In this document: piece after piece, positions 1 through 53,054 of the stretch | How positions within the stretch are numbered: the first letter of the stretch is position 1 | How the letters are laid out: each line of letters starts with the position of its first letter | Origin: Planctomycetales bacterium | GTDB taxonomy: Bacteria; Omnitrophota; Gorgyraeia; Zapsychrales; Zapsychraceae | Reading direction: 5' to 3' | DNA: 53,054 bases | Assembly (NCBI GenBank): GCA_005239675.1 | Contig: SBBO01000014.1 | Span: forward strand, 1-53,054 | Position numbers and translations under genes: made by a program | The notes under the pieces: model-generated | Database searches by the model: none | Told to the model about the DNA's origin: nothing | What the model saw: only the letters and a program-made list of their open reading frames with translations

Positions 1-140
1 AACGTTTATTGATGGTTCCTCCGGTTGACCTAGATCAAGTCCTCCGTTGGAAGCATCTTTTACTCAGCAAGGGGGGTAACGATCTATTGACCGTTCCCTC
101 AGAAGATTTTTCCAAAAATCCGAAAAATGCGCAAAAAGTC

Positions 141-168
141 TTGTCACTCAACGTTATTATGTTATAAT
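141..168 (+). promoter_or_regulatory. Sigma-70-type promoter for the first PilZ gene
   Basis: TTGTCA (141-146) and TATAAT (163-168) are separated by 16 bp. Transcription should start near 175, at or one base before the ATG at 176, so the mRNA would be leaderless. The upstream 1-140 contains no gene I can support. Confidence 0.6.
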
Positions 169-175
169 GCACCGC

Positions 176-547
176 ATGAAGATCGCGATCGATCGGGGGA
201 CAGTCCCTGCTCAAGAGCAGCGTCGGCATAGCCGGATTGATTTCCGTGAGGCCGTGCAATTTCGGTTTAAGGATTCCGCTGATGAGCATGGTTGTTTGTC
301 TCATGATCTCGGTGAAGGAGGGGTACGGCTGGCCATAAACGATTTTGTGCCATTGGGTACCGAGATGATCTTGCGGATTTCTTTGACTACAGAAAAGATT
401 GTTGATGACGTGGCCCGAGTCGTATGGATCCGAAAGCTTTCTACGGCGGATCGCTATGAGCTCGGTCTGGAGTTTCTAGATGATGCAAAGGCGGGGGAAC
501 CCAAAAGACAGATTCAACAGTGGATATCACGCCATCAGGTGACCTGA
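176..547 (+). CDS. PilZ domain protein (putative c-di-GMP receptor)
   Basis: This is a single-domain protein of 123 aa. An RRHSR motif near residue 17 and a later DLGEGGVRL stretch match the two conserved parts of the PilZ fold (RxxxR and D/NxSxxG) that bind cyclic di-GMP. No membrane segment or second domain is visible, so it probably acts as a soluble adaptor; its partner is unknown. An in-frame ATG at 167 overlaps the TATAAT box of the promoter, so the ATG at 176 is the better start. A second PilZ gene follows about 200 bases after its stop. The family call is firm; binding of c-di-GMP and the process controlled are inferred. Confidence 0.8.
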   Translation: MKIAIDRGTVPAQEQRRHSRIDFREAVQFRFKDSADEHGCLSHDLGEGGVRLAINDFVPLGTEMILRISLTTEKIVDDVARVVWIRKLSTADRYELGLEFLDDAKAGEPKRQIQQWISRHQVT

Positions 548-569
548 GCGGCTAAGGAGGTTAGGAAGT

Positions 570-737
570 ATGGCGGATGACAAAGTAGTCAGTGAATTCG
601 GGAAAAATTGCGCATGTTGTAAGAAACCTATGAAAAAGGCAAGGCGCTATTATCGTAATGGTGCGTATTACTGTAATAAAAACTGTTATAAGAAGAAGCT
701 GGCGGGTGAAACAACGGTAACAGCACAACAATCTTAG
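570..737 (+). CDS. Tiny cysteine-rich protein, putative zinc ribbon
   Basis: This 55-aa ORF is preceded by a strong Shine-Dalgarno AAGGAGG (554-560), 9 nt before the ATG. It has a CACC knuckle at residues 14-17 and a CNKNC knuckle at 35-39, separated by a basic stretch, followed by a lysine-rich segment. The spacing suggests one zinc ion held by four of the five cysteines. The protein is small and basic, so nucleic acid or protein binding is possible, but I do not recognise a named family. It sits between two PilZ genes with short gaps and is probably co-transcribed with them. Confidence 0.7.
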   Translation: MADDKVVSEFGKNCACCKKPMKKARRYYRNGAYYCNKNCYKKKLAGETTVTAQQS

Positions 738-755
738 CTCAGATACAAGATATCA

Positions 756-1121
756 ATGCATCAAAAGCCATATACTGGTCAGGAGCGACGCGGCACCCCT
801 CGTAGTGGGACGCATATTCCTTTGAAGCTTAGTCAAGAGGATGGCGAGATCGTTACCGAAACGGTTAACGTGAGCCCAGTGGGGGCTTATTGCCGGGTTA
901 ATAAACGCATCGAGCCCATGACCAAATTGAATATTCAGATCCTCTTGCCGACACGTAGGGCTGAGAAGCGTTTCGCAAAGACAATCCACTGTCAGGGGAT
1001 AGTTGTGCGCGTTGATCCTGGCCAGGCGGGTGGGTTTTACAATATTGCCATCTTCTTTAATGAGATTGCCCAGAGGGATGCCGAGGCGATAAGCGATTAT
1101 GTGGCTTCTAGCCAGGCGTAG
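756..1121 (+). CDS. PilZ domain protein
   Basis: This 121-aa protein carries ERRGTPR near residue 10 and NVSPVGAYCRV near residue 40, the PilZ signature pair expected to bind cyclic di-GMP. The remainder is predicted beta-barrel with a short C-terminal helix, as usual for the family. It has no signal peptide or membrane span. There is no clear Shine-Dalgarno before the ATG; translation may be coupled to the small gene ending 18 bases upstream. It differs clearly from the PilZ protein at 176-547, so the pair is not a recent duplication. The signalling role is inferred from the family. Confidence 0.78.
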   Translation: MHQKPYTGQERRGTPRSGTHIPLKLSQEDGEIVTETVNVSPVGAYCRVNKRIEPMTKLNIQILLPTRRAEKRFAKTIHCQGIVVRVDPGQAGGFYNIAIFFNEIAQRDAEAISDYVASSQA

Positions 1122-1124
1122 TTT

Positions 1125-1286
1125 ATGGAAAATTCATTTACGGTCAACCTGACACCGTTGCAGGTCTTTTTATCTTTAGCATTCCAGATCTGGATGATTG
1201 TCTTTCCCATCATTCTCATCCGTAAGGTTAATTATTTGATCGCCATCATTCAAGATCAATTTGACCCTGATAAAGAAACACCGTGA
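1125..1286 (+). CDS. Small single-span membrane protein
   Basis: This 53-aa ORF starts 3 bases after the preceding PilZ stop. Residues about 12-32 form one hydrophobic segment rich in F, I, L and V, followed by an Arg-Lys pair and an acidic tail (DQFDPDKE). This is the layout of a one-helix inner-membrane protein. I recognise no family. The tight junction with the PilZ gene suggests co-expression and possibly a membrane partner for it. The reading frame lacks a clear ribosome binding site, which lowers confidence. Confidence 0.5.
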   Translation: MENSFTVNLTPLQVFLSLAFQIWMIVFPIILIRKVNYLIAIIQDQFDPDKETP

Positions 1287-1309
1287 GTGATTTTTTCAAT
1301 AGCTAATTC

Positions 1310-1987
1310 ATGGCGACGCCGCATGGTAAGAACCCTATTGCGGTTTTATATGCCGATGAATCGTGCATGGTTTTTGATAAGCCAGCCGGTCTCTTGGTTG
1401 TTCCGGCACCGGGAGACGAGCGCCAGACGCTCACCCAAATCCTTAACCAACAGTACGCATCGTCCCAGGGATGGAAGTTACATCCCTGCCATCGCCTCGA
1501 TCGGGAGACGTCCGGGGCAATCCTCTTTGCTAAGGGCAAGGGCCAACAACAATTACTGATGAGTCTTTTTCATAGAAAAATGATCAGTAAGAAATATATT
1601 GCTTTAATTCATGGGAGACTACGCCAACGCTCTGGCGAGTTGCGCAGTTGTATCCGGGATTTTGACGAGAGGCGGTTCAACCGCTACGGCGCTGCAAAAT
1701 TATCCGTGACGCGTTACCGGGTGATGACTGAGCGAAAGGATTTTAGTATTGTTGAGGTCGTGCCGATTACTGGTCGGACGAATCAAATCCGCATCCAGTT
1801 TGCCGAGGTCGGACACCCTTTAGTGGGAGAGCGTAAATATGCCCTGGCAAGAGATTACGGGCTGCGATTCCGTCGCGTTGCCCTGCATGCCGCTAGCTTG
1901 GCATGGACACATCCTGTTTCTAAAAAGACAGTAAACGTCACCTGCCCGTTATCTAAAGACATGGAGGACTTCATTGGACGCAACTGA
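1310..1987 (+). CDS. RluA-family RNA pseudouridine synthase
   Basis: This 225-aa enzyme should isomerise uridine to pseudouridine in rRNA or tRNA. The catalytic motif HRLDRETSG is at 61-69, with Asp64 as the nucleophile. DKPAGLLVVP near residue 23 and the GRTNQIRIQ and GHPLVGERKY motifs further on are also typical of the family. It lacks the N-terminal S4 domain of RluC/RluD, so it resembles the short RluA/TruC branch. The RNA target cannot be read from sequence. Its end overlaps the next gene by 14 nt. Confidence 0.88.
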   Translation: MATPHGKNPIAVLYADESCMVFDKPAGLLVVPAPGDERQTLTQILNQQYASSQGWKLHPCHRLDRETSGAILFAKGKGQQQLLMSLFHRKMISKKYIALIHGRLRQRSGELRSCIRDFDERRFNRYGAAKLSVTRYRVMTERKDFSIVEVVPITGRTNQIRIQFAEVGHPLVGERKYALARDYGLRFRRVALHAASLAWTHPVSKKTVNVTCPLSKDMEDFIGRN

Positions 1988-2288
1988 AATTAAAGGAAAG
2001 TCTCTTAACGCATTGTCCCGCCTGTGTCACACCATCGCAGTTGAAAAGGGATTCTGGGATAGCGAGCGTAATTTAGGCGAGGCCCTGATGCTGGTTGTAA
2101 CCGAACTAGCTGAGGCCATGGAGGCGCACCGTAGGCAGGACAAGGCGAATTTCCGCGAGGAGATTGCTGATAGCTTCATCCGCCTTTTAGACCTGTGTGG
2201 GGGGCTCGGCATTGATATCGAAGAAGAGATTCACAAAAAATCCATGAAAAACAAAAAACGGCCGTATAAGCATGGCAAGATCTGTTGA
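1974..2288 (+). CDS. MazG-like nucleotide pyrophosphohydrolase
   Basis: This 104-aa all-alpha protein matches the short MazG-like family. It has acidic metal-binding motifs in TELAEAMEA and FREEIADSFIRLLD and a basic C-terminal tail. Such enzymes hydrolyse nucleoside triphosphates (often non-canonical ones) to the monophosphate and pyrophosphate, cleaning the nucleotide pool. The start is a TTG, chosen because GGAGG at 1963-1967 lies 6 nt upstream and no suitable ATG exists. It overlaps the pseudouridine synthase by 14 nt, so translation is probably coupled. Substrate is unknown. Confidence 0.72.
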   Translation: MDATEIKGKSLNALSRLCHTIAVEKGFWDSERNLGEALMLVVTELAEAMEAHRRQDKANFREEIADSFIRLLDLCGGLGIDIEEEIHKKSMKNKKRPYKHGKIC

Positions 2289-2289
2289 C

Positions 2290-2748
2290 ATGAAAAGAAA
2301 GTTCTTATTGGGGATTTTGCTGAGCATGGCACTGGTCGGATGCGTTAGCGTCACTATCCCCCATTACATCCGAGATCAACACCCTTACCGTAAGACGTTT
2401 GATGCATCGTTCGACGAGGTGCTGGCCGCAACAGTTCAGACGATAGGAGAGATGGACTGGAAGATTGTCCAAGAGACTGATCCGGCAATTTTCGAACGTA
2501 ACAAAGATATCAACCAACCCCGCGTCCGACAGATTCTTATTTTTACTGATAGCCGGCCGATGGCATTTGTCTTGGGGACACGTTATACACGGATGAACAT
2601 TTATCTGCAGTCTACGACCGATAACACAACCGATGTCGAGTTACGTTATCTGAGAGTGACCTCTGTCTCGCTGAAGAATTTTCAAAATTACCGTAACGAC
2701 GGCTTTGCCCAAAGAATCTTTTCCCGCATCGCGGCTATTTTAAAATAA
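2290..2748 (+). CDS. Lipoprotein of unknown function
   Basis: This is a 152-aa protein with a type II signal peptide: basic MKRK, a hydrophobic stretch, and lipobox LVGC with the lipidated cysteine at residue 18. The mature part is mixed alpha/beta with no motif I recognise. An in-frame ATG at 2272 would add six residues and overlap the previous gene; the start at 2290 gives a cleaner signal peptide and begins one base after the mazG-like stop. It lies directly upstream of uvrB, probably in one transcription unit. An envelope role is likely, the precise function unknown. Confidence 0.7.
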   Translation: MKRKFLLGILLSMALVGCVSVTIPHYIRDQHPYRKTFDASFDEVLAATVQTIGEMDWKIVQETDPAIFERNKDINQPRVRQILIFTDSRPMAFVLGTRYTRMNIYLQSTTDNTTDVELRYLRVTSVSLKNFQNYRNDGFAQRIFSRIAAILK

Positions 2749-2774
2749 GGGTGAGGGTATGAAGATCTGGATGC

Positions 2775-4754
2775 ATGGACCAATTTATCCTCAAAAGTAA
2801 GTTTAGGCCTGTCACCGATCAACTTGAGGCGGTCGATAGGCTCGTTGAGGGCATCCGGCACGCAGTCACCTCTCAGGTCTTCTTGGGCGTCACTGGAAGC
2901 GGCAAGACGTTTACCCTGGCCAATGTCATTGCTAAGATCAATTGCCCCACCCTTGTTATCTCGCCAAACAAAACCCTGGCAGCCCAGCTGTACAGTGAAT
3001 TCAAGGAATTCTTTCCGCACAATGCCGTGGAATATTTTGTCAGTTATTATGATTATTACCAGCCAGAGGCCTATATTCCACAGACGGATGTTTATATCGA
3101 GAAAGACGCCTCCATTAATGACCGACTGGATCGCCTGCGGCTTTCCTCAACGACCTCTTTGATGTCGCGTCGGGATGTCCTAATTGTGGCCAGCGTCTCA
3201 TGCATCTACAATCTCGGATCTCCACAGGATTACCAAGAATCCTTGTTGTATTTAGAAAATGGGCAGAAAATAGACCGTGATGAGGTGATCCACAGGCTGG
3301 TGGATATTCAATATGAGCGTAATGATTATGAGTTGACCCGCGCCAAGCTGCGCGTACGCGGCGATATCCTTGAGGTGTATCCCGCCTATCGGCAGGGGGC
3401 GCTGCGTATCCAGTTTGACGATGACACAATCGAAGGAATCTTCGCCATTGACGTTGTCTCTGGGAATGTTCTGGAGAAATTAGCGAAGGTGGCCATTTAT
3501 CCAGCCAAGCATTTTATGACCTCCTCTGAGCATATTGAGCGCGCCTGTGCATTAATTGAGAAAGAATTGGATGAGCGTCTGCTTGAGTTAAAGAGGGTGG
3601 GAAAATATGCCCAGGCCGAGCGACTGACCTCACGTACCCGCTATGACATGGCTATGCTCAAAGAAATAGGTTATTGCCATGGTATCGAGAATTATTCCCG
3701 CGCGCTTTCCGGTCGACCAGCCGGGAGCCGCCCGTATTGTCTCTTGGATTATTTTCCGCAGGACTTCTTGACGTTGATTGATGAATCCCATGTTGCGGTC
3801 CCACAGCTCAGCGGCATGTACCGAGCCGATAAGTCCCGTAAGGAGGTCCTCATTGAGCACGGTTTTCGTCTACCCTCCTGCCTAGATAATCGACCCTTGA
3901 AGTTCACCGAATTCTTGGAAGTAGTCAAGCAGCGGATATGTGTCTCGGCAACGCCGGGGCCCTTCGAGCGTAACGATAGCAAGAATAAAATCGTAGAGCA
4001 GATTATTCGGCCAACGGGGATTGTTGATCCGCCTATTGAGGTCCGGCCGACCAAGGGTCAGGTTGATGACCTTATCGGTGAAATTAAGAAACGTGCAGCA
4101 AAAAATGAGCGAGTCCTGGTCACGACCTTGACGAAGAGGATGTCCGAGGACCTGTGTCAGTATTTAGAGGATGAGGGGTTGAAGGTCAAATATGTGCATT
4201 CTGATATCGAAACTATCGAACGTATCGATATCATCAAAGGGTTACGGCTGAAAAAGTTTGATTGTTTGGTTGGTGTTAACCTCCTGCGGGAAGGTCTTGA
4301 TCTGCCGGAGGTGTCTTTGGTTGCCATATTGGATGCAGATAAAGAAGGATTTTTACGCTCGCAGACATCGCTCATTCAGATGGCTGGCCGGGCTGCTCGG
4401 AATATTCACGGTTTGGTTATTATGTATGCCGACCGCGTGAGTTCTGCGATGCGGGTAACGATCCGGGAATGTGATCGCCGACGCAAGATTCAAATCGCGT
4501 TTAATGTCAAACACGGGATTACGCCTCAAACGATCCAGAAGGCCGTCCGCGATGGTATCGAGGAATTGGCCCGTGAGGATGCCCAGAAGGTGGTCTTAAC
4601 GGTTGCGGGACAAAGTGAGGCAGAGTATGCCGTAACGCATTACATTACAGAAATGGAGCGAGAAATGGAACTGGCGGCCCGCAACCTTCAGTTTGAGCGG
4701 GCGGCGATGATCCGAGATAAAATTAAGGAAATCAAAAAAGGGAAGGGCAAATGA
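2775..4754 (+). CDS. uvrB: UvrABC excinuclease subunit B
   Basis: UvrB, 659 aa, is the damage-verifying helicase-like subunit of nucleotide excision repair; it receives DNA from UvrA and recruits UvrC. Visible parts are Walker A GVTGSGKT at 38-45, the tyrosine-rich beta-hairpin (SYYDYYQPEAY, about 90-105) that inserts between DNA strands, a DESH Walker B, the helicase motif region QMAGRAARN, and a C-terminal UVR helix pair (about 624-659) that binds UvrC. Length is normal for the family. The stop overlaps coaX in an ATGA junction. uvrA and uvrC are not in the window. Confidence 0.97.
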   Translation: MDQFILKSKFRPVTDQLEAVDRLVEGIRHAVTSQVFLGVTGSGKTFTLANVIAKINCPTLVISPNKTLAAQLYSEFKEFFPHNAVEYFVSYYDYYQPEAYIPQTDVYIEKDASINDRLDRLRLSSTTSLMSRRDVLIVASVSCIYNLGSPQDYQESLLYLENGQKIDRDEVIHRLVDIQYERNDYELTRAKLRVRGDILEVYPAYRQGALRIQFDDDTIEGIFAIDVVSGNVLEKLAKVAIYPAKHFMTSSEHIERACALIEKELDERLLELKRVGKYAQAERLTSRTRYDMAMLKEIGYCHGIENYSRALSGRPAGSRPYCLLDYFPQDFLTLIDESHVAVPQLSGMYRADKSRKEVLIEHGFRLPSCLDNRPLKFTEFLEVVKQRICVSATPGPFERNDSKNKIVEQIIRPTGIVDPPIEVRPTKGQVDDLIGEIKKRAAKNERVLVTTLTKRMSEDLCQYLEDEGLKVKYVHSDIETIERIDIIKGLRLKKFDCLVGVNLLREGLDLPEVSLVAILDADKEGFLRSQTSLIQMAGRAARNIHGLVIMYADRVSSAMRVTIRECDRRRKIQIAFNVKHGITPQTIQKAVRDGIEELAREDAQKVVLTVAGQSEAEYAVTHYITEMEREMELAARNLQFERAAMIRDKIKEIKKGKGK

Positions 4755-5512
4755 TTCTAGCAATTGATATCGGCAATACAACCATTGCCTTGGGTGTTTG
4801 TGCGGGGTTACGGATAGTCACTGTTTATCGACTGGCTACGATTAGCAGCAAAGAACGATTAACGGCACAACTAGGCGCATTGCTGGGGCGTATCCATCGT
4901 CACTATCCATCGCTTGAGTCTGCCGTTATATGCAGCGTTGTCCCCAAAGCGTTGGTTACTGTTAGGATGGTTCTACGTCGTAAACTCGCCATACCGGTGA
5001 GGATAATTGGACGAGATGTCAAGGTACCCATCAAGAATAATTACAAAAATCCACGACAGGTAGGACAAGATCGATTGGTGGGCGCGTATGCGGCCTACCG
5101 TCTTTATCAGGCCCCCTGTCTTATTATTGATTTTGGCACGGCCATTACCTTCGATGTGGTCTCCCGCTGCGGGGAATATGAGGGAGGCATCATCCTGCCG
5201 GGATTGCGGTTGTCCGCGGAATCGCTATTTCAAAAGACCGCTCTTTTGCCATCCATCGATTCCATTCGTGCCCCGCGCTCCTTGATAGGAAGAGATACAA
5301 AGGAGAGCATCCTCAGTGGTTTGTTGAACGGTTATGGGGCTATGTGTTGCGGGCTGATCGATCTTATTTCCGACACGCTTAAGACCTCACCTAAGGTCAT
5401 CATTACCGGCGGCCATACCCACCTCATGCGTCGATTTATCCGTAAGAAAATCCATTGCATCGACACCCATCTTGTCTTCAAGGGGATGTGTCTGGCTTTA
5501 GGCGTTACGTAA
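4751..5512 (+). CDS. coaX: Type III pantothenate kinase
   Basis: CoaX (253 aa) phosphorylates pantothenate, the first step of coenzyme A synthesis, and is the acetyl-CoA-insensitive, monovalent-cation-dependent type. The ASKHA-fold phosphate motif AIDIGNTTIALG is at the N terminus, DRLVGAYAAY and DFGTAITFD follow in the middle, and GGIILPGL marks the third conserved block. The ATG overlaps the uvrB stop (ATGA), indicating translational coupling. Supply of CoA is relevant to the acetyl-CoA synthetase encoded about 3.6 kb downstream, but no regulatory link is visible. Confidence 0.95.
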   Translation: MILAIDIGNTTIALGVCAGLRIVTVYRLATISSKERLTAQLGALLGRIHRHYPSLESAVICSVVPKALVTVRMVLRRKLAIPVRIIGRDVKVPIKNNYKNPRQVGQDRLVGAYAAYRLYQAPCLIIDFGTAITFDVVSRCGEYEGGIILPGLRLSAESLFQKTALLPSIDSIRAPRSLIGRDTKESILSGLLNGYGAMCCGLIDLISDTLKTSPKVIITGGHTHLMRRFIRKKIHCIDTHLVFKGMCLALGVT

Positions 5513-5578
5513 CTTTTAAAAGCAGGCATTGGGAACAGAAGATAGCAAGAAATAAATAAAAAAAATATTAAAAAATAT

Positions 5579-5607
5579 TTGACAATAAGTATTGTTTAAG
5601 GCATAAT
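5579..5607 (+). promoter_or_regulatory. Strong sigma-70-type promoter ahead of the cold-shock gene
   Basis: A perfect TTGACA (5579-5584) and CATAAT (5602-5607) are spaced 17 bp, preceded by an A/T-rich tract (5550-5578) that could act as an UP element. Transcription should begin near 5614, leaving a leader of about 200 nt before the cold-shock ATG. Confidence 0.75.
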
Positions 5608-5613
5608 TAAATT

Positions 5614-5692
5614 GTTTCATATTGCAGTAAATAATAGAGGGGGAAAATCAGAAGACCGCAATGTTGGAGATGATCAACCTTGCGGTTTTTTT
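5614..5692 (+). ncRNA. Putative short leader transcript or small RNA
   Basis: The segment between the predicted start (about 5614) and an intrinsic terminator (ends 5692) would give an RNA of about 80 nt with no ORF. It may be a free small RNA, or the prematurely terminated form of the cold-shock mRNA. The boundaries are inferred from promoter and terminator only. Confidence 0.4.
5655..5692 (+). terminator. Intrinsic terminator inside the cold-shock leader
   Basis: ACCGCAA (5655-5661) pairs perfectly with TTGCGGT (5680-5686). An inner GTTG/CAAC pairing (5663-5666 with 5675-5678) extends the hairpin, and a run of seven T follows (5686-5692). It lies between the strong promoter and the cold-shock ORF. 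Confidence 0.75.
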
Positions 5693-5813
5693 GTGCACGA
5701 AGCAGCACTTGCTTGATGATTACCCGTAGTAATTCCGGTGCCATAATGCATGGTTATGACGGAAGCAACATTATTTACGCAAGAATATTTGAAGAAAGGA
5801 GGTCATGCATTGT

Positions 5814-6014
5814 ATGGCTAAAGGAACAGTAAAATGGTTCAATAACCAAAAAGGTTATGGCTTTATTTCCACCGAAGCAGGTAAGGATGTCTTCGTGCAT
5901 CATACGGCTATTCAAGGGAGTGGTTATAAGTCTTTAGAGGAGGGTCAGAATGTTGAATTCGAAGTTACGACCGGCCCTAAAGGTGACCAAGCTATTAACG
6001 TGGTTAAGGTGTAA
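5814..6014 (+). CDS. csp: Cold-shock domain protein
   Basis: This is a 66-aa CspA-family RNA chaperone, a five-stranded OB fold that melts mRNA structure at low temperature or in stationary phase. RNP1 (KGYGFI, 13-18) and RNP2 (VFVHH, 26-30) supply the aromatic RNA-binding face. An in-frame ATG at 5805 lies only 2 nt from the AAAGGAGG box (5795-5802); the ATG at 5814 is 11 nt away and gives the standard MAKGTVKWF start, so it was chosen. The long leader with an internal terminator suggests post-transcriptional control. It is followed by two terminators and is probably monocistronic. Confidence 0.95.
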
Positions 6015-6015
6015 T

Positions 6016-6056
6016 AAAACACAAAGAGTTTTGATTAAAAGACTTCTTGTGTTTTT
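6016..6056 (+). terminator. First terminator after the cold-shock gene
   Basis: AAAACACAA (6016-6024) pairs with TTGTGTTTT (6047-6055) and is followed by T. The inner segment can extend the stem imperfectly. The A/T-rich arms make it weaker than the next hairpin. Confidence 0.55.
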
Positions 6057-6057
6057 G

Positions 6058-6087
6058 AAAACGGCTGCTTTCGCGCAGCCGTTTTTA
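6058..6087 (+). terminator. Second, strong intrinsic terminator
   Basis: AAAACGGCTGC-type arm (6058-6068) pairs with GCAGCCGTTTT (6075-6085) around a 6-nt loop, with a T-rich tail. It lies immediately upstream of the intron-like element that begins at 6093. Confidence 0.85.
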
Positions 6088-6092
6088 TTGTG

Positions 6093-6300
6093 GTGCGCCC
6101 GGCAGGGCGCACTTACTTGAAGGTGCAAGTCCTTTATAGGCCTGATAAGAGGAACTGTTAGCCGGACGGCAAGGCGACTTACCTCCTATTTTAATCCGTG
6201 CGTCTTGTAGGGCCTCGGGAGATGTCAGCCCGCTTGTGAAGCGAGGGGTGCTAGGGGCAGTATTGACAGGGGGTAAGTCTTGGCTTAAACTTAAAGTGGA
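6093..6300 (+). mobile_element. Group IIC intron-like 5' fragment (structured RNA remnant)
   Basis: The segment opens with GTGCGCCC-GGCA-GGGCGCAC (6093-6112), a perfect 8-bp hairpin beginning with the group II 5' consensus GUGYG. It continues with GGTGCAAGTCC (about 6122-6132) and AACTGTTAGCC...GGCAAGG (about 6153-6174). From memory these blocks match the start of domain I in bacterial class C introns such as that of Oceanobacillus iheyensis. It lies a few bases behind a terminator, the usual class C target. I find no domain V, no 3' end and no reverse transcriptase, so it looks 3'-truncated. The part after about 6176 folds (GACTTACCTCC with GGGGGTAAGTC, 6176-6186/6269-6279) but does not clearly match the intron. 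The right border is uncertain. Confidence 0.65.
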
Positions 6301-6318
6301 AGAGAAGGTGAGCTAGAC

Positions 6319-6678
6319 ATGACTGTAGGGGATGTAGCAAAGAAGTTTGCCCTATTGCGGATTCGTGAAACACGGGCCACCCGCGACGATTATGAGGAAC
6401 ATGTGATTTATGCAAGCGACATTGAACAATGGACTGCTGCCCTCAAGGATATTTTTGGCCCACCGATCAAGCCGGCAGGGGTAGCCCCCAGCGCTGATAA
6501 TCTGGCGGTGTGTCAAGGACACGGCGGCATTATGAAGAATCAGGTGTTATTCATCAAAGAGCTTGGTAACACAATCCTTGTGGTGATGTTCTGGCCATGG
6601 ATGGATGGATTGCACACGACCTTAAAACTATATCTTGTAGATGGCAAAATAGGAGGGGCACTGCCTTTAAGAAAATAG
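6319..6678 (+). CDS. Hypothetical protein, 119 aa
   Basis: This ORF starts with ATG 8 nt after AAGGTG (6305-6310). The protein is soluble-looking and mixed alpha/beta, with a charged N-terminal half (ETRATRDDYEEH) and a more hydrophobic C-terminal half (ILVVMFWPWMDG). I recognise no family and see no catalytic motif. It lies between the intron-like element and the inverted repeat in front of the radical SAM gene, so it may be cargo of a larger insertion or simply an orphan gene. Frame length and ribosome binding site support real coding; function is unknown. Confidence 0.6.
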   Translation: MTVGDVAKKFALLRIRETRATRDDYEEHVIYASDIEQWTAALKDIFGPPIKPAGVAPSADNLAVCQGHGGIMKNQVLFIKELGNTILVVMFWPWMDGLHTTLKLYLVDGKIGGALPLRK

Positions 6679-6720
6679 TTGACGGCAATGCCGTAACTAG
6701 CGATGTACCAAAAAGAAGAT

Positions 6721-6778
6721 TGTTCTGCTGCTGAGCCACGTATGGCTCAGCAGCAGAACACTGCTAAGCCATACGTGG
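6721..6778 (+). repeat. Perfect 18-bp inverted repeat with an alternative partner
   Basis: TGTTCTGCTGCTGAGCCA (6721-6738) is exactly complementary to 6743-6760 around a 4-nt loop. In addition 6736-6747 is exactly complementary to 6767-6778, so two mutually exclusive hairpins are possible. The candidate ATG at 6742 of the radical SAM gene sits in the loop and stem. No T-run follows, so this is not an ordinary terminator. Confidence 0.85.
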
Positions 6779-7836
6779 GCCGTTATTGGAAGGAACTTGA
6801 AGACGGACGTGTGCTCTGTGAACTATGCCCTCGTTACTGCCATCTAGCCGATGGGCAGCGGGGGTTTTGTTTTGTTCGTCAGAATATTGGCGGCAAGATA
6901 ATCCTGACGACCTATGGGCGTAGTAGTGGTTTTTGCATTGACCCTGTCGAGAAAAAGCCGCTTAACCATTTCTATCCGGGTAGTAGTATTCTTTCTTTCG
7001 GCACAGCCGGCTGCAACCTAGGGTGTAAGTTTTGTCAGAACTGGGACATCAGCAAGTCTCGCGAGTTCGACCGCTTAACAGATCAGGCCTCACCGGTACA
7101 AATTGCCCTTATGGCCAAGGCCATGGGTTGCGTGGGTGTTGCTTTTACCTATAATGATCCTGTCATCTTTGCCGAATACGCTATTGATATCGCTCAGGAA
7201 TGCCACCAGTTAGGAATAAAGACCGTTGCGGTTACTGCAGGATATATGACGGACAAATCCCGTCCGGAATTTTACAGACATATGGACGCGGCCAACGTTG
7301 ATTTAAAGGGCTTCACCCAGGAGTTTTATCGCAATGTGACATTGAGCTCATTGCAACCGGTATTGGACACACTGGTGTATTTAAAGCGCGAAACCGATGT
7401 CTGGTTTGAGATTACGAATCTCCTTATTCCAGAAGTCAATGACAGCGATAAAGAGATCCACGAAATGAGTGAATGGATCGCCCGTGAGCTTGGGGTTGAT
7501 GTGCCGCTACATTTTACCGCATTCCATCCGGATTTCCGCATGAGGGACAAACCCAATACGCCGCCATCGACCTTGACGCACGCACGCGCTATCGCCTTAT
7601 CTAAGGGGCTGCGTTATGTGTATACCGGCAATGTTCACGACTCTAAGGGTGGCAGCACGTATTGCCATAATTGTGGTGGGGTCTTAATCGAGCGGGACTG
7701 GTATCAGCTAGGCGCGTATAACCTGAAAGACAAGAATACGTGTGCGCATTGTGGAACGGTTTGCCCTGGTCATTTTGATGTCAGGCCCGGTAACTGGGGT
7801 CCACGCCGGCTCCCTGTACATCTCGCAGATTTTTAA
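6742..7836 (+). CDS. AmmeMemoRadiSam-system-type radical SAM enzyme
   Basis: This 364-aa protein has the radical SAM cluster motif CNLGCKFC (Cys91, 95, 98). An N-terminal cysteine set (C26, C29, C33, C43) and a C-terminal CHNC plus CAHCGTVCPG pair probably bind further metal. YWKELEDGRVLCELCP, VEKKPLNHFYPG and FTYNDPVIFAEYA match the AmrS/PflA-like branch of the AmmeMemoRadiSam system. The reaction is not established; the usual partner genes (Memo-like and AMMECR1-like) are not adjacent. Start codon is uncertain: ATG 6703 and GTG 6775 are in frame, but 6742 fits the family length best. That ATG is buried in the inverted repeat, suggesting control of translation. Confidence 0.82.
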   Translation: MAQQQNTAKPYVGRYWKELEDGRVLCELCPRYCHLADGQRGFCFVRQNIGGKIILTTYGRSSGFCIDPVEKKPLNHFYPGSSILSFGTAGCNLGCKFCQNWDISKSREFDRLTDQASPVQIALMAKAMGCVGVAFTYNDPVIFAEYAIDIAQECHQLGIKTVAVTAGYMTDKSRPEFYRHMDAANVDLKGFTQEFYRNVTLSSLQPVLDTLVYLKRETDVWFEITNLLIPEVNDSDKEIHEMSEWIARELGVDVPLHFTAFHPDFRMRDKPNTPPSTLTHARAIALSKGLRYVYTGNVHDSKGGSTYCHNCGGVLIERDWYQLGAYNLKDKNTCAHCGTVCPGHFDVRPGNWGPRRLPVHLADF

Positions 7837-7979
7837 TGCCTTCCCTGGTTTTTTGATGTTTTACCTGCAAAATTTTGCTTTGCAAATAATTTAAAATCTA
7901 TATACTTAAACCGTTATCAAGGATAATATGACAGATGTGAGCAATATACCGTATCTGCAGAGACCAGGGGGGGGGAGAG

Positions 7980-8516
7980 ATGAAGAAAATGATTATAAGG
8001 GCTGTAGGGTTTGGGGTGTGTTGGTGGGGCATGGCGTCTTGGGCTTATGCAGCAATTGAAGAAAAGACGGCTACGGCCATCATTACCACTACCACCGCAG
8101 CGGTCGCGGTTTTGGGAGAAGTTCATTTTACGGAAAAGGAAGACGGTGTTCAGGTGGCCGCCCACTTGACCGCGGTGCCGGCAGGTAATCACGGATTCCA
8201 TATCCATGAGAACGGTGCTTGTGCTGATAGTGGCAAGGCCGCGGGCGGACATTTTAATCCGGATAACCATCAGCACGGTCTTCTGACTAAAGACAGCCTA
8301 GAAGGTGCCCACGCGGGCGATTTGGGCAATATCACGATCAATGCTGATGGCAGTGGCGATTATTCTGAGTTCATCAAGGGGTTGAGTTTATCTGGTGGGA
8401 AATACAATATTGTCGGCAAGGCTGTGATTGTGCATGAGAAGCCTGATGATTTCGGGCAACCAACAGGTAATGCCGGTGGACGAATTGGGTGTGGTATTAT
8501 AGAGATAAATAAATAG
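7980..8516 (+). CDS. sodC: Periplasmic Cu/Zn superoxide dismutase
   Basis: SodC (178 aa) converts superoxide to hydrogen peroxide and oxygen outside the cytoplasm. A signal peptide ends near residue 24 (SWAYA). The metal site is intact: HGFHIHE gives His74 and His76 for copper, GGHFNP gives the bridging His91, HQHG and HAGD give His99/His111 and Asp114 for zinc, and VHE gives His152. Cys81 and Cys171 can form the conserved disulfide. The ribosome binding site contains a run of nine G (7967-7975). An oxygen-defence enzyme fits the respiratory genes nearby. The stop touches the next ATG. Confidence 0.94.
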   Translation: MKKMIIRAVGFGVCWWGMASWAYAAIEEKTATAIITTTTAAVAVLGEVHFTEKEDGVQVAAHLTAVPAGNHGFHIHENGACADSGKAAGGHFNPDNHQHGLLTKDSLEGAHAGDLGNITINADGSGDYSEFIKGLSLSGGKYNIVGKAVIVHEKPDDFGQPTGNAGGRIGCGIIEINK

Positions 8517-9056
8517 ATGTTTTCTTTTGAAAAAAGTATTTTGTTTGTTGTCGATGTCCAGGACAGATTAGCTGAGTTGGTACAAGAGCCGAAGTCTTTG
8601 TTGAAGAATATTAGCATTCTTGTTAAGGCCGCACAGTTGTTGGATATTCCCATTCTCTGGACCGAGCAACTCCCCGAGAAGCTGGGGGCAACCGTTGGAC
8701 CTATCCGCCAGCTGTTGGTAAAACAGAAGCCTATTGCCAAGAGCAGTTTCGGTTGCTGTGGCGAAAAACAGTTTATGGATGTCCTCACGGTATCCGAACG
8801 CCGGGAGGTGATTGTGAGCGGCATCGAGACCCATGTGTGTATCTATCAGACGGTTGGCGAATTATTGGAACGTCAGTACGCCGTTGCGGTCGTCGCTGAT
8901 GCTGTGTCCTCACGCACATCTTTGAACCAGCACATCGGCCTGGAACGAATCAAGGCCCTGGGCGGGATCATTACCTCGACCGAGATGATCCTCCTCGAGC
9001 TGCTAAAAACAGCTAAGCATAATCAATTTAGGGGCGTGTTGGAACTTATCAGATAG
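8517..9056 (+). CDS. Isochorismatase-family cysteine hydrolase
   Basis: This 179-aa protein has the Rossmann-like isochorismatase fold. Asp in FVVDVQDRL (about residue 13), a Lys in the region around residue 60, and the nucleophile Cys in SGIETHVCIYQT (about residue 108) form the expected Asp-Lys-Cys triad. The overall pattern is closest to YcaC-like hydrolases whose substrates are unknown; isochorismate itself is unlikely without an enterobactin-type context. It begins at the base after the sodC stop with no clear Shine-Dalgarno, so translation is probably coupled to sodC. A joint role in stress handling is only inferred. Confidence 0.85.
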   Translation: MFSFEKSILFVVDVQDRLAELVQEPKSLLKNISILVKAAQLLDIPILWTEQLPEKLGATVGPIRQLLVKQKPIAKSSFGCCGEKQFMDVLTVSERREVIVSGIETHVCIYQTVGELLERQYAVAVVADAVSSRTSLNQHIGLERIKALGGIITSTEMILLELLKTAKHNQFRGVLELIR

Positions 9057-9086
9057 TGCTATCCTTATTTAGCGAGAGGAAAAGTT

Positions 9087-11051
9087 ATGACTAAACAAGA
9101 AATCAGCCGGGCCCAACGCGAAACAGTCAATGTCCTTTTAGAGGAAAACCGTGTCTTTGTCCCCAGTGATGCCTTTCAACAGCAGGCTATTATTCATGAT
9201 GAATCCATTTATGCTGAGGCGGCTAAAGATCGCGAGGCCTTCTGGGGCAAATGGGCTGGCGAGCTGGATTGGTTCAAAAAATGGGACAAGGTCCTCGATT
9301 GGCAACTGCCATTCGCGCAATGGTTCGTTGGCGGGAAACTGAACGCCAGCTATAATTGCCTGGACCGTCACCTAAAAAAAGGTTTGGGCAATAAGACCGC
9401 CATTTTCTGGGAAGGGGAACCCGGGGAAACAAAGAGGCTGACCTACAATGATATTTACTGCGCGGTCAATAAATTGGCTAATGGCTTAAAGGGCCTGGGG
9501 GTCATTAAGGGAGATCGTGTGGCGATTTATATGCCGATGATTCCCGAGACGATTTTTGCGATGCTGGCCTGCGCGCGCATAGGGGCGGTGCATACCGTTG
9601 TATTCGGTGGTTTTAGTGCGGATTCACTCAAAGAACGGATCAAAGATGCCCAGGCCAAGTTTTTGATTACCGCTGATGGGGGATACCGGAAAGGGAAAGT
9701 GCTTGCCTTAAAAGAAACTGCTGACCAGGCGGTGGTCGAATGTCCAACGATAGAGCATGTCCTGGTCGTCCGGCGCACCGGTCAGGATGTCCTCATGCGT
9801 CAGGGACGCGATCTTTGGTATCACGAATTGGTGGACAAGGCGGCCGATTATTGCGAACCAGAACCGATGGATGCCGAGGACATGCTGTATATCCTGTATA
9901 CCTCGGGTACGACGGGAAAGCCTAAGGGCATTGTCCATACAACCGGTGGTTACCTCACCGGCGTTGCGGCAACGACCCGTTGGGTCTTTGATATTAAGCC
10001 CGAAGATATTTTCTGGTGCACCGCGGATGTTGGGTGGGTCACCGGCCACAGCTACATCGTCTATGGACCAATGGCCCATGCGGTAACCCAGGTGATGTAC
10101 GAAGGTTCGCCGGACTATCCACAGCGAGATCGCTTTTGGAAGATCGTTGAAAAATATAAGGTGACTATCTTCTATACGGCACCAACGGCGATTCGTACCT
10201 TCATGCGCTGGGGGACACAGTGGCCCCAGGGGTGCAATTTATCTTCCTTGCGGCTTTTAGGTAGTGTGGGTGAGCCTATTAATCCCGAGGCATGGGTGTG
10301 GTACCATCAGCATATAGGTCACGGACAATGTCCTATTGTTGATACGTGGTGGCAGACTGAGACAGGAAGTATCTTGATTTCGCCTATCCCGGGCGTGACG
10401 GTCCTGAAACCTGGTTCGGCAACCAAGCCTTTGCCCGGCATTGAGGCCGTTGTCTTGACGCAGGAAGGTAAGATCGTTGAGAAAGGGGGAGGCTACCTTG
10501 CGCTTAAGAGCCCGTGGCCGTCGATGCTGCGTGGCATTTACGGTGATAACGAGCGGTACAAAAAAACATATTGGAGTCGTTGGCCAGGCATGTATTTTCC
10601 CGGTGATGGTGCCAAGATAGACGCTGACGGCTACTTCTGGCTCCTGGGTCGTGTCGATGATATCATGCTCGTTGCTGGCCACAACATCAGCACCATGGAA
10701 GTTGAAAGCGCGCTTGTGGACCACCCCAGTGTTGCTGAATCGGCCGTGGTCGGCATTACCGATGAAATCAAAGGTCAGGCGATTGCCGCATTTGTGATTC
10801 TCAAGGAAGGTCATAAGCCCGACAGTCAAGCCGATGAGACCCTTAAGGGCCACGTGGCCAAAAAGATCGGGGCGATTGCCCGTCCACAGAAAATCATCTT
10901 TACGGCAGAGCTTCCCAAGACTAGGAGTGGCAAGATTATGCGGCGGTTGCTACGCGACATCGCGGAAGGTCGGGCCTTGGGTGATGTCACTACCCTAGCC
11001 GACACGCACGTCATCGAGGTGCTCAAAGAGAAGTATCAGGAGGAGGCGTGA
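9087..11051 (+). CDS. acs: Acetyl-CoA synthetase (AMP-forming)
   Basis: Acs (654 aa) activates acetate with ATP and CoA in two steps through acetyl-AMP. It has [11 protein letters not shown] (ATP-binding loop), WWQTETG (adenylate motif) and the C-terminal [11 protein letters not shown] with catalytic Lys616. In many bacteria this lysine is acetylated to switch the enzyme off and restored by a sirtuin. A sirtuin gene follows 75 bp downstream, strongly suggesting this control here. The N-terminal domain ([12 protein letters not shown] and following) is complete and length is normal. A purine-rich ribosome binding site (about 9073-9079) precedes the ATG. Confidence 0.97.
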
Positions 11052-11080
11052 GTGGTGTGTTCTCTATTAAGTATCTTGCC

Positions 11081-11118
11081 CTCGTATCTCATCAATTAGC
11101 CAATGAATACGAGATACG
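11081..11118 (+). repeat. Inverted repeat between acs and the sirtuin gene
   Basis: CGTATCTC (11083-11090) pairs with GAGATACG (11111-11118), and CTCGTAT (11081-11087) can alternatively pair with ATACGAG (11107-11113). No T-run follows, so it is not a clear terminator; it may stabilise or process the mRNA. Confidence 0.5.
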
Positions 11119-11126
11119 ATTAACTA

Positions 11127-11858
11127 ATGAATCATTCGGTTTTAAAATGTGTTCAGTTAATCCAAGAGGCTAAAACGATTGCTGCGCTCACCGGCGCGGG
11201 GATTTCTACCAAGGCCGGTATTCCAGATTTTCGTGGCCCCCAAGGCCTCTACGTCACGTGTCGTTACGATCCCGACACCGTTTTTGATATCGGATATTTT
11301 TACAAAGACCCTAGTCTTTTTTATGAGTTTGCCCGTGACTTTTTTGTCCTCACCGAGAAAATTAAACCAACATTTACACACTATTTTTTAAGTGAGTTGG
11401 AAAAAAAGGGGAAGGTCTGCGGCATTGTGACCCAGAATATCGATTCCCTGCACCAGATGGCCTGTTCAGAAAATATTTACGAGATGCATGGCAGTTTTTG
11501 GAAAAGCCTTTGCCTGGAATGCCACCGGGAATATAGCTTTGAGCACATGAAAATAAAACTTTCTCAAGAGACAATCCCACGCTGTGCCTGCGGGGGCCTC
11601 TTGAAGCCCGATATTGTATTTTTTGGCGAGAACGTCAAATATCTGCATGAATCCGAACAACTCGCCTCCGGCGCCGATCTGTTTTTTGTTATCGGCACTT
11701 CGTGCGTTGTGTACCCGGCGGCGATGATCCCACAGTACGTGGAGGGTGCGATCATTGTCGTCAACCAGGGTCCGGTTGAACTTGCGCTGGACAACGTCGT
11801 ATTAACTGTTGCCGAAGATATTGATACCTTCTTTGAAAGAGTGGCCGCATGCCTTTAG
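11127..11858 (+). CDS. cobB: Sir2-family NAD-dependent protein deacylase
   Basis: This 243-aa sirtuin removes acetyl groups from lysine using NAD+. The NAD-binding motif GAGISTKAGIPDFRG lies at about 23-37, TQNIDSLH at 102-109, and the catalytic His is His121 in EMHGSF. The zinc site is C129-x2-C132 plus C153-x-C155; the second pair is one residue closer than the common CxxC. PDIVFFGE follows as expected. It lies 75 bp after acs, whose catalytic lysine is the classical CobB target, so reactivation of Acs is the likely main job. No partner acetyltransferase is visible in the window. Confidence 0.93.
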   Translation: MNHSVLKCVQLIQEAKTIAALTGAGISTKAGIPDFRGPQGLYVTCRYDPDTVFDIGYFYKDPSLFYEFARDFFVLTEKIKPTFTHYFLSELEKKGKVCGIVTQNIDSLHQMACSENIYEMHGSFWKSLCLECHREYSFEHMKIKLSQETIPRCACGGLLKPDIVFFGENVKYLHESEQLASGADLFFVIGTSCVVYPAAMIPQYVEGAIIVVNQGPVELALDNVVLTVAEDIDTFFERVAACL

Positions 11859-11926
11859 GGGAAGAAGAATGCGCTTAAATATTGTTAACGCTGTGATATG
11901 TTATGTGTATAAGGAGGTGTATATCG

Positions 11927-12128
11927 ATGCGCATTTAGTCATCTTGGATGACAGTCTCGTTGGCTTAAGGCATTGGGGGTGCATACCAAAAAGGATCTGG
12001 TCACCATCGCCCTCAAAGAATTTGTTCGCCATCACAGTCGTCTAGATATTCGTCAACTGAAAGGCAAGATTGTATTTCATCAAGGCTATGATTATAAGGC
12101 CTTACGTAGGGATCGAATATGGTCTTGA
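11927..12128 (+). pseudogene. vapB: Decayed VapB-type antitoxin gene
   Basis: A ribosome binding site AAGGAGG (11911-11917) precedes ATG at 11927, but the frame stops after three codons. Reading across two frameshifts recovers a VapB-like protein: HLVILDDSLV in one frame, then KALGVHTKKDLVTIALKEF and RLDIRQLKGKI in another, ending at TGA 12126-12128. This is the ribbon-helix-helix antitoxin pattern. The end overlaps the vapC remnant by 10 nt, as in intact vapBC operons. The gene cannot make antitoxin without two frameshifts, so it is probably dead. Confidence 0.75.
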
Positions 12129-12190
12129 TAGATACCTCAGGCGTTATCAGTTTTTTAAACAACAGGGTGATATTAGGAAAGGAGTTATGA
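12119..12190 (+). pseudogene. vapC: Truncated VapC-type toxin start
   Basis: ATG at 12119 opens MVLIDTSGVISFLNN, the first strand of a PIN-domain ribonuclease including its first catalytic Asp. After 23 codons the frame stops at 12188-12190, at the start of the next gene. The other acidic residues needed for RNA cleavage are absent. It overlaps the vapB remnant in the normal operon arrangement. A deletion apparently removed the rest of the toxin and joined the remnant to the PEBP-like gene. Confidence 0.7.
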
Positions 12191-12717
12191 TGAAAAACGA
12201 ATTTGGTATTCTGGCACTATTGGTTTTATGGGTTGTCCTGGCGACTAAAAACGTTTCAGCGCAGGTTGGCCAGTTACAGATCACAAGTCCTGCCTTTGGG
12301 CATAATCAGATGATTCCTCAGAAGTATACCTGCCAGGGAGAGGACGTGAATCCGCCCTTGGCGATCACCGGGGTTCCTGAGGGAACTAAAAGTTTTACCC
12401 TCATTATAGATGACCCTGACGCGCCAGGCGGCAATTGGGATCATTGGCTTATTTACAATATTGCACCAGCCCCCATCATCGAGGAAGACAGCGTCCCTGG
12501 GACGCAGACGACCAATGATTTTGGCCGTGTTCATTACGGGGGCCCCTGCCCCCCCTCAGGGACCCATCGGTATTTCTTTAAACTCTACGCCTTGGATGCC
12601 GAGCTAAGCTTTTCGGGACTACCGTCCAAGCAGGAACTAGAAAAAGCCATGGAAGGGCATGTCTTGGCGAAAGCCGAGTTAATGGGTTTATATCAGAAGA
12701 CTAAAATTTCCTATTAA
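12190..12717 (+). CDS. Exported YbhB/YbcL (PEBP)-family protein
   Basis: This 175-aa protein belongs to the phosphatidylethanolamine-binding/Raf kinase inhibitor-like family. It has an N-terminal signal peptide (residues 1 to about 24, ending VSA). The mature part shows PPLAITGVPEGTKSFTLI, the ligand-pocket motif DDPDAPGGNWDHW and YGGPCPPSGTHRYFF, all diagnostic. Bacterial members are of unclear function. The ATG at 12190 is preferred over 12187 because AAAGGAG (12178-12184) is then 5 nt away. That ribosome binding site lies inside the vapC remnant, so the gene may have inherited its upstream region from the toxin-antitoxin locus. Confidence 0.88.
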   Translation: MKNEFGILALLVLWVVLATKNVSAQVGQLQITSPAFGHNQMIPQKYTCQGEDVNPPLAITGVPEGTKSFTLIIDDPDAPGGNWDHWLIYNIAPAPIIEEDSVPGTQTTNDFGRVHYGGPCPPSGTHRYFFKLYALDAELSFSGLPSKQELEKAMEGHVLAKAELMGLYQKTKISY

Positions 12718-12741
12718 AAAATAACACCGTAAGAATTGTTG

Positions 12742-12750
12742 TGCTATAAT
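12742..12750 (+). promoter_or_regulatory. Extended -10 promoter for the succinate dehydrogenase operon
   Basis: TGCTATAAT (12742-12750) is a perfect extended -10 element; the -35 region is poor, as usual for this class. Transcription would start near 12757, giving a leader of about 31 nt before the ATG at 12788. Confidence 0.6.
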
Positions 12751-12787
12751 CGCACCCACATAAATTTGAGGACTCATTTATATAGGT

Positions 12788-13627
12788 ATGGCGCAGGCAA
12801 CTTATTTGACACAATCTTTTTCTGGCGATAAAAAAACTACCCTCACCATGCGCACCGACCGCTGGTGGCTGGAACCGTTTCTAACGGGCGCTGGATTTCT
12901 TGCGTTTGTGATTTATACGACCTGGGCGATGTTTCAGGCTGAATATTATTGGGCTGGGTCGTATCTCTCGCCATTGTATTCACCGCTTTTGTTCGTTGAT
13001 CCTAGCGCCTCCGGTGCGCCGCCGGTTGCCCACGCGTGGTTTGGTTATTGGCCGAAGTGGTGGCCGAATTTTATCCCGTCTTCGCCCGCCATCCTGATCC
13101 TTGCGGGGCCCTTATCGTTTCGCCTGACCTGCTATTACTACCGCAAGTTCTATTACCGCGCATATTTTGCCACCCCTTCGGCCTGCGCCGTGTCCGCTCT
13201 AGCGCAAAAGGATTATAAAGGAGAGACACATCTTCTCTTATTTCAGAACCTGCACCGCTATACGCTCTATATTGCCATCTTTTATATTGTTATTCTTACC
13301 TATGATACGCTGGTATCTTGTTTTCGAGATGGAAGGCTGGGAGTGGGGGTGGGAACGCTCGTGATGGCTGTTAACGTGATTCTTCTTTCAGGCTACACTT
13401 TTGGTTGTCATGCCTTGCGTCATCTGGTCGGCGGCCGAATGGATTGTTTTTCCTGCGCTTCAGGACAAGAACATTGGGGCCATAAGACCTGGAAAAAGGT
13501 GACGTGGCTTAATGAACGGCACATGCCCTGGGCGTGGGTGAGTATGATTTGGGTGGGTTTTACAGATTTTTACATTCGCATGGTTTCGATGGGAATTTGG
13601 CAGGATTTTAATACTTGGGGGAATTAA
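12788..13627 (+). CDS. sdhC: Succinate dehydrogenase membrane anchor, type F (Sdh1)-like
   Basis: This 279-aa protein has about five membrane segments (roughly 31-50, 98-116, 157-177, 187-206, 247-268). It precedes the flavoprotein and iron-sulfur subunits, so it should be the quinone-reacting anchor. It is far longer than ordinary SdhC and instead resembles the mycobacterial Sdh1 anchor. RWWLEPFL, LSPLYSPLLF and the Cys/His group C207-H208-H212...C220-x2-C223 recall the membrane-embedded Rieske-type [2Fe-2S] site reported for that enzyme. Which residues bind the cluster here is inferred. A second in-frame ATG is at 12848. The extended -10 promoter drives the three-gene operon. Confidence 0.78.
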   Translation: MAQATYLTQSFSGDKKTTLTMRTDRWWLEPFLTGAGFLAFVIYTTWAMFQAEYYWAGSYLSPLYSPLLFVDPSASGAPPVAHAWFGYWPKWWPNFIPSSPAILILAGPLSFRLTCYYYRKFYYRAYFATPSACAVSALAQKDYKGETHLLLFQNLHRYTLYIAIFYIVILTYDTLVSCFRDGRLGVGVGTLVMAVNVILLSGYTFGCHALRHLVGGRMDCFSCASGQEHWGHKTWKKVTWLNERHMPWAWVSMIWVGFTDFYIRMVSMGIWQDFNTWGN

Positions 13628-13645
13628 CATTTATTAGGAGTTGAA

Positions 13646-15487
13646 TTGAATATTCTTGAGATTCAGACAATTGAGCATGATGTCCTCGTCGTTGGCGCTG
13701 GCGGGGCGGGCATCCGCGCGGCTATTGAATGTGCCAGACTAGGGTTCAATACGGGGATCATCTCCAAGTCTTTGCTAGGTAAGGCCCATACCGTCATGGC
13801 TGAAGGGGGCGTTGCGGCCGCCCTGGGCAATGTCGATAGAAGGGATAGTTGGAAGATTCATTTTCGCGACACCATGCGCGGCGGAAAATTCCTCAATCAG
13901 TGGCGCATGGCAGAGCTGCATGCTAAGCAAGCGCCGGCTCGGGTGCGGGAATTGGAGGAATGGGGCGCGGTCTTTGACCGGACCAAGGACGGGTTGATCA
14001 GCCAGCGCAACTTTGGTGGCCACCGCTATCCACGGCTCGCCCATGTTGGTGATCGCACCGGCCTTGAGATTATTCGTACCTTGCAGGATTTCTGTATTCA
14101 CCAGGAGATCGCGATGCACATGGAATGTACCGGTCTTGATCTCTTAATTGATGGCGGACGTGTGGCGGGGCTCGTTGCCTACTGGCGTGAGACGGGACGG
14201 TTTGTGATTTTTAAGGCCAAGGCGGTTATTCTGGCAACCGGTGGCGGCGGTAAGGCGTGGCGCGTGACATCAAATTCTTGGGAATATACCGGGGACGGTC
14301 TAGGCATGGCGTACCGGGCCGGTGCGGAATTAATCGACATGGAATTTACTCAATTTCATCCAACGGGCATGGTTTGGCCGCCATCGGTGCGTGGGACCTT
14401 GGTCACCGAGGGTGTCCGCGGCGATGGCGGGATACTTTTTAATAATAAGAACGAGCGGTTCATGTTCAAATATATCCCTAAGAAATTTGCCTCCGAGACC
14501 GCGGACACCCAGGAAGAGGCTAACCGTTGGCTTGAAGGAAAAGAGGGTGCGCGCCGGCCGCCGGAATTACTGACGCGTGATGAAGTTGCACGGGCGATCA
14601 ATAGAGAAGTCAGTGAAGGTCGTGGCTCACCGCACGGGGGGGTATATCTGGATATTGCATCGGTCCGTTCACCGGAATTCATTAAAAAGAAACTTCCCTC
14701 AATGTATCATCAGTTCAAGGAATTAGCTGAGCTTGACATTACCCAACAGCCAATGGAGGTGGGACCCACGCTGCACTATTTTATGGGTGGCATCCGGGTT
14801 AATAGCGATACCCAAGAGACAACCGTGCGGGGTTTGTTTGCCTGCGGGGAATGCGCTGGTGGTATGCATGGGGCTAATCGTCTGGGTGGCAATTCGCTTT
14901 CTGATTTGCTTGTCTTTGGCAAACTCGCCGGCGAAGGGGCGTGTCAATATATTCAAAAGTTTCCTGGGGCGCTTAAGGTGGATGCCGGTCAGGTCAATAC
15001 GATCATCCGACGGGCGACTGATATCCTTAATCGTGAAAGCGGCGCCAATCCTTTTTTGATTCAAGAAGATCTGCAGGATGTGATGCAAAAAAATGTGGGG
15101 ATTATCCGCACCGCTGATGAACTTAAAAAGGCGCTGGAAGAGTTAAAGCGCCTAAATAAGGACGCTAGCCAGGTCAAGGCCCATGCGAGTCCACAATTTA
15201 ATCCGGGTTGGAACGCGGCGCTTGATTTAAATAATCTCTTGATTACCGCAGAGGCCGTGACCCACGCGGCCTTGATGCGCGAGGAGAGCCGTGGGGCGCA
15301 TACCCGTGATGATTTTCCTGACGAGCGCGAGGAGGGACTTCAATACAACGTCGTTGTCCGTAAGTCCTGGAATGGGGGCATGGAGGCCCAGAAGATCAAG
15401 CGCGATGAACCACCAGCGGAGCTATCTAAGATCGCGTACGCCAGCTTAGAAGAATTGGAGGGCAAGGGTGGCACAGCGAAGTTTTAA
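13646..15487 (+). CDS. sdhA: Succinate dehydrogenase/fumarate reductase flavoprotein subunit
   Basis: SdhA (613 aa) oxidises succinate to fumarate at a covalently bound FAD. The dinucleotide motif VVGAGGAGIRAA is near residue 15, and GKAHTVMAEGG places the FAD-linking histidine at His48. QFHPTGM, RGDGGILFN and the C-terminal GECAGGMHGANRLGGNSL complete the active site and FAD pocket. The start is TTG at 13646 with AGGAG (13636-13640) 5 nt upstream. Its end overlaps sdhB by 20 nt. Direction of catalysis (succinate oxidation or fumarate reduction) cannot be read from sequence, though the type F anchor suggests oxidation. Confidence 0.94.
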   Translation: MNILEIQTIEHDVLVVGAGGAGIRAAIECARLGFNTGIISKSLLGKAHTVMAEGGVAAALGNVDRRDSWKIHFRDTMRGGKFLNQWRMAELHAKQAPARVRELEEWGAVFDRTKDGLISQRNFGGHRYPRLAHVGDRTGLEIIRTLQDFCIHQEIAMHMECTGLDLLIDGGRVAGLVAYWRETGRFVIFKAKAVILATGGGGKAWRVTSNSWEYTGDGLGMAYRAGAELIDMEFTQFHPTGMVWPPSVRGTLVTEGVRGDGGILFNNKNERFMFKYIPKKFASETADTQEEANRWLEGKEGARRPPELLTRDEVARAINREVSEGRGSPHGGVYLDIASVRSPEFIKKKLPSMYHQFKELAELDITQQPMEVGPTLHYFMGGIRVNSDTQETTVRGLFACGECAGGMHGANRLGGNSLSDLLVFGKLAGEGACQYIQKFPGALKVDAGQVNTIIRRATDILNRESGANPFLIQEDLQDVMQKNVGIIRTADELKKALEELKRLNKDASQVKAHASPQFNPGWNAALDLNNLLITAEAVTHAALMREESRGAHTRDDFPDEREEGLQYNVVVRKSWNGGMEAQKIKRDEPPAELSKIAYASLEELEGKGGTAKF

Positions 15488-16208
15488 AATTTGGCGTGGG
15501 GATAAAAATAACGGTCAATTTGTCGCCTATGCCATTGAGTTGGAACCAGGCATGGTTGTCTTGGATGCCATTCACCGGATTCAATCGCGCCAGGTAACAG
15601 ATCTGGCCGTGCGCTGGAACTGCAAGGCGGGTAAATGCGGTTCATGCAGCGTTGAGATTAACGGTAAGCCGCGCCTGAGCTGCATGACGCGTTTGAATGA
15701 ATTCCCTGAAGGGCAGGTAATCACGGTCCAGCCGCTCAAGACATTCCCTATCATCAAGGATTTAGTGACTGATGTCTCCTGGAATTATGCCCAGAATAAG
15801 AGGATCGCACCTTTTAAGCCAAGAACAAAAGATGCCGATGGCAACTACCGCATGTACCAGCGCGACGTTGAGCGCGTCCAGGAATTCCGTAAATGCATTG
15901 AATGTTACCTGTGCCAGGATGTCTGCCATGTCCTGCGCGATCACGCGAAAAAAGAAGAGTTCGTTGGTCCACGATTCATGATTCGTCTGGCCTCGCTTGA
16001 GATGCACCCTCTGGACATCGAAGATCGCATCCCTAAAATCAAAAAAGAATATGGGGCAGGGATGTGCAACATCACTAAATGCTGCACGGACGTCTGTCCT
16101 GAACACATCCACATCACCGACAACGGCATTGTCCCTCTCAAGGAACGCGTGGTGGATCGTTACTACGATCCTATCCTGTGGCTTTGGCGTAAAATTTTTC
16201 GAGGATGA
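15468..16208 (+). CDS. sdhB: Succinate dehydrogenase iron-sulfur subunit
   Basis: SdhB (246 aa) carries electrons from FAD to the membrane subunit. A plant-type [2Fe-2S] site is formed by C52, C57, C60 and C72. The C-terminal ferredoxin domain has C143-x2-C146-x2-C149-x3-C153 and C200...C206-x3-C210-P, enough for one [4Fe-4S] and one [3Fe-4S] (or second 4Fe) cluster. The GTG start at 15468 has GGAGG (15457-15461) 6 nt upstream, inside sdhA, so the two are translationally coupled. The gene order anchor-flavoprotein-iron-sulfur matches the type F operon. Confidence 0.94.
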   Translation: MAQRSFKIWRGDKNNGQFVAYAIELEPGMVVLDAIHRIQSRQVTDLAVRWNCKAGKCGSCSVEINGKPRLSCMTRLNEFPEGQVITVQPLKTFPIIKDLVTDVSWNYAQNKRIAPFKPRTKDADGNYRMYQRDVERVQEFRKCIECYLCQDVCHVLRDHAKKEEFVGPRFMIRLASLEMHPLDIEDRIPKIKKEYGAGMCNITKCCTDVCPEHIHITDNGIVPLKERVVDRYYDPILWLWRKIFRG

Positions 16209-16277
16209 TAAATATTAATCGAGAATAAAAACAATTTACTAGTGCAAACGCAGTCTTATCAAACAATGAGGTGTTCG

Positions 16278-16463
16278 ATGGAAAAAGACCCCCTATGCAC
16301 GTCTAAAGAAGAATACAGGGCCATTATTGCCAAGATTGAGGCCCCTAACTCCAGTGTGGGCATCGATGCCCAATACACGCACGCGATTATTATCACTTAT
16401 CTGCAGGGAATCACCCGCCGTTTGGATGCCCTAGAAGAAAAATTTAAATCAATCAAAGGGTAA
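16278..16463 (+). CDS. Small hypothetical protein, 61 aa
   Basis: The frame from ATG 16278 gives a short protein with a central hydrophobic patch (THAIIITYLQGI) and a C-terminal amphipathic, coiled-coil-like helix (RRLDALEEKFKSIKG). Upstream in-frame starts exist at 16266 (ATG) and 16242 (GTG); a weak GAGGTG (16268-16273) favours 16278. I recognise no family. It follows the succinate dehydrogenase operon after about 70 bases with no terminator between, so it may share the transcript. There is nothing else to indicate function. Confidence 0.5.
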   Translation: MEKDPLCTSKEEYRAIIAKIEAPNSSVGIDAQYTHAIIITYLQGITRRLDALEEKFKSIKG

Positions 16464-16651
16464 CTTAAAAGAGGCTAGTTAGATTCCCGGACAAAGGTTG
16501 CCATAGAAAAAATTCTTGATTTTTCAGCTAATTATGAGATAGTGTATCATCTATCTGTCTTCGCAGAATGCACATGTTTATCAAAATAAATTATGGGATG
16601 CGTGGGGCACTCACCCATTAAACAAATCACCTAACCCCCTAAGGAGATACT

Positions 16652-17875
16652 ATGAAGAAAGGCATCTGGATTATCTGTTTAACTTTAGGCACATTTTATG
16701 CATTAGGTGCTGGTTTGTCTTACGCCACAATATTAGGAGAGATCAAGAATGGCCGCGCCGCGCTTGAGGAAAAAGGTATTAGCTTAAAACCCGTTTATAC
16801 CGTAGAATATTTTGCCGTAACCCAAGGTGGCTTACAAAGAGACGATACCTATCTTTCTAATTTGGATTTAATTCTAACAATCGATACAACGCCATTAGGA
16901 CTTTGGGATGACGGGACTTTCTTGGTTCACATCCTTGACAATGCGGGCGGGAAGAAGCTGACAGGGGCAATCGTCGGTGACACCCAAGGCGTTAGCAATA
17001 TTGAGGCCCCTCGCATCACGCGCGTCTATCAATTATGGTATGAACATCGATGGTTAGAAAAGAAATTATCGGTATTAGCCGGCATCCATGATTTTAATTC
17101 AGAATTTAATGTCACTGATTATGGTCTTTTGTTTATTAACAGTTCTTTTGGTATTGGGCATGAGATTTCTAAGGGAAGCCGATCTTCAATTTTTCCCCTA
17201 GCCGCACCAGCCCTCAGGGTCAAAATTTTACCCACGGACGAATGGCAAGTGCTATTTGCTGCTTATGACGGTGACCCCGGAGATCCCAATGTCGGCAGGC
17301 ATTTTCCTCGTAGCGATTTTGACCACGAGGGAGGAGTCTTTCTTGTCTGCGAGCAGGGTTATTTCTTTGATCCAGAGGGGTTGCCGGGATTTTTCAAGTT
17401 AGGGGTATGGCATAACACGGGTCAATTTAATGATGTTGTTCGTCAGGATGAGGGCGGTCAAGCGATTAAGCATGATGGTGATACGGGCGGTTACCTTGTC
17501 GTGGACAAAATGCTTTATCGAGAAAAAGAAGATGAAGGCCTGGGCTTTTTTCTGCAGTTTGGTAGTAATAGTAAAGATGTCAATGAAGTCAATACGTATG
17601 TGGGCGCAGGCATCCATTATCGTGGGCTTATTCCTGGGCGCGATCAGGATGAAGCGGGCATTGCGGTTGCTCATGCCATCGTCAATGAGGACCTTGTTAA
17701 TGCCAGTTCCGGCGGGCGAGACGATTTTGAAACGGCGATTGAAGCGACTTATAAGGCGCAGATTACCGATGAGATCAACATCCAGCCGGATATCCAATAT
17801 GTGGTTAATCCCGGGGCCGCGACCAACGTGGAAGATGCTTGGGTGTTTGGCATGCGTTTTAAAATGGCGTTATGA
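16652..17875 (+). CDS. OprB-family carbohydrate-selective porin
   Basis: This 407-aa outer-membrane protein begins with a signal peptide (1 to about 25, ending SYA). The mature part is rich in alternating beta strands with aromatic girdles (YQLWYEHRWLEKKL, GLLFINSSFGIGHE, FFLQFGSNS) and ends in a strand closing with FKMAL, as expected for a beta-barrel. The pattern GIHDFNSEFNVTDY...LFINSSFG and the 16-strand-size length fit OprB-type porins that pass sugars and other small solutes. AAGGAGA (16641-16647) is 5 nt before the ATG. It stands alone; no sugar transporter is adjacent, so its solute is unknown. Confidence 0.85.
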   Translation: MKKGIWIICLTLGTFYALGAGLSYATILGEIKNGRAALEEKGISLKPVYTVEYFAVTQGGLQRDDTYLSNLDLILTIDTTPLGLWDDGTFLVHILDNAGGKKLTGAIVGDTQGVSNIEAPRITRVYQLWYEHRWLEKKLSVLAGIHDFNSEFNVTDYGLLFINSSFGIGHEISKGSRSSIFPLAAPALRVKILPTDEWQVLFAAYDGDPGDPNVGRHFPRSDFDHEGGVFLVCEQGYFFDPEGLPGFFKLGVWHNTGQFNDVVRQDEGGQAIKHDGDTGGYLVVDKMLYREKEDEGLGFFLQFGSNSKDVNEVNTYVGAGIHYRGLIPGRDQDEAGIAVAHAIVNEDLVNASSGGRDDFETAIEATYKAQITDEINIQPDIQYVVNPGAATNVEDAWVFGMRFKMAL

Positions 17876-17949
17876 TAGTCTGCATTGAGATATAACTAAA
17901 GCCCTTCAGCTCTTTTCGGGTCAAGATGTTAGACCTGACAGATGTTTTC

Positions 17950-17978
17950 TTTACACCGCTATAACCCTATGCTATATT
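17950..17978 (+). promoter_or_regulatory. Promoter for the M28 peptidase gene
   Basis: TTTACA (17950-17955) and TATATT (17973-17978) are spaced 17 bp. Transcription would start near 17985, about 28 nt before the ATG at 18013; no Shine-Dalgarno is visible in that leader. Confidence 0.5.
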
Positions 17979-18012
17979 TCAATCTTATCACGCCCTAGAT
18001 TCGGTATTTTTC

Positions 18013-18981
18013 ATGCAGTTTCTAATTAAACTCCTAGTTATTTTACTTTTTATCAAATGCACGACATTCGGTTGGCGGTTTTCAGGGCCGTGGACGGCCA
18101 AGTTGTCGGTCCAAGAACAATTGACTGCCCAGAATCTGAAAGAAATCGTCACATATTTTACCGAGACAATCGGTGAACGCCATTACGCCCTCTATGCCAA
18201 TCTAGACAAAACAGCTCATTATATTACGCAAAGATTTCAGCAGCTGGGTTATGATGTTGAGCCCATGGCTTATACCATCGGTAACCGGATATATCGTAAT
18301 ATTATAGCGCAGACCTCGCAAGGTAACGCCTCCCGGCCTATAGTCCTGATCGGAGCCCATTATGATTCCTGTTTTAATCCAGGTGCTGATGACAATGCCA
18401 GTGGTATCGCTGGTCTTTTGGAATTAGCGCGGTTATTGAAAAATAGCGATCTTCGCTCCAACGTCCGATTTGTTGGCTTTGTCAACGAAGAGCCACCGTT
18501 TTTCTTAACTGAATCTATGGGGAGCCGTGTCTATGCTAAAGCTGCCCGGCAAAAAGGTGAACGGATCAAGACGGCGATCATTCTGGAAATGCTCGGTTAC
18601 TACTCTGATGGACTATTTTCCCAGAGATATCTGCCCTTGCTGGGGCCATTTTATCCCAACCGGGCCAATTTTATTGCCCTGGTCGGGAACTTCCCTTCGA
18701 GCAGTTTGGTCCAGCGATTCCACAACTATTTTAGGACCCATTCCTATTTTCCCATGGCCCATCTCATTGCCCCTAGTTCTCTACCAGGGGTCTATTTCTC
18801 TGACCATTGGTCTTTTTGGAAACAAGGTTACCCGGCCTTCATGGTGACCGATACAGCATATTTGCGTAATCCTCATTATCATCGGCCCTCTGATCTTAGT
18901 CATACCCTTGATTATGCCCGGATGGCGGTCATGATACACGGATTGAAGGAAGCGATTATTGAGCTGGCCAATGAAAACTGA
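18013..18981 (+). CDS. M28-family metallopeptidase, membrane-anchored or exported
   Basis: This 322-aa protein begins with a hydrophobic signal or anchor (about 3-20). The rest is an M28 aminopeptidase-like domain with the five zinc ligands: His116 (GAHYDS), Asp126 or Asp127 (GADDNASG), the Glu pair 159/160 (VNEE; base and ligand), Glu192 (LEMLGY) and a C-terminal His in NPHYHRPSD. Enzymes of this group cut amino-terminal residues from peptides in the periplasm or outside; a few are glutaminyl cyclases. DHWSFWKQGYPAFMVTDTA is characteristic of the M28 peptidase branch. It has its own promoter and lies between the porin and tex. Confidence 0.86.
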   Translation: MQFLIKLLVILLFIKCTTFGWRFSGPWTAKLSVQEQLTAQNLKEIVTYFTETIGERHYALYANLDKTAHYITQRFQQLGYDVEPMAYTIGNRIYRNIIAQTSQGNASRPIVLIGAHYDSCFNPGADDNASGIAGLLELARLLKNSDLRSNVRFVGFVNEEPPFFLTESMGSRVYAKAARQKGERIKTAIILEMLGYYSDGLFSQRYLPLLGPFYPNRANFIALVGNFPSSSLVQRFHNYFRTHSYFPMAHLIAPSSLPGVYFSDHWSFWKQGYPAFMVTDTAYLRNPHYHRPSDLSHTLDYARMAVMIHGLKEAIIELANEN

Positions 18982-19004
18982 GATACGAAAATCCAAGACC
19001 TGAA

Positions 19005-21152
19005 ATGCCCATAGAAGTTACTCCTGATTACAGTCAGAAAATAGCCAAAGAACTTCACTTAACATCCCATCAGGTTAGCGCTACTATCGATTTGCTGGAT
19101 AGCGGTTCCACTGTCCCGTTTATTGCCCGTTACCGTAAGGAAATAACGGGCAGTCTTAATGAAACACTGGTCATATCTATTCGAGACAGGCTTGAGCAAT
19201 GTAGAGAGCTGGACAAGCGACGTGTTTCGATTCTAGGATCTATTGAAAAACAAGGCAAGCTAACCGATGAATTAAAAGAGAAAATCTTACGCGCAGCAAC
19301 GATGGCTGTTCTTGAAGACCTCTACCTTCCTTATAAGCCGAAAAGAAAGACGCGGGCAACCGTAGCTAAAGAAAAAGGACTGGAACCATTGGCGGCATTA
19401 ATTTTTGAACAAAAGGGTATTGATCCGGGTGGGGAGGCGCAGAAATATATTGGTCCGAAGCAAGGCGTGGAATCTGTTGCAGCGGCATTGGCTGGCGCTA
19501 GAGACATTATAGCCGAATGGATCAGTGAAGACGCCCAGCTGCGGGAGAGATTGCGCAGTTTTTTCCATGAGAAGGCCATCATGCGGTCTAAAATTATCAA
19601 GGGCAAGGAAGAGGAGGCGCAGAAATATATAGATTATTTTGATTTTAGAGAATTGGCTAAGACAGCGCCTTCCCATCGGATATTGGCTATCCGTCGCGGG
19701 GAAAAAGAAGAGGTTCTTTCTTTGCGCGTTCAGCCACCCGAAGAGGAGGCTGTCTTTATTGTCCTGCAACACGTCGTCAAAGGTAAAGGGATGGATGCCA
19801 AACAAGTTGAGATTGCGGCGGTGGATGCGTATAAACGATTATTGTCCTTTTCATTAGAAACCGAATACAGGCTGGATTTAAAAAGACGGGCTGATGGAGA
19901 AGCGATAGAGGTGTTTAAGAATAATCTCCGGCAATTGCTTATGGCCCCTCCTCTGGGACAAAAAAATGTCCTTGCGGTTGACCCCGGATATCGTACTGGA
20001 TGTAAAATCGTCTCTTTAGACAGACAGGGAAATCTGCTTAACGCTGACACGATCTATCTGATGGACGACGAAGGCCAGCAAAAAGCGACCGAGACTATTA
20101 AAGGGTTTTTGAAGAAATACGCTGTTGAGGTGATTGCGATCGGAAACGGGACCGCTAGCCGTGAGACAGAGGCATTTTTTAAGAAAATAGATTTATCGGC
20201 AGCGCTGCCTATTATTATGGTCAATGAAAGTGGAGCCTCTATTTATTCTGCATCACAGGTCGCCCGGGACGAATTCCCTGATCAAGACGTTACGGTGCGA
20301 GGATCTGTTTCTATCGGGAGACGATTGATGGATCCCTTGGCCGAATTGGTAAAGATCGATCCCCAATCGATTGGTGTCGGCCAGTATCAGCACGATGTGG
20401 ACCGGACGCTCCTTAAGAATAGCCTTGACGATGTGGTGATAAGCTGTGTCAATCAGGTGGGGGTGGAACTCAATACGGCCAGTAAACAGCTCTTGATGTA
20501 TGTCGCAGGGGTGGGCCCAACGCGTGCTGCCGCCATCATCGAGTATCGCAAGGCCAATGGTCCGTTTCGTTGTCGGGAGGATCTTTCTTGTGTAAAAGGG
20601 CTTGGCCTAAGAGCGGTTGAGCAGGCGGCTGGATTCTTGCGCATCCACAACGGGACCAATCCACTCGATGCCAGTGCGGTCCATCCAGAGTCGTACAGGA
20701 TTATTGAAATAATGGCACGTGATCTTAACTGCACGATCTTGGATCTCATGAAGGATGAAAATTTAAGAAATAAAATTCATTTAGAGGAATATGTGACCGA
20801 TAGAGTTGGGATGCCGACCTTGACCGATATCCTCAAGGAAATAGCAAAACCAGGACGTGATCCGCGAGAGCCCTTTGTCCTTTTCCAATACCAGGAAGGG
20901 GTTGCGACCTTGGAAGACCTAAGACCTGGGATGAAATTACCCGGTGTCGTGACGAACATCACGGCCTTTGGGGCTTTTGTGGATATCGGTGTTCATCATG
21001 ACGGGCTCATCCATATCAGCCAACTTTCCGACCGTTATATCAAAAGTCCCTATGACGTGGTGAAGGTGTATCAAAAGGTAGAGGTGGAGATTCTTGAGGT
21101 TGATCTTAAGCGCAAGCGCATTGCCTTGACGATGCGTAAGAACCGTCGGTGA
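19005..21152 (+). CDS. tex: Tex-family RNA-binding transcription accessory protein
   Basis: Tex (715 aa) is a conserved nucleic-acid-binding protein related to eukaryotic Spt6. In order it shows the helical Tex N-terminal domain (VPFIARYRKEITGSL), a YqgF-like nuclease fold (AVDPGYRTGCKIV), a helix-hairpin-helix region (LLMYVAGVGPTRAAAIIEYR, CVKGLGLRAVEQAAGFLRI) and a C-terminal S1 domain (about 640-712; VVTNITAFGAFVDIGVH). Length and order are standard. It begins 23 bases after the peptidase stop. Exact cellular role is still debated in other bacteria. Confidence 0.95.
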   Translation: MPIEVTPDYSQKIAKELHLTSHQVSATIDLLDSGSTVPFIARYRKEITGSLNETLVISIRDRLEQCRELDKRRVSILGSIEKQGKLTDELKEKILRAATMAVLEDLYLPYKPKRKTRATVAKEKGLEPLAALIFEQKGIDPGGEAQKYIGPKQGVESVAAALAGARDIIAEWISEDAQLRERLRSFFHEKAIMRSKIIKGKEEEAQKYIDYFDFRELAKTAPSHRILAIRRGEKEEVLSLRVQPPEEEAVFIVLQHVVKGKGMDAKQVEIAAVDAYKRLLSFSLETEYRLDLKRRADGEAIEVFKNNLRQLLMAPPLGQKNVLAVDPGYRTGCKIVSLDRQGNLLNADTIYLMDDEGQQKATETIKGFLKKYAVEVIAIGNGTASRETEAFFKKIDLSAALPIIMVNESGASIYSASQVARDEFPDQDVTVRGSVSIGRRLMDPLAELVKIDPQSIGVGQYQHDVDRTLLKNSLDDVVISCVNQVGVELNTASKQLLMYVAGVGPTRAAAIIEYRKANGPFRCREDLSCVKGLGLRAVEQAAGFLRIHNGTNPLDASAVHPESYRIIEIMARDLNCTILDLMKDENLRNKIHLEEYVTDRVGMPTLTDILKEIAKPGRDPREPFVLFQYQEGVATLEDLRPGMKLPGVVTNITAFGAFVDIGVHHDGLIHISQLSDRYIKSPYDVVKVYQKVEVEILEVDLKRKRIALTMRKNRR

Positions 21153-21170
21153 CCAGCGGCAGATTTTAGA

Positions 21171-21199
21171 TTGAAATCCTTTCATAAGTTTGTTATCCT
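21171..21199 (+). promoter_or_regulatory. Promoter for the heme gene cluster, predicting a leaderless hemN mRNA
   Basis: TTGAAA (21171-21176), a 17-bp spacer and TATCCT (21194-21199) preceded by TGT (extended -10). The start site would be near 21206 and the hemN ATG is at 21208. Confidence 0.6.
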
Positions 21200-21207
21200 G
21201 GCCTAGG

Positions 21208-22584
21208 ATGCCTTTGACAGTTGATAGAGAAACAATCCTTAAGTTCGATACCCCGGGTCCTCGTTACACCAGTTACCCAACGGCACCAGTCTGGACTGAT
21301 GAGGTCAATGGGGGCCTGTACGCCAACAAACTTGCTATCTTTGGTGCGACCGATAAGACTATTTCTTTGTATATCCATATTCCATTTTGTGAATCGCTGT
21401 GCACTTATTGCGGATGCAATGTCGTTATCCGTCGTAAAGATAGCCGTTTTGGCGATGAATATTTGGATTATCTTGAGCGTGAAATGGAGCTGGTTTATCG
21501 ATTCCTGGGTACCCGTAAAAAAGTGTGTCAGTTGCACTGGGGCGGGGGGACGCCGACATTTCTTAATGAACCGCAGATCGAACGTTTGTACCAGATGACG
21601 CGAAGGTATTTTGATATTGACCCCAATGGTGAGGTTGCGCTCGAGATCGACCCGCGCACCATTGATAAATCCAAAATTCAAAAGCTACGCATGTTGGGGT
21701 TCAACCGCGTTTCCCTGGGCGTGCAGGATTTTAATGAAGACGTCCAGAGGCAGGTCAATCGCTATCAGCCATATGCCATGGTCGAAGAATCAATGGACTG
21801 GTGCCGGCAATTGGTATTCACGTCCGTTAATTTTGATTTGATTTATGGGCTTCCTTACCAGACGCTAGCTAGTTTCCGGCAGACAATAGAAAAGGTTATA
21901 ATCCTACACCCTGACCGGATTGCGCTTTACAGCTTTGCATACGTGCCGTGGCACAAGAGGCATCAGTATAAAATTGATATCGAGCTCCTTCCATCCAATG
22001 ACGTCAAGCTGGATATTTTCTTGCAGGCCCGCGATCAATTGCTACAGGCTGGTTACCGGGCAATTGCCATGGATCATTTTGCCCTTGCCGAGGATGAATT
22101 GGCCCGGGCCTCTGAGGCAGGGACTTTGCACCGCAATTTTATGGGCTATACGGTCAAGCCTGTTGACGAATGCCTGGGACTGGGGGTCAGTGCCATTGGA
22201 TTTCTGGAAAATACGTATATCCAGAATCAGAAGGCCCTACCCCATTATTGCAAGGCCTTGGCGCAGGGGCGACTCCCTGTCGAGCGTGGCAAGATATTAA
22301 GCAGGGACGATCAGATCCGTCGCTGGACGATCAACGCCTTGATGTGTCGTTTTGCAGTGGATAAAGTGGTGTTCACGCAGAAATTTCACGTACCCTTTGA
22401 GGCGTATTTTGCCAAGGAGCAAGGACATCTACGCTGGTGCGTGGATAATGAACTTATTGACCAGAACGACACGCATATTGAGGTCTTGGAGCTGGGAAAG
22501 ATATTCATCCGCAATGTGTGCATGGGATTCGATCTTTATTTACGACAGAAAAATATTTCGGTGCAATTCTCGAGGACCGTGTGA
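21208..22584 (+). CDS. hemN: Oxygen-independent coproporphyrinogen III oxidase
   Basis: HemN (458 aa) is a radical SAM enzyme that decarboxylates coproporphyrinogen III to protoporphyrinogen IX without oxygen. TPGPRYTSYPTA opens the protein, and HIPFCESLCTYCGC holds the CxxxCxxC iron-sulfur motif plus the extra cysteine typical of true HemN. HWGGGTPTFL, EIDPRT, NRVSLGVQDF and NFMGYTV complete the family signature. A TTG at 21190 is in frame, but it overlaps the -10 box of the promoter, so ATG 21208 was chosen. The stop overlaps the hemE GTG. An oxygen-independent enzyme suggests life with limited oxygen. Confidence 0.94.
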   Translation: MPLTVDRETILKFDTPGPRYTSYPTAPVWTDEVNGGLYANKLAIFGATDKTISLYIHIPFCESLCTYCGCNVVIRRKDSRFGDEYLDYLEREMELVYRFLGTRKKVCQLHWGGGTPTFLNEPQIERLYQMTRRYFDIDPNGEVALEIDPRTIDKSKIQKLRMLGFNRVSLGVQDFNEDVQRQVNRYQPYAMVEESMDWCRQLVFTSVNFDLIYGLPYQTLASFRQTIEKVIILHPDRIALYSFAYVPWHKRHQYKIDIELLPSNDVKLDIFLQARDQLLQAGYRAIAMDHFALAEDELARASEAGTLHRNFMGYTVKPVDECLGLGVSAIGFLENTYIQNQKALPHYCKALAQGRLPVERGKILSRDDQIRRWTINALMCRFAVDKVVFTQKFHVPFEAYFAKEQGHLRWCVDNELIDQNDTHIEVLELGKIFIRNVCMGFDLYLRQKNISVQFSRTV

Positions 22585-23615
22585 CTTCTTCTTTATTCCT
22601 TCAAGCCTTTCAAGGCGTCAACAAGCAAGTCCCCGTATGGTTCATGCGTCAGGCTGGGCGTTATCTTCCCCCCTACCAGGCTATCAAGAAAAGGCATTCC
22701 CTCCAGAGGATGTTTGACACCCCCGAACTAGCCGCTGAACTGACCTGCCTTCCGGTAGATATTTTAGGGGTTGATGCCGCCATTCTCTTTGCTGATATCC
22801 TGACTCTCCCTGCGCTCATGGGGTTTGATATCCGTTTTGATGACAAGGATGGGCCGGTCATTGCAAAGACGCTTGGCCTGACCCCACCAGTCCAAGGCGT
22901 CCATGATGCCGAAGATTTTTCCGTTCAGACCAAGACCATCCAGCTGGTTAATGAGCAGCTCGCTGCCGATATTGCCCTGATTGGTTTTGCGGGTTCTCCT
23001 TTTACAGTCCTGACGTATTTAGTGGAAGGAGGCCCCTCAATTAATTTTTCCAAGACATTTCGTTTTATTCACGAAGATCCCCAATCGTTTCGGGCATGGT
23101 TGGAGTTTCTAACGGATAACACGATTCGTTATCTCAATAGCCAGAAGGAGGCGGGAATCAAGGCTTTTCAATTATTCGACAGCTGGGCGGGAATCCTGCG
23201 GCCGGCGGATTTTGCCCGCTGGGCACTTCCTTACGCGCAGCAGATTTTCCAGGGAGTCGACCTGCCATCGATTTATTTTGTGCGTAACAGCGCACCTTTA
23301 TTGGCCTTGATGGACCAGTCGCAGGCTTATGTCCTATCGGTGGACCAGAGTGTAGTCTTAGGGCATCATACTGTAATCGAGAAAACGAAGAAAGGTATCC
23401 AGGGTAATTTGTTCAACGGGCTTTTATATGCAGACAATGCGACCTTAAAAAAAGAGGTGCGTGATTGTCTGGTCGGCGGCTGCCGGCATCCCCGATATAT
23501 CTTTAATTTGAGCCACGGTATTTTTCCCGACACCCAGGTCGATAAGCTTAAGTTCGTGGTGGACCAGGTGCATGCCTTTGAGAATAAAATTGAGCACGAT
23601 CACACCCACGCCTAA
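22581..23615 (+). CDS. hemE: Uroporphyrinogen decarboxylase
   Basis: HemE (344 aa) removes four carboxyl groups from uroporphyrinogen III to give coproporphyrinogen III, the step before HemN. The active-site signature VPVWFMRQAGRYLPPYQ lies near the start, GFAGSPFTVLTYLVEGG in the middle, FDSWAG and NLSHGIFPDT further on. A longer frame runs back to 22518, but the family begins close to GTG 22581. That codon has GAGGA (22572-22576) upstream and overlaps the hemN stop (GTGA), indicating coupling. Length is normal. Confidence 0.94.
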   Translation: MTSSLFLQAFQGVNKQVPVWFMRQAGRYLPPYQAIKKRHSLQRMFDTPELAAELTCLPVDILGVDAAILFADILTLPALMGFDIRFDDKDGPVIAKTLGLTPPVQGVHDAEDFSVQTKTIQLVNEQLAADIALIGFAGSPFTVLTYLVEGGPSINFSKTFRFIHEDPQSFRAWLEFLTDNTIRYLNSQKEAGIKAFQLFDSWAGILRPADFARWALPYAQQIFQGVDLPSIYFVRNSAPLLALMDQSQAYVLSVDQSVVLGHHTVIEKTKKGIQGNLFNGLLYADNATLKKEVRDCLVGGCRHPRYIFNLSHGIFPDTQVDKLKFVVDQVHAFENKIEHDHTHA

Positions 23616-24957
23616 GAGGATTGTGATCATTGGCGGCGGGATAAGCGGTCTTGCCATCCTACATTATCTAAAGCAAAAATATGCTGGATGCCGCGACGTT
23701 GAAATTTTCCTTCTAGAGAAAGATGCCTCGCTTGGCGGGACAATTCGTTCTGTCGTGCGCGGTGATTATATTTTTGAGGTTGGTCCTAACGGATTCCTTG
23801 ATTCGGCACCCAGGACCATGGAGCTCGTTCGGGATTTGGGATTAAGCGTTGAGCTAGTGCGCTCAGATCCGTTTTCTAAAATGCGATACGTGGCGCTGGA
23901 TGATACCCTTCATCCGGTTCCAACCAGTTTAGCGCAGTTTTTAACGTTCCAACCATTGAGCTGGGGAGACAAGGCGCGCGTCTTTGCTGAGATGTTTACC
24001 CCCAAAGGCAATGACCCCGACGAGAGTGTGTACGACTTCGGCGTAAGGCGGTTTGGGAAGAAATTTGCCGATATATTTCTGGACCCCTTGGTCATGGGCA
24101 TTTACGGGGGGAATGCCCGGGATATTGTCTTAAAAGCAGCCTTTGGCAATATTTATCAATTAGAGCAGCAGCACGGATCATTATTGAAGGCCATGATGAA
24201 ATGGCCAAGGGCCCGGATGTCTTCTCGCCTGGGGACCTTAGTGTCATTTCGCCGTGGACAGGTGCAATTAACGGACAGTCTTGCTGACCGCTATAAAGAG
24301 AGCACCCGTTTAAATGTGCAAGTGAACCCAGTGACGCGTATGCCGGGGTATTTTGTTGTTACGACTACTGACACTCGCTATGAAGTGGACGAAATTTTTA
24401 TCTGCACACCAGCCTATCAGGCTGCTCTTATTGTCAAAGAGATCAGTCCATCCCTCGCCCAAAATCTGGAAAGAATCCGTTATGTGCCTATGGCTGTGGT
24501 GGGATTGGTTTTTCCGTGTCAGGCCTTTGCGTCACCGCCTTCAGGGTTTGGATACCTGATCCCTTCAGGTGCAAGGAAAGAGATCCTGGGTGTTTTATTT
24601 GAAAGTAACATCTTCCCCAGCCGCTGCAGCGATAACGAGGTCTTATTGCGAGTTATGATTGGCGGTAGCCGTTATCCAGAGATCTTAAAGAAATCCTGTG
24701 CAGAATTGACGACCTTAGCATGCAGAGAAATTCAGGCAACGTTAGGGATAGACACGGCACCGATAGAAACGTTTTATGCCGCCCGGCTGGCTGCGATCCC
24801 TCAGTACGACCGTACCTATGTCGAGGTCGAATGTCAACTAGAGGAGGAATTAAGAAAATGGCCAGGACTCCATCTTATCGCCAACTACCGCAAAGGCGTC
24901 TCCATCAACGACTGCATCGAAAACGCCTATCAAGCAGTCCATGCCTCCTCCTTATAG
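23572..24957 (+). CDS. hemY: Protoporphyrinogen/coproporphyrinogen oxidase, FAD type
   Basis: This 461-aa flavoenzyme oxidises the porphyrinogen to the porphyrin. The FAD motif IVIIGGGISGLAILHYL starts near residue 17, GPNGFLDSAP and DPLVMGIYGGNA follow, and the C-terminal NYRKGVSINDCIENAY contacts FAD. With HemN upstream the likely substrate is protoporphyrinogen IX; the gene is also called hemG in some nomenclatures. The ATG at 23572 overlaps hemE by 44 nt; a TTG at 23590 would overlap less. Ferrochelatase is not in the window. Confidence 0.9.
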   Translation: MPLRIKLSTITPTPKRIVIIGGGISGLAILHYLKQKYAGCRDVEIFLLEKDASLGGTIRSVVRGDYIFEVGPNGFLDSAPRTMELVRDLGLSVELVRSDPFSKMRYVALDDTLHPVPTSLAQFLTFQPLSWGDKARVFAEMFTPKGNDPDESVYDFGVRRFGKKFADIFLDPLVMGIYGGNARDIVLKAAFGNIYQLEQQHGSLLKAMMKWPRARMSSRLGTLVSFRRGQVQLTDSLADRYKESTRLNVQVNPVTRMPGYFVVTTTDTRYEVDEIFICTPAYQAALIVKEISPSLAQNLERIRYVPMAVVGLVFPCQAFASPPSGFGYLIPSGARKEILGVLFESNIFPSRCSDNEVLLRVMIGGSRYPEILKKSCAELTTLACREIQATLGIDTAPIETFYAARLAAIPQYDRTYVEVECQLEEELRKWPGLHLIANYRKGVSINDCIENAYQAVHASSL

Positions 24958-24958
24958 C

Positions 24959-24987
24959 TTGTTTTTTAGATGAAAATCTCTTAGAAT
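24959..24987 (+). promoter_or_regulatory. Promoter for the lipoprotein-resB-ccsA unit
   Basis: TTGTTT (24959-24964) and TAGAAT (24982-24987) are spaced 17 bp. The start site would be near 24994, only about 4 nt before the ATG at 24998, so the mRNA has almost no leader. Confidence 0.55.
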
Positions 24988-24997
24988 ACACGACAAT

Positions 24998-25651
24998 ATG
25001 AATCTATCTATATATTTTGTTTTTGTCTTTTGTTTTGTCTCTGTCATCGGTTGTCAGCGTACCCCAGTGAAAAGGGTGTACCGTGAGGTTGTTATCGATG
25101 CGCCGCAACGAGCATCTTCTTTGGTTCCTCACGACGATATCCACGCCTTCTTACAAGAAGGTATGCCCATGGCAAAAGAACGCCTTGTTGCCCATCCCTT
25201 TTTGTCATGGACCACGCCCGAGGGCTGGCAGGAAAGTCCGGGAGGCGGTATGCGCCTGGTTAGTTTTGCGGCCATGGATAAGGACAATCCTATGGAATGC
25301 ACCATTATCTCGCTGAGCGGCCAGGCCGGCGGACTCACGTCGAACGTGGCGCGTTGGATGGGGCAAGTCAATATTGTTGTGCCAGACACGGTTCACCTGG
25401 AACAATTTCTCAGCGCGCAAAGGCAGGTTAGCACCCAAGACGGTTTTGCGGCGACTATTGTTGACCTCACGCAGCTGCAATCCGTAGAAGACCTACGTAG
25501 TCCCTCTATGATAGCGACAGTTGTTGCCCTGCCGGAGGTAAGCGTATTCGTCAAGATGACGGGCAGCCGTGGGGCCCTGCTTAAGAATAAAGACAAGTTT
25601 GTGGCATTGTGTGAATCTTTAAAGCTAAATGATGATGACCACGATTCATAA
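24998..25651 (+). CDS. Lipoprotein upstream of cytochrome c biogenesis genes
   Basis: This 217-aa protein has a lipoprotein signal: a hydrophobic stretch of about 18 residues ending in VIGC, with Cys at about residue 19. The mature part holds a domain with WTTPEGWQESPGGGMRLVSF and an alpha/beta ending VSVFVKMTGSRGALLKNKDKFVALCESL. This pattern (TP.GW, then MTG and a final helix) is common in lipoproteins encoded beside System II cytochrome c genes, but I know no assigned function. Its end overlaps resB by 23 nt, so they are co-translated. A role in delivering heme or in cytochrome maturation is inferred from position only. Confidence 0.72.
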   Translation: MNLSIYFVFVFCFVSVIGCQRTPVKRVYREVVIDAPQRASSLVPHDDIHAFLQEGMPMAKERLVAHPFLSWTTPEGWQESPGGGMRLVSFAAMDKDNPMECTIISLSGQAGGLTSNVARWMGQVNIVVPDTVHLEQFLSAQRQVSTQDGFAATIVDLTQLQSVEDLRSPSMIATVVALPEVSVFVKMTGSRGALLKNKDKFVALCESLKLNDDDHDS

Positions 25652-26783
25652 AAGACTGCAGAGGAATCCCGCAATCAAATTCTGCGCATCGCTTAAGATC
25701 ACATTGACGTGTCTTACGCTACTTTTTATCCTTACGTTCTGGGGTACTATTGATCAAGTCTATAATGGGTTATATCTGTCCCAAGAGCGATTTTTTCACT
25801 CTTTTTTCTTTACGTTTGCTGGATTTATCCCTTTTCCCGGCACACAGCTGGTCCTTTGGGTTTTATTTATTAATCTTATATGTGTGGCGTTGGTGCGTTT
25901 CGTGTATGCATGGGATCATCTCGGAATTACCATCATTCATGCCGGACTTCTATTATTTTTCGTGGCTGCCTATATCACTTTCCATAATACCAAAGAGTCG
26001 CAATTGACCCTGATGGAAAAAGAAGGGTCCAATGTATCGAGCGCCTATCATGATTGGGAAGTGGCGCTCTGGAAAGAAGATGGCGGTGTGAAAGATGTCT
26101 ATGCCTATGACACGCGGGGCCTACGTTCAGGAGAGAAATTAGATTTTTCTGACTATGACCTGGAGCTCACGGTCAATCATTATTATCCACATAGCGAAGC
26201 GTACTCCGGTGGGACTGGTGGCATATTAAATGCCTCCGGTATTCAGGCCCTGCAACCAGCGCCACGGCAACAGGCACCAGAGAAAAATTTCCCTGGGTTG
26301 GTGGCAACGCTAGCTGGCCTTGGCCCTGTCCTTTTGTACGGCGGCGAAGACAAGCCTTTAAAGATTACCCACCAGTCTCAAGATTATTTTCTGCAGCTAC
26401 GCCGAAAGCATTCCCCAATGCCTTTTTTGCTGCGGCTTAAGGATTTTAAGGTTGAGTGGCATCCCCATACCCAGGTCGCGCGCAGTTATCAAAGTCTGGT
26501 GGACGTTATTGTGCCGGATGGCTCCCTACAAGGTCCTTTGGGGCCTTTCAGGCTAAGCGGTTCGCGGGAGGTCCTTATATCGATGAACAAGCCCCTAAGA
26601 TATAAAGATTTCACCTTGTACCAGGCCTCTTACGCTATCGATCAATGGGGAAGGGAATCCTCGACTTTGGCGGTTGTAAAGAATTCTGGACGCTTGCTGC
26701 CGTACCTCGCCAGCTTTACGACCGTCATTGGTTTGGTATTACATTTTTTGCTGATGGTCTTTAAGGCAAAATTAAAACATTGA
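25629..26783 (+). CDS. resB: ResB-like cytochrome c biogenesis protein
   Basis: ResB/Ccs1 (384 aa) works with CcsA to move heme and attach it to apocytochrome c outside the membrane (System II). It has three N-terminal membrane segments (about 22-40, 60-85 and 95-118), a large external domain with the HSFFFTFAGFIPFPG loop, and a C-terminal segment (about 350-378). KPLRYKDFTLYQASY is typical of the family's end region. Three consecutive ATG codons (25629-25637) open the frame. The stop overlaps or abuts ccsA. Confidence 0.88.
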   Translation: MMMTTIHKRLQRNPAIKFCASLKITLTCLTLLFILTFWGTIDQVYNGLYLSQERFFHSFFFTFAGFIPFPGTQLVLWVLFINLICVALVRFVYAWDHLGITIIHAGLLLFFVAAYITFHNTKESQLTLMEKEGSNVSSAYHDWEVALWKEDGGVKDVYAYDTRGLRSGEKLDFSDYDLELTVNHYYPHSEAYSGGTGGILNASGIQALQPAPRQQAPEKNFPGLVATLAGLGPVLLYGGEDKPLKITHQSQDYFLQLRRKHSPMPFLLRLKDFKVEWHPHTQVARSYQSLVDVIVPDGSLQGPLGPFRLSGSREVLISMNKPLRYKDFTLYQASYAIDQWGRESSTLAVVKNSGRLLPYLASFTTVIGLVLHFLLMVFKAKLKH

Positions 26784-26800
26784 AGACCTGGCATCCTGTT

Positions 26801-28726
26801 ATGCGCAAAAAAATGATAATAGTTGTTTGTCTCTTGACGTTAGGCTGCCCGCTTTGTTTCGCTAAGCCTATCTGTCCGTTGGGGGGTCCTGTGACCCAAC
26901 CCCGTAAGGTCAGCTCTTTAGATCAGTTTGGTGCCATCGCTATCCTTTCTGATGGACGTGTTAAACCTGTGGATACCTATGCCAGGACTCTTTTGTTGCA
27001 GTTATCAGGAAAGACATCATTGAATAAGGAGTCAGCGGTGGCATGGCTGGCGAGACTTCTTTTTGCTCCCGCGACCACCTTTAACGATAAAGTTTTTATT
27101 ATCAATAATCCTGAAACGGCCTTTGCCTTAGGCGTTACACCAGATCCCAAGAGGCGTTACAGTTTCACCCAGTTAAGGACGGGATTCGCCAAACTTGCGG
27201 AGCTTGCCCGCTTGGCCGATAAAATTGATGCTAAAAAACGAAGCGCAGTTGAAGAGGAGGTCATCCGCGTCTATCATAATTGCCTTTTATATGACCGGCA
27301 TACAAGGGTATTTTATTTTGCGCTTCCTTCCGCGGAATTCCAGATTGCGGATACCGACATTGTCAAGGCGCTCGATCTACCGCCCCAACAAACCTTATTT
27401 AGTTTTTATGATTTGGCATCTCGCGCTGACCTGCTCAGACAGCAAACCAAATCTTTGGAGCTGAATCGGCCGGAGGATTGGTCGTTCAAGGAAAAAGAGC
27501 TATTTCGACTAATGAATAATTTATATCATTGGTCGATTTCTTATCGTGATCTTCCTTTTCAGATTATCCCAGCTCCTCTGGCATTCTCAGAGCAGTGGTT
27601 GAGTCCCATGGACGCTATTAGCCGCGCCTTTGCGGACCCCCAGGTCCGAGAGGAAATTGCGCTTGTGCGCACCATGGTCGTGTCGTATTGGAATGGAGAA
27701 GAGATGCTCTTTGATTTTGCCATTAGGTCTTTTTCCAATTCCATTATTAACCGTGTGGCAGGTGCAATGAGAAGAAATATCAGTACCATCCCTTTTGAAT
27801 TGTTCTATAATCAGGCGAACCTATTTGGGTGGGCGAGAGTACTATATGCTATGGCCTTAGGTATATTTTTGTTTTCATTTCTTGCAGCGCGCCAGAAGAG
27901 GCTACGTCCAGTCGCGCTTGCCCTGATCGTTGCGGGACTTTTTTATCATGTAGTGGCCATCGCGCTACGTATCATTATTATGGGCCGGCCACCGGTAAGC
28001 AATTTGTACGAGACGTTTATTTTTGTGGGGATGGTGACGGTCTTAGCCGGGATCACCATTGAGCTCGTTAATAGGCGTTGGGTGGGGATTAGTGTTGCTG
28101 GCGTATGCGGGTTTGTTTTTCTCACCATTGCCGGAAAATTCGCCGCTGAAGGTGACACCTTACGGATGTTGGTGGCGGTCTTAAACTCGAATTTCTGGCT
28201 GGGGACCCATGTCTTGTCTATCACGGCTGGTTATTCCGGTGTGTGCGTGGCCGGCCTTGTTGGACATCTTTATATCTTGCAGTGCATTCGATATCCGAAA
28301 GATAAGATCGCCCTAAAATCGACTTATCATAATATGATCGGTGCCTTGGGATTTGGGCTCATCATGAGCTTTTTGGGGACCACCCTTGGCGGGATATGGG
28401 CAGACCAGTCGTGGGGACGATTCTGGGGTTGGGACCCAAAGGAAAACGGCGCCCTCTTGATAATCCTTTGGTGTGCGATTATTTTTCATGCCCGGATAGG
28501 ACGCTTTATTGGACCCTTGGGGGTGGCGGTGGGGAGCGTCTTGGGGATTGTTGTTGTCATGTGGGCATGGTTTGGCGTGAATTTATTGAGCGTGGGATTG
28601 CATTCGTACGGTTTTACCTCCGGGGTTGCGACTGGGCTAATGATGTATGTCGCAGGAGAAGTTCTCTTTTTAACTATCGGTGTTTCTATCGCACGCAGAA
28701 ATAATATTAAGCTAAGTCAGAGTTGA
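26801..28726 (+). CDS. ccsA: CcsA/ResC-like cytochrome c assembly protein with long N-terminal domain
   Basis: The 641-aa protein has a signal-like N terminus, then about 320 residues of extracytoplasmic domain. The C-terminal half is a membrane core containing the heme-handling tryptophan-rich motif WGRFWGWDPKENGALL and flanking histidines (FYHVVAIALR, GTHVLSITAGY, VGLHSYGF). It therefore pairs with the preceding resB as heme exporter and ligase. The N-terminal extension makes it about twice the size of typical CcsA, as in some Bacteroidetes-type System II proteins. A TTG at 26780 (TTGA overlap with resB) is an alternative start adding seven residues. Confidence 0.87.
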   Translation: MRKKMIIVVCLLTLGCPLCFAKPICPLGGPVTQPRKVSSLDQFGAIAILSDGRVKPVDTYARTLLLQLSGKTSLNKESAVAWLARLLFAPATTFNDKVFIINNPETAFALGVTPDPKRRYSFTQLRTGFAKLAELARLADKIDAKKRSAVEEEVIRVYHNCLLYDRHTRVFYFALPSAEFQIADTDIVKALDLPPQQTLFSFYDLASRADLLRQQTKSLELNRPEDWSFKEKELFRLMNNLYHWSISYRDLPFQIIPAPLAFSEQWLSPMDAISRAFADPQVREEIALVRTMVVSYWNGEEMLFDFAIRSFSNSIINRVAGAMRRNISTIPFELFYNQANLFGWARVLYAMALGIFLFSFLAARQKRLRPVALALIVAGLFYHVVAIALRIIIMGRPPVSNLYETFIFVGMVTVLAGITIELVNRRWVGISVAGVCGFVFLTIAGKFAAEGDTLRMLVAVLNSNFWLGTHVLSITAGYSGVCVAGLVGHLYILQCIRYPKDKIALKSTYHNMIGALGFGLIMSFLGTTLGGIWADQSWGRFWGWDPKENGALLIILWCAIIFHARIGRFIGPLGVAVGSVLGIVVVMWAWFGVNLLSVGLHSYGFTSGVATGLMMYVAGEVLFLTIGVSIARRNNIKLSQS

Positions 28727-28740
28727 CTACCGAGTTAAAA

Positions 28741-29940
28741 ATGGTCACTGTTCACGAAGCTGAATCTATTATCCTCAAGAACATTGTTTCGCTCCCTGAT
28801 GTGCGTGTCCCTTTGGGCCAGGCCTTCGGCCGGGTCTTGCGCGAAGACGTTATTGCCGACCGGGATTTACCGTCCTTTGACCGCGCCACCATGGATGGTA
28901 TTGCCATCCATGGCATGTCTTTGACCAAAGGTATACGAAGATTTTTTGTAGAAGGCCTGCAAAAGGCGGGTATCTCAGCCCTCTCTTTAAGAAAACGCGA
29001 TGGGTGTCTAGAAATTACAACCGGGGCCATGCTGTCTAAAGGCTGCGATTGTGTGATTCCGCTGGAAGATATTGAGATAAAAGGAAGAATAGCGCATATA
29101 CGCACCGGTTCTCAGGTCAAGCTGTCTTATGTCCATCGCAAAGGTTCTGATGCCCGAAAAGGGACTGTACTCCTTCATGCAGGGTGTCGGCTTTCAACTG
29201 CACAGATTGCTGTGGCCGCTAGTGTAGGGAAGGACAAGGTCTTGGTTGCTCAATTGCCGGATATCGCCATTGTTGGTACCGGTGATGAATTGGTCGAAAT
29301 CGATCGACCAGTCAGGCCATTTCAGATCCGCCGGTCTAATACGTATGCCTTGGCCTGCGGGCTTGTTTTAAATGGTTACCCCAACGTCAGGCGTTTTCAT
29401 ATCCGTGACCATCTCGAAACGTTACGTACGCGCCTGAAGAAGATTTTGGCGCGATACAATGTCGTTATCTTAAGCGGTGGGGTGTCAGCAGGCAAATTGG
29501 ATTTTGTGCCGCAGGTCCTGGAAGAATTAGGAGTCAGGCTTTTATTCCATAAGGTCCGCCAGCGCCCAGGCGGCCCATTTTTGTTTGGTAAGACGACCCA
29601 AGGCAAGCCCATTTTTGGTCTCCCAGGTAATCCGGTTTCAACCCAGATATGCCTGTATCGTTATGTCTTGGCGTATTTGAACAAGGCCGCCAGGTTGCCA
29701 TCCAAGACACGGCATTTTGTTACCTTAAGCCAACCCGTCCAGGTTAAGACGCCATTGACCTGTTTTCTCCCTGTTCAAATCGCATCCACCAAAGACGGTC
29801 GGATCACGGCCGCGCCCATTTTTCTAAAGAACTCCGGTGATTATGTGGCGCTCAGTAAAAGCGACGGCTTTATTGAGCTCTCGGCAGAAACATTTCGCTT
29901 CCGCCAGGGAAGCGCGCATCCATTTTATTCAATGAAGTAG
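28741..29940 (+). CDS. moeA: Molybdopterin molybdenumtransferase
   Basis: MoeA (399 aa) inserts molybdate into adenylated molybdopterin. The N terminus VTVHEAESIIL, PSFDRATMDGIAIHG (usually DNSAMDGYA), ILSGGVSAGKLDF and the phosphate-binding IFGLPGNPVSTQI match the family, followed by the small C-terminal beta domain. The MDG core is kept but the preceding residues differ from the standard DNSA, a mild oddity. A TTG at 28723 overlaps the ccsA stop and is an alternative start. No other molybdenum cofactor gene and no molybdoenzyme is in the window. Confidence 0.9.
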   Translation: MVTVHEAESIILKNIVSLPDVRVPLGQAFGRVLREDVIADRDLPSFDRATMDGIAIHGMSLTKGIRRFFVEGLQKAGISALSLRKRDGCLEITTGAMLSKGCDCVIPLEDIEIKGRIAHIRTGSQVKLSYVHRKGSDARKGTVLLHAGCRLSTAQIAVAASVGKDKVLVAQLPDIAIVGTGDELVEIDRPVRPFQIRRSNTYALACGLVLNGYPNVRRFHIRDHLETLRTRLKKILARYNVVILSGGVSAGKLDFVPQVLEELGVRLLFHKVRQRPGGPFLFGKTTQGKPIFGLPGNPVSTQICLYRYVLAYLNKAARLPSKTRHFVTLSQPVQVKTPLTCFLPVQIASTKDGRITAAPIFLKNSGDYVALSKSDGFIELSAETFRFRQGSAHPFYSMK

Positions 29941-30027
29941 TAACGATGACGGATATTGCTAAAAATTATTAAAAGGTACTGATCATCAGGTATTGTTGGG
30001 GAAGATAAAAGAATTATTGGAGGGCCA

Positions 30028-30093
30028 ATGATGGTAGAGAAGGTAAATAAGTTGTTATGCCTTGGCTTTTTATTGTCGCGACATAATGGATAG
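30028..30093 (+). CDS. Possible 21-aa leader peptide before gspE
   Basis: GGAGGG (30019-30024) precedes ATG ATG at 30028/30031. The frame runs 21 codons to TAG at 30091, 9 bases before the gspE start. The peptide is basic then hydrophobic (KLLCLGFLLS). The good ribosome binding site is the only positive evidence; it may be chance. Confidence 0.25.
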   Translation: MMVEKVNKLLCLGFLLSRHNG

Positions 30094-30101
30094 GAAAAAA
30101 G

Positions 30102-31793
30102 ATGGGGGAGTTATCCAGGTTTCCCTTGGGAACATTGTTGATTGAAAAAGGGATTATTACGCCCGAGCAATTAGATGTTGCCCTCAAACGGCAAGAGGAA
30201 AAGGGCGGATTATTGGGGGCGATTCTCTTGCAATTGGGTTTTGTGGATGAAGAAACGGTCTTTCTTCCCATCATCGCTGGTCAGCTAGGAATCGATTTTA
30301 TCCGTTTAAAAGACCTAATTATCCCCCCTGAAGTTATCCAAATCATTCCCGCAAAATTCGCCAGTCACTACAAGATCATGCCGGTAAGACGAGCGGGGGA
30401 CACCCTGATCGTGGCCACGACCAAGCCTTTGGACGTTCAGATCTTTGATGAGCTCGGCCTCGTCGTCTTTAGTAAGCTTAATCTCGTCTTGTCTAGTGAA
30501 AAGGATATCCTGGAGGCCATTCGCCGTTATTATGGCGTGGGTGCCGAGACTATAGAGCAGATGATGGGGACAGTCCAGCCATTAGCATCGCTCGAGCCGG
30601 AGGTCTCCAACATCGAGGTAATCGATGCCGAGGCCTCCATCAGTAAGTTTTTGAATCAAATCCTCTTAGAGGCCTACAAGGATCGTGCGACCGATGTCCA
30701 CATCGAACCGTTTGAAGATGAGTTACGGGTCCGTTACCGCGTTGATGGCGTTCTCTGCGATGCCCGCGTCCCCAAAGACATCAAACACTTCAAGGATTCG
30801 ATTGCCTCGCGGATCAAGGTGCTTTCTAATCTTGATATTGCTGAAAAACGGATTCCCCAGGACGGACGTTTCAAGGTCCGCGTAGGAGAAACGGACCTGA
30901 ACCTACGTGTTTCTTTTCTGCCCACCCCCTATGGCGAGAGTGTCGTTTTAAGAATTTTGAACGCGGCCCGGTTATACAGTCTCGCAGAGCTAGGACTTTC
31001 ATTGGAAGAAATGGCAATCCTGGAGGTCCTTATTAAAAAGCCTCACGGGATCATTTTTATTACAGGGCCGACGGGAAGCGGGAAAACGACGACCCTGTAT
31101 TCCTGTCTTTCCAAAATCAATACCGGGAAAAGAAAGATCGTCACCATCGAAGACCCTATCGAATATCAGTTGAAAGGCATTACCCAGATCCAGATTCATC
31201 CAGCCGTGGGGCTTACCTTCGCTAGCGGTCTACGTTCTATGTTACGCCACGACCCGGATGTGATGATGGTCGGTGAGGTTCGGGACATGGAGACGGCGGA
31301 AATTGCCATTCAGGTCGCTTTAACTGGGCATCTTATTTTTTCGACATTGCATACTAATGACGCCGCTAGCGGCGTTACCAGGCTTCTGGATATGAGGGTG
31401 GAACCATATTTGATTACCAGTACCGTTGAATGTTTCATTGCTCAGAGATTGGTACGTACCGTGTGTCTTAAATGTCGTCAGCCGGCTAAGATATCCCAGG
31501 ATATGGTACGCGAGTTTGCACAAGAAGTAAGTATTGAGGCAGAGATGAACATCTATGAAAGCAGGGGGTGTGAGACCTGCGGATTTACCGGTTATAGTGG
31601 CCGGCAGGCCATTTATGAATTTCTTGTCTGCAACGAGGAAATCCGTCAACTCGTGATGGAACGAGCGGCTGCCAGCCAAATCAGGGAAAAAGCCATGGAA
31701 CACGGCATGAAGACCTTACGCCAGGCTGGTTGGGAGAAAGTCCAAAAAGGCTTAACCACCCCTCAAGAAGTTATTCGGGTAACCCAAGAATAA
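30102..31793 (+). CDS. gspE: Type II secretion ATPase GspE
   Basis: GspE (563 aa) is the hexameric cytoplasmic ATPase that powers pseudopilus assembly. An N-terminal MshEN-type domain (FPLGTLLIEKGIITPEQLD) is followed by the ATPase core: Walker A GPTGSGKTTT near 322, VTIEDPIEY, Walker B-like GEVRDMETAEIA and the His box HLIFSTLHTNDA. A four-cysteine zinc site (CLKC near 453 and CETC near 488) marks the GspE/PilB group. AGGA (30092-30095) lies 6 nt before the ATG. It opens the type II secretion locus that runs to 41.3 kb. Confidence 0.93.
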   Translation: MGELSRFPLGTLLIEKGIITPEQLDVALKRQEEKGGLLGAILLQLGFVDEETVFLPIIAGQLGIDFIRLKDLIIPPEVIQIIPAKFASHYKIMPVRRAGDTLIVATTKPLDVQIFDELGLVVFSKLNLVLSSEKDILEAIRRYYGVGAETIEQMMGTVQPLASLEPEVSNIEVIDAEASISKFLNQILLEAYKDRATDVHIEPFEDELRVRYRVDGVLCDARVPKDIKHFKDSIASRIKVLSNLDIAEKRIPQDGRFKVRVGETDLNLRVSFLPTPYGESVVLRILNAARLYSLAELGLSLEEMAILEVLIKKPHGIIFITGPTGSGKTTTLYSCLSKINTGKRKIVTIEDPIEYQLKGITQIQIHPAVGLTFASGLRSMLRHDPDVMMVGEVRDMETAEIAIQVALTGHLIFSTLHTNDAASGVTRLLDMRVEPYLITSTVECFIAQRLVRTVCLKCRQPAKISQDMVREFAQEVSIEAEMNIYESRGCETCGFTGYSGRQAIYEFLVCNEEIRQLVMERAAASQIREKAMEHGMKTLRQAGWEKVQKGLTTPQEVIRVTQE

Positions 31794-31805
31794 TAAGGGT
31801 TGGCC

Positions 31806-33050
31806 ATGACCAAGTTTGTCTACAAAGCAAAACGCGGCCCTGATAAAATTGTGGATGGTTTTATAGAGGCACCAACTTTCACGATCGCCATCCGAAAGGT
31901 CATGGCGATGGGGCTCATGCCACTCGAGGTGACACAGACCGCAGCGCCCTTTTTAAAACAGGAAGTCGTGCCGCGAACTTCTCTGAGTATTAAGCAGTGG
32001 TTCATGCCATCCCGCAGGCTTCCCCATCAGGAGGTTGTTTTTTTTATGCGGCAGATGAATGATCTGGTAGAGGCCTCTGTTCCGGTCCTGCGGTCTTTAC
32101 GGATCGTGGGACGCCAGGCCCGTCATCCATTGTTGAACACGATCGTCCAGCAGATGTATCTTTTTGTCCAGAACGGCGGCTCGCTTTCCGATGCGCTGGC
32201 CCAGCATCCATCGGTATTTTCCCCATTCTACGTGAACATGGTCAAGACCGGCGAGGTGGGGGGGCGCCTTCCCATAGTCCTGGCACGGCTCGCTGGACAT
32301 TTGGAGAAAGAACAAGAAACGCGCGAGAAGATATGTTCTAGTCTTGCCTATCCCATCTTGGTATTGGTCGTGGGAATTTTGACGGTCTTTGTCTTATTGA
32401 CGTTCGTTATCCCGCGGCTCTCGGTTATGTTTGAAGATTTGGAACAGGCACTGCCGCTGCCCACCGTTATCTTGATTAACACGAGCGATTTTTTTGCCGG
32501 ATATTGGTGGCTTCTGGTCGGTATTTTTGTTATGATCAAAATCTATGGGAAATGGTGGATGCAATCGCCTCAGGGCTCCAGGACCTGGGCTAATGCACAA
32601 TTGAAGCTGCCGTTCTTTGGGGAGTTTATCCGCATCGTTGAAATGGAGCGATTTATCAGGGCCTTGAGTATGTTGCTGGAAGGCGGGGTGCCGGTGACGA
32701 GCGCATTGAATGCCATTGAGCCCACGATTGAAAACGTCGTCTTACGTCAAGAGATCCAAAAGGTGTCCAAGGCCGTGACCGATGGGATACCGCTTAAAAC
32801 AGCGCTGGGACAATCTGCTTTCTTTCCGGAGACGGTTACCAGTATTGTAGCTGTTGGTGAGGAGTCAGGGCGCCTCGACAAGGCCTTACACAAGATTGCC
32901 GAAACCCTTGAGCGCCAGGCCGATCAGACGGTTAAGATCATGATGTCGCTCTTGGGGCCGATTGTCTTGATCATCATTGTTGCTATCGTTGGTTTTGCCG
33001 TTATTGCGATGCTACTGCCGATATTTAGAATGAATATGTTGATACAATAG
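31806..33050 (+). CDS. gspF: Type II secretion inner-membrane platform protein GspF
   Basis: GspF (414 aa) is the polytopic platform that couples GspE to pseudopilin assembly. It has two copies of the T2SF helical domain (around 70-190 with FFMRQMNDLVEASVPVLRSL, and around 270-390 with RFIRALSMLLEGGVPVTSAL), each followed by membrane segments (about 175-200, 225-250 and 385-410). AAGGG (31795-31799) is 6 nt before ATG 31806; the TTG at 31800 is less likely. It follows gspE after 12 bases. Confidence 0.92.
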   Translation: MTKFVYKAKRGPDKIVDGFIEAPTFTIAIRKVMAMGLMPLEVTQTAAPFLKQEVVPRTSLSIKQWFMPSRRLPHQEVVFFMRQMNDLVEASVPVLRSLRIVGRQARHPLLNTIVQQMYLFVQNGGSLSDALAQHPSVFSPFYVNMVKTGEVGGRLPIVLARLAGHLEKEQETREKICSSLAYPILVLVVGILTVFVLLTFVIPRLSVMFEDLEQALPLPTVILINTSDFFAGYWWLLVGIFVMIKIYGKWWMQSPQGSRTWANAQLKLPFFGEFIRIVEMERFIRALSMLLEGGVPVTSALNAIEPTIENVVLRQEIQKVSKAVTDGIPLKTALGQSAFFPETVTSIVAVGEESGRLDKALHKIAETLERQADQTVKIMMSLLGPIVLIIIVAIVGFAVIAMLLPIFRMNMLIQ

Positions 33051-33076
33051 ATAAACAGGCAAACAAAGATCAGTCG

Positions 33077-33508
33077 ATGACTTTTAAGAATAATAATGCC
33101 TTCACCTTAATTGAAATTATGTTGGTTGTGATCATCATCGGCATCCTGGCAGCGATGGTGATTCCCAATATATCCGGCCGTAGCGAGCAGGCCCGTATTG
33201 CCGCTGCCCGCGCTGATATCGAGGTACATCTTACGACAGCCTTAGATTTGTATGAATTGGATAATGGTCGGTACCCCTCGACCGACCAAGGCCTGCAGGC
33301 CTTGGTGCAGAAAACTTCGACGACACCGGTACCCACAAACTGGCGCGGTCCGTATTTGAAGAAGAAAAGAATTCCTTTGGACCCATGGGGCAGGGAGTAT
33401 CAATATAAGGCGCCGGGTGTTCATAATACAGAGGAATTTGATTTGTTCTCTTTCGGCCCTGACGGCGTCGAAGGCAAGGATGATACCACCAACTGGGTTG
33501 CCGACTAA
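33077..33508 (+). CDS. gspG: Major pseudopilin GspG
   Basis: GspG (143 aa) is the main subunit of the type II secretion pseudopilus. A short basic leader precedes the class III signal NNNA|FTLIEIMLVVIIIGILAA with the conserved Glu5. The C-terminal domain has STDQGLQALV, WRGPYLKKKRIPLDPWG and DLFSFGPDG, the calcium-binding region of GspG. The residue before the cleavage site is Ala instead of the almost invariant Gly. Its end overlaps the probable gspH start. Confidence 0.95.
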   Translation: MTFKNNNAFTLIEIMLVVIIIGILAAMVIPNISGRSEQARIAAARADIEVHLTTALDLYELDNGRYPSTDQGLQALVQKTSTTPVPTNWRGPYLKKKRIPLDPWGREYQYKAPGVHNTEEFDLFSFGPDGVEGKDDTTNWVAD

Positions 33509-34001
33509 AGGGAGAAGGGGCCGCCGTAGTGGATTTACCACTATTGAGATGATCCTGGTTGTTGTGTTTGTTTCTATCGTTGCGGGTTTCGCGATCCCTA
33601 ACCTCAAGACCGCTTACATACGCGTTCAGTTAAGACAGACCTGCGAGGACTTGGCGGGTCTTATGCGTTACGCCCAAAGTCAAGCGGTGGTCTGGAATAG
33701 GCGCATGCGGCTCGAATTTAACCCCACCTTTACCCAGTATTGGCTGAGCCGTCAATCACAAGGACTTGACACCGTAGGTGATGAGGCCTTTGAGCGGATT
33801 CCCGGACGTCTGGGCCAGTTGGTGAACATCCCTGTAGAGATCACGATAGCATCGCCAGCTCCTGTCCTTTATTTTTATCCGGATGGCACCATGGACAGAA
33901 ATTACATTGAGCTCTGCCACATCAAAGAATGCCTTCGTGTTTCTACCAAAGAACAGCGGGGTTATGTGCATGTCCTGGAGACCTCTGTCGCGTATCCGTA
34001 A
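33480..34001 (+). CDS. gspH: Minor pseudopilin GspH-like
   Basis: This 173-aa protein has a prepilin leader rich in Arg and Lys ending RRSG|FTTIEMILVVVFVSIVAG, with Glu5 present. The mature part, LRYAQSQAVVWNRRMRLEF and following, matches the GspH/FimT family of minor pseudopilins near the pseudopilus tip. Start is uncertain: ATG 33480 gives an 18-residue leader, TTG 33498 a 12-residue one; ATG 33417 would be far too long. The coding region overlaps gspG and gspI. Confidence 0.82.
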   Translation: MIPPTGLPTKGRRGRRSGFTTIEMILVVVFVSIVAGFAIPNLKTAYIRVQLRQTCEDLAGLMRYAQSQAVVWNRRMRLEFNPTFTQYWLSRQSQGLDTVGDEAFERIPGRLGQLVNIPVEITIASPAPVLYFYPDGTMDRNYIELCHIKECLRVSTKEQRGYVHVLETSVAYP

Positions 34002-34383
34002 TGGCCGCGGCTCAGTTTTGATAGAAATCTTATTATCGGTTGTTATTCTTTCTACGAGTCTCACGTTCATCATTAGGGCCATGGGCTCGAGCGCGATGGC
34101 CCTTGAATATGGCGCGCGGTATACCTTAGGGTTGATCAACTTAGAGAACCAGACGAGCGATATCCTGCGCCGTGGTTTTATCGCCCCTGGGGTACACGAA
34201 GAGAAAGAACTCACTGAGACCAAGCCATCCTATCATTATTCCCTCACAACAACGCCATGGCAGGAAACAAGAGAAGGTGTTAGTCCCATCAGTCAGGTAG
34301 ATATAAAGATTGTCTGGCGATCTGGCAAAAGAGAAGACCAAGTGACCGTTCAGACCCTTTTGCCTTCCCCTAAAGTCCCATGA
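33970..34383 (+). CDS. gspI: Minor pseudopilin GspI-like
   Basis: This 137-aa protein has a basic leader ending NGRG|SVLIEILLSVVILSTSLT. Glu5 is present, but position +1 is Ser rather than Phe. The body (LEYGARYTLGLINLENQTSDILRRG) resembles GspI, which forms the tip complex with GspJ and GspK. ATG 33970 was chosen because GGGG (33958-33961) is then 8 nt away; 33964 is possible. The end overlaps gspJ in an ATGA junction. The family assignment rests partly on gene order. Confidence 0.75.
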   Translation: MSWRPLSRIRNGRGSVLIEILLSVVILSTSLTFIIRAMGSSAMALEYGARYTLGLINLENQTSDILRRGFIAPGVHEEKELTETKPSYHYSLTTTPWQETREGVSPISQVDIKIVWRSGKREDQVTVQTLLPSPKVP

Positions 34384-35111
34384 ACAATTCCCATCGCGCC
34401 TTTAGTCTCCTTGAGCTTCTTCTGGCCTTGAGTATTTTTGTTGTTGTCGCGGTGTGCGTTTACGGTACTTTTTGGACGGGGGCGAGGCTAAGTGACAGGT
34501 CCAAGGAAGAATACCAGACTTACCACCAGATCCGTCTGGCCCTAGACACGATTGGTACTGATTTAGAAAACGCGGTGTTTTATGATTTTACAAATTCTTA
34601 TCCGGGAAAAACAGCATTTGAGGGGAAAGAGGATGCGGTTACTTTCTTAACTATTTCAAAAGATGCCCTAAGGGTTATTCGTTATTCCCTTAAATCCATT
34701 GAGCGAGACCACATCCATCGTGTCGTTATTGGGCGTTCCAGCGCTCGTAACGTAACGACCATCGCTAATTATCGCGAGCAAGGGATGAGGCTGTCCCGCT
34801 TGGTGCGGGAAGAATGGAATTTTATTGATTATGTGAGTGGTGCAAGGGAGATCGATTCCGAGACCATTGCCGTTGACATTAAGGAAAACAGTTTAAAATT
34901 TGTCTTTGGATATCTTCCCGGGGAGGGGAAAGAAAAGAATAAGGCAGATGATCTTTATGAGTGGCATCCCCGCTGGCTGCGCCCTTATCTGCCACGGATG
35001 GTACGTGTGCAGATGGATTTCTTCGTCGCCGGCAGGGAGCAGCGAACCATCAGCGTCCATAAGGATGTCTTTATGCCACACGGTACATGGGGAAAATTGG
35101 AAAATAGTTAA
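34380..35111 (+). CDS. gspJ: Minor pseudopilin GspJ-like
   Basis: This 243-aa protein has the prepilin signal SHRA|FSLLELLLALSIFVVVAV, again with Ala at position -1. The mature domain is long (beta-rich, with YHQIRLALDTIGTDLENAVFY and RVQMDFFVAGREQRTI), as in GspJ and the related PulJ pseudopilins. It overlaps gspI by 4 nt and is followed by gspK 2 bases later. GspJ forms the tip of the pseudopilus with GspI and GspK. Confidence 0.82.
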   Translation: MNNSHRAFSLLELLLALSIFVVVAVCVYGTFWTGARLSDRSKEEYQTYHQIRLALDTIGTDLENAVFYDFTNSYPGKTAFEGKEDAVTFLTISKDALRVIRYSLKSIERDHIHRVVIGRSSARNVTTIANYREQGMRLSRLVREEWNFIDYVSGAREIDSETIAVDIKENSLKFVFGYLPGEGKEKNKADDLYEWHPRWLRPYLPRMVRVQMDFFVAGREQRTISVHKDVFMPHGTWGKLENS

Positions 35112-35113
35112 AA

Positions 35114-36193
35114 ATGTCTAAGTTACTTTTACGCAAATTTTCTAGTTCTGGTACAATATTGATCAGCGTTTTGTGGGTTGTTATTATCCTGACGATCTTG
35201 GCCATCAGTTTGGGCCGTCGAGCACATATTGAATCCACTTTGGTTAAACATGCGCTGGGTCAAGTGAAATCCAATTACCTGGCTTGGGCAGGCATGGCGT
35301 ATGCCCTCCAAGAGATCGATCGGGATTCTCAAGATCCTCTTTCGCTGGCACAAGACACGCTGTATCGCTGTGCCTTTCAATACGATCGTGGTGGATCGCC
35401 AGAAGATCTCTTCAAGGCAAGGGCCATGGCTGACGGGTATTTTTCTGTTGAGTATGTCGATACCTCTATCGAACAAAAAGGCACCCTCTACTATGGGCCT
35501 CAGGACGAAGAACGCAGGATCAATATCAATGCCTTGACGATCCATGATATCCCTATTTTAAGCGCATTGATCGTGGGCTTGGGATTCGATGAAAGGGTTG
35601 CGACAACGATCGCCCACGCGGTATTGGACTGGAAGGACGAAGATGATATAACGCTCGACACGGCCACTGGCGCCGAAGATGATTACTATCAAAGCCTTTC
35701 TAAGCCTTATCGATGCAAAGACCGTCCTTTTGATGCGCCAGCAGAGCTCCTTTTGGTGCGCGCGATGACACAGGAAATTTACCAGGCCATGGCTAAATAT
35801 GTGACGGTATTTCCCAAGACAGGGTTCTTGCAGGTGAATTTTGATACAGCGCCAGCGATCGTGCTGACGGCCTTGGCGCGCGGTATGGTCGCGGCATTTC
35901 CTGACATGACCGTATCCAATGCGGACACCTTGGTCGAGAAAATCCTGCGGTATCGTCAGGGAGAAGATGGTGTTATTATGACCAGCGACGACCGTGTCAT
36001 TGATTTAAACGTTATGCCCCTCAACAGCCAGGAACGGAATTTATTTTTAGCGATGTCCCGGTTGCGTACATCCACCTCTAATTATTTACGTGTCCGTGTC
36101 AAGGGGGTCGAAAATGCGCGTGCCGCTCAGACGGTCATTGAAGCGGTTGTTTATCGCTATGATCTATCTCTCTTGAGCTGGCACAGAAATTGA
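35114..36193 (+). CDS. gspK: Minor pseudopilin GspK
   Basis: GspK (359 aa) is the large tip pseudopilin. The leader ends SSSG|TILISVLWVVIILTILAISLG, lacking Glu5 as is normal for GspK. The body shows YYGPQDEERRININ, AHAVLDWKDEDD and the helical domain with PFDAPAELLLVRAM, the typical GspK alpha-domain inserted in the pilin fold. It ends exactly at the base before the gspL ATG. The call is supported by length, motifs and position. Confidence 0.88.
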   Translation: MSKLLLRKFSSSGTILISVLWVVIILTILAISLGRRAHIESTLVKHALGQVKSNYLAWAGMAYALQEIDRDSQDPLSLAQDTLYRCAFQYDRGGSPEDLFKARAMADGYFSVEYVDTSIEQKGTLYYGPQDEERRININALTIHDIPILSALIVGLGFDERVATTIAHAVLDWKDEDDITLDTATGAEDDYYQSLSKPYRCKDRPFDAPAELLLVRAMTQEIYQAMAKYVTVFPKTGFLQVNFDTAPAIVLTALARGMVAAFPDMTVSNADTLVEKILRYRQGEDGVIMTSDDRVIDLNVMPLNSQERNLFLAMSRLRTSTSNYLRVRVKGVENARAAQTVIEAVVYRYDLSLLSWHRN

Positions 36194-37648
36194 ATGGCTA
36201 AAGATATCTCGACCACCATCGAAATTACCGATACCCATATCAAGTTTTTTCAGGCGAAGACAGTGCGCCAAAGGCGCGTCTTGTGCGCCGGTGATGTTAA
36301 ACCCCTTCAGGAATTTACTGATGCTGAGCTTATAGGAAAATTGTCTCAGATTGCGACCTCCCACCCGATCGACCCTAAACATCTGACGGTTGTTATTCCG
36401 CGTCGGCTGGCCATCCTTAAGACGATGCACCTTCCTTCCCAGAATGAGGGTGAGATCAAAAAGATGATCGCCCTCCAGCTTGTAGAGCAGATTCCTTACA
36501 CGCTTGAAGACGTCGTTTACGATTTTCAGGTGTTGGACAAGGAGCCCTCCGGATACGTGCGCGTGTTGGTTGTTGTCTTACACAAAGAAATCAGCGAGAG
36601 ATTTTTGAAGATATGCAAGGAGGCAGGATTACATCCAGAGCGATTTTTCTTGAGTTCATTTGGTATCTTGGGTTGGTTGAGTTATCAGCAGGATGAAACT
36701 CGGTCCATGGCTTCTTCTTTATCTTCGGGTCAGTCGCTTTTGCTCATCAATGTGGATATAGATCATACGGAGATATGTTTTTGCTATCAGCAAAAACTAA
36801 TTTTTTCACGTAGCGTCAGTTGTGGGGTAGGTGATTGGCTAACGCCCCACCCCATGGGGCTTATCCATCAGATCGACTTGAGTCTTAAGAATTATCTTAA
36901 GGATGATCTGGGGCCACCCGTACAAAAGATCTTAATTATATCTACAGCAAGGGAGGCTGCAGTCCTTCAGGAGGCCATCGCCAAGATATCCTCTCTTGCG
37001 GTTGATGTGTGTTCGCCGCTCGTTAATATTTTGTGCCAGAAGAATATCTGTTTAGGCGCGATCAAGAGTCAGGCAGGGCTTTCTCTGACCGTTGCTATCG
37101 GCATTCTATTGTCCGACTTTAAAGGCTGGATTAATTTTATTCCACCACAAGTACGTGAGACCAAGCAGTTGCAACATCGCAAGATCCAGTGGTTGCAACT
37201 CGCCGGCCTGTCCTTGTTGATCTGCGTCTTAGGATTGGCTATCCCGGGGGTCGAGTTTTTGCGCAAGGTCGCTTACCTCGATACACTCAAGAAGGAGCAC
37301 GCCACGCTGCAACCAGAACTGGAGAGAACAAGGCAGAGGATGCAGGCTGTCGAGGTCCTGCAGGGAGACTTCAAAGAGCGCATCCTGTTGACGGATTTGC
37401 TTCATGCCTTGTACGGCCTGATCCCATCGGATGTGTCATTTCAGTCGTTATTGCTGGATGAGAAGGGGCGCCTGGTGATCCGCGGTTATGCCCAGGCCAG
37501 CGCCAGTGTGTATAGCTTCCAGGAAAATTTGGTGCAATCACCTCTATTCAAGGCGGTCAATCTTGAGTTCGCTACCAAGCGCGATATCTTTAACATGGAA
37601 ATAACGGATTTTCAGATAACCTCCCAGGCAGTAACTCACCGTGATTAG
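36194..37648 (+). CDS. gspL: GspL-like platform protein (PilM-PilN-type fusion)
   Basis: This 484-aa protein has an N-terminal actin-like PilM/GspL cytoplasmic domain (about 1-310; IPRRLAILKTMHLP, LVEQIPYTLEDVVYDFQVL). One membrane segment follows (about 332-355), then a coiled coil and a PilN-like periplasmic ferredoxin-fold domain. GspL recruits GspE to the membrane and contacts GspM. Sequence motifs in the N-terminal half are closer to PilM of type IV pili than to classical proteobacterial GspL. It begins at the base after the gspK stop and overlaps gspM by 8 nt. Confidence 0.82.
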   Translation: MAKDISTTIEITDTHIKFFQAKTVRQRRVLCAGDVKPLQEFTDAELIGKLSQIATSHPIDPKHLTVVIPRRLAILKTMHLPSQNEGEIKKMIALQLVEQIPYTLEDVVYDFQVLDKEPSGYVRVLVVVLHKEISERFLKICKEAGLHPERFFLSSFGILGWLSYQQDETRSMASSLSSGQSLLLINVDIDHTEICFCYQQKLIFSRSVSCGVGDWLTPHPMGLIHQIDLSLKNYLKDDLGPPVQKILIISTAREAAVLQEAIAKISSLAVDVCSPLVNILCQKNICLGAIKSQAGLSLTVAIGILLSDFKGWINFIPPQVRETKQLQHRKIQWLQLAGLSLLICVLGLAIPGVEFLRKVAYLDTLKKEHATLQPELERTRQRMQAVEVLQGDFKERILLTDLLHALYGLIPSDVSFQSLLLDEKGRLVIRGYAQASASVYSFQENLVQSPLFKAVNLEFATKRDIFNMEITDFQITSQAVTHRD

Positions 37649-38174
37649 ACGCCTGACAAGACGCGAACAAGGAATTTCTATCCTGTGCATCGTGATGGCC
37701 GGGGTCTATGTGATCTATAGTTTTCTGGTTAAGCCTATGATAGTCAATCTTGCCACGCTTGATGATCAGATCATTGTCCAGAGTCGGCGTCTGGACAAAG
37801 ATACGATGGAGATCGGGCGAGCCCGCGCGTCGGAAGAGACCATAGCATTATTTGAGAAAAAATTTAAACAGATCCGCAGCAACGAAGAGACCATATCTTC
37901 TCTTCTTGCCGAGATCGAAGTGGTGGCAAACCAGCTGCAACTGCAGATTACCAACTTGACCCCCCAGAGAGTTCAGGAGGGGGAGTCTTATAAGCATTTT
38001 CTGATCAATCTTACCATAGACGGCGATTTTATGAACATCCTTCAGTTTGTGCACATCCTTCAGGGCGAAGGGCATCTCTTAGAAGTACAGGAGGCGCGGT
38101 TCGATAAGGGGATGCGTTCACATGAGACCTTCGTTCAAGCCACCTTAGTTTTAAAGAAAACATTTCTTTCTTAG
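37641..38174 (+). CDS. gspM: GspM/PilO-like platform protein
   Basis: This 177-aa protein has a short cytoplasmic N terminus, one membrane segment (about 13-32), a coiled coil (LDDQIIVQSRRLDKDTMEIGR) and a small alpha/beta domain (YKHFLINLTIDGDFMNILQFV), the layout of GspM and PilO. The GTG start lies within the last codons of gspL. It is the last gene before the promoter and palindrome at 38193-38247. The name follows gene order; PilO-like is equally valid. Confidence 0.8.
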   Translation: MIRRLTRREQGISILCIVMAGVYVIYSFLVKPMIVNLATLDDQIIVQSRRLDKDTMEIGRARASEETIALFEKKFKQIRSNEETISSLLAEIEVVANQLQLQITNLTPQRVQEGESYKHFLINLTIDGDFMNILQFVHILQGEGHLLEVQEARFDKGMRSHETFVQATLVLKKTFLS

Positions 38175-38192
38175 AAATAACTTGAATTATTG

Positions 38193-38220
38193 TTGACAGC
38201 TCGGTTGGTGTGTATAAAAA
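38193..38220 (+). promoter_or_regulatory. Promoter for exeA-gspC-gspD
   Basis: A perfect TTGACA (38193-38198) is followed by the A/T-rich stretch TATAAAAA (38213-38220). TAAAAA at 38215-38220 gives a 16-bp spacer, whereas TATAAA at 38213 would be only 14 bp, so the exact -10 is uncertain. It lies directly before a 20-bp palindrome. Confidence 0.55.
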
Positions 38221-38227
38221 TTAAGAC

Positions 38228-38247
38228 AACTCTCCGATCGGAGAGTT
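38228..38247 (+). promoter_or_regulatory. Perfect 20-bp palindrome, candidate operator
   Basis: AACTCTCCGA (38228-38237) is followed at once by its exact complement TCGGAGAGTT (38238-38247). It covers the predicted transcription start just after the -10 region, the classical position of a repressor site. As RNA it would form a tight hairpin but lacks a T-run. Confidence 0.7.
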
Positions 38248-38313
38248 AAGTCTAACTGATTGTGGGAGAGACTACTACAACGATACTATGACACTTCCCG
38301 CGACACAACGACC

Positions 38314-39135
38314 ATGAGTTATTTAACAGCCCTTCATCTAGAACGAGAGCCATTCTCCACGAGCCCCGACCCGTTCTTTTTTTATCGTTCCAAAGAGCAT
38401 TACACCGCCTTAAATCGTCTGGAGATTGCTATTCGTCTGCGGCGGGGTTTGAGTTTGATCTTGGGCGATGTGGGAACGGGCAAGACCACCCTTTCGCGGG
38501 CCCTGTTGCAGGCATTCGATGGCGAAGATGATTTTATTTTTCATATGATCCTCGATCCCGCGTTCAGGTCGGAATATCAATTCCTGACCCACCTGACAAA
38601 ACTATTTGGCATCAGTCCATTTTTTCGTTCCACCATTGATCATCGCGAGGCGATCGAAAAATATTTATTCCGCAAATGTGTTGAAGAGAAAAAGACCGTT
38701 GTCCTTATTATTGACGAGGGCCAGAAGTTGATGCAGTCGCATTTAGAGATCCTGCGTACGTTACTCAATTATGAGACCAATGAATACAAGCTGCTGCAAT
38801 TGGTGATCTTTGCCCAGATAGAGCTCTTGCCGCGCATTAAAAGGGTGCGCAATTTTATGGATCGGATTAGTCTCAAATATATGTTGAATCCCCTCGATGA
38901 GCAGGAAACGGGAAAGTTTATTGAATTTCGCCTCCGGCAAGCCGGTTACAGTGGCGAACGCAGCCTGCTTAGCGCAGATGCTGTAAAGAAAGTACACGAG
39001 TACACCCAGGGCTATCCACGCCAGATCGCTCTCTTGTGCCACAATGCGATGCAGCAGTTGATCGCGGGGGAGCACGAAATGGTGACCTGCGCGTTGATTG
39101 AAAAAATCATTGAACAAGAGGAGAGATGGGGTTGA
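38314..39135 (+). CDS. ExeA-like AAA ATPase of the secretion locus
   Basis: This 273-aa protein starts MSYLTALHLEREPFSTSPDPFFFY, the ExeA/GspA-type opening. Walker A GDVGTGKTTLS is near 57-67, Walker B VVLIIDEGQ near 132, and a C-terminal lid helix region (YTQGYPRQIALLCHNAM) follows. ExeA helps place the secretin by remodelling at the cell wall. Here the protein ends after the ATPase and lacks the membrane segment and peptidoglycan-binding domain of Aeromonas ExeA. An in-frame GTG at 38260 exists but would add an unrelated extension. The stop overlaps gspC. Confidence 0.83.
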   Translation: MSYLTALHLEREPFSTSPDPFFFYRSKEHYTALNRLEIAIRLRRGLSLILGDVGTGKTTLSRALLQAFDGEDDFIFHMILDPAFRSEYQFLTHLTKLFGISPFFRSTIDHREAIEKYLFRKCVEEKKTVVLIIDEGQKLMQSHLEILRTLLNYETNEYKLLQLVIFAQIELLPRIKRVRNFMDRISLKYMLNPLDEQETGKFIEFRLRQAGYSGERSLLSADAVKKVHEYTQGYPRQIALLCHNAMQQLIAGEHEMVTCALIEKIIEQEERWG

Positions 39136-39779
39136 TGAAGGATCGTCAGTTGAGTTCCGAGGAGAAATTACTGCGGCTGATCCGCAAGAAGAATCAGCAA
39201 GAGGCTTCGACTAGCTCTTCCGCAGGGTTTGATGCTACTGTTAAACCCGGGAGGGAACAGGCATTGCCATCGAGAAAGGCTGTCGATTCTTTGGGGTTTG
39301 TGATTCGGATTTTAATGGGCCTATCGGCTGTTCTTTCCGTATTTATTTTAGTCAAATATGGGACGGCCATATTTCAGGAGATTAAAATTCCCGCGGTCGT
39401 AATTGATCCTGACTTTGCTGGACAGGTATCGCCTGAGACCTCAAGCAAACCGCTAGGGGAGGCTGTGGATCTAAGCGTGCCGGCGTTTGAATCCTATCGG
39501 CCCGCTATGGAAGGACGGGATATCTTCCAAGCCCCGTGGGAGAGGCCGGTGGTGGAGACTATACCGCCAGGGAATTTGGCATCAGGACTAGGTCAACAGC
39601 TCAAATTGGTCGGGATCCTTTTGGACAACGACCCTAAGGCAATCATTGAAGATGTAACGACAAAACAGACATTTTTTCTTTCCTCCGGAGAAAGGATTAG
39701 GGATGCGGTGGTAGAGGAAATAAGAGAGGATAAGGTTATCCTAGGGTTAGCACAGGAAAAAATAGAATTGGTTCCTTAA
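39126..39779 (+). CDS. gspC: GspC-like inner-membrane protein
   Basis: This 217-aa protein has a cytoplasmic basic N terminus, one membrane segment (about 56-78), a linker, and a C-terminal domain (LKLVGILLDNDPKAIIEDV...FFLSSGERIRDAVVEEI) that matches the HR domain of GspC. This domain binds the secretin's periplasmic part and links inner and outer membrane complexes. There is no PDZ or coiled-coil domain after it. ATG 39135 (overlapping the exeA-like stop) is an alternative start. It lies between the ATPase and gspD, as expected. Confidence 0.75.
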   Translation: MGLMKDRQLSSEEKLLRLIRKKNQQEASTSSSAGFDATVKPGREQALPSRKAVDSLGFVIRILMGLSAVLSVFILVKYGTAIFQEIKIPAVVIDPDFAGQVSPETSSKPLGEAVDLSVPAFESYRPAMEGRDIFQAPWERPVVETIPPGNLASGLGQQLKLVGILLDNDPKAIIEDVTTKQTFFLSSGERIRDAVVEEIREDKVILGLAQEKIELVP

Positions 39780-39811
39780 ATGATTGAATTTTGTATTCCG
39801 GTTAAAGTCCT

Positions 39812-41344
39812 ATGAGGATGAAAAGAATCATTTTTGTCTTTTGGCTTGTTTTCTTTTTCTATGGACCGTCTATGATTGGGGCGCAAGACAATGATGTCCC
39901 ATCGATAGAGGAGGCGGGATCTGTACTGACACCTTCCATTCAAGACAGAGAAAGGCAGATTATTGATGTCCTGGATTTAAAAGATATGGATATTCTAGAC
40001 GTCCTTAAGCTGATTTCGCAGAAAAGCGGCTTGAACATCGTTGCCGCGGAGACCGTGAAAGGCCGGGTAACGGTTTTCCTGAAGAATATCGAGGTATTAA
40101 GCGCCCTGCAGATAATCATTGAGGCCTACGGGTGGGTGTGCGTTAAGGATAACGACATCTTTAAGGTGATGACCGCGGCGGAATATGAGTCTAAATACGA
40201 TCGCAAGTTTGGCCAGGAGACGCAGACCCGCATCAAGCAATTACAATTCGCTAAGGCAACGGAGGTCGCCACGATTTTAAACGAGATTAAGGGTAAATCG
40301 GGCAAGATCATTGCCGATGACAAGTCCGGCACGGTGATCCTGGTGGATGGGCCGCAAAGGCTCGACGACATGGAAGCGGTTCTCGAGAAGATTGACGTTC
40401 CTATAGAGACACAGATATTTGATCTGGGCTACGCCACCGCCGAAGAGATCTCTGATAAGATAAGCGAAATCCTAACACCCTCCTTAGGGACGATGAAATT
40501 TGATGAGCGTTCCAATAAAGTGGTCATTACGGACACGGCGCAAACATTAGGGAAGATACGCCAGATCATCAAGGCCTTTGATGAGAGGGACCAACAGGTA
40601 TTGATTGAGGCCAAGATCTTCCAGATTGTCCTTAATGACGAGTATAAAATGGGGATCGACTGGGAGGCCATTGTCTCCGATTATCATAAACTGGATTTGG
40701 TCAGCGATTTTGATGTGCTTGGTTCTACTGAAAAAAAGGGCAAGTTAAGCATTGGGACTGTGGCGGCCGATAACTACACTGCCCTTATCGAAGCGCTGAA
40801 AACGGTGGGGGTGACGAACATCCTCTCCAGCCCGCGGATTACGGCCGTTAATAACAAGGAGGCCAAGATCCTGGTCGGTTCGACTGAACCTTATGTGACG
40901 ACCACGACCACGACCCCCTCCTCTGGACCGACCACGACAGCAGAGACAGTGAATTTTATCGACGTTGGCGTAAAACTGTTTGTTACTCCGACTATTCACG
41001 ATGACCGGTTTATTACGATGAAGATCAAACCAGAGGTGAGTTCGGTCACCCGCAATCTCACGACCAGTAATAACAATACTATCCCGGTCGTCGAGACCTC
41101 TGAGGCTGAGACGACCGTTATCGTCAAAGACGGTGTTTCCATCGTCATCGGTGGATTAATTAAAGAAGAAAATATTAAATCGACCCGTAGTATCCCGGTA
41201 TTAGGCGACATCCCCGTTATGGGGTTGATATTCCGCAATATCAGTGATAAGGCAACGAAGACGGAGATTGTCGTCTTCTTGACGCCCAGGATTGTGAGCG
41301 GTGATCTTCCAGCGGAGAATTTGATCAATGCCTTGTCAAATTAA
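39812..41344 (+). CDS. gspD: Type II secretion secretin GspD
   Basis: The secretin (510 aa) forms the outer-membrane gate. It has a signal peptide (1 to about 24, ending IGA), N0/N1-type domains (IIDVLDLKDMDILDVLKLIS, VTVFLKNIEVLSALQIIIEAYGW), further N domains, and the C-terminal secretin barrel with ILSSPRITAVNNKEAKILVG, VVETSEAETTVIVKDG and VPVLGDIPVMGLIF...KTEIVVFLTPRIV. It is somewhat short for GspD and lacks an obvious S-domain, so a pilotin may not be needed. It closes the locus; the prepilin peptidase gene is not present. Confidence 0.92.
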   Translation: MRMKRIIFVFWLVFFFYGPSMIGAQDNDVPSIEEAGSVLTPSIQDRERQIIDVLDLKDMDILDVLKLISQKSGLNIVAAETVKGRVTVFLKNIEVLSALQIIIEAYGWVCVKDNDIFKVMTAAEYESKYDRKFGQETQTRIKQLQFAKATEVATILNEIKGKSGKIIADDKSGTVILVDGPQRLDDMEAVLEKIDVPIETQIFDLGYATAEEISDKISEILTPSLGTMKFDERSNKVVITDTAQTLGKIRQIIKAFDERDQQVLIEAKIFQIVLNDEYKMGIDWEAIVSDYHKLDLVSDFDVLGSTEKKGKLSIGTVAADNYTALIEALKTVGVTNILSSPRITAVNNKEAKILVGSTEPYVTTTTTTPSSGPTTTAETVNFIDVGVKLFVTPTIHDDRFITMKIKPEVSSVTRNLTTSNNNTIPVVETSEAETTVIVKDGVSIVIGGLIKEENIKSTRSIPVLGDIPVMGLIFRNISDKATKTEIVVFLTPRIVSGDLPAENLINALSN

Positions 41345-41379
41345 TTTTAAGGGTAGATGGGGAAACATCTCGTAAGACA

Positions 41380-41934
41380 ATGCGCAAATGGACTCATGCT
41401 GAGCTCGTCTTGAGACAACAATACAATGCCCATGGTCCCCGATTGCCACTGGTGGTCATCCTTGACGATATTCGCAGTCTCTATAATGTGGGGTCCATTT
41501 TTCGCACGTGCGATGGTATTGGTGTAGAAAAATTGTGGCTGTGCGGTACGACCGGATATCCACCCAACGGCCAGCTTGCCAAGACCGCGCTGGGTGCTGA
41601 GCAAAGTGTCTCGTGGGAATATTGCCAGGATGTTCTTGATTGTGTGCGTGGACTCAAATCTCGGGCCTACACCATCGTCTTTCTCGAGCAAACAACCACG
41701 AGCATCCCTTATGAGGAGTTTCGACCCAGCGGCCCGGTTGGTCTTGTGGTGGGAAATGAGATCAATGGGATAAGACAAGAAGTCCTTCCTTTGGGGGATG
41801 TGGCAATCGACATTGCCATGGCAGGAGTAAAGAATTCTTTAAATACCGCGGTCGCCCTTGGCATCGCGGCCTATCATATTCGTTCCTGTCTTAAGGTCCT
41901 AGAGGTGAGGACTGCAAGCCTTTTAAGAATTTAA
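41380..41934 (+). CDS. TrmH/SpoU-family RNA 2'-O-methyltransferase
   Basis: This 184-aa enzyme has the SPOUT trefoil-knot fold. LDDIRSLYNVGSIFRTCDGIG is motif 1 with the catalytic Arg, VGLVVGNEINGI motif 2, and DIAMAGVKNSLNTAVALGIA motif 3. It should transfer a methyl group from S-adenosylmethionine to a ribose 2'-OH of tRNA or rRNA. It lacks an N-terminal RNA-binding extension, so it is one of the minimal members; the target is unknown. It follows gspD after 35 bases and precedes the ABC ATPase by 5. Confidence 0.88.
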   Translation: MRKWTHAELVLRQQYNAHGPRLPLVVILDDIRSLYNVGSIFRTCDGIGVEKLWLCGTTGYPPNGQLAKTALGAEQSVSWEYCQDVLDCVRGLKSRAYTIVFLEQTTTSIPYEEFRPSGPVGLVVGNEINGIRQEVLPLGDVAIDIAMAGVKNSLNTAVALGIAAYHIRSCLKVLEVRTASLLRI

Positions 41935-41939
41935 GATCA

Positions 41940-42674
41940 ATGATCATCGCCCAAAAAATTTCTAAATATTTCGGCAAGGTCGAGGCGTTAAAGGACATCT
42001 CTTTTGAAATCGGTCAGGGAGAGATTGTCGGGTTTTTGGGAAAAAATGGCGCAGGCAAGACAACCCTCATGCGGATCTTGACCTCATACCTGACACCGAA
42101 CGCTGGTCGGGCATTTATCGCTGGTAAAGATGTTACCCAAAAAGGAGTAGCGGTACGCCGGCACATTGGGTATCTTCCCGAGACACCGTCTTTGTATCCG
42201 TATATGACCGTGCGGGAATATCTGAAATTCGCCGCCCAGCTCAAGGATATCCCTGTGCGCCATATCGGTCGCTCGATCGCCAAGGTCCTGGATGACTGCC
42301 GGCTTTCGTATGTCCAGAACACATTGATCGCCCATCTCTCTAAGGGGTATCAGCAGCGCATCGGCATTGCCCAGGCCATTATCCATGACCCAGCGGTCTT
42401 GATTTTAGATGAACCGACTAATGGTCTCGATCCAACCCAGATCCAGCAGGTGCGCAAGCTCATTAAGGACATTGAACATCAACGTACCGTCCTTTTAAGC
42501 ACCCATAATCTCTTTGAGATCGAGAAAATCGCCCGGCGTATCCTCATCATTAATCGTGGGCAGCTAATCAAAGACCAATCCCTAGAAAGTCTTTTAAAGG
42601 AAGAGGGTGCCACGGGTCTGGAAGAAGTATTCCTAAAACTAAATCCTCCACAGGTCGAACGCAGCGATGACTAA
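41940..42674 (+). CDS. ABC transporter ATPase, GldA-like
   Basis: This 244-aa ATPase has Walker A GKNGAGKTT (34-42), signature LSKGYQQRIGIAQA, Walker B AVLILDEPTNGLDP and the His switch LLSTHN. Together with the next two genes it forms the gldA-gldF-gldG type cluster: ATPase, ABC-2 permease and a substrate-domain-like auxiliary protein. In Bacteroidetes this trio is linked to gliding, but related trios occur widely in non-gliding bacteria. It overlaps the permease by 8 nt. Confidence 0.88.
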   Translation: MIIAQKISKYFGKVEALKDISFEIGQGEIVGFLGKNGAGKTTLMRILTSYLTPNAGRAFIAGKDVTQKGVAVRRHIGYLPETPSLYPYMTVREYLKFAAQLKDIPVRHIGRSIAKVLDDCRLSYVQNTLIAHLSKGYQQRIGIAQAIIHDPAVLILDEPTNGLDPTQIQQVRKLIKDIEHQRTVLLSTHNLFEIEKIARRILIINRGQLIKDQSLESLLKEEGATGLEEVFLKLNPPQVERSDD

Positions 42675-43380
42675 TAAAATTTTAGTTATAGCCAGAAAGG
42701 AATTGTTCACTTATTTTAAATCGCCGATTGCGTATATCATTCTTGTCGTGACCACTAGCGTCTTTAATATTTTTTTCTATATGATCATCGATCAGAATAG
42801 GGAAGCAACGTTGCATGATATCTTTCAGGTGATGGAATTCATGTTCGTTTTTTTGGTGCCGCTTCTGACGATGCACGTTTTTGCCGAGGAAAAAGCAACA
42901 GGCACCATGGAATTCTTAATGACCACCCCTACCACCAACACTGACATTGTCCTGGGCAAATATTGGGGGAGTTTTATTTTTTTTAGCCTAATGATGGTGA
43001 TGCCTGCTGTTTATTATTTGATCATCGAATATTTTGGCCAGCCGGACCGCTGGGCCGTGGCCACGGGCTTCTTCGGACTGTGGTTGGAAGGGGCGTTCTT
43101 TGTCGCTATTGGTATCCTAACCTCGTCTTGGGCACGCAGTCAGGTGGTGGCGGCGATCAGCGCGTACGCGACCATTTTTTTATTGTACTTTTCGGTCAGT
43201 TTCTTGAAATATTTTAGTGGTCCGGCGGTAGAGGTCATTCGCTATCTTGGCACGTTGGGGCATGCCGCGAATTTTGCCGTTGGGTTGATTACCCCGGGTG
43301 ATATCGCCTATTACGTGAGTGGAATCATTTTTTGTCTCTTTTTGACGCGCATCAGCATGGAGAATAGGCTATGGCATTAA
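42667..43380 (+). CDS. ABC-2 permease, GldF-like
   Basis: This 237-aa membrane protein has six predicted spans (about 18-38, 58-76, 98-120, 132-155, 160-185 and 210-232). EEKATGTMEFLMTTPTTNTDIVLGKYW is the conserved loop of the ABC-2 permease group that also includes GldF and NosY. It is coupled on both sides by short overlaps to the ATPase and the GldG-like gene. The cargo is unknown. Confidence 0.86.
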   Translation: MTNKILVIARKELFTYFKSPIAYIILVVTTSVFNIFFYMIIDQNREATLHDIFQVMEFMFVFLVPLLTMHVFAEEKATGTMEFLMTTPTTNTDIVLGKYWGSFIFFSLMMVMPAVYYLIIEYFGQPDRWAVATGFFGLWLEGAFFVAIGILTSSWARSQVVAAISAYATIFLLYFSVSFLKYFSGPAVEVIRYLGTLGHAANFAVGLITPGDIAYYVSGIIFCLFLTRISMENRLWH

Positions 43381-44945
43381 AGAATAGGTGGCGGCTCTTT
43401 GCCCTGGGGGCGGTGTGTCTTATGTGCGCCGTAGGGTCAGCATATATTAAGATGCAGGTAGGGTGGACCGAGACCTTCGCGCTATTGGCCGGGACCATGG
43501 CTATTGTCACTTGTCTTTGGTTGTTACGGGACAAAAGGCGATCGGGGAGACGGCCTTGGATATATATCTATGGTCCATGGATTGCGGTTATTTTCCTCAT
43601 TAGCAGTGTGATCGCTGGGATCAACTATCTCGCTTATCGTTGTCCTTGGCGTTGGGACTTAACCCAGACTCAACAACATACCCTAACTGATTATACACAC
43701 CAGGTCTTGGCGCAGCTTCAAGATGACGTAAATATAACCGCTTTTTTCGCAGGATTACCGGCAAGATATCTTGAAGACATGTTTCAGGAATATGAACGTA
43801 ATTCCAACAGGCGTGTCAAGACGGACATCCTGGATCCTTTGGTCGATATCGGCCAGGCCGCCCAGTTCGGGAACATCATCAGCAGCAAGGAGAATAAGGT
43901 CATTGTTCAATCTGCCAGTGGCCGTAAAGACGTAGATTTTACAGATAGTCCTTTAACCGAAGAACAGCTGACCAACGCACTCTTGCAGGTGACCCGTACT
44001 GAGCGTCATGCGTATTTTCTCACGGGACACGGTGAATACAGAATCAATAGCGAAGAGGACAAAGGTCTGAAGGTCTTCACCCAATTATTAGAGAAAAACA
44101 ATATCCAAAGCCACGATTTGATACTAACCAGTGGGGGGATTCCTGATGATTGTGACATCCTGATAGTGGCCGGACCGCAGGAGCCATTGTCAGAGGGGGA
44201 AGAGGCAGCAATCGAAGACTATCTAAAGGCCGGAGGTGATGCCTTATTCCTTATTGAGCATACCGTTATCACGACACCCGACAAGGCCTTGCGCGAAGAG
44301 GAATTGAACAGAAATCCTTCCTTAAACGCAATCTTGACCCAGTGGGGTGTGCGCATCGCAAATGACATTGTGGTGGATCTGGCCAGCCATGCCAGTGGGG
44401 ATGTGGGCAGTCCAGCCACCCGTAATTATCCCGAGCACGACGCCATTGTCCAGGGATTAGATTACACGTTTTATATCCGTCCGCGCTCGATATCGGTACT
44501 CGGTAATCGCCGTGAAACCGTGCGGGTGGCGCCGCTTGTGATGACAGCCTCTCCAAGGGAGAGTTGGGGAGAGACCAATCGGAACCTAACGGTTAAATAC
44601 GATGACATCCTTGACCGGCCCGGCCCGGTGCCCATTGCCTTTGTCATCATGGAGCCCAAAGAAGACAATGAACAATCCGATACACGTATTGCAGTCTACA
44701 CCGATGCGGATTTTTTAAGTAATGCCTTTATTAAGCAGTATAGTAATGCCCAGATGGGGCTTAGTGTTGTTAACTGGCTTTCTGAGCTGGATTATCATGT
44801 CTTTCTTGATCGCCAAATCATTACGGTGGGGCGGCTGGATTTGACTAGCCAAGAGAAACGGGTGGTGGTTGTAATTCTTTTTGCCTTGCCGTTTTTTATT
44901 GTTAGCGCTGGTGTGATGGTCTGGTTGCAAGGAAAGGAGGTATAA
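43371..44945 (+). CDS. GldG-like ABC auxiliary protein
   Basis: This 524-aa protein has N-terminal membrane segments (about 8-28, 30-50 and 65-88), a large extracytoplasmic part and a C-terminal span (about 497-518). The external domain contains TERHAYFLTGHGEY, DCDILIVAGPQEPLSEGEEAAIEDYLKAGG and DALFLIEH, typical of the GldG/ABC-type uncharacterised (DUF4350-like) family. It is the third member of the trio with the preceding ATPase and permease, overlapping the latter by 10 nt. Function is known only by analogy. Confidence 0.84.
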   Translation: MALKNRWRLFALGAVCLMCAVGSAYIKMQVGWTETFALLAGTMAIVTCLWLLRDKRRSGRRPWIYIYGPWIAVIFLISSVIAGINYLAYRCPWRWDLTQTQQHTLTDYTHQVLAQLQDDVNITAFFAGLPARYLEDMFQEYERNSNRRVKTDILDPLVDIGQAAQFGNIISSKENKVIVQSASGRKDVDFTDSPLTEEQLTNALLQVTRTERHAYFLTGHGEYRINSEEDKGLKVFTQLLEKNNIQSHDLILTSGGIPDDCDILIVAGPQEPLSEGEEAAIEDYLKAGGDALFLIEHTVITTPDKALREEELNRNPSLNAILTQWGVRIANDIVVDLASHASGDVGSPATRNYPEHDAIVQGLDYTFYIRPRSISVLGNRRETVRVAPLVMTASPRESWGETNRNLTVKYDDILDRPGPVPIAFVIMEPKEDNEQSDTRIAVYTDADFLSNAFIKQYSNAQMGLSVVNWLSELDYHVFLDRQIITVGRLDLTSQEKRVVVVILFALPFFIVSAGVMVWLQGKEV

Positions 44946-44946
44946 C

Positions 44947-45171
44947 GTGTTATTTTTATTTATCTTTATATTATCTTTAATATTGGGTATTTTGATCTAT
45001 CAATTTCCCCTCCAGGTGATTCGCCTTCAGCAGCAGTTTTACGCCTGCATCAATTGGCGCATGGAGCCGATCTCCATGGACAAAGAAATCCTTAACACAA
45101 GGTTGATGGGTTGCTTTCTTTTGGCGACAACCCTATTTATTGGTATTTTGGGGAACTTGTCAAGCCCCTGA
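44947..45171 (+). CDS. Small two-span membrane protein
   Basis: This 74-aa protein starts with GTG, 6 nt after a strong AAAGGAGG (44933-44940). It has two hydrophobic segments (about 2-20 and 52-70) joined by a basic, amphipathic stretch (VIRLQQQFYACINWRMEP). It begins one base after the GldG-like stop, so it is probably a minor part of the same ABC system or its operon. I recognise no family. Confidence 0.6.
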   Translation: MLFLFIFILSLILGILIYQFPLQVIRLQQQFYACINWRMEPISMDKEILNTRLMGCFLLATTLFIGILGNLSSP

Positions 45172-45328
45172 CAGCCGCAATATACCGTATTTTCTACGCG
45201 TTTTCTTAACGGATAATATGTAAATATTGTAATAGCAGTTAGTTACAACGCTATTATTTATATCTATTCCCACCAAGAAAGCGCTTTCAAGTCCCAGGAA
45301 TTCTCATAGAGGTTTAAGCGCCAGAATG

Positions 45329-45358
45329 TGTTATACTTACAATGGGAGTCAATCTCCC
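45329..45358 (+). promoter_or_regulatory. Extended -10 promoter with a 5'-terminal hairpin
   Basis: TGTTATACT (45329-45337) is an extended -10 element. The predicted start near 45344 falls at the base of a hairpin, GGGAG (45344-45348) with CTCCC (45354-45358), which would sit at the very 5' end of the mRNA. The preceding 45172-45328 holds an AATAGC/GCTATT inverted repeat but no gene. Confidence 0.5.
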
Positions 45359-45423
45359 CAAGAAATCAATATTGACGTAGATTCATTTTTGAACAAAATA
45401 AACCAAGAAAGGAGGGGATTAAG

Positions 45424-46095
45424 ATGTACGATGCCATTATGTTTGAACCCTTGATGGATATGATGGCGCGTGTGGCGCATTTTGTCCCCACTTTGTTCTT
45501 GGCATTGGTAATCCTAGTTATCGGCTACTTATTAGCCCATTACGTAGAAAAATTATTAACGTCGTTTTTAAAAGTTATAGGGCTGGACAAAGTGATGGAC
45601 AAAATCGGGATCACGCATATCCTTAAAGTAGGTGAGGTTAAACATAAACCAAGCGAATTGATTGGCCTGTTGACGTATTGTGTTTTAATCATCACCACGT
45701 TAATTATGGCGGTCAAGGTCTTTGGTCTAACCTCGGTATCAGCAATGCTCGATTCGGTGTTGACATTTATTCCCAGTGTCATTACCGGCATCTTGGTATT
45801 GATGATCGGTATGCTCATTGCTAAAGTCATATCAATCATCGTCTACGTCGTTGCCAAGAATGCGGATATGCCCCTAGCGGATACAGTAAGTCGCTTGTGC
45901 AAATACGCGATCATGGTCTTTGTCGCGATCGTATTTCTCAAGGAAATCGGCTTCGTTAGCTTATTTGAGGGCCATTATACGATTTTCATCGGCGGTATCG
46001 TTTTTGCCATTGCCTTGGCTTTTGGGTTAGCAGGCAAAGACATTGCATCACGATATCTCGATGTTTTAAGCGTCAAGAGATCGGACCACAAATAA
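45424..46095 (+). CDS. Membrane protein with conserved TM-helix repeats, mechanosensitive-channel-like
   Basis: This 223-aa protein has about five to six membrane segments. Two repeated units, ALVILVIGYLLAHYVEKLL and GILVLMIGMLIAKVISIIV, match the conserved TM helix repeat (PF05552) found in MscS-related proteins. The C-terminal AFGLAGKDIASRYLDVL resembles the end of the pore helix of MscS. It lacks the large cytoplasmic vestibule of real MscS, so it may be a stripped-down channel or a structural relative. A GGAGGGG ribosome binding site precedes the ATG, and a strong terminator follows, so it is monocistronic. Confidence 0.78.
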   Translation: MYDAIMFEPLMDMMARVAHFVPTLFLALVILVIGYLLAHYVEKLLTSFLKVIGLDKVMDKIGITHILKVGEVKHKPSELIGLLTYCVLIITTLIMAVKVFGLTSVSAMLDSVLTFIPSVITGILVLMIGMLIAKVISIIVYVVAKNADMPLADTVSRLCKYAIMVFVAIVFLKEIGFVSLFEGHYTIFIGGIVFAIALAFGLAGKDIASRYLDVLSVKRSDHK

Positions 46096-46123
46096 GTCTA
46101 CCAAAGCCGCGTGAGTTGTGCTC

Positions 46124-46167
46124 ATCCCACCGCTTCTATGTCAGGTAGAGGGGCGGTGGGATTTTTT
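46124..46167 (+). terminator. Strong intrinsic terminator
   Basis: ATCCCACCGC (46124-46133) pairs with GCGGTGGGAT (46153-46162), with an additional inner TCTA/TAGA pairing, followed by a run of six T (46162-46167). It closes the preceding membrane-protein gene. Confidence 0.88.
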
Positions 46168-46213
46168 GTCCCCGCAAAATATTTAATTTAATATTTTTAT
46201 TTCCATTTTTATT

Positions 46214-46222
46214 TGTTATTAT
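46214..46222 (+). promoter_or_regulatory. Extended -10 promoter placed just before the start codon
   Basis: TGTTATTAT (46214-46222) lies in a very A/T-rich region; TATATT at 46220-46225 is an alternative -10. Transcription would start at about 46229-46232 and the ATG is at 46233, predicting a leaderless or nearly leaderless mRNA. Confidence 0.45.
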
Positions 46223-46232
46223 ATTTATTAAT

Positions 46233-46817
46233 ATGCAACGTGAGGAGATTTATGATCATTTAGCTCAGGTGTATCTGGGTAAACGTAAAGACCCAGAGTC
46301 ACACAAGACAAGGCATTTTCATGCATGGTTCTTAATTAATGTCTTGATTGCGCTGATTGTTTTTTCTAGCGTCTTTTATGGATTGACGGCCTTCCTGACG
46401 CGACGGACTTCGTTTAGAGACAACATTATCTTTGTATTGCACAACGGGTTGGTACGCCTTGATTATGATTTTAACGGTCATGTGGCACCGATTAAATTCC
46501 TGGCCTTGGATGCACCAGCTATTGATGCCAGCCATTACAAAAACATCCAGTTTTCTATCCGGGTCAAAGACAAGGGGAATCCAGGACCTGTTAAGGTCGT
46601 TATTACCAGCAACAAGAATGAGACCGCGTCCCACTATATCCAGGGAGTTGATTTTGCCTGGCAGGACTTTCGTATCCCGCTGCAGGAATTTAAAGGGATA
46701 ACAGACTGGGGAAGCCTTAAGGCCATTTCATTTATGGTGGAATCATGGAATATGGAGAAGAAAAAGGGAATAATCCTGATTGATAATATTTGTTTTTCCG
46801 GTGAAAAAGGAGTCTGA
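46233..46817 (+). CDS. Membrane-anchored protein with carbohydrate-binding-like beta sandwich
   Basis: This 194-aa protein has a cytoplasmic N terminus (about 1-28), one membrane segment (about 30-52) and an external domain of about 130 residues. The domain has the strand pattern of a galactose-binding-like or CBM11-like jelly roll: YKNIQFSIRVKDKG, FAWQDFRIPLQEFKGITDWGSLKAISFMV and GIILIDNICFS. Such folds bind sugars or cell-wall glycans, but I see no catalytic residues. It ends 4 bases before the ParA-CBM48 gene and probably shares its transcript. Ligand and function are unknown. Confidence 0.65.
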   Translation: MQREEIYDHLAQVYLGKRKDPESHKTRHFHAWFLINVLIALIVFSSVFYGLTAFLTRRTSFRDNIIFVLHNGLVRLDYDFNGHVAPIKFLALDAPAIDASHYKNIQFSIRVKDKGNPGPVKVVITSNKNETASHYIQGVDFAWQDFRIPLQEFKGITDWGSLKAISFMVESWNMEKKKGIILIDNICFSGEKGV

Positions 46818-46821
46818 TCTT

Positions 46822-47964
46822 ATGAGAATCATCGCCATCGCCAATCAAAAAGGAGGCTGCGGTAAGACGACAACAGCCATTAACTTAGCCGCGGCATTGA
46901 GCAAAAATGGGCGCCGGGTTTTACTGATCGATCTTGATCCGCAGGCACACGCGTCTCTGGGGCTCAACATCGATAGTCAGGACAGCATGTACAATGTGAT
47001 CTCCAGCTTGACACCGCGTAAGCTTCGCATTGAGAATATCATCCGGCGCGTTGAAGAGAGTTTTGACATGGTCCCCTCGAATGTCCTGGTGGGAACCCTC
47101 GAGCAAGAACTTGCTGATGAAATAGGCCGCGAGTTGAAACTGACAGGGATCATCGCAACGATTGCCTCTCGGTATGATTATATCCTCATCGATTGCGCGC
47201 CGAGCCTCGGGATCTTGACGGTCAATGCCCTGCGGGCCAGCAGTGAGGTGATTATTCCGGTTGAGACTAGTCGTTTCTCGATTCAGGGCTTGGAACACAT
47301 TATCGATATTATCCATTTGGTGCGCGACCGGTTAAACCACCCCATTGAGTACCGGGTCCTGATTGCTATGTTCGATTCCCGACTGCGCCATTCCTTTGCG
47401 ATGCTGCAGATGTTTAAAGATAGATTCAGCCAACTGCTTTTTGACACGATTATTCATACTAACGTCAAGCTCAGAGAGTCGGTGGTGCTTGGTCAGACGG
47501 TCGCCGCGTATGATAAATATAGTCGCGGCTCTAAAGATTATTTCACGCTTGCCAAGGAAGTTTTGTGCGCTGAGGCAAAAGAGGGGCCAATGGTAACGGC
47601 AGTGCCCAAAGAGGCTCGTTGGGGACGTGCCGCAGGGCTTACATTTTCGGAAACAATGCGGGAGACCATCGAGCAGGAAGCTAAGGATGTTCAAAAATTA
47701 GCATCAGTACGTTTCTCTTGCAAGGCGCAGGACGCCAAATCTGTTTTTGTCACGGGCAGTTTCAATGACTGGGCGCTTGATGACAACTGCCGGCTCAAAC
47801 AGCTTAATGGTTGTTGGGAGGTTGTGCTTCCTTTGAAGCCGGGTATTTATCAATATCAGTTCATCATCGATGGAGTCTGGAAAGAAGATCCGCTTAACCC
47901 GCGCAAAGAGCGAAATTCTTTCGGTGATATCAATTCTTTAATTGAGGTCGGCACTGATGGTTAG
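46822..47964 (+). CDS. ParA/MinD-like ATPase fused to a CBM48-like glycogen-binding domain
   Basis: This 380-aa protein has an N-terminal ParA/Soj ATPase (about 1-255): deviant Walker A KGGCGKTT (10-17), DLDPQAHASLG and DCAPSLGILTVNAL. After a linker, residues about 296-380 form a CBM48/AMPK-beta-type domain (VFVTGSFNDWALDDN, YQYQFIIDGVWKEDPLNP) that in other proteins binds glycogen-like glucans. ParA proteins position cargo by patterning on DNA or membrane; no ParB or parS is seen. ATG 46822 is preferred over 46780 because AAAGGAG (46806-46812) is 9 nt upstream. The cargo could be a glucan granule or cell-surface structure; this is inference. Confidence 0.85.
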   Translation: MRIIAIANQKGGCGKTTTAINLAAALSKNGRRVLLIDLDPQAHASLGLNIDSQDSMYNVISSLTPRKLRIENIIRRVEESFDMVPSNVLVGTLEQELADEIGRELKLTGIIATIASRYDYILIDCAPSLGILTVNALRASSEVIIPVETSRFSIQGLEHIIDIIHLVRDRLNHPIEYRVLIAMFDSRLRHSFAMLQMFKDRFSQLLFDTIIHTNVKLRESVVLGQTVAAYDKYSRGSKDYFTLAKEVLCAEAKEGPMVTAVPKEARWGRAAGLTFSETMRETIEQEAKDVQKLASVRFSCKAQDAKSVFVTGSFNDWALDDNCRLKQLNGCWEVVLPLKPGIYQYQFIIDGVWKEDPLNPRKERNSFGDINSLIEVGTDG

Positions 47965-48289
47965 GAGACCTTCCTATGCTATTGATGATTCACAGATTCT
48001 CGAAGGTAAGAGTTTTGCTGTCTTGGCCTATCTTTCGATTTTTTGTATTATCCCGCTAATCTTTAAAAAAGATAATCCTTTTGTCCTCCAACATAGTAAA
48101 CAGGGTTTGGTCATCTTCTTAGGGCAAGTGGCCACCTTGATCCTTTCCATCCTTTTGGGGCCCTGGATATTCCGTTTAGGGGTATTTGTCTTAGGGGTTG
48201 TCGCTTTTTTAGGGATTATTGCTGTCCTGCAAGGACGAATGATTCGATTCCCAGTCATTTCTTCGCTCGCCGATAAGATAACCATGTAA
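47957..48289 (+). CDS. Small DUF4870/Tic20-like membrane protein
   Basis: This 110-aa protein has about three membrane segments (about 23-38, 52-70 and 74-92). ILEGKSFAVLAYLSIFCIIPL and NPFVLQHSKQGLVIFL are the diagnostic motifs of the DUF4870/Tic20-like family, whose function is not known. The ATG at 47957 overlaps the ParA-CBM48 stop, so the two are translationally coupled; a TTG at 47942 is an alternative. The association with a ParA fusion might point to a membrane partner. Confidence 0.72.
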   Translation: MVRRPSYAIDDSQILEGKSFAVLAYLSIFCIIPLIFKKDNPFVLQHSKQGLVIFLGQVATLILSILLGPWIFRLGVFVLGVVAFLGIIAVLQGRMIRFPVISSLADKITM

Positions 48290-48418
48290 TAATGAGTCTT
48301 TAGGTCGCCTCTTCACCTGCATCCTATTTTGTAGAAAACCCTATCGAAAAAAGATTTAATTCCAGGATATTTTTGTGTAGAATAGGTGAGTTTTAAAAAT
48401 GATAAGGCAGGAGGATAT

Positions 48419-50056
48419 ATGTCTGATGCGTTAATATTAAAACGTTTAGCAAAATTTCACGGCCGCAAGGGCCCACTCCTTTTGATTATTTTAGATGGTG
48501 TGGGCATCGGTAGACGCGATGAGAGTGACGGCGTCTTTATGGCCAAGACACCATGTTTAGACCGGCTGATGCATGGCAAGCTCTACACCACCCTCAAGGC
48601 CCACGGCAGGGCTGTGGGGATGCCTTCGGATAGCGATATGGGCAATAGTGAGGTGGGTCACAATGCCTTAGGTGTTGGCAGGGTCTTTGACCAGGGGGCC
48701 ACGCTGGTGTCCCGGGCGATTGCGAATGGCAGTATTTTTAAAACCCCTATTTGGAGAGAATTAGTTGCCCGGGCCAAGCGCCCTGGGCAGACTTTTCATT
48801 TTATCGGATTGTTGTCCGATGGCAATGTTCATTCTCACACGGATCATTTATATGCACTGCTACGCCAATGCGCCCAAGAAAAGGTTCAGAGAGTAAGGAT
48901 CCATGCGCTTTTGGACGGCCGCGATGTCCATGAGAAATCTGCCTTGGATTATATTGCCAAGACCGAAGGGGTATTAACTGAACTTAAAAAACAAAACGGG
49001 GTTGATTATCGTATCGCCTCCGGCGGCGGGCGGATGGTGGTGACGATGGATCGTTATGATGCCGATTGGACTATTGTCCAGCGTGGCTGGCAGGCCCATG
49101 TCCTCGGCCAAGGGCGTCAGTTTAGTTCAGCCTCACAGGCCGTGCAGACTTATTACGCCCAGGACCCCCAGATGACAGATCAGTATCTGAACTCTTTTGT
49201 GATTGCCGAGAGCAACTCACCCATCGGCACGATTGAAGATGGCGACACAGTTGTTTTTTATAATTTTCGCGGTGACCGGGCGCTTGAGCTTTCGACTGCC
49301 TTTGAGGCGAAAGATAAATTTACTCGATTCAACCGCGAACGCCTTCCGGATGTTTTATTCGCTGGCATGATGGAATATGATGGAGATCTGCATGTTCCTA
49401 AGCATTATCTTGTGACACCCCCGCAGTTCGAGCGTTGCATAAGCCATTATCTATGCGCTAATGGTATAACGACGTTCGCCGTCTCCGAAACTCAAAAATA
49501 CGGTCATGTGACATACTTCTGGAACGGAAATAATTCTGGATACGTTGATCAGGCATTAGAGACATATGTGGAAATTCCATCGGATAAAATCCGATTTGAT
49601 AAGGCGCCACGGATGAAGGCTGAGGAAATTACACATAAGACAATTGAGCTTTTAAGAACCGGCCGTTATCAATTTGGGCGGATTAACTTTCCTAATGGAG
49701 ATATGGTGGGGCATACCGGTGTCGAGCGGGCGATCATCGCGGCGGTCGAGTGTGTCGATCAATGTACCGATGAGCTTATCCGTGTCGTTGACGAACTGGG
49801 CGGGATAACGCTTGTCTTGGCAGACCATGGCAACGCCGATGAGATGTTCACGGTCAAGAACGGTAAGAAAATCGTTAGTACCGCCCACTCTCTCAATCCT
49901 GTTCCGTGTGTGATTGTCGATTCCGGCTATCGGGGTGAATATAAATTAGCCCAACTTTCCCAAAGGGGTTTATCCAATATCGCAGCAACACTATTTAATC
50001 TCTTGGGATTTGAGAAACCGCAGGATTATGATCCTTCGTTGATTGAATTTCTCTAG
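48419..50056 (+). CDS. gpmI: 2,3-bisphosphoglycerate-independent phosphoglycerate mutase
   Basis: GpmI (545 aa) interconverts 3- and 2-phosphoglycerate using two Mn ions and a phosphoserine. Asp26 in ILDGVGIG and the nucleophile Ser77 in MGNSEVGHNALG belong to the phosphatase domain; the inserted phosphotransferase domain shows GNVHSHTDHLYAL and LDGRDVHEKSAL. NFRGDRALELS, FPNGDMVGHTG, LADHGNADEM and TAHSLNPVPC complete metal binding. ATG 48419 has AGGAGG (48409-48414) 4 nt upstream, whereas the frame from 48386 lacks a site. A weak -10 (TAGAAT at 48378-48383) suggests its own promoter. Length is standard. Confidence 0.95.
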   Translation: MSDALILKRLAKFHGRKGPLLLIILDGVGIGRRDESDGVFMAKTPCLDRLMHGKLYTTLKAHGRAVGMPSDSDMGNSEVGHNALGVGRVFDQGATLVSRAIANGSIFKTPIWRELVARAKRPGQTFHFIGLLSDGNVHSHTDHLYALLRQCAQEKVQRVRIHALLDGRDVHEKSALDYIAKTEGVLTELKKQNGVDYRIASGGGRMVVTMDRYDADWTIVQRGWQAHVLGQGRQFSSASQAVQTYYAQDPQMTDQYLNSFVIAESNSPIGTIEDGDTVVFYNFRGDRALELSTAFEAKDKFTRFNRERLPDVLFAGMMEYDGDLHVPKHYLVTPPQFERCISHYLCANGITTFAVSETQKYGHVTYFWNGNNSGYVDQALETYVEIPSDKIRFDKAPRMKAEEITHKTIELLRTGRYQFGRINFPNGDMVGHTGVERAIIAAVECVDQCTDELIRVVDELGGITLVLADHGNADEMFTVKNGKKIVSTAHSLNPVPCVIVDSGYRGEYKLAQLSQRGLSNIAATLFNLLGFEKPQDYDPSLIEFL

Positions 50057-50067
50057 GGGATGCTCTC

Positions 50068-50784
50068 ATGACATGGCAATGGGCGGGGATAGTCGTGGCG
50101 GTTATAATTCTCATCGGCTGCTTTTGTGTCTTCTTTGATCATGCTGTCTTGACGCGCCGTGGAACCGTCTATCGGGTTAAGACCTCTCAAAGGAAGGTCG
50201 CCATTACTTTTGATGACGGACCATCGCCTGTTTGGACGCCCCTTATCTTAGATGAGTTAAAAAAAGCCAGTGTCAAGGCGACATTTTTTATGATCGGCCA
50301 TCATGCCCGGAAATACCCCGCCATCGCACGCCGCGTCGCGCAGGAAGGTCACACGATTGGTAACCACGGTTATGCCCACAGCGTCGTTTTGTATTACACC
50401 CCCGCCGAACTCGAGGAGGAGATTAAATACACGGAACAGGTGATCCGAGAAGTGACCGGTCAGACAACAAAGATTTTTCGTCCTCCCAAGGCGTGGTTAA
50501 ATCATTTCAGCAAGAATAAAATTAAAGAGATGGGCTATGAGACAGTCTTGTGGTCGCTTAATTCTAAAGATTGGGTAGGGTTCCCCTATCGACAGATTGC
50601 CCGTCATCTGGTGTCTCGCGCGCAAAATGGCGATATCCTCCTTTTCCATGATAGCGGCAATGTCTTTACGCCAGAGGGAGGCGATCGCCATGGAACCGTT
50701 AAGATCATACCGCTTTTAGTGAAGGGACTGAAAGAAAAGGGATTGGAATGTGTCTCCCTCAAGGAGTTGATGAATGATTTCTAA
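50068..50784 (+). CDS. Membrane-anchored polysaccharide deacetylase
   Basis: This 238-aa protein has an N-terminal membrane anchor (about 6-24) and a NodB-homology deacetylase domain outside the membrane. TFDDGPSP gives Asp49 and Asp50 (base and metal), HTIGNHGYAH gives metal ligands His100 and His104, and RPPKAWL and LLFHDSG are motifs 3 and 5. Motif 3 is normally RPPxG; here Gly is replaced. The family removes N- or O-acetyl groups from peptidoglycan, chitin or exopolysaccharide. It overlaps the glycosyltransferase by 11 nt, so both may act on an envelope glycan or lipid. Confidence 0.88.
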   Translation: MTWQWAGIVVAVIILIGCFCVFFDHAVLTRRGTVYRVKTSQRKVAITFDDGPSPVWTPLILDELKKASVKATFFMIGHHARKYPAIARRVAQEGHTIGNHGYAHSVVLYYTPAELEEEIKYTEQVIREVTGQTTKIFRPPKAWLNHFSKNKIKEMGYETVLWSLNSKDWVGFPYRQIARHLVSRAQNGDILLFHDSGNVFTPEGGDRHGTVKIIPLLVKGLKEKGLECVSLKELMNDF

Positions 50785-52459
50785 AAATGATACGTTCGAG
50801 ACAATGGGCCACGCAAGGCTTTTAGCCATGCTTGCCTTTGTTGGATACTTTTTTTTAATGATCGGTAACGGGATTATCAGCTTAACGCATCCCGATGAAG
50901 TTTTTTATGTCCAGACCGCCAAGGAGATGATTCGACACAAGAGCTGGCTGGTGCCGATCATCTTTGATAGTCCGCAGTTTGAGAAGCCCATATTATTTTA
51001 TTGGCTATTGGCAGGGGCGATTAAACAATTTGGTGAAACAGCTTTTGTGGCCAGGTTCTGGCCGTCTTTTTTTGCGATCATCGGTATTGGTGTGACGTAT
51101 TTGATCGCCTGGATCTTATTTGGAAAGAAAAGAACTGCTTTTTTGTCGGGGTTAATCCTTGCTAGCAGTTTTATCTATCTTGCCTTGGCCCGCGCTGTCC
51201 TGACCGACATGGTTTTTTCCGTGTGGGTTGTCATGGCTATTACTCTATTTTGTTGGGCATATCATTGCCCGCAACGGGCCAATAGGGCAATAGTCCTCTG
51301 GGGGGCGGTCATGGGTTGTGCTGTCCTCACCAAAGGGCTGCTGGGGATTGTATTGCCGGGGGTGGTCATCCTAAGCTTCTTAATTTTTAAAAATGACTTG
51401 GTTTTTTTAAAAAGATGGTCGGTCATCTTAGGGGCGGCAGTTTTCTTTGCGATCGCCGTGCCGTGGCACGTCTTGATGTATCAATGGCATGGGCAAGGAT
51501 TTGTGCAGGAGTATTTTTACAATATTCATCTGCGTCGGATCCTAGAGGCCGAACATGCCCGACTGGATAATGGGTACTTTTATCTGTGGCTTATGTTTGC
51601 CGGTGTTCTGCCGTGGAGCTTTTTTTGGCCAGCCACCGGCCATTGGTTGTGGAGACAATTGCGCACAAAGGCCCTCCAGCATGACCGCCTGGTTTTTCTC
51701 TTGGCATGGATCGTGGGCATATATGCGATCGTTCAGTTAGCACACTCTAAACTGGCCAGCTATATCTTTCCTGTCTTTCCCGCCATTGCAATCCTGCTCG
51801 CTCGTTTTCTGGATCATGAGTTGACTATGGTCGCTCCAGCTGGTCGCTCCAAGGTCTTGACTGTCTGTGGTCATGTCTTTATGGGATTTTTGGGGTTATT
51901 GATACTGGGCGCATGGATTGCTGTTTATCGCTACCGGGATTTTGTGCCGCAAATTCAGGGTGTTTATGTCCTGACCTTCCTTTTGATTCTTGTTGCTACT
52001 TTGGTATTCGTGTTTAATCGCCGCAGGGCGTATGTTGCGATGCTTTGCGCGCATACCGGTCTAACGGCGGTGTTATTGATAACGCTATTTTGGTCAGTGC
52101 CGCTTGCGGAGCGATGGGTCTCCTGCAAAGATATCAGTGATCTTTTTAAGACCATTGACCATTCCGATACTGTTGTCTTAGCGAGCAAGTTTTACGTCCG
52201 AGGTATCCGTTATTACACTGATCGCGCCATGGCCGTGATTGATATTAACGGCAAAGGGTTCTTTAGTCCTCATGCCATACCGTTTTTGAATACCGATCAG
52301 AAAGTTTTAGATTTTTTGGCAACTCAGTCGGTCACCTACGCCATTGTTAAGGAAGGTAACGTTGAGGATCTCAGGCGTATCACGACGGGCCACCCTTACC
52401 ACCTAGAAGAATTACAGGGTATTGGTGGGAAATATATCTTGCGTATCTCGAGGATTTGA
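50774..52459 (+). CDS. ArnT-like polyprenol-dependent glycosyltransferase
   Basis: This 561-aa polytopic protein (about 11-12 membrane segments) belongs to the ArnT/PMT GT-C superfamily. The catalytic acidic motif HPDEVFY is in the first external loop, followed by FEKPILFYWLLAGAIKQFGE and RAVLTDMVFSVWV. Members move sugars such as aminoarabinose from an undecaprenyl carrier to lipid A or other acceptors; donor and acceptor here are unknown. A deacetylase precedes it, an arrangement also seen in lipid A or exopolysaccharide modification loci. The start at 50774 lies inside the deacetylase gene. Confidence 0.86.
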   Translation: MISKNDTFETMGHARLLAMLAFVGYFFLMIGNGIISLTHPDEVFYVQTAKEMIRHKSWLVPIIFDSPQFEKPILFYWLLAGAIKQFGETAFVARFWPSFFAIIGIGVTYLIAWILFGKKRTAFLSGLILASSFIYLALARAVLTDMVFSVWVVMAITLFCWAYHCPQRANRAIVLWGAVMGCAVLTKGLLGIVLPGVVILSFLIFKNDLVFLKRWSVILGAAVFFAIAVPWHVLMYQWHGQGFVQEYFYNIHLRRILEAEHARLDNGYFYLWLMFAGVLPWSFFWPATGHWLWRQLRTKALQHDRLVFLLAWIVGIYAIVQLAHSKLASYIFPVFPAIAILLARFLDHELTMVAPAGRSKVLTVCGHVFMGFLGLLILGAWIAVYRYRDFVPQIQGVYVLTFLLILVATLVFVFNRRRAYVAMLCAHTGLTAVLLITLFWSVPLAERWVSCKDISDLFKTIDHSDTVVLASKFYVRGIRYYTDRAMAVIDINGKGFFSPHAIPFLNTDQKVLDFLATQSVTYAIVKEGNVEDLRRITTGHPYHLEELQGIGGKYILRISRI

Positions 52460-52475
52460 TCAAGGGAAATAGCTA

Positions 52476-52895
52476 ATGCTGGAGACAAGAAAAGAGAAGG
52501 AATTGCAAAAAAGGATGCGCCAGCTGGGTGTTTATGAAAAGGATATCCGCGAGATGTTTGTGCGTGCCTCTGGCCCTGGGGGACAGAATGTCAATAAGAC
52601 GGCGACGTGTGTCGTGTTACGCCATGTGCCCACCGGCATTCAGGTCAAGTGTCAAGAGGAGCGCTCGCAGCGGTTCAACCGTCACAAGGCGCGCCGGTTG
52701 ATTTTAGAAAAGATTGAACAAAAGAGAAAACTGGAACAGCTGCGTCTTGTTGGAGAGAAGGAGCGAGAAAGGCGCCGGCGACGTAAACGCCCCACAGCAC
52801 TGCAAGAAAAAATCCTTGCGGCAAAGCGTTATCGATCGGCCCAAAAGATGGCACGCCATAAAATTGATTTACGAAATCTGCAAGTCTATACGTAA
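52476..52895 (+). CDS. Class I release-factor-like GGQ protein
   Basis: This 139-aa protein carries the peptidyl-tRNA hydrolysis motif GPGGQNVNK (33-41) in the context FVRASGPGGQNVNKTATCVV, followed by ERSQRFNRHKARRLI and a long basic tail (RERRRRRKRP). It lacks the codon-recognition domain of RF1/RF2, so it resembles ArfB/YaeJ or the short release-factor-like proteins that rescue stalled ribosomes. AAGGGA (about 52462) precedes the ATG. It follows the glycosyltransferase by 16 bases. Confidence 0.88.
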   Translation: MLETRKEKELQKRMRQLGVYEKDIREMFVRASGPGGQNVNKTATCVVLRHVPTGIQVKCQEERSQRFNRHKARRLILEKIEQKRKLEQLRLVGEKERERRRRRKRPTALQEKILAAKRYRSAQKMARHKIDLRNLQVYT

Positions 52896-52908
52896 CCAAC
52901 GCACAGCG

Positions 52909-52917
52909 TGGTATAAT
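52909..52917 (+). promoter_or_regulatory. Extended -10 promoter near the right edge
   Basis: TGGTATAAT (52909-52917) matches the extended -10 consensus. It would transcribe rightward from about 52924 into the repeat-rich segment that ends the window; no ORF is visible in the 130 bases that follow. Confidence 0.5.
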
Positions 52918-52932
52918 AAAGACTATTTTATT

Positions 52933-53032
52933 GACCTTTGCACAACTAAAGAAAATAAGGAAGTCAATATTAAGCAAAGGTCGTTATACCCCTGCTTACC
53001 TTATAAAATTATAGAAGAAGCAGGGACGTCCC
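52933..53032. repeat. Nested inverted repeats at the right edge
   Basis: GACCTTTGC (52933-52941) is complementary to GCAAAGGTC (52974-52982). Next to it CCCTGCTT (52990-52997) is complementary to AAGCAGGG (53018-53025), and GGGACGTCCC (53023-53032) is a palindrome. No gene is seen in 52896-53054. The pattern could be the border of a small mobile element or a structured leader for a gene beyond the window. Confidence 0.6.
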
Positions 53033-53054
53033 AACTTCCTCTGAAATGTTTAAA

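Follow-up and report, generated by a model that had tools for sequence, protein, structure and literature searches.

Genomic context of the segment

The stretch of DNA analysed here (53,054 nt, hereafter the window), from an uncultured Omnitrophota bacterium, contains a cold-shock domain gene, csp, at positions 5805–6014 of the forward strand (PF00313, E 9.4e-29), which is followed on the same strand by an intrinsic terminator at 6056–6087. This terminator consists of a stem-loop and a T-rich tract, TTATTGTG. The region 6043–6092 folds with an energy of −20.2 kcal/mol, and the stem, when A-U pairs are counted, stops 5 nt upstream of position 6093.

The segment under study occupies 6093–6174 of the forward strand. 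A perfect 8-bp hairpin, GTGCGCCC-GGCA-GGGCGCAC (6093–6112, forward strand), forms its start, and downstream of it the sequence reads TTACTTGAAGGTGCAAGTCCTTTATAGGCCTGATAAGAGGAACTGTTAGCCGGACGGCAAGG. The blocks after the hairpin are GGTGCAAGTCC and then AACTGTTAGCC..GGCAAGG, the last base of which is 6174. Two genes follow in the same direction: ORF119 (6319–6678), which encodes a protein of 119 amino acids and has no family match, and amrS (6703–7836), an AmmeMemoRadiSam radical SAM gene (TIGR04337, E 2e-189). Orthologs of amrS are 83–85% identical in four congeners and served to locate the orthologous locus in these genomes.

Relationship to class C group II introns

A covariance model, R1, was built for intron nt 1–85 from 14 intron copies, with the window left out. 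It matched the window at 6093–6176 with 95.6 bits (E 4.9e-19) and a sister copy in the source genome (G000) with 76.7 bits. The structure of R1 comprises 28 base pairs, 8 of which have changes on both sides, and its covariation score was reached by none of 500 shuffles. Helix 1, to which the hairpin at 6093–6112 corresponds, is invariant partly because this hairpin was used to choose most of the loci.

Homologs of the segment were detected in a number of related genomes. BLAST searches of these genomes gave E values as low as 4.7e-33, and copies elsewhere were 88–95% identical to the window segment. A 20-mer of the element had 32 matches among 384 genomes of the phylum, compared with 0 for the reversed control; the genomes with matches (17 of 384) are scattered. 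The best hits were three copies in one congener, at 94–95% identity, and one in genome G025 at 93%, all of which are preceded by T-rich hairpins. In G025 the homologous 85 nt continue directly into RF02001 (group-II-D1D4-3), with a score of 135.6 bits.

In an organism from another family of the same order, the element L225, which has the same sequence as L108 (G073, MAG BP4.bin41), is identical to window positions 6093–6174 at 81 of 82 nt. This sequence continues into RF02001 (65.1 bits) and then into D5/D6 and the 3' end. Like the window copy, it lies right after a terminator, but the ORF-deleted L225 (about 430 nt) retains more of the intron, namely part of the remaining domain I, the tail of the reverse transcriptase (RT) gene, D5, D6 and the 3' end CCTACTCGATT. 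A complete intron of 1852 nt (L137) was also found in Omnitrophota, which shares its 5' end with the window at 77 of 82 positions. L137 matches RF02001, RF01998 and RF00029 and encodes an intact 469-aa protein with RVT_1 and GIIM. The nearest PDB chain to this RT is GsI-IIC RT (E 2.3e-144).

These related introns share the blocks seen in the window and carry them contiguous with D1, RT, D5 and D6. The segment 6093–6174 represents a bacterial class C (group IIC) intron cut down to its 5'-terminal 82 nt, the start of domain I. The first-pass annotation had proposed a group IIC-like 5' end starting at 6093, and the blocks are as it described. The end point it gave, 6175, lies within one base of the position where homology with the relatives stops, after GGCAAGG at 6174, and the related introns it suggested looking for do exist, including a complete one. 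Similarities to known group IIC introns (RF02001, RF01998 and RF00029 in the relatives, and an intron-encoded protein (IEP) near GsI-IIC RT) include the 5' sequence, the covarying structure, the position after a terminator and the orientation. In contrast to these introns, the window copy consists only of the first 82 nt, perhaps together with a relic of domain VI, and lacks D2–D5 and the IEP.

Searches of Rfam with the segment gave no match at the gathering threshold and only chance-level matches to unrelated families at relaxed thresholds; the best group II match was D1D4-4, with 11.4 bits and an E value of 7.1. Thus, of the covariance-model searches, those with the Rfam group II models returned nothing above threshold, whereas the purpose-built R1 gave a strong match. 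In all class C introns checked (L137, L258, L267, L268, L271, L126, L174, L184, L191 and L209), the RF02001 match starts at intron nt 86, immediately beyond the piece retained in the window, which accounts for the Rfam blank, so this blank does not refute the intron reading. No Rfam model covers the 5'-terminal 85 nt of class C introns, and 5' remnants consequently go unannotated. The present case identifies an unannotated structured element as a retroelement fossil and explains why such remnants escape annotation; very short 5' stubs behind terminators could be taken for host RNA elements. Our literature search found no paper linking group II introns with Omnitrophota, and the copies in this phylum extend the known range of class C introns.

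Target site and distribution of the element

It has been known that class C introns insert after terminators (PMC4424553, PMC3522654). The window element has the same orientation as csp and lies 5 nt after the stem of the csp terminator, which is the target motif and the insertion site; this is the usual place of a group IIC intron. The position right behind a strong terminator had already been noted in the first-pass annotation, although the gap from the stem is 5 nt and not about 8. A similar context was observed for the 135 distinct copies found with the 20-mer. Compared with controls taken 300 nt away, the 50 nt upstream of these copies fold more stably (mean −21.0 versus −11.0 kcal/mol) and their last 12 nt are richer in T (7.8 versus 2.4).

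We then compared the orthologous locus in the congeners. The csp–amrS interval of G002, G004 and G005 has no element at the orthologous place, and the contig of G003 does not reach it. In G001 another IIC subfamily is represented: its 5' end (GGTATGCCCGGCATACC...), which R1 scores at 53.7 bits, sits at the orthologous csp terminator on contig C15, and on contig C75 the D5/D6/3' end of an intron is located immediately before the ORF119 ortholog. Synteny suggests that the ends of these two contigs belong to one intron. Since the element is absent in three congeners and a fourth carries a different subfamily, the insertion in the window is lineage-specific, and so the csp terminator was hit independently by two IIC subfamilies. 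Two other candidates in G001 were set aside: the csp on contig C46 is a paralog in another neighbourhood and was rejected as the orthologous site, and an RT on contig C42 was dropped as a possible IEP, as it matched the RVT_1 model only in part and its contig has no match to an intron RNA model.

A search with a 233-base query showed that the source genome contains a second remnant (L004, G000:C47:5010–5115), which is 88% identical over 85 nt. It lies right after the terminator of a type IV pilin-like gene, reaches the 3' end of the tmRNA gene and is cut at a different point from the window copy. The last bases of L004, TTACGATT, resemble an intron 3' end. A third match in this genome (G000:C23) is located inside a coding sequence, is not preceded by a terminator and was rejected.

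Csp terminators repeatedly carry class C introns or stubs, with at least four independent cases: the window, G001:C15, G001:C46 and G054:C287 (L019).

Origin and fate of the remnant

The absence of domain V and RT downstream, also pointed out at first pass, extends to the whole window and to the source genome: D5 (RF00029) was detected in neither, and model searches likewise found no RF02001 or RVT_1 in either of them. G000 is a MAG of 50 contigs with a completeness of 86.8%, and an intact parent intron could be absent from this assembly. The EBS elements also fall in the portion lost from the window copy. As D5 and an IEP are missing, the remnant is unable to splice or to move on its own; splicing in trans would depend on an intact relative, of which G000 showed none.

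On the basis of alignment, a possible deletion scar, GGACGGCAAGG + CGACTTACCTCCTATTTTAAT, was located at 6164–6195 of the forward strand. GGACGGCAAGG is a near-repeat of the domain VI strand GGACGGCGGAGG, and CGACTTACCTCCTATTTTAAT, the next bases after 6174, resemble the domain VI/3' end ..GACTCCGCCTCCTAC(C/T)CGAT of family members. The p value of this resemblance ranges from 0.05 (genomic null) to 0.16 (shuffle). It is thus only suggestive of a possible domain VI/3'-end relic, and we rejected this stretch as a proven 3' end because the resemblance is not significant.

By far the most likely explanation, to which we assign a probability of roughly 93%, is that a mobile group IIC intron was inserted here by terminator-targeted retrohoming and then mostly deleted, and that the segment is what remains of it. 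Considering the established behaviour of this family, an intron RNP would have reverse-spliced just 3' of the csp terminator in the lineage of the window. About 95% of the element would then have been lost, namely the remaining domain I, domains II–V, the RT gene and, perhaps, the greater part of domain VI, so that only the first 82 nt stayed behind as an inert scar. Judging from other copies, this loss probably took place by DNA deletion, for which the near-repeats GGACGGCAAGG in domain I and GGACGGCGGAGG in domain VI may have been the end points.

Many copies with enough downstream sequence are truncated, and both 5' and 3' pieces are kept in L128, L189, L225 and G030:C189. In addition, 5' stubs of about 17–39 nt were observed at a series of loci (L011/L198, L015, L019, L021, L026, L260, L261, L263, L269, L114, L117, L153, L210, L220 and L221), nearly all of them right after a terminator and with the remaining intron largely or wholly gone. 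Their ends seem to be clustered near nt 17–39, with some near nt 80–92; RNA helix boundaries lie at these positions, and so do short direct repeats to the 3' end. This sample is biased by the use of 5' seeds and by assembly breaks, and we claim no mechanism for the stubs past ordinary deletion.

Such stubs may also be viewed as products of failed retrohoming: after reverse splicing, degradation of the intron RNA would proceed from the 3' side until a stable 5' structure is reached, and the ribonucleotides left on the 5' exon would be copied to DNA. Scars of this kind would end at RNA domain boundaries (about nt 20–31 and nt 80–85), and for the one in the window this would be where the first closed RNA domain (nt 22–85) stops. 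If true, 5' stubs of class C introns behind terminators would be a distinct type of scar. The large number of 5'-only stubs and the proximity of their ends to those of helix 1 and of the nt 22–85 domain fit this scenario, as does the consideration that aborted cDNA synthesis should leave 3' ends rather than 5' ends. However, the 3' sequence kept in the four truncated copies with both pieces, and an ACTCGAT-like end in L114 and L221, point to ordinary internal DNA deletion. The direct repeats at the stub ends and the way in which the sample was gathered also speak against failed retrohoming, and we regard it as improbable.

Still less probable is a domesticated RNA, whose 5' domain would have been kept for use by the host, either as a regulator of the downstream ORF or by giving csp an additional terminator or a processing stem. 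The first-pass annotation had left the choice between a truncated fossil and a domesticated RNA; the former agrees with our results and the latter does not. It is true that the retained part is still structured (MFE −36 kcal/mol, z −2.04) and differs from the intron of its relative L225 at only 1 of 82 positions, but such identity is equally expected from a recent insertion. In addition, domestication is difficult to reconcile with the empty orthologous sites in G002, G004 and G005, with the different end point of the other copy in G000, which adjoins tmRNA, or with the scattered, mobile-element-like distribution of matches. An assembly artefact, through which the MAG would show a mis-joined or collapsed version of a full-length multi-copy intron, may be considered as well, since multi-copy introns break contigs within the element in related MAGs. 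Nevertheless, the window contig crosses the junction into the expected orthologous ORF119 and amrS, and G000 has no D5, RF02001 or RT sequence at all, which makes this possibility the most remote of those considered here.

Accordingly, the window element is an ordinary truncated retroelement fossil of a known intron class, with no sign of domestication, and is best read as a neutral scar. Truncation or inactivation is reported for the majority of bacterial group II introns (PMC4424553). Fragmented copies have been described in bacterial genomes (PMC4424553, PMC3522654), and these introns most often end up truncated and inactive. The window element is similar to such copies; it differs in being from Omnitrophota and in falling below the 100-bp minimum used in PMC3522654.

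Two further structures were observed among the truncated copies. In G030:C189 (L055/L068), a terminator is followed by a class C intron of miniature size, about 0.25 kb, which has no ORF and in which the 5' end and the first part of domain I are joined to D5, D6 and the 3' end. In G046:C10 (L018, 1501–1734), a 31-nt class C 5' stub stands directly before a different class C intron, as though the hairpin of the stub had acted as a terminator-like target for the latter.
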